Assembly: GCA_903877935.1 (NCBI GenBank)
Contig: CAIRGA010000126.1
Coordinates: 1-32,019, forward strand
Source: an uncultured Hyphomicrobiales bacterium
Lineage (GTDB): Bacteria > Pseudomonadota > Alphaproteobacteria > Rhizobiales > Beijerinckiaceae
Reading direction: 5' to 3'
DNA length: 32,019 bases
The position numbers were made by a program, and so were the translations under genes. Numbering within the stretch: the stretch's first letter is position 1; each line of letters begins with the position of its first letter. Below the pieces are notes generated by a model, which ran no database searches, was not told the origin of the DNA, and saw only the letters and a program-made list of their open reading frames with translations. This document shows, piece after piece, positions 1 through 32,019 of the stretch.

Positions 1-28
1 GTCGATTGCCAATAAAGTCGGCTGAGGT

Positions 29-1135
29 CTATTCCGACCGACCGATTGAAAATTTACGCATTTTTTCAATCAGCGTGGTGCGCTGAATGCCGAGCATTCG
101 CGCGGCGGCGGAAACCGACTGCTCGGAATCGGTAAGTGCCACGCGGATAAAATCCGTCTCAAGGGCCGCGATATGGTCTTTCAGGCTGAAGGAGCGATCG
201 GATGTCAGTAGCATCCGGATGGCTTGATCCCGCGCCTCCGATGGCTCCATCACCGCCAAAATGGGTTCTGACGCCATTTGAGATGGATCGGGCTCGTCAT
301 TTGCAAACTCGGCCAACGCATCCCAAATGGCGTCTTGCTCCTCGACCAGCTGACGGGGCTGACCGGGGAAGAGCATTTGGGACATCAAATCGCCATCGAT
401 TGGGCGATCCGCATAAAGCGCCCCTGCCCGCTCCAAGATATTTCTTAATTCCCGGACATTGCCCGGCCAATCATAGGATTTGAGCACATCAAGGGCGCTC
501 TCCGTTAAAATTGGCGGCTTCGGGAAGCCCTGCGCCTCAAAACGCTTGATAATAAAGCCGACAAGCGACGGGATATCCTCCAGCCGCTCACGGAGCGGGG
601 GGAGAAGGATGGGGAAGACATTGATCCGGTAGAACAAATCCTCGCGGAATTTCTGCTCATCGATCAATTGGCGCAAATCGCGATGGGTCGCGCAGACGAA
701 GCGGACATCAATCGAGATCGATTTTGAGCCGCCGACCCGGGTGAAGCTGCGCTCCTCGATCATACGGAGCAGTTTAACCTGCATATCGAGCGGCATATCG
801 CCGATTTCATCCAGAAACAGGGTGCCGCCGCTCGAAAGCTCCATTAATCCCGCGCGATCCCGCATGGCGCCCGTGAACGCGCCCTTTTCATACCCGAATA
901 ATTCGCTTTCAAGGAGCTCGCGGGGGATTGCCCCGCAATTAACCGGTACAAAAGGACCCGACGCCCGGGCCGACCGAAGATGGATCGAGCGCGCGACAAT
1001 CTCCTTACCGCTGCCCGACGGGCCTTGGATGAAGACGGTGGAGCCCAAGGGGGCCACTTTGCCAATCATATCCGACACATTCCGCATCGCCGGACTGGGC
1101 AAATCCATAAATCGCGAAAAATCTTGTTCGGACAC
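29..1135 (-). CDS. sigma54-dependent transcriptional activator (AAA+ domain plus C-terminal Fis-type HTH, no N-terminal receiver); FleQ/FlbD-like
   Basis: Walker A GPSGSGKE, GAFTGA sigma54-contact loop, Walker B GGTLFLDEIGDM, WPGNVRELRN, C-terminal HTH AARMLGIQRTTLIEKMRK; GTG start, alternative ATG at 1108. Confidence 0.9.
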   Translation of the reverse strand: MSEQDFSRFMDLPSPAMRNVSDMIGKVAPLGSTVFIQGPSGSGKEIVARSIHLRSARASGPFVPVNCGAIPRELLESELFGYEKGAFTGAMRDRAGLMELSSGGTLFLDEIGDMPLDMQVKLLRMIEERSFTRVGGSKSISIDVRFVCATHRDLRQLIDEQKFREDLFYRINVFPILLPPLRERLEDIPSLVGFIIKRFEAQGFPKPPILTESALDVLKSYDWPGNVRELRNILERAGALYADRPIDGDLMSQMLFPGQPRQLVEEQDAIWDALAEFANDEPDPSQMASEPILAVMEPSEARDQAIRMLLTSDRSFSLKDHIAALETDFIRVALTDSEQSVSAAARMLGIQRTTLIEKMRKFSIGRSE

Positions 1136-1363
1136 GCAGTACCTTTACACTACTCTAAGTTGTCGGCTTTTTGACATACACTCACCTATTAGCAAGCTTT
1201 TTAACGGACGATCATTTCGAAATGGTTGCTTTTGTCGGCTTCAAAGCCTCAATTTAGACAAATTTGAATAAATTTTTCGAAAAGTTTAAAAAAAATTAAG
1301 ACAAAATTTATGATGTTTAACAACAACTTAATTTAAATTAGTGCCATCAGGTTGAACCAGTTC

Positions 1364-1376
1364 CGGAAAATTTCCG
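1364..1376. repeat. palindrome CGGAAA-A-TTTCCG 7 bp upstream of the -24 element of a sigma54 promoter
   Basis: read directly: ttCCGGAAAATTTCCGaaaac. Confidence 0.5.
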
Positions 1377-1383
1377 AAAACTT

Positions 1384-1398
1384 GGCAAGATCGTTGCT
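1384..1398 (+). promoter_or_regulatory. sigma54 promoter TTGGCAAGATCGTTGCT upstream of the fleT-like gene
   Basis: -24 TGGCA and -12 TTGCT with N6 spacing; ATG about 40 nt downstream. Confidence 0.8.
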
Positions 1399-1437
1399 TT
1401 CATAGTCTCCGAACGGGTCAGCCCGAAGGAGTGGACA

Positions 1438-2610
1438 ATGAACACGGTACTTTGCATCAACGACAATCTCACCGATGGTGAAGCTTGGATGACCCATCTG
1501 CATATGCGGGGGTATGAGACGGTATCTTGCGATATTAAGAGCCTTGCATCGATTAAGAACGACGCTTGGACGCGGACCGGCCTTCTTCTGTCGCATGAAG
1601 CGGCGAAAGCCTTGGCAACCGACACCGCAGGCCTTGCCGGTTGGTGCCGCAAGCTGAAGGCTGACCGCATTGTGGTTGTCGACAAGCCCGGCGAAACCTT
1701 CTCGCTGAAAGGCGAGTTCAACGGCTCCGTGCTGCGCCTCACCCCTTCGATCGTTGGCTGGCGTTACGCCTCCGAAGTCGCAGCCCGCTTTCTGGATGCA
1801 GATCAGAATGTTGCCGCCGGCGATCCTCAGACCTTTAACCTTCTCCGCCTTGCCCGCCGCGTTGCGATGAGCGATGTCACGGTGATGCTGGTTGGCCCGA
1901 CGGGCACCGGTAAAGAAGTCATCTCAAAGTTTCTGCATAATTCATCCAAGCGCAGCCGCGAGGCCTTTATCGCTGTGAACTGTGCAGCCGTTCCAGACAC
2001 CATGCTCGAAGCGCTTCTGTTCGGCTATGAAAAGGGTGCCTTCACCGGCGCGCATACACCGAATAAGGGCATCTTCAGAGCGGCCGATGGCGGCACGCTC
2101 TTGCTCGATGAAGTGTCCGAAATGGCACCGCATCTTCAGGCCAAATTTTTGCGCGTCTTGCAGGAAAAAGAAGTGACGCCATTGGGTGGCTCGAAGGCTG
2201 TTCCGATTGACGTCCGTGTGATCGCAACCTCGAACCGGTATATGATGGAAGAGGTTAAAGCAGGTCGTTTCAGAGAAGATCTGTACTACCGCTTAAATGT
2301 CTTCCCATTGGCGACCCAAGCGCTTGCTGAACGCCCTGGTGATATTCTCCCGATTTCCATTCTTCTTCTATCGAAGCACACCGGCGGGTTCCCGAACATT
2401 CCGGAACTGTCAGATGCAGCGATTGAAAAATTAGAAGCCTATGCATGGCCAGGCAATGTCCGCGAATTGGAAAACGTGCTTCAGCGCGCGCTTGTTCTGT
2501 CCGGTGGCGCTGTTGTTGAGCCTGAGCATCTGATGATTGAGCTGCACGATACGACGGCAACGCTGATCGATTTTGAACCTGTGCAAAAGCGTCACGCGGT
2601 TGCTGGTTAA
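1438..2610 (+). CDS. sigma54 activator-like AAA+ protein with degenerate receiver-like N-terminus and no HTH (FleT-like)
   Basis: GPTGTGKE, GAFTGA, GGTLLLDEVSEM, WPGNVRELENVLQRA; protein ends ...VEPEHLMIELHDTTATLIDFEPVQKRHAVAG with no Fis HTH; RBS aaggag. Confidence 0.85.
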   Translation: MNTVLCINDNLTDGEAWMTHLHMRGYETVSCDIKSLASIKNDAWTRTGLLLSHEAAKALATDTAGLAGWCRKLKADRIVVVDKPGETFSLKGEFNGSVLRLTPSIVGWRYASEVAARFLDADQNVAAGDPQTFNLLRLARRVAMSDVTVMLVGPTGTGKEVISKFLHNSSKRSREAFIAVNCAAVPDTMLEALLFGYEKGAFTGAHTPNKGIFRAADGGTLLLDEVSEMAPHLQAKFLRVLQEKEVTPLGGSKAVPIDVRVIATSNRYMMEEVKAGRFREDLYYRLNVFPLATQALAERPGDILPISILLLSKHTGGFPNIPELSDAAIEKLEAYAWPGNVRELENVLQRALVLSGGAVVEPEHLMIELHDTTATLIDFEPVQKRHAVAG

Positions 2611-2648
2611 GACGTTTGGACCTGACGATGAAAGAGGAAGTAAACACC

Positions 2649-2957
2649 ATGATACCCTCAAGCAGCGTTGGCCTTTCCAGCGATATTCTGAGCCGGGCTA
2701 CCCCTAAACTTCGTCCTTTCGAAGGCGCTACCCATCAGTCCGATTTCGGCAGCCAATTGCGTAAAGCGGTTGACGAAGTTGCCAAGTCGCAAAATGACGC
2801 TGAATCATCGATGAAGGCCTTCGAATCGGGTGACGAGGTGGATGTCACGAAAGTGATGCTTGCCCGCGAAAAAGCTTCGATTGCTTTTGAAGCAACGCTC
2901 CAGATCCGCAATAAATTGCTGAGCGCATATAAAGACATCACATCAATGCCGGTTTGA
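2649..2957 (+). CDS. fliE: flagellar hook-basal body protein FliE
   Basis: FliE-type sequence ...DVTKVMLAREKASIAFEATLQIRNKLLSAYKDITSMPV; RBS agaggaag before ATG 2649 (ORF track start 2616 is upstream of the RBS). Confidence 0.88.
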   Translation: MIPSSSVGLSSDILSRATPKLRPFEGATHQSDFGSQLRKAVDEVAKSQNDAESSMKAFESGDEVDVTKVMLAREKASIAFEATLQIRNKLLSAYKDITSMPV

Positions 2958-2994
2958 TCTTAGGCTTGAATGACGCATAATTGGGATAATAGCG

Positions 2995-4689
2995 ATGACC
3001 GACGCAAATGCAGTAACAGTTAATCAAACGGTGCCAATGGCCGCACGCCTTTCACAAGGCATGTCGTCCGTGAGAAGCTTCATTCGGCAGCCCGCAGTGA
3101 TGCGTGCGGCTCCAATGATCCTGGTGGCCGCCGTCATTGCTGTTGGCTTAATCGCCATTATCTTTTTGAAAGACCCCGCTTACATTGTTCTCTTCCCGCA
3201 ATTGGAAGAAAGCGATAAAGCGACGATCATGCAAACGCTGACGGATAAGGGCATTAAGCCCCGTCTCGATGCGACGACGGGCCAAATGACGGTGCCGCGC
3301 GCCGACTTCTACAAAGCGAAAATGCTGTTGGCTTCCGCTGGTCTGCCAAAGGCCTCAACATCGGGATATGATCTGCTTGGTCAAATGCCATTGGGAACCA
3401 GCCGATCGGTTGAATCGGCTAAGCTTCGTCAGGCCCAAGAAACCGAACTTGCCCGTTCTATTATGGAAATCCGCGACATCGAAAGCGCGCGCGTTCACTT
3501 AGCGGTGCCAGAGCGTTCCGCTTTCGTGCGTGAGCAGGTGCCGCCATCGGCTTCCGTTGTGATTAAATTGTCGCCTGGTCGCGCGCTTGGCCCAGGCCAA
3601 GTTCAATCGATTGTTCATCTCGTGAGCGCCAGTGTTTCTTATATGCCGGTTGAAAACGTCACGGTTGTTGATCAGTACGGCAATCTGCTTTCGACACCAA
3701 AGCAAGACACGGATATCGGGCTCACCTCGCAGCAGCTCGACCACAAGCAGCGTGTCGAAAAAATGATGCGCGAGCGCGTCATGAATTTGCTCGTTCCGAT
3801 CGTTGGCGCAGGCAATGTTAACAGCGAAATCAATGTCGATCTCGACTTCACGCGGGTTGAACAGACCAGTGAGCTTTTTGATCCTCAGCAGCAAGCCATC
3901 CGCAGCCAGCAAGATTCGCTACAGGAAAGTGCGGAAGGCCGTGCACGTGGTATCCCTGGTGCAACTGCCAATCAGCCGCCGCCTGCCCCTACCGTTTCGA
4001 CCCAGCAGGGCACTGATGCGTCCTCCTCAGATCAGACCAAGAATCGGTCGAGCTCATCGGTTAAGAATTTTGAAGTCAGCCGCGATGTTAAGTCGACGAA
4101 GACAGCATTGGGTGACGTCAAGCATCTCTCGGTTGCCGTTGTCCTTCGCTCGGTGATGACGACGGATGCCGATGGCAAGCCTGTTGAGAAGCCATTGTCT
4201 GACGATGAACGTGCGCATCTTACCGAACTCATTCAGCAAGCCGTCGGCTTTAGCGCTGAGCGCGGCGATAAGGTTGCGCTGATCCAAAGCTCATTCGCTC
4301 AAGAGCAACCTGCTTTGGAACGTGGCTGGTATGATGCGCCATGGATTGAAGACGCCATTAAGGAATTGGCTGTCCTTATTATCCTTGCCATCATCGTTCT
4401 CGGCGCCCTCCGTCCATTCCTCAGCCGCCTGATGACCATGTCTGACGTGATTGTTTCGGGTGCTGAACCTACCATGGGCGATGGTGAGACCGTGGAAGTC
4501 CGTGAAGGTGAGACGCTTGACGACATCAAGGCTCGTCTCAAGCCTAAGAAGAGCGGCATCAATGTTGACCTTCTTGACACCGCCAATACGTATGATGACA
4601 AGATTGCCCTCATCCGGATGCTCGTTGGCGATGATTCAGGCCGTGTGACCGCCGTTCTCAAATCGTTAATCGCTAAAGAGATAAACTAA
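2995..4689 (+). CDS. fliF: flagellar MS-ring protein FliF
   Basis: YIVLFPQLEESDKATIMQTL, ELARSIMEIRDIESARVHLAVPERSAFVRE, two TM segments. Confidence 0.97.
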   Translation: MTDANAVTVNQTVPMAARLSQGMSSVRSFIRQPAVMRAAPMILVAAVIAVGLIAIIFLKDPAYIVLFPQLEESDKATIMQTLTDKGIKPRLDATTGQMTVPRADFYKAKMLLASAGLPKASTSGYDLLGQMPLGTSRSVESAKLRQAQETELARSIMEIRDIESARVHLAVPERSAFVREQVPPSASVVIKLSPGRALGPGQVQSIVHLVSASVSYMPVENVTVVDQYGNLLSTPKQDTDIGLTSQQLDHKQRVEKMMRERVMNLLVPIVGAGNVNSEINVDLDFTRVEQTSELFDPQQQAIRSQQDSLQESAEGRARGIPGATANQPPPAPTVSTQQGTDASSSDQTKNRSSSSVKNFEVSRDVKSTKTALGDVKHLSVAVVLRSVMTTDADGKPVEKPLSDDERAHLTELIQQAVGFSAERGDKVALIQSSFAQEQPALERGWYDAPWIEDAIKELAVLIILAIIVLGALRPFLSRLMTMSDVIVSGAEPTMGDGETVEVREGETLDDIKARLKPKKSGINVDLLDTANTYDDKIALIRMLVGDDSGRVTAVLKSLIAKEIN

Positions 4690-4732
4690 GGCGTCTAGAG
4701 TCTTGTTGAGTTAAGTTAGAGAGTTATTAACC

Positions 4733-5776
4733 ATGGCCGAAGCTGCTGAAGTATCAACAATAAACGACGTTCAAGCCGCGTTTGAACTTTTGTCGGGCAC
4801 ACAGAAATGCGCCATTGTGATGCTTCTTCTGGGTGAAGAAGAGGCCTCGGAGATTCTAAAAAACCTCTCGCCTCGCGAAGTTCAGCAGCTCGGAAGTGCC
4901 ATGTATTCGGTGGCCGATGTCGATCAGCGTACCGTTAATATGGTGCTCGACGAGTTCCTCGGGATTATCAAAGCGCAAACCAGCATCGGCCTTGGCGCCG
5001 ATACGTATATTCGCCGCGTTCTGACCAAAGCGCTCGGCGAAGATAAGGCTGGCAGCATTTTGACACGCATTACGCCATCGTCTTCGACGAAGAACATCGA
5101 AATCTTGCAATGGATGGACGCGCGCTCGATTGCTGAAATGATCACGGGCGAACATCCGCAGATTATTGCGATTATCGTATCGCATCTCGAATATGCCATC
5201 GCCGCCGACGTTCTGGTGCTTTTGCCGGAAGAAATCCAACACGAAGTTTTACAACGTATTGCAACGCTCGACTCGGTTCAGCCAGAGGCGATTGCCCAGC
5301 TTGAACGCGTCATGCAGCTGCAATTCCAGGCCAACACCTCGCTCCGCGCCTCGAAGATTGGTGGCGTGAAGGCTGCGGCGAAGATTATGAACTTCACCAA
5401 GACGGCCATCGAGCAGCGAATCATGCGTTCGCTTGCCAAGGCTGACAAGAACTTAATGACGGCCATTCAAGACAACATGTTCACCTTCGACAATCTTATT
5501 GCGGTTGACGACAAGAGCATGGGTACGCTTCTGCGGTCGTGTGATCCAAATACACTCGCCATTGCACTGAAGGGTGCGGATGAGCGTCTGCGCGATAAAA
5601 TGTTTGGTGCTATGTCGTCGCGCGCCGCCGCATCGCTTAAGGACGAAATCGAGTCGAAGGGCCCGATGCGTATTACGGAAGTGCTTGAAGCTCAAAAGCA
5701 AATTATTGCAACCGCCCGTCAACTGTCCGACGCCGGTACGATTATGCTAGCCGGACGAGGCGACGACTATGTCTAA
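4733..5776 (+). CDS. fliG: flagellar motor switch protein FliG
   Basis: LSGTQKCAIVMLLLGEEEASEILKNLSPREVQQLGSAM; EHPQIIAIIVSHL; C-terminal FliG domain FDNLIAVDDKSMGTLLRS. Confidence 0.97.
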   Translation: MAEAAEVSTINDVQAAFELLSGTQKCAIVMLLLGEEEASEILKNLSPREVQQLGSAMYSVADVDQRTVNMVLDEFLGIIKAQTSIGLGADTYIRRVLTKALGEDKAGSILTRITPSSSTKNIEILQWMDARSIAEMITGEHPQIIAIIVSHLEYAIAADVLVLLPEEIQHEVLQRIATLDSVQPEAIAQLERVMQLQFQANTSLRASKIGGVKAAAKIMNFTKTAIEQRIMRSLAKADKNLMTAIQDNMFTFDNLIAVDDKSMGTLLRSCDPNTLAIALKGADERLRDKMFGAMSSRAAASLKDEIESKGPMRITEVLEAQKQIIATARQLSDAGTIMLAGRGDDYV

Positions 5777-6611
5777 TTCAAGCTCGCGCCGCTTACGTCC
5801 AAAAGATGCGGCGATGTTTGCGAAAGTCGGCGGCGACTTCGTCGAAGAAGGACGCTTTACATCCGCCAATGACGGCGCGTTCGTGCCTTGGGGAAAGACG
5901 TCGTTCAAAGTTGTGGTCGAAGACCAAATCGTCGATGAGAACGCATTACCGGAATACAAGCCTGAAGTTGTCGAGCCGACTGCGGCCGAGATCGTCGATG
6001 AAGCTGCACGCGAGGCTGAAGCCGCAGCGATGGCGGCATCTGAGGCCCAACGGCTTGAGCAGGAAGCACAGGCGGCCGGGCAATTCGTGCCTCCTCCACT
6101 CGCTCAGGAGGCCCCTCTTAATAGCGCAGATATCATTGCTGAAATTGAAAAGGCGCGTGAAGATGGACGCGCGATCGGCTATCAACAAGGTGTAGCGGCG
6201 GCGCGCCAAGAACTTGCCGATGTAATGGCAGCCATCAGACGCCTTGAAGATCATTTGATTCCCGCAACCGAAGAGGTTTTGGAAAAGAATACGGCCATTA
6301 TGGCGCGTCATGTTCGCCGCATTGCGCAAGATCTTGCTGGTAATGTGTTTGCGACCATTCCTGAAATGTTTATCGACCGGATCAAAAAATCAGCCGATAT
6401 GTTCACGCGCGCTGGTTCCGAATTTACATTGGCGATTAACTCAAAAGACGCTCAGGCTTTAATGCCGGCGCTTCGCGGTGAAGAGCTGTTTAAATCGATC
6501 AAGATTATCGAGGATCAAGATTTACCCCATGGCGGTTTCCGACTGACGGGTCGTGATCTTGAAGTCGAAGATATTCCTGAAATGCTGGGCGTTGCTGAGG
6601 AAGTGCCATGA
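5769..6611 (+). CDS. fliH: flagellar assembly protein FliH
   Basis: position between fliG and fliI; C-terminal ...IKIIEDQDLPHGGFRLTGRDLEVEDIPE; charged helical middle region. Confidence 0.85.
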   Translation: MSNSSSRRLRPKDAAMFAKVGGDFVEEGRFTSANDGAFVPWGKTSFKVVVEDQIVDENALPEYKPEVVEPTAAEIVDEAAREAEAAAMAASEAQRLEQEAQAAGQFVPPPLAQEAPLNSADIIAEIEKAREDGRAIGYQQGVAAARQELADVMAAIRRLEDHLIPATEEVLEKNTAIMARHVRRIAQDLAGNVFATIPEMFIDRIKKSADMFTRAGSEFTLAINSKDAQALMPALRGEELFKSIKIIEDQDLPHGGFRLTGRDLEVEDIPEMLGVAEEVP

Positions 6612-7933
6612 TCGATATGGCGGCCAAGCTCGATAAAGAGCTGTCCATTCTTCGTGGCGGACGGACGGTAAATGCGGTTGGTCGGGTTAAGCGTTTCGAC
6701 GGACAGATTGTCCATGCCAGTGCTTTTCCGGCAGCGGTTGGAAATGAATGCCGTATCGAATGCGGTGACGGACAATGGGCCGAAGCCGAAGTGATCGGCT
6801 TTTTAGATGATTATACGGTGCTTGTTCTTACAGGCGGACAAGCGGCCCTTGTTGCCGGTGCCCGCGTTGAAACCATTCGTCGCGTCGATGTTGTTCCTGT
6901 GGGCCCGGCCCTTCTAGGCCGAGTGGTTGATGGAGCGGGCAAACCGCTCGATCTTCAACCAGAGCCTATTTTACGTGAAATTTGGCCGTTAAAGGGCGAG
7001 CGCGTTAATCCTTTGCGTCGTCGACCCGTGCGTGAGCCGATTGATACAGGCGTGCGCGCCATTAATGCGTTGCTGACGGTTGGGCGCGGCCAACGTATTG
7101 GCATTATTGCCGGCAGTGGCGTCGGCAAATCCTCTTTATTGTCCGCTATGGCTCGGTTCACATCCGCCGATGTTGTTATTCTTGGACTGATTGGGGAGCG
7201 TGGGCGAGAAGTGGCCGGTATGGTGGAAGAGCTTTCCGCTTCACCGACTTTTGCCCATACGATTGTTGTGGCTGTTCCTGCCGATCAATCGCCCGTCTTG
7301 CGTATTCGCGGCGTACACCGTGCCACCGCCTATGCCGAATATTTCAGAGCGCAAGGCAAAAGCGTTTTATTGATGATCGACTCGCTGACACGCGTCGCCC
7401 ATGCGCAACGCGAGCTGGGCTTGGCACTCGGCGAACAGCCCACGACAAAAGGCTATCCGCCTTCGGTTGTCTCGTTGATTGGACAATTGCTCGAACGGTC
7501 GGGACTTGATGGCGACACCAATGGTGCGGTGACGGCGATCTATACCGTTCTGGCCGATGGCGATGATACGACAAATGATCCAATCGTTGACTCGGCACGC
7601 GCCATTCTTGATGGGCATATTGTGTTGTCCCGTAAACAGGCGGAACAGGGTATTTATCCGGCCATTGATTTATCGGCGTCGATCAGCCGGACGATGTCGG
7701 ATTGCGTGCCGCAATCGCATGTTCTTCGGGCTCGAAAATTCCGGCGCTATTTAAGCCTCTTCGAACAAAATCGCGATTTGATGATGCTCGGCGGTTATCA
7801 GCCGGGGCAAGATCCCGAGCTTGATCACGCTTTCGAAATTAACCCGGCGCTCGTTAATTTTATCAGTCAATCGACGAATGAACGCAGCGGATTGGTTGAA
7901 AGCGAAGCCCGCCTGCAGGCCATTATACCGTGA
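6608..7933 (+). CDS. fliI: flagellum-specific ATP synthase FliI
   Basis: GQRIGIIAGSGVGKSSLL, VILGLIGERGREV, VLLMIDSLTRVAHAQRE. Confidence 0.97.
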   Translation: MIDMAAKLDKELSILRGGRTVNAVGRVKRFDGQIVHASAFPAAVGNECRIECGDGQWAEAEVIGFLDDYTVLVLTGGQAALVAGARVETIRRVDVVPVGPALLGRVVDGAGKPLDLQPEPILREIWPLKGERVNPLRRRPVREPIDTGVRAINALLTVGRGQRIGIIAGSGVGKSSLLSAMARFTSADVVILGLIGERGREVAGMVEELSASPTFAHTIVVAVPADQSPVLRIRGVHRATAYAEYFRAQGKSVLLMIDSLTRVAHAQRELGLALGEQPTTKGYPPSVVSLIGQLLERSGLDGDTNGAVTAIYTVLADGDDTTNDPIVDSARAILDGHIVLSRKQAEQGIYPAIDLSASISRTMSDCVPQSHVLRARKFRRYLSLFEQNRDLMMLGGYQPGQDPELDHAFEINPALVNFISQSTNERSGLVESEARLQAIIP

Positions 7934-8343
7934 AGACCGCACGCATCACGCGATTGGCCGCGCTAAAACGGCAGGTCGAATTGCAAAAATGGATGAGCGA
8001 GGCTAGCCGTTTGAACAATGAGCTCAAACGCCTCAATGAGCGCATCGAACAGGTCGATGGCTTAAAGAAACTTTATAATGATCAACTTCGGGCGCCAGCC
8101 ATCACCTCGAAAGAATTGGTCGGCATTCGAATTATCGACAACCACCTCAATGATCGCCGCGACATCGATCATAATCGACGCGAATTGCTCGAGGTTGAAC
8201 GCCAGCGAATGGCCGTCATGTTGGCTCAAAAGAAAAGCCAAGTGGAATCGCTTCAAACAGAAGCCAAGCAGCTCAAAAAAGCCGAAGCGAATGAACGATT
8301 TGAACGTTTGCAGGCGCTTGTACCGTTAAAGCGGAATTCGTAA
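7930..8343 (+). CDS. fliJ: flagellar export protein FliJ
   Basis: coiled-coil protein following fliI with 4-bp overlap; GTG start. Confidence 0.78.
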   Translation: MKTARITRLAALKRQVELQKWMSEASRLNNELKRLNERIEQVDGLKKLYNDQLRAPAITSKELVGIRIIDNHLNDRRDIDHNRRELLEVERQRMAVMLAQKKSQVESLQTEAKQLKKAEANERFERLQALVPLKRNS

Positions 8344-8345
8344 CT

Positions 8346-8360
8346 GGCATAAATATTGCT
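8346..8360 (+). promoter_or_regulatory. sigma54 promoter CTGGCATAAATATTGCT upstream of fliK
   Basis: TGGCA-N6-TTGCT immediately after the fliJ stop codon. Confidence 0.75.
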
Positions 8361-8418
8361 AAGTTCTCCGTCTGGTATGTCTGCATTTTGACGTTCAAAC
8401 GCGAAAAAGGAATCTTCT

Positions 8419-10911
8419 TTGGTTGAGACGACAGCTGTTCAAGCGGTAGCGGTTCAACGCAACCCTGGCGATTCGCTCGCCATGGATAGAGGTACTTCGC
8501 CTTCTTCGACGGGTCTTGTCTTCGATCTGATATCGCTCGCCGCCAAGCCGAATGCGCCGGCCGCGGATCTGCAGACGAGCGCGCCACCCGTTGCACCAGA
8601 TCAAGCGGGCGCCACGGTCTTAGCCTTCAATAAGCCTGAGGGTACCGCGGCACTTCCAACTGCATTAACCGCAGACGCGAGCGCAGGCGATGGTCCGATT
8701 TCGGTCGATGCGCTTGTTGCCATGGACAAAACCGCCCGCCAAGGCCTGTCAGCCAAGCCATTTGTCGAAAAGCCTGCCGTGGAATGGATGATTTCCGTTC
8801 TTTCCGCCGCAGGATTGGTTAAAAGCAAGCCCGATGGCGTAACGGCTGATGCCGTGCCGCCGACGGCACTTCCTGGACAAGAACGCCCTGTCATCGAGGC
8901 AAACTCAAAAGCTGTGCCACCAACCGACGCCGCCCTTCTCGCCGACCCATCCCCTGTGGCTGTGGCGGATGATCAGCTAGCGTTGAAGGTGACCGCTGAG
9001 CCTGTTCCGACCCTGCCATTGGTACCGGACATGCCGACACCCGCTGAACCGAGCGCGCCTGTCAAAGCCGTTGTGCCGGCGCTTCTTGCTGCACCTTCTG
9101 ATACCCCCAGCGCGGAAACCGCGGCGAATTCCGTTGGCATTCTGACGGATGCTTTGCAGACGGGTTCAGAGGTAACGGTCAAAAGCCAGACGGTTGACCC
9201 TAGCCCGACAAAGGTTCCTTCCGCGGCTTCGAGCCCCGTGACATCGCCTCAGCCACCCTCGCCGCTTGTGATCGAACCGGTCGCGCCCTTAGCGCAAAAG
9301 CTCGAACCATCGGAAGCAATCGCGGTATTGGCTGCACCGCGCATTGATGGCCTCGCGCAAGCTCCATCGCCGCTAACCGCGGCGCCTGTAGCAGCGCCAG
9401 AGGCACAGCCGGTTGCAGCGGCCTCCGAACATGCCGAACCGGCTCAAGCAGCCGCCGTTTCCTCAGAAAAAGCGCTCCCGGGCAATATCGCCGCACCGGT
9501 AGACGTTTCTGTCCTTGCGGCGCAGCCCGTGGTCGTCCAGACCACATCGGCACTATCGACGGCAGAAACCACACCACCATCGACGACCGAGGCCGTTCAC
9601 GCGCCGAAAGTCAGCGCTTCAAAGAAGGTGGAGCACGGCACAAAGGCCCATCTGACCGATCCGGCAGACGGGGCAATGGCTCCGGTTGCGGCCGCCCCCA
9701 ATCTCGTTGTGCCCATGCCAACCCCGGCGCAAGAAATTAAACCTCAACCTGACGCGGCCGAGACGCCGGCGCAGGACGAGAGGAAGCCATTGGGTCACAG
9801 GGCAAAAGCGACAGAAGGTTCCGTTGATCGTCCTTTGGCAAACGAGCCGGGCGTTCAATCAAGGGCAAAGCCAACGGTTACGCCGTCTCCGGTCACTTTT
9901 GATGGCAAGATCACGAATAAGGACCAAATAAGCGTTACAGCTTCAAATGATCCTTCTGTTTCTGCGCCCTTGGCTGAGAAGCCCGACCATGTGTCACCGG
10001 CGCCTGCCGTGAGCGTTGCGGAGCGGCCGACGACCGAGGGGACGCATTCTCCGATTATTGCCCCGATTACCGCCCCAACCAATGCCCCGACCATCGCCCA
10101 TATCAGCCCACAAATGCCAAATATGGATGAAAATAGCGGCAGCGATAGCCGCCAGGCCTCCGCAATGCCTCGTTTTGAAGGCGAAACCGGTTCCGGGACA
10201 GGGTTTCAGAATTCTTCGTCGAATCAGCAGGGTTTTGGGCAAGGCTTTGGTCAATCGTCAGGATCAGCGGCCTCGGCTACGCCTTTGCCAGACCATGTGA
10301 CGGTTGAAGCGGTGACGATTCGCTCGCAGCATTCGGAACATGACGACGGGCCGTCTAACGCGGTCCTGAATGCGAAGACCGCCGATCAATCGGGTCCGAT
10401 TTCGGTGTTTACGGACGTGGAACCCGCAAAACTCGCGGCAACCGACTTAATGCCACGCCCTTCGACGACCTCGGGCAATGGCGGAACGTCGACCACGAGC
10501 GCCTCGCCGACCGCGCCCTCACCGATCCGGGTTGATAACCCAATCTTCATAGCTCAACGCGATAAGGCATTGCAGCAGCAAATCATTTCCGCGCTGCGGT
10601 CAGGACATGATGAGATCAGACTTTCACTTTATCCGCCGCAACTTGGCCAGGTAACGATTAACATGGCGCTCGATGGGCAAAAAGTTAAAGTAGGCGTCAA
10701 AACAGCCAATCGCGAAGCGACGAACCTACTGGTCGGTGAACGGCAAACGCTCGCCTCCGCCCTTGGTCACGAAGGTTTCACGCTTGAAGGGTTCGATGTC
10801 GCCGACGACGCACCCAAAGAGCGAACGCCCAATGATCACCCAATCCAAGACAATTTTCCTACCTCCCCAAAGGCTGCCGAAAGCAGCTTCTCCCTCGACA
10901 TAACCATCTAA
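8419..10911 (+). CDS. fliK: flagellar hook-length control protein FliK, long Pro/Ala-rich form
   Basis: low-complexity Ala/Pro N-terminus; conserved C-terminal EIRLSLYPPQLGQVTINMALDGQKVKVGVKTANREATNLLVGERQTL; TTG start with AAAAAGGA upstream, alternative ATG 8482. Confidence 0.88.
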   Translation: MVETTAVQAVAVQRNPGDSLAMDRGTSPSSTGLVFDLISLAAKPNAPAADLQTSAPPVAPDQAGATVLAFNKPEGTAALPTALTADASAGDGPISVDALVAMDKTARQGLSAKPFVEKPAVEWMISVLSAAGLVKSKPDGVTADAVPPTALPGQERPVIEANSKAVPPTDAALLADPSPVAVADDQLALKVTAEPVPTLPLVPDMPTPAEPSAPVKAVVPALLAAPSDTPSAETAANSVGILTDALQTGSEVTVKSQTVDPSPTKVPSAASSPVTSPQPPSPLVIEPVAPLAQKLEPSEAIAVLAAPRIDGLAQAPSPLTAAPVAAPEAQPVAAASEHAEPAQAAAVSSEKALPGNIAAPVDVSVLAAQPVVVQTTSALSTAETTPPSTTEAVHAPKVSASKKVEHGTKAHLTDPADGAMAPVAAAPNLVVPMPTPAQEIKPQPDAAETPAQDERKPLGHRAKATEGSVDRPLANEPGVQSRAKPTVTPSPVTFDGKITNKDQISVTASNDPSVSAPLAEKPDHVSPAPAVSVAERPTTEGTHSPIIAPITAPTNAPTIAHISPQMPNMDENSGSDSRQASAMPRFEGETGSGTGFQNSSSNQQGFGQGFGQSSGSAASATPLPDHVTVEAVTIRSQHSEHDDGPSNAVLNAKTADQSGPISVFTDVEPAKLAATDLMPRPSTTSGNGGTSTTSASPTAPSPIRVDNPIFIAQRDKALQQQIISALRSGHDEIRLSLYPPQLGQVTINMALDGQKVKVGVKTANREATNLLVGERQTLASALGHEGFTLEGFDVADDAPKERTPNDHPIQDNFPTSPKAAESSFSLDITI

Positions 10912-10926
10912 AGCAGGATTATCGCT

Positions 10927-11667
10927 ATGGCCGCAGCTGCCCCCAAAGCCGCCCCGAAGGAAACTGAGGAAGGCGGAGAAAAGAAAAAAAGCCCCGTCAT
11001 CAAGATTGTCATCTTTGCGATCGCGGGTATCGCCTTGATCGGTACCGGTTTCGGAAGTGCGCTGCTTTATATGAAATTGACGAGCCCTAAGGACGAGAAT
11101 CCTTTGGCGATCGTTATCGAAAAGAAAAGCGATGTGCCGGATGCCCATGAAGGCCCCGCAGCCGAAGCCGAACCCGCTGGCATGCCCCACAAGGTGAAGG
11201 TCGGTGAAGCCGCAGCCGGTGGCGAGAAGAAGGGTGAAGGCGAAAAGAAAGGCGAAAAGAAGCCCGAAGGTGAGAAAAAGGCCGAGGGCGAGAAAAAAGG
11301 TGAAGGCGAAAAGAAGGGCGAAGCAAAGGCCATTCCTCAGGAAGAGAAATTCGTCACGTCTTACTATGAATTTCCGACCCCTTTCACCACAAACCTCCGG
11401 AATTCGCGTAAATTCATTCAGTGCGGCCTAGGTGTTGGCACACAATATGACGCAACCGTCATTGAAAACCTGAAAAAGCACGAACTCGCCATCCGCTCGG
11501 AAATTCTTCTGATTCTGAGCAATGAGACGGAAGCCGATCTCGCCGGAATCGAGAACCGGAAGAAGGTTCAGGACCAATTGAAAGACGGAATTAACAAAGT
11601 TTTGATTGAACGTGAGCATTTTGGTGGAATCGAAAACGTTTTCTTTACCACTATGGTTATGCAGTAG
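10927..11667 (+). CDS. fliL: flagellar basal body-associated protein FliL with long Lys/Glu/Gly linker
   Basis: N-terminal TM, GEKK-rich linker, C-terminal FliL domain (YYEFPTPFTTNLRNSRKFIQCGLGVGTQYD...LREHFGGIENVFFTTMVMQ type). Confidence 0.88.
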   Translation: MAAAAPKAAPKETEEGGEKKKSPVIKIVIFAIAGIALIGTGFGSALLYMKLTSPKDENPLAIVIEKKSDVPDAHEGPAAEAEPAGMPHKVKVGEAAAGGEKKGEGEKKGEKKPEGEKKAEGEKKGEGEKKGEAKAIPQEEKFVTSYYEFPTPFTTNLRNSRKFIQCGLGVGTQYDATVIENLKKHELAIRSEILLILSNETEADLAGIENRKKVQDQLKDGINKVLIEREHFGGIENVFFTTMVMQ

Positions 11668-11699
11668 ACCGTAGCAGTTGTGAGTAAGTAACCAAGCCC

Positions 11700-12656
11700 A
11701 TGTCCAGTTCGCGTAAATTAAGTGATGAGGAAGTCTCCGCCCTTCTTGAGGGCGTGCAAGACGGCATAATTAATGTCGAAGGCGGCGTGATACCCGAAAA
11801 GGAATATAAAAAATATGTTCTGGGTGCCGACGATATTAGTTTGCTCGGTGACTTATATACGCTTCGGCTGATCAATGAGCGCTTTGGCCGACAAATCCGA
11901 AACGTCCTTCTGCCCATGCTCCGTTTTGCGCCCCGCGTGGCCACTATGGCCCCGCGGGTTATTCGTTTCGATGAGCATTTGGCAACTTTTGATCCTTTCC
12001 TAAGCATGACAACGCTGCGCGTTGACGCGTTAAAGGGATCGATTATGGTCACGATCCCCGCCCGTCTGATCAGTATTCTGGTCAATAGCTTTTTCGGTGG
12101 TCGTGGTGATAGCAATGTCACCCGCCAAACCGAATTCACACCGACCGAAGACCGGATCATCCAGATCGTGATTGAAGGTGCGACGGGTACGCTTAACGAG
12201 GCGTGGAAAGAAGTTTATCCGGCCCAATTTGAATTTATGACAAGCGAAATGAACCCATCCTTTCTGTCCTTCCTCGAAGGGACAGAGCAGGTTGTCGTTT
12301 GCTCCTTCGCGATCCAATTACCCTTTGCCAAACAAGCCGTCATTGAAATCGTCTACCCGCTGCAAATGTTGAAACAAATCGCACCGCTTCTGCGGAGTAA
12401 AGTGCAACGGGTTGGCGACAACCGAGACGAGAATTGGGCGCGCCGCCTAAGAGACGCTGTGATGGATGTCACCCTTGAAATCGCGCCACGCGTTGCCGAA
12501 CCAACCGTCGATATGACGCAATTGCTGCGGCTAAAGCCCGGTACGATTGTTTCAATCGACGCCTTTGCCGACATCCCGATCTATATCGACGGACAAGCCA
12601 TCTTCACTGCCAAAATGGGCGAAAAGGACGGCAAGATGGCCGTCTCTCTCCTGTAA
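11700..12656 (+). CDS. fliM: flagellar motor switch protein FliM
   Basis: N-terminal CheY-binding-like LSDEEVSALLEGV; internal INERFGRQIRNVLLPMLRFAPRV; C-terminal SpoA-like domain. Confidence 0.95.
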   Translation: MSSSRKLSDEEVSALLEGVQDGIINVEGGVIPEKEYKKYVLGADDISLLGDLYTLRLINERFGRQIRNVLLPMLRFAPRVATMAPRVIRFDEHLATFDPFLSMTTLRVDALKGSIMVTIPARLISILVNSFFGGRGDSNVTRQTEFTPTEDRIIQIVIEGATGTLNEAWKEVYPAQFEFMTSEMNPSFLSFLEGTEQVVVCSFAIQLPFAKQAVIEIVYPLQMLKQIAPLLRSKVQRVGDNRDENWARRLRDAVMDVTLEIAPRVAEPTVDMTQLLRLKPGTIVSIDAFADIPIYIDGQAIFTAKMGEKDGKMAVSLL

Positions 12657-12680
12657 TTTTATCAAGGGCCGAGCAATCAA

Positions 12681-12986
12681 ATGTCTACAGAAAGCGCAAT
12701 CGAGCAAGGCGACATTCCACAGGCGTCCGCGCAAAATCTTCGCCTGCTTGAAAATATCGAAGTCAAACTTACCGTTGAGGTTGGCGGAACCCGCATTACG
12801 ATCCGCGATCTCTTGAAGCTGAATGAAGGCTCTGTTGTGGAGCTTGATCGGCTTGCGGGCGAACATCTCGATATTTTGGTCAATGGCACGCTGTTGGCGA
12901 AGGGGGAAATTGTCCTCATCGGCGAGAGTTTGGGAATTCGGTTCACGGAAATTATTTCACCCGAGCAAAGACTGCGGAGCATTTAG
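12681..12986 (+). CDS. fliN: flagellar motor switch protein FliN
   Basis: VKLTVEVGGTRITIRDLLKLNEGSVVELDRLAGEHLDILVNGTLLAKGEIVLIGESLGIRFTEI. Confidence 0.95.
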   Translation: MSTESAIEQGDIPQASAQNLRLLENIEVKLTVEVGGTRITIRDLLKLNEGSVVELDRLAGEHLDILVNGTLLAKGEIVLIGESLGIRFTEIISPEQRLRSI

Positions 12987-13255
12987 TGTCCAATCTGGTC
13001 TCCCTGATCTTGGCCTTCACCGTGCTTGGCGGCCTCGCGGCCGCTGCGATTTTCCTGCGCTCCTATCGCGATCGGTTGACGCGTCATTTTGGTCAAGGAC
13101 CAATGCAGGTAAAAGGCTCGCTCCATTTAGGAGACGGATCAAGGCTGGTGCTCGTGGATGTCGAAGGAACGATGATGGCCTGCGGCGTTGGCCGCAATGG
13201 TGTTGGTGCGATTACGATCATCAGCCCAAAAGGAAATGAGATGCTCGGGAAATGA
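12986..13255 (+). CDS. fliO: flagellar biosynthetic protein FliO
   Basis: short protein with one N-terminal TM between fliN and fliP; GTG start, overlaps both neighbours. Confidence 0.75.
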   Translation: MSNLVSLILAFTVLGGLAAAAIFLRSYRDRLTRHFGQGPMQVKGSLHLGDGSRLVLVDVEGTMMACGVGRNGVGAITIISPKGNEMLGK

Positions 13256-14028
13256 AAAAAATTCATTCACTGTCTCTTGCCCTCTTTGGTTCAATCGCTT
13301 TCCTGTGTCTGTCGCTGCACCCGACATTGGCAGCGGATGGATCTTTGTTTGATCTTCCCATCTTAAAATTAGAGAATCTTCCGGCCGGCGGACAATCGCT
13401 TTCGCTTTCGCTGCAAACGCTTATTTTAATGTCGGCGCTGACTATTTTGCCATCAATGCTCTTAGTCACGACGAGCTTTACCCGGATTATTATCACGCTG
13501 TCGATCTTGCGTCAGGCGATGGGTACCCAGCAAACGCCGCCTAACCAGGTTCTCGTTGGACTGGCCCTTTTCATGACGCTGTTTGTGATGACGCCGACCA
13601 TTCGTGAAGTGAATGATGCGGCGTTTACGCCCTATTCCTCCGGGCAGATTTCAATTGAACAGGCAGGCATTCGAACAGCCGGAATCATGAAACAATTCAT
13701 GATGCGGCAAACCCGACAGGCCGACATTTTAATGGTGGCAGAGTTACGCGGCGACAAGGGCTATGAAAGCGCCGCTGATGTGCCTTTTCTAGTTGCGGTT
13801 CCCGCGTTTTTAATCAGTGAATTGCGCACCGCCTTCACCATCGGATTTTTATTGTACCTGCCCTTCCTTGTTATCGACATTGTAGTTGCCAGTATTTTAA
13901 TGTCACTCGGTATGATGATGCTGTCACCGATGATGATTTCACTTCCGATGAAGTTATTGATGTTCGTGATCGTTGATGGCTGGTCTCTCACGCTCTCCTC
14001 GCTTGTCGAGAGCTTCACAAGGGGCTGA
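13252..14028 (+). CDS. fliP: flagellar type III export protein FliP
   Basis: signal peptide; TTSFTRIIITLSILRQAMGTQQTPPNQVLVGLALFMTLFVM. Confidence 0.97.
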   Translation: MKKIHSLSLALFGSIAFLCLSLHPTLAADGSLFDLPILKLENLPAGGQSLSLSLQTLILMSALTILPSMLLVTTSFTRIIITLSILRQAMGTQQTPPNQVLVGLALFMTLFVMTPTIREVNDAAFTPYSSGQISIEQAGIRTAGIMKQFMMRQTRQADILMVAELRGDKGYESAADVPFLVAVPAFLISELRTAFTIGFLLYLPFLVIDIVVASILMSLGMMMLSPMMISLPMKLLMFVIVDGWSLTLSSLVESFTRG

Positions 14029-14034
14029 TGATCA

Positions 14035-14304
14035 ATGCCATATGAACAATTCATCGCAATTGGGCGCGAAACACTCTATAGCACGGTCTTGACGGTTCTT
14101 CCGGTTTTGATCGCCGCACTGATTGCCGGCCTGTTGATCGGCATTTTACAAGCGGCAACCTCAATCAACGAGGCGACGTTGGCCTTTGTACCGAAACTGC
14201 TGATCGTTGGCGTTGTTTTAGCGCTCTCAGCTCCCTTCATGATTTCAACGCTGACAAGCTATTTCCAAACGATCTTTATCGAAGTCAGCAAGGTCAATCG
14301 ATGA
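14035..14304 (+). CDS. fliQ: flagellar type III export protein FliQ
   Basis: 89 aa, two TM, GLLIGILQAATSINEATLAFVPKL. Confidence 0.96.
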   Translation: MPYEQFIAIGRETLYSTVLTVLPVLIAALIAGLLIGILQAATSINEATLAFVPKLLIVGVVLALSAPFMISTLTSYFQTIFIEVSKVNR

Positions 14305-15089
14305 TTGTCTTGGATACCCCGCACCTTATCGATCAACTTGTTATCTTTATGCTGGTCTCGATCCGCATTAGCGCCCTGCTGATTTCAGCGCCAATGTTTT
14401 CGACCTCGAGCGTCACCGTACCCATCCGTGTTGTTATTGCCTTATCGATTGCTAGCTTGATGCTCGGCGCCGTTGAGATACCGAAAATCGATATTTTATC
14501 GCCTCAGGGTGTGTTGGCCATTGCCAATGAAGCTATTATTGGAACGGCGATAGGCCTCATGTTCCAATTGGCATTTGCGGCTATTTCCTTGATGGGCGAG
14601 CAAATTTCGACTGCCTCAGGACTTGGCTTTGCATCCATGCTCGATCCCTATACGGGATCGTCTTCACCGGTTGTGACCCAATTCATGACCGTGATGATGC
14701 TGCTCACTTTTATGACCCTTGAGGGGCCGCATATTTTACTGCAACAGCTGGCGGCAAGTTTTCAACCGATGCCGATTGGAAGCGGAATTTTTCGACCCGA
14801 AGCGCTCCTCAATCTTATTAAATCAGCGGGTGTCATTTTTTCAGCGGCCCTATTGATCAGCCTACCGATCATTCTTGCACTGTTTCTCTTGACGCTCACC
14901 ATCGGTATGCTGACCCGCGTTGCGCCGCAGCTCAATTTATTCTCGGTCGGTTTTCCAATTACGCTGATCGGATCCATCGTGTTGATCCTGATTGCTATCC
15001 CAAGCCTATCAAACAGCATGTCTAGCCTCTTGGTCGAAATCGCCAAGCAGACGCGCGTCGTTCTCCTATCGGGATCAGGAGGGCTCTAA
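14301..15089 (+). CDS. fliR: flagellar type III export protein FliR
   Basis: multi-TM protein, position fliQ-fliR-flhB, RISALLISAPMFSTSSVTVPIRVVIALSIA. Confidence 0.95.
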   Translation: MIVLDTPHLIDQLVIFMLVSIRISALLISAPMFSTSSVTVPIRVVIALSIASLMLGAVEIPKIDILSPQGVLAIANEAIIGTAIGLMFQLAFAAISLMGEQISTASGLGFASMLDPYTGSSSPVVTQFMTVMMLLTFMTLEGPHILLQQLAASFQPMPIGSGIFRPEALLNLIKSAGVIFSAALLISLPIILALFLLTLTIGMLTRVAPQLNLFSVGFPITLIGSIVLILIAIPSLSNSMSSLLVEIAKQTRVVLLSGSGGL

Positions 15090-16225
15090 TGGCAGAAGAT
15101 GGCGGACAGGAAAGGACCGAAGACCCTACAGGCAAACGACTTGAGCAAGCGCTTGAAGAAGGTAATGTCCTTACCTCGAAAGACTTGATGCTCGCCGTTG
15201 TTATGCTCGGTGGCGCCTTGCAATTAAGCATTGGCGGGCAATATTATTTCAATACCTTATTGGGCTCCTTTCGATCCGGCATCGATATATCTGACATCTT
15301 GCAACGGGACGTTCCCCTCTTATCGGTCGTCGGTACGCGGCTCTACGATATGTTGATCCCGATCATGCTGTTCTCAGTGCCCCTCGTTATCCTCTTGTTT
15401 ATTGCACAAATTGCCTTTGGCGGCTTCCATTTTATGCTGCACAATATCGCCTTCAAGGCGAGCCGAATGTCACCGATCAGCGGATTGTCTAAAATATTTG
15501 GCACAGGCGCTTTAATCGAACTTGGAAAATCGATTGCGAAGATCGGAATCGTAGGTGCCTTTGGGGTTTATTATCTCAAGAGTCGCATCGTTGAAATCAT
15601 GGGGATCGGGGCTCTTCCCTTTGACGCCGCGATGAGCCAGGCGGGCTCGATTGTTGTATCAACCCTGCTTGTTCTGGTTTTCGGCGCGGTTTTAATTGCA
15701 GCGATTGACGTGCTTATTCAATGGAACAAGCATAAAGCCAGCCTGATGATGACGAAGCAAGAGGTTCGCGACGAAGCCAAAGAATCCGATGGTAATCCTG
15801 AAATCAAACAGAAGATCCGTCGAATGCAGCGTGAGGCGGCCGATCGCGGATCAATTGCCAATATTTCGCAAGCACAGGTTATTATTACGAACCCGACGCA
15901 TTTTGCCATTGGATTGCGGTATGATTTCGAACAGGGCTCCGCACCTAAAATCGTGGTAAAAGGAACCGATCAAGTGGCGAAAACCATTCGCGAATTGGCG
16001 GCTGAAAAGAAGTTGCCTGTTCTCGAATATCCGCTTCTCGCCCGTGCGCTTTATTTTACATCCGAAATCGGCAGCGAGATTCATGCCGATCTGTATCGTG
16101 CCGTGGCAACCGTTTTAAGCTTTGTGTTCCATGCGGGTGCGGAAGGCGAAAAGCCAGAGATCGAAGTTCCAGAAGAATTACGGTTTGACGGCAATGGTCG
16201 TTCCTTAGAGAAAAACAATGTCTAA
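15089..16225 (+). CDS. flhB: flagellar export switch protein FlhB
   Basis: DGGQERTEDPTGKRLEQALEEG N-terminus; autocleavage motif NPTH (IITNPTHFAIGLRYD); TAATG coupling to fliR. Confidence 0.97.
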   Translation: MAEDGGQERTEDPTGKRLEQALEEGNVLTSKDLMLAVVMLGGALQLSIGGQYYFNTLLGSFRSGIDISDILQRDVPLLSVVGTRLYDMLIPIMLFSVPLVILLFIAQIAFGGFHFMLHNIAFKASRMSPISGLSKIFGTGALIELGKSIAKIGIVGAFGVYYLKSRIVEIMGIGALPFDAAMSQAGSIVVSTLLVLVFGAVLIAAIDVLIQWNKHKASLMMTKQEVRDEAKESDGNPEIKQKIRRMQREAADRGSIANISQAQVIITNPTHFAIGLRYDFEQGSAPKIVVKGTDQVAKTIRELAAEKKLPVLEYPLLARALYFTSEIGSEIHADLYRAVATVLSFVFHAGAEGEKPEIEVPEELRFDGNGRSLEKNNV

Positions 16226-16454
16226 TTTAGCACGTCACCAACAACCCATCTTCAAAACAACGACCGCATCCTGCCAAGGATGTCGGCACTTTACGATTAC
16301 CCACAAAGCCGCGCGGCCTTATGGCTGCAAAGCATTCGGAATCATGTCCCGCCAACATCCCGCGCGAGATATCCTGAATTCATCCGGCGAGGCCTGCCGG
16401 ATGCGTTCTATGTCGCCTAACGCCCCTTTCGCCCTTGAAGGAGACTTTTCATGA
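16218..16454 (+). CDS. small four-cysteine protein, putative metal-binding, unknown function
   Basis: CQGC...PYGCKAFG...SGEAC pattern; overlaps flhB end by 8 bp and next gene by 4 bp. Confidence 0.7.
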   Translation: MSNLARHQQPIFKTTTASCQGCRHFTITHKAARPYGCKAFGIMSRQHPARDILNSSGEACRMRSMSPNAPFALEGDFS

Positions 16455-17326
16455 GCGCCCCTAAAAAGCCTGCCGCTGCCCCTGCCCCCGCCCCTATAGC
16501 TGTTGAGCCGGAGGAACATCACGAGACCGATGAACATCATGATGCGGATGCGTCAAAGGCAGAAGGCACAAAAGGCGAAGTGAATTTAAGCAGCTTGAAG
16601 CCTGCAAAAGTTCAGCCGTCAATTGACGAGTCCATTCAGCTCGCGCTCGCTTCTGCGGGGACAGCCGCCGATGCGTCGAAAGAAATTCAACGGCTTAAAA
16701 AGCAGGTCAATGAACTTGTTGCCGGCAATTCGCGTTCGAACAAAGTATTGCTTGGCACCGGTGTTATCTTTCTGTTTATGGCGTCCATTGCGCTTGGCGT
16801 TTCAGTCGCGTTTTATTTTAAGGCGATGAACCGGTTTGACTCGATTACCAATGTCAACCGTGACGCGCTGATGGCCTTTGCCGAAGAAGTCAACGCATTC
16901 ACCGAAGCGGCAACGCGGGTCGAGCAAGCGGCCAATGCAACAGAAAAACGGCTTGCGGCCCTGTCCGAGCAACAAGAAGAAATCAAAGTAGCGTTGCAAG
17001 GTGATTTGACCAATCAAAAGGCCATTGAAGCCAGGCTCATTGAGAATGGCGAGATTATCAATCAAATGCCGCCAGCTACACGCAAGATTGTCGATGATTT
17101 GCTGGCTTCTAACAAATTGATTGTTGGCCAAGTAGCGGAGGCGATGCGCGAGCAAATTAAGGCCATGGAAGCCAATAATCCGAAAATGGATATCGCCAAG
17201 CAAATCGAAGACATCGCCAAAAATCAGCAAGCGGCTGTTGCGCGCGCGGCATCTATTGAAGCCCAGCAAAAATCCAAAGCGCGAAAGCCCGGTCCAGCAA
17301 CCGACTCGATGATCAAATACCCGTGA
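16451..17326 (+). CDS. single-TM coiled-coil protein with His/Glu-rich N-terminus, unknown flagella-associated
   Basis: RBS gaaggagac; EEHHETDEHHDAD; TM VLLGTGVIFLFMASIALGVSVAFYF; long helical C-terminal half ending KPGPATDSMIKYP. Confidence 0.8.
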   Translation: MSAPKKPAAAPAPAPIAVEPEEHHETDEHHDADASKAEGTKGEVNLSSLKPAKVQPSIDESIQLALASAGTAADASKEIQRLKKQVNELVAGNSRSNKVLLGTGVIFLFMASIALGVSVAFYFKAMNRFDSITNVNRDALMAFAEEVNAFTEAATRVEQAANATEKRLAALSEQQEEIKVALQGDLTNQKAIEARLIENGEIINQMPPATRKIVDDLLASNKLIVGQVAEAMREQIKAMEANNPKMDIAKQIEDIAKNQQAAVARAASIEAQQKSKARKPGPATDSMIKYP

Positions 17327-17352
17327 TGCGATAAGGGTATAGGGGATCTTCA

Positions 17353-18018
17353 ATGACGGTTCAGACGGAAATATTCTCAGGCATGGCGGCCCGCGTGAAG
17401 GACGTTCAAAAGGCCACGCCTGCTGAACGAATGGGCTTGATCCCCGGCGACATTATTTTAAAGCTCGGCAAACATGAGCCCATCGAGGCGGTCGAAATGC
17501 CGAGCGTGTTGGACGATATATCGGGTTCGAGCGAGTGGATCGTTATCAAACGCGATACGGTTATTTTTCGCGTTTCGCCTGCCGGTGGTGCGATGGGCGC
17601 TATTTTGGAAGCCTTTCCAATTCCCGATGAGATCACGCTGGAAACTGAGGGGCCTTGGATGCAATACCATGCCTGCCTTCGGCCGAATGATGCGATGTTA
17701 TTAATTCCCGATCGTATTTCGGCCATCTGGTGGCCCATACCGGTGATCGCCTATGGCTATTTTCGATTGTGGCAGATGATGGGAGCCACTTTATTTTTGT
17801 ATGGCATCGGTTATGTGACGAGCCCTCTAGCCTTTGGCGTCGTCTATATAGCGAGCGTCATGATTTTGGTTACCGGCGGGCCTTATCTTTTAAGGGATAC
17901 GGCGTTCAAAGATGGGTTCCATCCGCGTGGGCGTATCGCAATCGGCAAGCCTGGCGATGTGGCGACGCTCGAAATGGTGACAGGGGCGATGCTGCGCCTC
18001 AATACAAAGCACAAATAA
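17353..18018 (+). CDS. PDZ-like domain membrane protein, unknown function
   Basis: ATPAERMGLIPGDIILKLGKHEPI PDZ-like carboxylate-binding region followed by hydrophobic segments WWPIPVIAYGYF and FGVVYIASVMILVTGGPYLL. Confidence 0.7.
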   Translation: MTVQTEIFSGMAARVKDVQKATPAERMGLIPGDIILKLGKHEPIEAVEMPSVLDDISGSSEWIVIKRDTVIFRVSPAGGAMGAILEAFPIPDEITLETEGPWMQYHACLRPNDAMLLIPDRISAIWWPIPVIAYGYFRLWQMMGATLFLYGIGYVTSPLAFGVVYIASVMILVTGGPYLLRDTAFKDGFHPRGRIAIGKPGDVATLEMVTGAMLRLNTKHK

Positions 18019-18026
18019 GCGCTCCG

Positions 18027-18446
18027 TTATCGACGGCCATGCAGCGAAATAATCGACTCGACCGCATGCACGGGTAATCCCGTTTTAGCGACGATCAGGT
18101 CGCTTGAAACACCCTCGCGTGCCAAGCGGATCGCGGCATCAACCGACTCCGGATTTTCTCGTGTTGTCTGGCCAGCGCCCCGAAACACAATTTCCAAAGA
18201 TTTGATCTCGGCCTGAACTTTCCGGATGGTTTCCGTGAACGAGCCTTCAAGTGCAATGCTGGAGCGCACAACGGACGAATCGATCATCGAGAGCCGATCG
18301 GACAAATCGCCTAATTTGGATAAAGTCTTGGCGTGTTCGAGAGCGTTTTTACGATAGACGTAATAAACTGCACCCGCTGCCGGAAGACCGGCAAAGACCA
18401 GAGAAATGCCACATACGATAAAGAAATCTGCTACACTCATTGACAA
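18027..18446 (-). CDS. DUF2802-like membrane-anchored protein
   Basis: N-terminal TM, coiled coil, C-terminal AAIRLAREGVSSDLIVAKTGLPVHAVESIISLHGR. Confidence 0.6.
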   Translation of the reverse strand: MSMSVADFFIVCGISLVFAGLPAAGAVYYVYRKNALEHAKTLSKLGDLSDRLSMIDSSVVRSSIALEGSFTETIRKVQAEIKSLEIVFRGAGQTTRENPESVDAAIRLAREGVSSDLIVAKTGLPVHAVESIISLHGRR

Positions 18447-18742
18447 TAACTAACACGACCCGGTTTGTTTTTCAGCTTGCGCCGAACACTGATCGTCTCT
18501 TTAGCAGTCATTCGTTCAGCAAGCAATTTTTCTAAGCGTATTGTCGTCTCTAATACTTTCTCCGCACGGAAGCGCTCGTCGTCGGAACCGGGAACGCAAG
18601 CGGTTATCCCAGCGAGCACCGCATGGAGATCAAAGGTCAGCGTTTCGATCATGGAACGATCTTTCTCCATAATGGAGGATTCCATCGCCGCCAAAATATC
18701 GGCGGTTCGACCGATCGTATCGAGGAGCACAGGTTCAGACAT
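18437..18742 (-). CDS. small helical protein, FlgN-like export chaperone candidate
   Basis: position after flgA; ~100 aa helical protein; overlaps downstream gene by 10 bp. Confidence 0.5.
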   Translation of the reverse strand: MSEPVLLDTIGRTADILAAMESSIMEKDRSMIETLTFDLHAVLAGITACVPGSDDERFRAEKVLETTIRLEKLLAERMTAKETISVRRKLKNKPGRVSYCQ

Positions 18743-18767
18743 TAGAAATTACGTCTCCAAAGCGAAA

Positions 18768-19523
18768 TTAATGAACCAAAACCAAGCCGGCATGAGCAAC
18801 CTTACCGGTGATAACAATGCCAGTTTTGACGTTTCTGACGGCTAAAATGTCACCCTCATACCCATCCTCTTCGGCACGGCCGGGCGTTTCGATTGAAAAC
18901 CCTTCCCCTTCCGCCGATAGGGTGACCGTCTCGCCCTTCATGATTGTAGGCGCGCGCGCAACATTGCGTGTCGTTAACGCAATGCCCGGTGAAACGGCAG
19001 TTGTGATGCGTAACCCAATGGCTTCCTCAATGCTTTTCAAAGAAGCGCCACCCGGTGGCACATCGGTCACGCGCTCTTCAACCATTGAAGCGTTTAAAAT
19101 CGTGCCGCTCGGGATCGATACCCGAGGAACGACAACATGCCATTGCTGGATAGGGCCATTGGTCATTGCTTTGGTCGAAGGAGTGGGAGCGAGAGGGATA
19201 TTGCCATCGGCATCGACCCGAATATTAAAGGTCCATACGTGCGGCGCGCTACAATGAACGACAAGGCTCGTGCTATAAGCGCTGCGTGGCGAAATATCGG
19301 GCGCACCGTCACAGGCAGGGACTTGCATCCGGTCATCGAGTGGACCGATCACAACCTTCGCATCAATCGGCTTACCCGACGATGCCATGTAATTGCGAAC
19401 CGCTACGCGGATATCTTCCGCGCCCCAAAATCCCTCGGCCGCCAAGCTTGATTGAACGCCTAATAATCCAACGATTGCGGCAACCTTAAATGAGGTTTTA
19501 AACGTCATGTTCGCGGTCCTCAT
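18768..19523 (-). CDS. flgA: flagellar P-ring chaperone FlgA
   Basis: signal peptide; VVPRVSIPSGTILNASMVEERVTDVP, IGLRITTAVSPGIALTTRNVARAPTIMKGETVTLSAEGEGFSIETPGRAEEDGYEGDILAVRNVKTGIVITGKV (SAF-type). Confidence 0.93.
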   Translation of the reverse strand: MRTANMTFKTSFKVAAIVGLLGVQSSLAAEGFWGAEDIRVAVRNYMASSGKPIDAKVVIGPLDDRMQVPACDGAPDISPRSAYSTSLVVHCSAPHVWTFNIRVDADGNIPLAPTPSTKAMTNGPIQQWHVVVPRVSIPSGTILNASMVEERVTDVPPGGASLKSIEEAIGLRITTAVSPGIALTTRNVARAPTIMKGETVTLSAEGEGFSIETPGRAEEDGYEGDILAVRNVKTGIVITGKVAHAGLVLVH

Positions 19524-20617
19524 TGCAATAAAACCGCAACGGAATTGAGACGCACTGCAGGGCTGGCCTTCATCAAGCGAGCCACGGACTGCGACGCGCC
19601 CGCTGATTCAACGCGTATAATTTGCCATGAATTCCGGTCTTGCGTCGGCAGTTCGACGAGGAAAAAGTCACCCGGCTTAACGCCGTTGGAGCTACCAGCA
19701 GAAAGCGTTGCACGATTTCCACTAACGGCCGTTACAACAGCCCTTAAGGACTGACAGCCAATATGGTCTGCCAACCGCTCGGCAACCGATTGCCAAAGGC
19801 TAGTCAAATCACTGGCATGCTCTTGCGGCAGATTAATTTCAGTGCCCCAAATATGCTTATCAAGCGCCAATGTTACATGCTCGGCAATCGTCTCTTTGAC
19901 AGCACCGGACACATTATCAATGAGCTGAAAGTCAGCGCTCACATCAACGACTGTTTCGCCAACCACGGCATTATCTACGCGCGTGCGTTCAAGATTGAGC
20001 GAGCCGGAAAGCGTGTAGGCGCCGGGGCTTTTGGTGTGGCCCGCGAGTGCTTCCAAATATTTGGTATCCTGACGGACGGCGGTCGAGGTTTCGGAAACGG
20101 GGCTAAAGCGACGATCATCAATGACATGGAGCGTTGATTGATTGTTGAGCTCGGAAATAAGTCCTTCAATGCTTTGTCTCGCCTGACGTTCAATGGCACC
20201 GGGCAAACCGGGAGCAACGCGGATCCCTATGGCGCCAATGGCAATATCAGCCTTTTTTACCGAACCGCATTCGCTGTCATCCGTCTCGGCAAGCGCATCG
20301 ATCGTGACCACATAGTGCTCACCCTCGCGATGCTCTTCAACGACGTCATACCCTTTCAACAAACCTGAAACGGCAATGCCACTTTCCTCATGAAGGGTAC
20401 CCGCATTCGACATAAAGGACGTACCCCGCACGACCATGCGAACTTGTCCGGCTGCATCATAAAGCGCTTCGGCCAGTGCTGATTTCCGAGCACCCGCGAT
20501 ATCTTTGCCAGCAATCGCTGCTCTACCGACCGCATGAATAAGGCGCGTGCCGGCATCTGCGGAACCGGTCGCAACAAGGATCAAAACGAGCGAGGAAAGA
20601 AAGAGGCGCAGACGCAT
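19520..20617 (-). CDS. flgT: FlgT-like flagellar outer ring (H-ring) protein
   Basis: signal peptide; ARKSALAEALYDAA N-domain; C-terminal ATLSAGSSNGVKPGDFFLVEL module; adjacent LPP20 lipoprotein and flgA. Confidence 0.7.
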   Translation of the reverse strand: MRLRLFLSSLVLILVATGSADAGTRLIHAVGRAAIAGKDIAGARKSALAEALYDAAGQVRMVVRGTSFMSNAGTLHEESGIAVSGLLKGYDVVEEHREGEHYVVTIDALAETDDSECGSVKKADIAIGAIGIRVAPGLPGAIERQARQSIEGLISELNNQSTLHVIDDRRFSPVSETSTAVRQDTKYLEALAGHTKSPGAYTLSGSLNLERTRVDNAVVGETVVDVSADFQLIDNVSGAVKETIAEHVTLALDKHIWGTEINLPQEHASDLTSLWQSVAERLADHIGCQSLRAVVTAVSGNRATLSAGSSNGVKPGDFFLVELPTQDRNSWQIIRVESAGASQSVARLMKASPAVRLNSVAVLLQ

Positions 20618-20625
20618 GGCTTGGC

Positions 20626-21066
20626 TTACTTCGGGGTTGGCGCGCGATTAGCCGTCATTGTCGCGGCATCGGCGGCATCAATTTCCAAGATTGTTTCGTA
20701 AATATCGGTTTTGATCGGACCGATGCTGACCGTCCGGGCGCTGCGAACGAGACCCGCAACCGTGCCGCGCAGCGTATCGGCCTGCATGACCGTTTCAGAC
20801 AGGGAGGAATAGGAATTGATATCAATGCCGTAAATTTTTTCGGCCAATTCCCGCATGGCTGCAAGCCGTGAAGCCCTAATCGCCATTAATTGCTTTTGAA
20901 CCCGTGTTTTACCGGGCTGTATCGAGATAGCAGCATAGCCGACGCCGCGAATAGAAGCCGACGACATGGCTGCCAAATTGGGGCTTTCCATTGCCGGGGC
21001 GCAACCAGACAGCATTGATCCGACGAGGGAAAAGGAAGCAAACAAGGCAAAATCACGTATTTTCAA
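20626..21066 (-). CDS. flgP: LPP20/FlgP-like lipoprotein
   Basis: TTG start 21066 with RBS aaaggg; lipobox LSGC; GVGYAAISI...QKQLMAIRASRLAAMRELAEKIYGIDI...VAGLVRSARTVS; ORF-track start at 21219 lies upstream of its promoter. Confidence 0.7.
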   Translation of the reverse strand: MKIRDFALFASFSLVGSMLSGCAPAMESPNLAAMSSASIRGVGYAAISIQPGKTRVQKQLMAIRASRLAAMRELAEKIYGIDINSYSSLSETVMQADTLRGTVAGLVRSARTVSIGPIKTDIYETILEIDAADAATMTANRAPTPK

Positions 21067-21139
21067 AGTATCGGCCCTTTCCAAGACACATCCGCATCGT
21101 TGCCATTGATGCTCGCTAATTACCGGCTCGACCCTGATT

Positions 21140-21155
21140 AGCAATTTTGGTGCCA
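21140..21155 (-). promoter_or_regulatory. sigma54 promoter (CTGGCACCAAAATTGCT on minus strand) for the flgP-flgT-flgA operon
   Basis: AGCAATTTTGGTGCCA on plus strand; TGGCA-N6-TTGCT. Confidence 0.75.
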
Positions 21156-21184
21156 GCCCGATTTCCAAGGGTTTCCACGTATTT

Positions 21185-21200
21185 TGGCACATCCCTTGCT
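21185..21200 (+). promoter_or_regulatory. sigma54 promoter TTGGCACATCCCTTGCT upstream of flhA
   Basis: TGGCA-N6-TTGCT, about 100 nt before the flhA GTG. Confidence 0.8.
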
Positions 21201-21298
21201 TCTGACATTGCGCGACCAACCCAGACCTTCAAAATTCGAAGGAAATTGGGCGTTCTGACGAGAAATCGACGGAATTCTGACATAAGGGATATAGTGAA

Positions 21299-23404
21299 GT
21301 GACTGAAGTGCTGTCGATAAACCAACAGAATAGCTTAGGCCGCCTCACCAAGGCGCTGATATTGCCGTTGGCTTTGGTTGCCTTCATTGTCATGATGGTC
21401 ATTCCGATCCCGCCCTTCATGCTCGATCTGTTTTTTACCGCGAACATCGTCATTTCGCTTTCGATCCTGATGGTCAGCGTGAATATGTATCGGCCGCTGG
21501 ACTTCTCGTCGTTCCCGACCATTCTTCTGTTCGCCACTATTCTGCGCCTGACACTTAACGTCGCTTCGGCACGTGTGGTGTTGGTTCATGGCCATGAAGG
21601 AACGCAGTCCGCCGGCCAAATCATTGAAGCCTTTGGTGAATTTGTCATTGGCGGCAATTTCGTCGTCGGCATTCTGGTGTTCATTATCTTGATGGTCATC
21701 AACCTCGTCGTGATCGTGAAGGGTACCGGCCGCGTGTCGGAAGTGAGCGCACGCTTTACCCTTGACGCAATGCCCGGCAAGCAAATGGCCATCGATGCCG
21801 ACCTTAATGCCGGCCTGCTGACACCCGACCAAGCCCGCAAAAGACGCGCGGAAGTCGGCAGAGAGTCGGACTTTTACGGCTCAATGGATGGTGCGACAAA
21901 GTTCGTGAAAGGTGACGCTATTGCCGGCGTGATCATTCTCGGCGTCAATATTCTTGGCGGTTTGGTGATTGGCATGGTGCAGCATGGTCTGCCTGCCAGC
22001 CAAGCGGCCTCAACCTATATTACACTGACGATCGGCGACGGTCTCGTCGCGCAGATCCCATCGCTTCTGTTGTCGATTGCAACCGCTATCATCGTGACCC
22101 GTGAAGCGGGCGGCGCCGACCTGACCGAAACATTGATGAAGCAAATCGGTTTGAAACGCGCTTGGTGGCCTGTTACCGGCATATTGACCTTGATTGGTAT
22201 TATGCCCGGCATGCCTAATCTTCTTTTCTTAGGAGCCGCGGGCATCGCAGGTGCCATTGCTTATTATGGTAATATTGGCAACAGCAAGGCATCTGAAGAA
22301 GCTGCAGCCGCACCCGCCGCAGCCGCACTTCCTGGTGCCGATGAACCCGAAGACGATGCCAATAGCGAACAGGTCTCGATCAAGGACGTCACCAATACAA
22401 CGCCGCTCTTGGTACAAGTGGGCTATGGCCTCATTCCATTGATTGAAGACCAAGCCCGTGGCGCGCTTATTTCCCGCATTACAGGCCTTAGAAAACAAGT
22501 GTCACGCGATCTTGGCTTTGTTATTCCGCAGGTTCGAATCCGTGATGATCTGACGCTCATGCCGTCCGCCTACCGGATTACGATTGCAGGCGTCATCGTC
22601 GCTGAAGACCAAGTGATCAACGGTAAATTACTGGCGATCCAAGGCAGCAACACAAATCTTGTGCTCCCGGGACAGGCCGTTAAAGATCCGACCTTTGGCC
22701 TTGATGCGGTCTGGATTGATCCTGCTGATAAGCCTCGCGCCATTGCGGCTCAATATACGGTCGTTGACGCCGGAACGGTTATTGCGACCCATCTGCATCA
22801 GCTTCTTATTCAGCGGGCGGCTGATTTGCTTGGCCAAGATGATGTGCAAGAAATCATCGACCATTTTGCAAAATCTTCGCCGCATCTCGTGCAAGGTGTT
22901 GTGCCGAAAATGGTCTCGCTTTCGCAGCTAACACAGGTGTTAAAGGCACTTATTGCCGAGCAGATTCCGATATCCGATATGAAGCGTATTCTTGAGGCTG
23001 TTTCGGGCTCAAAGGGCCGCGAAATCGATGACCTCGTAGAAGCGGCACGTATCGCGCTCGGACCAATTTTGATCCAACGCATCTCATCGCCGAAGGAAGA
23101 ATTACCGATTGTAACGATCGACGCTGGCCTTGAGCAGTTGATGATCCAAAACGCCCGCCAGAATGGTCAAACGGGCAATGCGATTGAACCGGGCCTTGCG
23201 CAAAAGCTGATGCAAGCCTTTGAAGAACAGAGCAATCTACTCGCCAAAAACGGTAAAACACTGGTTGTGATTACAACGCCGATGTTGCGGCGTGAATTAG
23301 CAAGTCTCGTGCGTCAAGTCGCACCCGACGGCCTTGTCCTATCGTTTAAAGAATTACCTGAAAATAAACGCGTAACTGTTGTTGCCGTAATCGGCGGCGC
23401 ATAA
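21299..23404 (+). CDS. flhA: flagellar export gate protein FlhA
   Basis: FPTILLFATILRLTLNVASARVVL, RVSEVSARFTLDAMPGKQMAIDADLNAGL; GTG start. Confidence 0.98.
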   Translation: MTEVLSINQQNSLGRLTKALILPLALVAFIVMMVIPIPPFMLDLFFTANIVISLSILMVSVNMYRPLDFSSFPTILLFATILRLTLNVASARVVLVHGHEGTQSAGQIIEAFGEFVIGGNFVVGILVFIILMVINLVVIVKGTGRVSEVSARFTLDAMPGKQMAIDADLNAGLLTPDQARKRRAEVGRESDFYGSMDGATKFVKGDAIAGVIILGVNILGGLVIGMVQHGLPASQAASTYITLTIGDGLVAQIPSLLLSIATAIIVTREAGGADLTETLMKQIGLKRAWWPVTGILTLIGIMPGMPNLLFLGAAGIAGAIAYYGNIGNSKASEEAAAAPAAAALPGADEPEDDANSEQVSIKDVTNTTPLLVQVGYGLIPLIEDQARGALISRITGLRKQVSRDLGFVIPQVRIRDDLTLMPSAYRITIAGVIVAEDQVINGKLLAIQGSNTNLVLPGQAVKDPTFGLDAVWIDPADKPRAIAAQYTVVDAGTVIATHLHQLLIQRAADLLGQDDVQEIIDHFAKSSPHLVQGVVPKMVSLSQLTQVLKALIAEQIPISDMKRILEAVSGSKGREIDDLVEAARIALGPILIQRISSPKEELPIVTIDAGLEQLMIQNARQNGQTGNAIEPGLAQKLMQAFEEQSNLLAKNGKTLVVITTPMLRRELASLVRQVAPDGLVLSFKELPENKRVTVVAVIGGA

Positions 23405-23417
23405 GGAGAATAAAGCC

Positions 23418-24656
23418 ATGATGCAACGTACAAAAATCGTCGCTGAGGATAGCCGTGAGGCCATGGCCAAGGTGATGAAGCAATGCGGTGAAGACGCCGT
23501 TATTCTTTCCACCCGTAAGGTTCCCGGCGGCATTGAAATCATTGCCGGTCACGAGCCTAAAAAATCCATGTTTGCGTCGCTGGGTCTCGAGCGTAGCTTT
23601 GGCCTCGATGACGAGGATGATGGCGAGGATACGGAAATCGTTGAGCGCAGCGCACCAACGCCGTCACCGTCGCATGCCGGTAAAACCTTTCAGCAAGTGC
23701 TCGCAGAAAGCGGCCGCGCGGCTGATCTTCTCCGTCCATCGGCCTTTCAATTCAAGCCGGCTCCGAAAGAAGAAGTGCCAGAGCCAAAGGCTGTCGAAAA
23801 GCCAAAATCGGAAACGGTTGACTCGTCCCGCCTTGAAGCCATTGAACGCTCGGTCCGTGAGATGCGCGCCATGCTCGGTTCGGAAATGATGCTGAGTGGC
23901 TTGAAAACCGCCGGCGCCTCGCCTGCCCTGATCTCGGTCTTCCTGGCCCAATCGGGCGCGCTTGCTTCGGTTGATCCGGATCGTCGCTTTGCGAAATTCT
24001 TGGCTGATCGTATGGTCCATAAGGCGCCGCCACAATTAACCGGTGGCCCGCGTGTTGTTCTCACCTTGGGCCCGAGCGGCTCCGGCAAAACCACCCTACT
24101 CGCCCAAATGGCCGCTCGTGCGCGTATGGAATCACCCGAAGAGAAGCTGACTTTTGTGAATGCCGACTCATCCCGCTTTGGCGCGGCTGAGCAATTACGT
24201 GCCTATGGGCGGATTTTGGACGTGCCGGTGATTGATGTCGAGCATCCATCCGAATTGGCAAAGCTGACAAAAAACTCCGGTCAGCGTTTGTCGCTCTTTA
24301 TCGACATGCCAAGCCAGCCGCATGAAAATAGCGCGCTCTTGGATATCCTTGAACGCCACCGTGAAGATTTGCCGAACATGACCAGTGTTGGCGCGATTGC
24401 ATCCAACCTTTCTACCGATGCCATCGACAGAATCTTGACACGCTATCCTAACCTTGATGCCCTTGCTTTAACGAAACTCGACGAAGCACCGCTGAATCTA
24501 TCGACATTTAGCCTCCTTAGCCTACGTGGCCCGGGAATTGCTTATCTTGCTTCGACTTCGCATCTTGTGAAGGGCTTAATGGCAGTCGACTCGGATATGC
24601 TGGAAAGCGTCATTCACGCAAGCTTGGTCGGCAGTGAAGCCGAGCAACTTAACTAA
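23418..24656 (+). CDS. flhF: flagellar SRP-type GTPase FlhF
   Basis: GEDAVILSTRKVPGGIEI N-terminus; LGPSGSGKTTLLAQMAARA; FVNADSSRFGAAEQLRAYGRIL; LALTKLDEA. Confidence 0.94.
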   Translation: MMQRTKIVAEDSREAMAKVMKQCGEDAVILSTRKVPGGIEIIAGHEPKKSMFASLGLERSFGLDDEDDGEDTEIVERSAPTPSPSHAGKTFQQVLAESGRAADLLRPSAFQFKPAPKEEVPEPKAVEKPKSETVDSSRLEAIERSVREMRAMLGSEMMLSGLKTAGASPALISVFLAQSGALASVDPDRRFAKFLADRMVHKAPPQLTGGPRVVLTLGPSGSGKTTLLAQMAARARMESPEEKLTFVNADSSRFGAAEQLRAYGRILDVPVIDVEHPSELAKLTKNSGQRLSLFIDMPSQPHENSALLDILERHREDLPNMTSVGAIASNLSTDAIDRILTRYPNLDALALTKLDEAPLNLSTFSLLSLRGPGIAYLASTSHLVKGLMAVDSDMLESVIHASLVGSEAEQLN

Positions 24657-24667
24657 CGGAATTTGGC

Positions 24668-25492
24668 ATGAAACGTCCGCAGGCTACAGCCATTACGAGC
24701 GGCAAAGGCGGGGTCGGAAAGACAAATCTTTCCGTCAACCTGGCCCTCGCCCTTCATCGCGCCGGACAAAAGGTGGGTATTTTTGATGCCGATCTGGCGC
24801 TCGCCAATGCCCATCTCGTTCTCGGCTGCCGTCCTAACCGGACGATCGCCGACACGCTGTCGGGATCATGCACCATGGCGGAAACCATCGTCGAGTCCCA
24901 ACACGGGGTGAAGATGATCGCAGGCGGAAGCGGCCTTGCAGAAGTCATGGGGTTGTCGGACGAAACACGACAGAAAATCATTCGCGGATTTAGCGAATTA
25001 TCCGGCGAGCTGGATCATCTGATTGTCGATACGGCAGCCGGCGTTGAATCGAACGTGATCGATTTTGTTGCCGCGTGCGATCGAGTGATCGTTGTGGTGA
25101 TTGGCGAGCCGACGGCCTTTGTTGACGCCTATGCATCGATCAAAGTTTTGCATCAGGAAACGGGGCGCGAGCGGTTTGATATCATTGTCAATCGCGCACC
25201 AAGCTTGGCGCATGGCGACCAGATTTTTTCACGCTTCAGAGCCATTACGGATAAGTTTCTGAAAGTGTCCTTAAATCATTTGGGCACTGTACCCGACGAC
25301 GACAAATTGGTTCGTGCGGTTGGTCGATGCGAACCTGTAATCGCAAGCTTCCCGGACTCGCCTTCGGCGAAAGCCATTTTGCGAATTGCGGAGCAGATAC
25401 GCTTAACTGAGCCGCCCATGGTCGATGAAGGCGCGATTGGATTTTTCCGCCCCATGCCCGATTACGTCCGAACCGCAGCGACGGGAGCCTAA
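24668..25492 (+). CDS. flhG: MinD-family ATPase FlhG (FleN)
   Basis: ITSGKGGVGKTNLSVNLALALHRAGQKVGIFDADLALANAHLVLG. Confidence 0.94.
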   Translation: MKRPQATAITSGKGGVGKTNLSVNLALALHRAGQKVGIFDADLALANAHLVLGCRPNRTIADTLSGSCTMAETIVESQHGVKMIAGGSGLAEVMGLSDETRQKIIRGFSELSGELDHLIVDTAAGVESNVIDFVAACDRVIVVVIGEPTAFVDAYASIKVLHQETGRERFDIIVNRAPSLAHGDQIFSRFRAITDKFLKVSLNHLGTVPDDDKLVRAVGRCEPVIASFPDSPSAKAILRIAEQIRLTEPPMVDEGAIGFFRPMPDYVRTAATGA

Positions 25493-25496
25493 GGCT

Positions 25497-26210
25497 ATGG
25501 GACTCCGGGCATACCCCATGACCGCCACAAGCAGTGAGGCCATCAATAATCTGGTGCGAACGCATATGCCGTTGGCACGCAAGATTGCTTGGCAAATTCA
25601 TGGCCGCGTGCGGGACTTGCTCGATATCGACGATATGATTCAAATCGGAATGACGGCGCTTATTGAAGCTGCCCAGCGTTTCCAAGATACGGGTGAAGCC
25701 ACTTTTGGCTCTTATGCTTCCATTCGCGTGCGCGGCGCCCTCGTCGATCATGTGCGCAACAACCTGACCTTGACGCGAACGGCGGTGACGCGCCGCGATC
25801 AAATTGCCGCGGCCCGTCGGGCAGTGGCGTCGGAGGGTGGCAACAGCGATGATCTTACCTTGGTCGCCCTTAAATTGGGAATCAGCATCGCCGAACTGCA
25901 AGGCTGGAACGATCAGATCAGTCGCGTGGCGGATAAATCGCTCGACGAAATTTATGATGACCATTCTGTGTGGTTTGCCGATGAAAGCCCGACACCGGAA
26001 AATGCACTGTTAACAATGGAAACGCGCGAAAGGCTCGTCGCCAATCTCAAGAAATTGCCGGAGCGCGATGCGCTGGTGCTTCAACTTTATTACGTTGAAG
26101 AGATGAATTTGGAAGAAATTGCCGAGACCTTATCGGTATCGGTTGGACGCATTTCGCAAATTAAAAAAGCAGCCGTTGGCCACCTTAGGAAGTGGATGAC
26201 GGAGGACTAA
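25497..26210 (+). CDS. fliA: RNA polymerase sigma-28 factor FliA
   Basis: HMPLARKIAWQIHGRVRDLLDIDDMIQIGMTALIEAAQRF; FGSYASIRVRGALVDHVR; LVLQLYYVEEMNLEEIAETLSVSVGRISQIKKAAVGHLRK; ATG 25497 or 25518. Confidence 0.93.
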   Translation: MGLRAYPMTATSSEAINNLVRTHMPLARKIAWQIHGRVRDLLDIDDMIQIGMTALIEAAQRFQDTGEATFGSYASIRVRGALVDHVRNNLTLTRTAVTRRDQIAAARRAVASEGGNSDDLTLVALKLGISIAELQGWNDQISRVADKSLDEIYDDHSVWFADESPTPENALLTMETRERLVANLKKLPERDALVLQLYYVEEMNLEEIAETLSVSVGRISQIKKAAVGHLRKWMTED

Positions 26211-26640
26211 GGATTTCGATACGGTCATAGACGAGATATTCGTCCATCCGGCCTATTTTGATGGAATGCTTGATTTCAGCCAAAACCTGCTCGATCAGGT
26301 CTCTCGTGGCAACACCCAGCACAAGCTCCTGATCGCCTTTTTTGGTAAGAGGCAATAAACGCCCCTCCCATTCGATCGAGATGACGACATTGCCGTCTTG
26401 AATTTGGACGATGTGATGGGAGTCCCGCCAACGGCCTGGAATAAACACTTCCGTGAGTTTGCCGGTATCGGCATCAATCCGCTTTTCAACGTAAGAATAA
26501 TCGGCGGGGTTACAAAAATAGCGCCAAAATTCATCAATGCGCGTGATGAGCTGGTTTCGGACATCGGCCAAAGGGCGAGGTACCGCTGCAACGGCGCGGG
26601 ATTTGGCCTTAAAGCCTGCAAGTAATTTTGGACTGAGCAT
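26185..26640 (-). CDS. uncharacterised protein, convergent with fliA (26-bp 3' overlap)
   Basis: balanced-composition 151 aa ORF (ITRIDEFWRYFCNPADYSYVEKRID...), ATG start. Confidence 0.65.
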   Translation of the reverse strand: MLSPKLLAGFKAKSRAVAAVPRPLADVRNQLITRIDEFWRYFCNPADYSYVEKRIDADTGKLTEVFIPGRWRDSHHIVQIQDGNVVISIEWEGRLLPLTKKGDQELVLGVATRDLIEQVLAEIKHSIKIGRMDEYLVYDRIEILSPPSSTS

Positions 26641-26738
26641 GGAACGCGTACGCGATGAACCTGATGAAATACTGATCCAACCCTAATGATAGTTTCGTCG
26701 CACCGCAATAATGGGATGTAAATTCCGATCAACTAAAA

Positions 26739-26754
26739 TGGCATAAGACTTGCT
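26739..26754 (+). promoter_or_regulatory. sigma54 promoter ATGGCATAAGACTTGCT upstream of flgF
   Basis: TGGCA-N6-TTGCT. Confidence 0.75.
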
Positions 26755-26757
26755 AAT

Positions 26758-26813
26758 CAATCGTCAGATTACCCTTGCCATCCCGATATCGGGCACATGA
26801 TGGCTGACGATTG
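26758..26813. repeat. inverted repeat CAATCGTCAG...CTGACGATTG enclosing palindrome CCCGATATCGGG (26782-26793) in flgF leader
   Basis: read directly; arms 26758-26767 and 26804-26813. Confidence 0.7.
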
Positions 26814-26827
26814 GAGCCTAAACGACC

Positions 26828-27652
26828 ATGCTAAGAATACCACTCACCGGTTTGACAGCGGCCTCCAAAGAGCTCAGCGCCATTTCGAACAATCTCGCCA
26901 ACGCCAATACGGTTGCGTTTAAGAAATCAAACGCCGAATTCGGTGATTTCATGGCGGCCGACTCGGCTACAATCCTGAATTCGCAAATCGGTAAAGGTGC
27001 CACCACCATCGGCATGAAGCGCGATATCGAGCAGGGCTCCCTTCTGCAAACTTCCAATAGCCTGGACGTCGCCCTTCAAGGCGAAGGCTATATGGTTTTT
27101 GGCTCCTCGACATCGGCGCAGGCATCGGGCGGGGAAACCTATTCACGGGCCGGTAAGCTAACCTTGAATTCGGACGGATATCTGGTCGACGAGAGCGGTT
27201 CGCCTTTGATGGGCAATCAGTCCCTCTCGGGATCCTTGCAAAGCCCCAATATGCAGCCGATCAATATCTTCAAATCGGTCGGCAATGATCCGATGAATGT
27301 CGGCTCGATCTCGATTAATTCGCAAGGTCTGATCAGCGTCGTTCCCGCCGCTGGCGGCGATCCGGTGAAGGTTGCCTATATCGCGACCGCCCGGTTTGAA
27401 AATGAAAATGCAATGCAAGCCCTTGGCGGAAATAAGTTTTCCGCCTCGCAAGGCTCAGGCGTGGCGCAATATGGCCGCGGCGGAAGCGATGGCTTTGGAA
27501 CCTTCGCCCAAGGCAGCTTGGAGAATTCCAACGTCGATATCACCTCTGAACTCATGCAAATGATCGCCGCTCAGCAGGCCTATAACGGCAATTCGCGAGC
27601 GCTTCAAACAGGCAGCGATATGCTCCGGTCCCTCACCGAGCAGGTCAGCTAA
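26828..27652 (+). CDS. flgF: flagellar hook-basal body rod protein (FlgF-like)
   Basis: LTAASKELSAISNNLANANTVAFKKSNAEFGDFM N-terminal flg motif; C-terminal NVDITSELMQMIAAQQAYNGNSRALQTGSDML. Confidence 0.8.
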   Translation: MLRIPLTGLTAASKELSAISNNLANANTVAFKKSNAEFGDFMAADSATILNSQIGKGATTIGMKRDIEQGSLLQTSNSLDVALQGEGYMVFGSSTSAQASGGETYSRAGKLTLNSDGYLVDESGSPLMGNQSLSGSLQSPNMQPINIFKSVGNDPMNVGSISINSQGLISVVPAAGGDPVKVAYIATARFENENAMQALGGNKFSASQGSGVAQYGRGGSDGFGTFAQGSLENSNVDITSELMQMIAAQQAYNGNSRALQTGSDMLRSLTEQVS

Positions 27653-27899
27653 TCCTAAATCACAGCAAATTGGAGCAATGAACGGATCGGTTTCAGGTAA
27701 ATCCAGCACCATAAAAGGTGCATAAAAAGGGCCTTACCTTGAGGCTTTTCATCAAAATGGCTTGATTAATCTGGAAACACCGTTTCCGGGAGAGATGGGT
27801 GTTAACTATTTTTCGTAGCGCTGAACTCGAAAATCTAGTATTGGTTGTAACCAGCGGGTATGCGGGGCCGATGGGGCTCGAGCGATCGCGGGGAGCACC

Positions 27900-28349
27900 A
27901 TGGCCGTCTCATCAGCAGCCTTTGTTCAGCAGCCTTCGTCAAAATATCTCCCGACGCTTACGGGCGCGCCTCGCATTGCCGCCATTGATGAGACGTCGGA
28001 CGTCGTCCGTCCCGTTATTCCAACCGATCCGTCAGCCGACACAACCCTTCTTTCGCCTGAGCTGGCGTCGACTGTCGTTCAATTTTCGCCGGAATACCGC
28101 CGTCGGCAGGCCAATAACAGCTCTAATGGCAGTTATCGGTCGGCAACCGGCCCTAGCGACCCTGCGCGGCAAGTCTATCTTCCGCGCGGCGCACCCTCCG
28201 ATGCTGTTCCGGCTATGTCACGGCTTGAGGCTCGGATCGCCTTTGAGCCCGTTTTCATGCAGCATTACGCCTCGACCCTCTATGCGCTGGTCTCGCGTAT
28301 GCCAACAAACGCAGCTGAACGGCGGCAGGCTTTCGACCTACTCGCCTGA
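27900..28349 (+). CDS. uncharacterised ~150 aa protein between flgF and flgB
   Basis: ATG preceded by GGGGAG; more balanced composition than overlapping frame 27799-28371. Confidence 0.55.
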   Translation: MAVSSAAFVQQPSSKYLPTLTGAPRIAAIDETSDVVRPVIPTDPSADTTLLSPELASTVVQFSPEYRRRQANNSSNGSYRSATGPSDPARQVYLPRGAPSDAVPAMSRLEARIAFEPVFMQHYASTLYALVSRMPTNAAERRQAFDLLA

Positions 28350-28367
28350 CACAAGGCGAACCCTGCC

Positions 28368-28583
28368 ATGACCCAAGTCGAATTTCTGGACGCCATTCGC
28401 GAGCTCCTTAAAGAATATGGTGGTTACACGCTCGAAGGTCCGGATTGGGCCGGCGATGTGATTTTGCGCCGTCAGTTGGATGGTGAAGAAAAGCGCCGCA
28501 AAGGCGCCGGTAATTTTGCCGCAGCTCTCCGGCAGATCATGGGCCAGGACGGCAAGAACAATCCCCCCCCAGGTTTCCTATAA
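28368..28583 (+). CDS. uncharacterised 71 aa protein
   Basis: MTQVEFLDAIRELLKEYGGYTLEGPDWAGDVILRRQLDGEEKRR...; directly follows 27900 ORF, ends before hairpin. Confidence 0.5.
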   Translation: MTQVEFLDAIRELLKEYGGYTLEGPDWAGDVILRRQLDGEEKRRKGAGNFAAALRQIMGQDGKNNPPPGFL

Positions 28584-28587
28584 GCAC

Positions 28588-28600
28588 GCGGCCTAGCCGC
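28588..28600 (+). terminator. GCGGC-CTA-GCCGC hairpin, possible terminator (weak T tract)
   Basis: 5-bp GC stem just after the 28368 ORF stop and upstream of the flgB promoter. Confidence 0.35.
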
Positions 28601-28631
28601 TTAACGCGTTGTTCTTGCACTACAAATAACT

Positions 28632-28647
28632 TGGCACGATAGTTGCT
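28632..28647 (+). promoter_or_regulatory. consensus sigma54 promoter TTGGCACGATAGTTGCT upstream of flgB
   Basis: matches TGGCACG-N4-TTGCW exactly. Confidence 0.9.
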
Positions 28648-28689
28648 GATATGTCTCTGAACCCGGTGATCCGGCTAAGTGAGACAGTT

Positions 28690-29076
28690 ATGAACGCGAT
28701 CGACAAATTTTTGAAACAGGATGGAACCGCGCTGTCATTACGACAGAAGCGTCTTGATATCCTCGGGTCGAATATTGCCAATGCCGCGACGCCGCATTTT
28801 AAGGCGCGCGACATTGATTTCGCATCGGCGTTCAAAAATGCGCTCGGTGGCGGTGATCTTGTAACAACGGCAGCCAATCATATTGAAGTCGGCGGCTCGG
28901 CTGAGTCCGCAGACGTTAAATACCGCGTGCCGGTCTCCCCTTCCCTCGATGGCAACACCGTCGAGCTCCATGTTGAACAGCTTCAATTCGCTGAAAACGC
29001 GACGCATTACGAAGCAACCCTTCAATTCTTGAGTGGTCGTATCCAGACCCTCAAAAGCGCTCTGAAAGGTGAGTAA
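28690..29076 (+). CDS. flgB: flagellar basal-body rod protein FlgB
   Basis: LSLRQKRLDILGSNIANAATPHFKARDIDFASAF; start placed at 28690 because 28651 is upstream of the expected sigma54 TSS. Confidence 0.94.
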   Translation: MNAIDKFLKQDGTALSLRQKRLDILGSNIANAATPHFKARDIDFASAFKNALGGGDLVTTAANHIEVGGSAESADVKYRVPVSPSLDGNTVELHVEQLQFAENATHYEATLQFLSGRIQTLKSALKGE

Positions 29077-29489
29077 TGAAATCGCTGACCATTTTTGATG
29101 TCGCTGGCCGCGCTATGGCCGCTCAGCAGGTTCGCCTCAACACGGTTGCCAGTAATCTGGCCAACGTGATGTCGATCTCGGGCAGCCCGGACAATGTCTA
29201 CAAGCCCATCAAGCCAATCTTCGAAACCCAATACGCCAATGTGCCAGGTAATAACGGCATTGCGACGGTGGATACGGTTGGCATCGAAGCCTCTAAAGCA
29301 GATCCGGAAAAGCGCTACGAACCCAATCATCCGATGGCGGATAAAGATGGCTACATCTACGCGCCGCCCATCGATCAGAACGCAGAAATGGTCGATATGC
29401 TCGAGACATCGCGCCAGTATCAAAACAATATCGAGGTTCTTTCAACCGCAAAGACCCTCCTGCTTAAAACCATCAACGTCGGCAAGTAA
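29076..29489 (+). CDS. flgC: flagellar basal-body rod protein FlgC
   Basis: AGRAMAAQQVRLNTVASNLANVMS; MVDMLETSRQYQNNIEVLSTAKTLLLKTINVGK. Confidence 0.95.
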   Translation: MKSLTIFDVAGRAMAAQQVRLNTVASNLANVMSISGSPDNVYKPIKPIFETQYANVPGNNGIATVDTVGIEASKADPEKRYEPNHPMADKDGYIYAPPIDQNAEMVDMLETSRQYQNNIEVLSTAKTLLLKTINVGK

Positions 29490-29508
29490 ACTTTAGGAAC
29501 AACAAATC

Positions 29509-30237
29509 ATGGCGAGCGTTTCACCGACATCAACTTCAGGTGTATCTCCTACAGCACAGCAATCGCTTGACGCCTTGCTTGCAAAGATTGGAGCCAAGCC
29601 CGCGACGTCTTCAACGACGCCTGTGGCGCCGAAATCGAATCTCGATCAAAGCGATTTCTTAAAGTTGATGACGACCCAGATGTCCAATCAGGATCCGTTC
29701 CAACCACAATCCAATACCGAGATGATTGCACAGATGGCGCAGTTCTCGACGGTCACGGGTATCCAACAGCTCAATACTACGATGAGCAGCGTGCAAACCG
29801 AGATTGCGCAAAACAGAATTGCAACATCGGCAAGCTTCATCGGCAAATCGGTTCTTGTCCCGGGCAGCACCGCGCTCACCGATTCAACCGGCGGCATTAG
29901 CGGTGCGGTTGATCTGCCAAGCTCAGCAGCAGGCTTAACGCTTCAGATTACACGTTCGACGGGTGAACTGGTTAAATCCATCGACCTTGGCGCGAACCCT
30001 GCAGGCCTTGTTGGCTTCAGCTGGGATGGCAAGGACGCTTCGGGCAATCTTGTTGGTGATAATTCTTACAATGTGAAAGCATTGATGACGAATGGTGGTG
30101 CGCAGACAGCAACCTCCACCGACGTCTACGGACCAATTACGGAAGCCCCAGTTCCAACGGGCACCGATCCTCAGACCTTCAAAGTTGGCGGTGCCGGCAC
30201 GGTCAATCTTACCGACATCAAGAGCTTCAAATTCTAA
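29509..30237 (+). CDS. flgD: flagellar hook cap/assembly protein FlgD
   Basis: LDQSDFLKLMTTQMSNQDPFQPQSNTEMIAQMAQFSTVTGIQQLNTTM. Confidence 0.96.
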   Translation: MASVSPTSTSGVSPTAQQSLDALLAKIGAKPATSSTTPVAPKSNLDQSDFLKLMTTQMSNQDPFQPQSNTEMIAQMAQFSTVTGIQQLNTTMSSVQTEIAQNRIATSASFIGKSVLVPGSTALTDSTGGISGAVDLPSSAAGLTLQITRSTGELVKSIDLGANPAGLVGFSWDGKDASGNLVGDNSYNVKALMTNGGAQTATSTDVYGPITEAPVPTGTDPQTFKVGGAGTVNLTDIKSFKF

Positions 30238-30279
30238 TCGAACCATTAGAACACATTCTTCGGAAAGGCGCGTAACCCC

Positions 30280-32019
30280 ATGTCATTCTATACCTCGCTC
30301 ACCGGCCTTAACGGCGCACAGGCAGACATTTCGACCATCTCCAACAACGTCGCCAACGTCGGCACCACGGGCTTTAAACGGTCCCGCGCAGAATTCGGCG
30401 ATATCTTCGCAACGTCGCCTTTGCAGAACGCCTCGAGTGCGGTGGGTTCTGGTACGATTTTGAAGTCGATCAAACAGCAGTTCACACAGGGTAATATTCA
30501 GTCCTCATTGAACGCTCTCGATTTGGCAATTTCGGGTCAGGGCTTCTTTGCGATGAAGCCAAGCCTTACCTCGAGCCAGACGGTTTATACCCGTAACGGT
30601 TCGTTCAGCGTTAACAATGACCGTTACGTGGTTGATGATAAGGGCCAGTACCTGCAAGTCTTCCCGGTCAACGATGACGGATCGGTGACATCGACGGGTG
30701 CAGCAAGCGCTACCAATCTTCAATTGCCGGTTAAGTCTGGCCTTCCCAACGCGACGACGCTTATTCAGTTGGGTCTTAACCTCCCAGCTGACGCCGCGAT
30801 CATTCCGCAGGATCCAAAATATACCGCCAGCAACCCGTATGTGTTCAACCACAATGATCCGACGACCTTTAACAAGTCGACGTCGATCACGATTTATGAC
30901 TCCCTCGGCAACCCAACGATTTCGACGATTTATTACGTCAAGACCAGCAACTCGACCGACACGGATCCAACCAACAAGTGGATGACGCATGTGTTCGTCG
31001 GCGATAAGGAATTGAACCCGTCATTGATCACGGCGAAGGATGCACAGAGCGCAACGCTTTATGTCAATAAATTCGGCCAGACCACGACGGATCCAACCCA
31101 GTTCGACCCGAGCTTTGTGGCCAATCAGCCATCACCGCTTTATTATCAAGACGATCAGGTGAAGAAAGTTTCCTCGACACCGGCAAAGGTTGTCGGCGAA
31201 ATTCAAAACACCAAGGGCTTCGACTTCGGTGACACAGATGCCAACAAGGTGACGATTGTTACCGATCCTGCTTCTTATTCATCAACCCATGAAGCCAATG
31301 CTGCCGTCAACACCTCGACCTATTGGGGTAAGGACATGTTCACGGTGAGTGTGGATGGTTCGACACCACAATCGATCAGCATCGGTGCAGGCTCCTATAC
31401 GGGTGATGAACTAGCCGCCGAAATGACGCGCGCTGTGAACGCTAAATTCAGCGATGCAAAATCATTCCGCATCAGCGATACCTATCGTGACGCCAGCGGC
31501 GCGGTTAATCCCGGCAATGACGTTTTCAATATTAATCTGTCGAGCACGACGGCTGAAGGCACCTCGATTGCTCTGAGCCCACCGCTCGAAATTGACCTTC
31601 TCGGAACGGCAGGCGCCACGGGTACGCCAGCGGCCGAGACGACGACAGGCGTAAAATCACAACAGTTGAACTATCAGGATCTGACGCGCGAAGATCTCAT
31701 CAGCCTTGCGCAAGCAAAAGTGAACGAGCAGCTTAACGCGCGCCACAATGATTTCGGTAAGCCCGCCAACTGGGTCGACACGAACAACCCACCAATCGTG
31801 GTCGGCTTTGACGTTGCGGCGCGTTCCTTAACCTTCAAGGTTGATCCGGCACAGCTTGGTTCCGACGCTCAGCTGCCTGAAAACCGCTATCAGAATATTC
31901 AGGTCTATAATCCAACCAATTCGTTGAATGATCTTGGTTTGCCAACCCAGACCACCAGCAAACCCGCACCGATTGGGACCAATTCGCAATGGACGGGACA
32001 AGCCGTTCTGCCATCGGGA
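30280..32019 (+). CDS. flgE: flagellar hook protein FlgE, 3'-truncated by window end
   Basis: MSFYTSLTGLNGAQADISTISNNVANVGTTGFKRSRAEFGDIF; open for 580 codons to the window end, so absent from the ORF track. Confidence 0.93.
   Translation, partial: MSFYTSLTGLNGAQADISTISNNVANVGTTGFKRSRAEFGDIFATSPLQNASSAVGSGTILKSIKQQFTQGNIQSSLNALDLAISGQGFFAMKPSLTSSQTVYTRNGSFSVNNDRYVVDDKGQYLQVFPVNDDGSVTSTGAASATNLQLPVKSGLPNATTLIQLGLNLPADAAIIPQDPKYTASNPYVFNHNDPTTFNKSTSITIYDSLGNPTISTIYYVKTSNSTDTDPTNKWMTHVFVGDKELNPSLITAKDAQSATLYVNKFGQTTTDPTQFDPSFVANQPSPLYYQDDQVKKVSSTPAKVVGEIQNTKGFDFGDTDANKVTIVTDPASYSSTHEANAAVNTSTYWGKDMFTVSVDGSTPQSISIGAGSYTGDELAAEMTRAVNAKFSDAKSFRISDTYRDASGAVNPGNDVFNINLSSTTAEGTSIALSPPLEIDLLGTAGATGTPAAETTTGVKSQQLNYQDLTREDLISLAQAKVNEQLNARHNDFGKPANWVDTNNPPIVVGFDVAARSLTFKVDPAQLGSDAQLPENRYQNIQVYNPTNSLNDLGLPTQTTSKPAPIGTNSQWTGQAVLPSG

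Follow-up and report, generated by a model that had tools for sequence, protein, structure and literature searches.

The flgP-like and flgT-like genes in this stretch of DNA are, with good confidence, the true flgP and flgT of a second, Fla1-type flagellar system in freshwater Beijerinckiaceae. The stretch (the window; 32,019 nucleotides) is the whole of one contig (C126) of a freshwater Beijerinckiaceae MAG (G000; 2.7 Mb in 226 contigs), which represents a lake alphaproteobacterium with a small genome. The contig carries almost nothing but flagellar genes, in a cluster of the acquired type. An earlier note on this DNA had described a FlgP-like lipoprotein and a FlgT-like protein, encoded next to flgA in an apparently alphaproteobacterial cluster; the three open reading frames are indeed there. 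Reading leftwards from flhA, the minus strand has an operon-like array:

20626 to 21066, minus strand: flgP, predicted outer-membrane lipoprotein and H-ring or basal-ring subunit (146 amino acids, TTG start, lipobox LSGC)
19520 to 20617, minus strand: flgT, predicted periplasmic H-ring protein (365 amino acids, signal peptide, cysteines C117 and C288; overlaps flgA by 4 bp)
18768 to 19523, minus strand: flgA, P-ring assembly chaperone (ChapFlgA, 1e-20; TIGR03170, 6.4e-25)
18437 to 18742, minus strand: candidate flgN-like export chaperone (101 amino acids; named for its position after flgA, the same place as a 94-amino-acid reading frame after flgM in L035)
18027 to 18446, minus strand: DUF2802 membrane protein, the last gene of the array (PF10975, 1.8e-4, under the cut-off; the same gene ends the array in L024 to L028)

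The flgN-like reading frame had no Pfam match. There is no flgM between it and flgA (18742 to 18768), though fliA is present in the window. At that place, flgM is found in G002 (L035, 7679 to 7984), G015, G023, and Octadecabacter.

A phmmer search with the window's FlgP found the solved Vibrio FlgP chains 9yec, 8z5n, and 9yfg with E values of 2e-13 to 1e-12 (the best were 2.4e-13 and 4.4e-13). Another solved lipoprotein, 9hmf (possibly Campylobacter FlgP), was matched far more weakly (E = 1.3e-5). A profile of the FlgP family also matched a profile of gammaproteobacterial FlgP (profile-profile comparison, P = 99.8). The protein has a signal peptide and a lipobox, and the cysteine of the LSGC motif, which the earlier note had picked out, is invariant in five near-relative sequences. 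The alignment to Vibrio FlgP covers a 92-residue core with at most one gap, and there are no gaps after the long helix. The ring-forming hairpin of FlgP follows the long helix (PMC12222027), from which we infer that this gap-free stretch is the ring hairpin.

The neighboring protein is a full-length, divergent FlgT. FlgT_N is the sole FlgT domain that Pfam matched, just under the cut-off (E = 3.9e-6; above the cut-off in a six-frame scan), and a single-sequence phmmer search against the PDB had no match. NCBIfam matched neither FlgT nor FlgP. Profiles gave much more: when 12 FlgT sequences of the family were compared to 30 gammaproteobacterial FlgT sequences with hhalign, the match spanned 327 columns (P = 99.2, E = 1.6e-19), at about 13% identity between the two profiles. 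All six controls (FlgA, FliL, orf291, the PDZ protein, FliH, and FlhG) had P < 1. With an 18-sequence FlgT profile, hmmsearch against the PDB found 3w1e, the crystal structure of FlgT from V. alginolyticus, and three FlgT chains from ring structures, including 8z5n and 9yec (E = 1e-7 to 5e-6 in all; 1e-7 to 9e-7 for 3w1e, 8z5n, and 9yec). Foldseek, given the AlphaFold model of FlgT, ranked 3w1e and the LPHT-ring chain 8z5n first (E = 3e-9), and unrelated lipoproteins ranked below the FlgT structures. The models of FlgT and FlgP have low confidence (pLDDT 48 and 42), so we treat the fold match as supportive only. Between them, the profile, PDB profile, and fold searches place FlgT_N, FlgT_M, and FlgT_C along the full length of the protein. 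C117, C288, and a set of residues in the N domain are invariant in 18 alphaproteobacterial FlgT sequences. The names "FlgP-like" and "FlgT-like" thus understated the relationship, which goes beyond the generic LPP20 fold. In our literature search, we found no paper that names FlgT together with Beijerinckiaceae.

The rest of the contig identifies the flagellum to which these genes belong. From the left, it has two sigma-54 activators (the first of them is on the minus strand), fliF-G-H-I-J-K-L-M-N-O-P-Q-R, flhB, orf291, and a PDZ protein, with fliJ and fliO assigned by position. To the right of flgP, the plus strand has flhA, flhF, flhG, fliA, a rod or hook gene, flgB, flgC, and flgD. The features that we refer to below are:

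29 to 1135, minus strand: sigma-54 activator of the FleQ/FleT type (GAFTGA motif, read by eye), divergent from the next
1438 to 2610, plus strand: second sigma-54 activator, upstream of fliF (PF00158, 4.3e-63)
16451 to 17326, plus strand: orf291, bitopic membrane protein directly 3' of flhB (homologues hold this position in Octadecabacter, E = 9e-9, and in G162, E = 1e-6; these are small-database E values)
17353 to 18018, plus strand: PDZ and transmembrane protein (PDZ_6, 6.3e-6; related clusters have it here too)
21140 to 21155, minus strand: sigma-54 promoter-like site for flgP-flgT-flgA (TGGCAC-N5-TTGCT, no mismatches; kept in near relatives)
21185 to 21200, plus strand: sigma-54 promoter-like site for flhA (no mismatches; conserved in this position throughout the genus)
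21299 to 23404, plus strand: flhA of the Fla1-type system, by tree, and the divergent neighbor of flgP (FHIPEP, 6.8e-236)
23418 to 25492, plus strand: flhF and flhG (Pfam SRP54 GTPase and ParA/MipZ-type ATPase; synteny)
25425 to 26210, plus strand: fliA, sigma-28 (Sigma70 regions 2 and 4)

The gap between flgP and flhA thus holds two perfect TGGCAC-N5-TTGCT sites, back to back, one for each direction. Across the window, 8 sites have no more than one mismatch, versus 1.28 expected, and none of 100 shuffled sequences had as many. The cluster therefore appears to be under sigma-54 control with two activators, as in the Fla1/fla3 type. A longer, 197-amino-acid reading of FlgP would start at 21219, upstream of the site at 21155 to 21140, so we consider that start unlikely.

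The earlier note had likened the neighborhood to the flg genes of Vibrio. The genes flgP and flgT do sit with flgA, but the order is that of other Alphaproteobacteria, with the array pointing away from flhA-flhF-flhG-fliA. This operon also lacks flgM. This block (flgP-flgT-flgA and the DUF2802 gene, with flhA-flhF-flhG-fliA opposite) is kept in the genus and in two other genera of Beijerinckiaceae, is the same in families f33, f43, and f133, and is also found on plasmid pOA238_118 of Octadecabacter arcticus. Family f128 has flgP-flgT-flgA without the flhA side, and flhB and its neighbors are on the same contig. Three f33 genomes that keep flgP and FlgT (G067, G200, and G299) are very small, at 1.4 Mb.

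Wherever we checked, the FlgP/FlgT pair is accompanied by its own type of FlhA. Among 60 relatives, FlgT was found in 13, and FlhA of the window's type (66-100% identical) was found in exactly the same 13. G004, from the same genus, has neither of these, only other types of FlhA, and G015 and G023 have both kinds of FlhA. In a tree of FlhA, the window's protein falls with those of f33, f43, f133, f47, Octadecabacter, and f37 in a clade of 25 rows (SH-aLRT 99), apart from the native FlhA of Alphaproteobacteria. We assigned this clade to the Fla1/fla3 type via the plasmid of Octadecabacter (Rhodobacterales) and family f47; R. sphaeroides itself is not among the named rows of the tree. Because the gammaproteobacterial rows are best matches only, the tree alone is no proof of a gammaproteobacterial origin. 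The f37 genomes whose FlhA falls in the clade are L104-L110, L112, and L116. In f37, we found no match to FlgT_N among the genomes drawn from the phylum and no FlgP among those drawn from the class.

The MAG itself has a second flgG-flgA-flgH-flgI set, in the native order, on contig C54 (L053), and C145 (L054) appears to continue the window's flagellar system. The two copies of FlgH are 34% identical and the two copies of FlgI are 42% identical, which implies two sets of flagellar genes in one small genome. The assembly yielded a single FlhA, which is not of the native type. We conclude that flgP and flgT belong to a separate Fla1-type system that stands beside partial native-type genes. Given that the neighborhood has the arrangement of the other alphaproteobacterial clusters, they are not an addition to the normal alphaproteobacterial flagellum.

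Could the two proteins instead be generic LPP20-type envelope proteins that lie beside flgA by chance? FlgP has a match to the generic LPP20 Pfam model, below the cut-off (E = 0.012), and FlgT, FlgP, and Lpp20 have an SHS2-type fold in common (PMC12222027). But the matches described above are specific to FlgP and FlgT and run along their full length, the pair strictly co-occurs with one type of FlhA, and the gene order is conserved across families. For these reasons we reject a generic identity as very improbable. If flgP-flgT alone had recently been transferred from a gammaproteobacterium to a native flagellar cluster of an alphaproteobacterium, this would fit with the lack of FlgT in most of the other sampled genera of Beijerinckiaceae. 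However, FlhA, encoded in the cluster too, is no more native than they are, which implies that the system was transferred or inherited as a whole. Also, in a tree of concatenated FlgP and FlgT, the alphaproteobacterial sequences group apart from the gammaproteobacterial ones (100/100), and no gammaproteobacterial sequence is nested among them. We therefore reject this transfer as well, and see hardly any chance of it.

The full proposal of the earlier note is a Vibrio-like H-ring that supports a sheathed, sodium-driven, high-torque motor. FlgP and FlgT are H-ring proteins, and in Gammaproteobacteria, the H-ring genes accompany sodium stators (PMC6375700). The genome also has a candidate stator, on a contig (C127) with no physical link to the window. 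Its MotA is similar to PomA (E = 3e-53), and its MotB matches PomB in the membrane segment. This MotA keeps the equivalent of T158 of PomA, which, given the role that we take T158 to have, is compatible with sodium and does not show it; a residue pattern is no proof of the ion. (On another contig, C98, motA precedes a tandem pair of motB-like genes that are 45% identical to each other, at 6347 to 9464 of L056; this stator is of a different, longer type than the one on C127.)

Against a sheathed or sodium-driven motor, there was no match to FlgO (PF17680) in the MAG or its genus, in line with the earlier note, which saw none in the window, and the same model does detect Vibrio-type FlgO (E = 1.8e-45). 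MotY, which the note had proposed to look for, was also missing: MotY_N was absent from all eight alphaproteobacterial genomes, and the same search was positive in five of five gammaproteobacterial genomes. The named relatives include lake MAGs (we took the habitat from the isolate names), and the four near relatives named in a scan with the window's FlgT are MAGs labelled Beijerinckiaceae, Hyphomicrobiales, or Rhizobiales. Moreover, Fla1 of R. sphaeroides has FlgT, FlgP, and an H-ring, lacks MotX and MotY, and uses protons (PMC7277832), so the ion cannot be read off from H-ring genes. Neither a sheath nor sodium drive is indicated here, and we consider that part of the proposal unlikely. The other part, an outer module of the H-ring or basal-disk type, follows from true FlgP and FlgT homologues that are linked to flgA, and it is likely, by analogy to these systems, that FlgP and FlgT make an H-ring.

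The closest characterized motor to this Fla1-type system is Fla1 of Rhodobacter (Cereibacter) sphaeroides (a fla3-type cluster, RSP_0032 to RSP_0083). Fla1 is also a second, non-native flagellar cluster in an alphaproteobacterium, with FlgP, a divergent FlgT, and sigma-54 activators of the FleQ and FleT types (PMC7277832, PMC11974857). Both lack MotY (Fla1 lacks MotX as well), and both have their stator genes outside the cluster. In contrast to R. sphaeroides, the window is from Hyphomicrobiales/Beijerinckiaceae, and its genus has no flgM in this operon. Workers on Rhodobacterales refer to the Fla1 cluster as fla3, and, as they describe it, fla2 and fla3 were both acquired from other orders of Alphaproteobacteria (PMC11974857).

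pOA238_118 of Octadecabacter arcticus 238 has a similar arrangement, with flhA divergent from FlgP-FlgT-flgA-(flgM)-small ORF-membrane ORF, and with orf291 and PDZ reading frames after flhB. Unlike the window, it has flgM, motA/motB within the cluster, and a SEL1-repeat gene beside the module, and its FlgT is only 25% identical to the window's. (As a candidate for MotX, the SEL1-repeat gene, at 23156 to 23749 of L072, matched only generic SEL1 proteins.) The order flhB, bitopic protein, PDZ-transmembrane protein is common to the Beijerinckiaceae clusters, Octadecabacter, and G162; a PDZ/DUF2628 reading frame follows the orf291 homologue in Octadecabacter, and the PDZ match is weak in G162. From its place and topology, orf291 is possibly the counterpart of MotF from Fla1.

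The H-ring of the Vibrio polar flagellum (FlgO, FlgP, and FlgT) is homologous to the window's proteins over the full length of FlgP and FlgT, but the window's genome lacks FlgO and also lacks MotY of the Vibrio T-ring (MotX and MotY), and the gene order differs. The basal disk of Campylobacter jejuni (FlgP and FlgQ) has the FlgP family in common with the window, but it is built from FlgP rings without FlgT (PMC12222027).

How might this motor work? Homology, gene order, co-occurrence, the promoter-like sites, and the absence of FlgO and MotY were computed; for ring formation, partners, and stator recruitment, we reason from Vibrio and R. sphaeroides. In R. sphaeroides, FlgT forms the H-ring and interacts with FlgH, FliL, MotF, and MotB, rotation stops if it is lost, and FlgP is required for assembly (PMC7277832). 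Most likely, FlgP and FlgT brace the motor here as they do there. Transcription of flgP-flgT-flgA and of flhA probably starts at the two divergent sites and depends on sigma-54 and the FleQ/FleT-type activators. FlgP would be exported and lipidated and would make a ring that encircles the L-ring beneath the outer membrane. FlgT would be exported to the periplasm to form the H-ring, joining FlgP and the L-ring (FlgH), and would be a hub where FliL, the possible MotF-like protein, and the stator dock. FlgA would load the P-ring.

What we see is a known machine with a wider range: the FlgP/FlgT pair is present, in one conserved order, in Beijerinckiaceae and in several other alphaproteobacterial families. 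This broad distribution is the interesting part. One tentative reading, to which we give rather less than even odds, is that the FlgP/FlgT flagellum is an old, co-inherited second lineage of Alphaproteobacteria, as opposed to a gammaproteobacterial system that was borrowed once by Rhodobacter, and that its minimal H-ring (with neither FlgO nor a T-ring) takes over the docking of the stator. The finding is also a warning that "H-ring genes" should not be read as "sheathed, sodium-driven motor." And these flagella offer a natural series in which H-rings occur in the absence of FlgO and MotY, so that the contribution of FlgT by itself to the stator can be examined.
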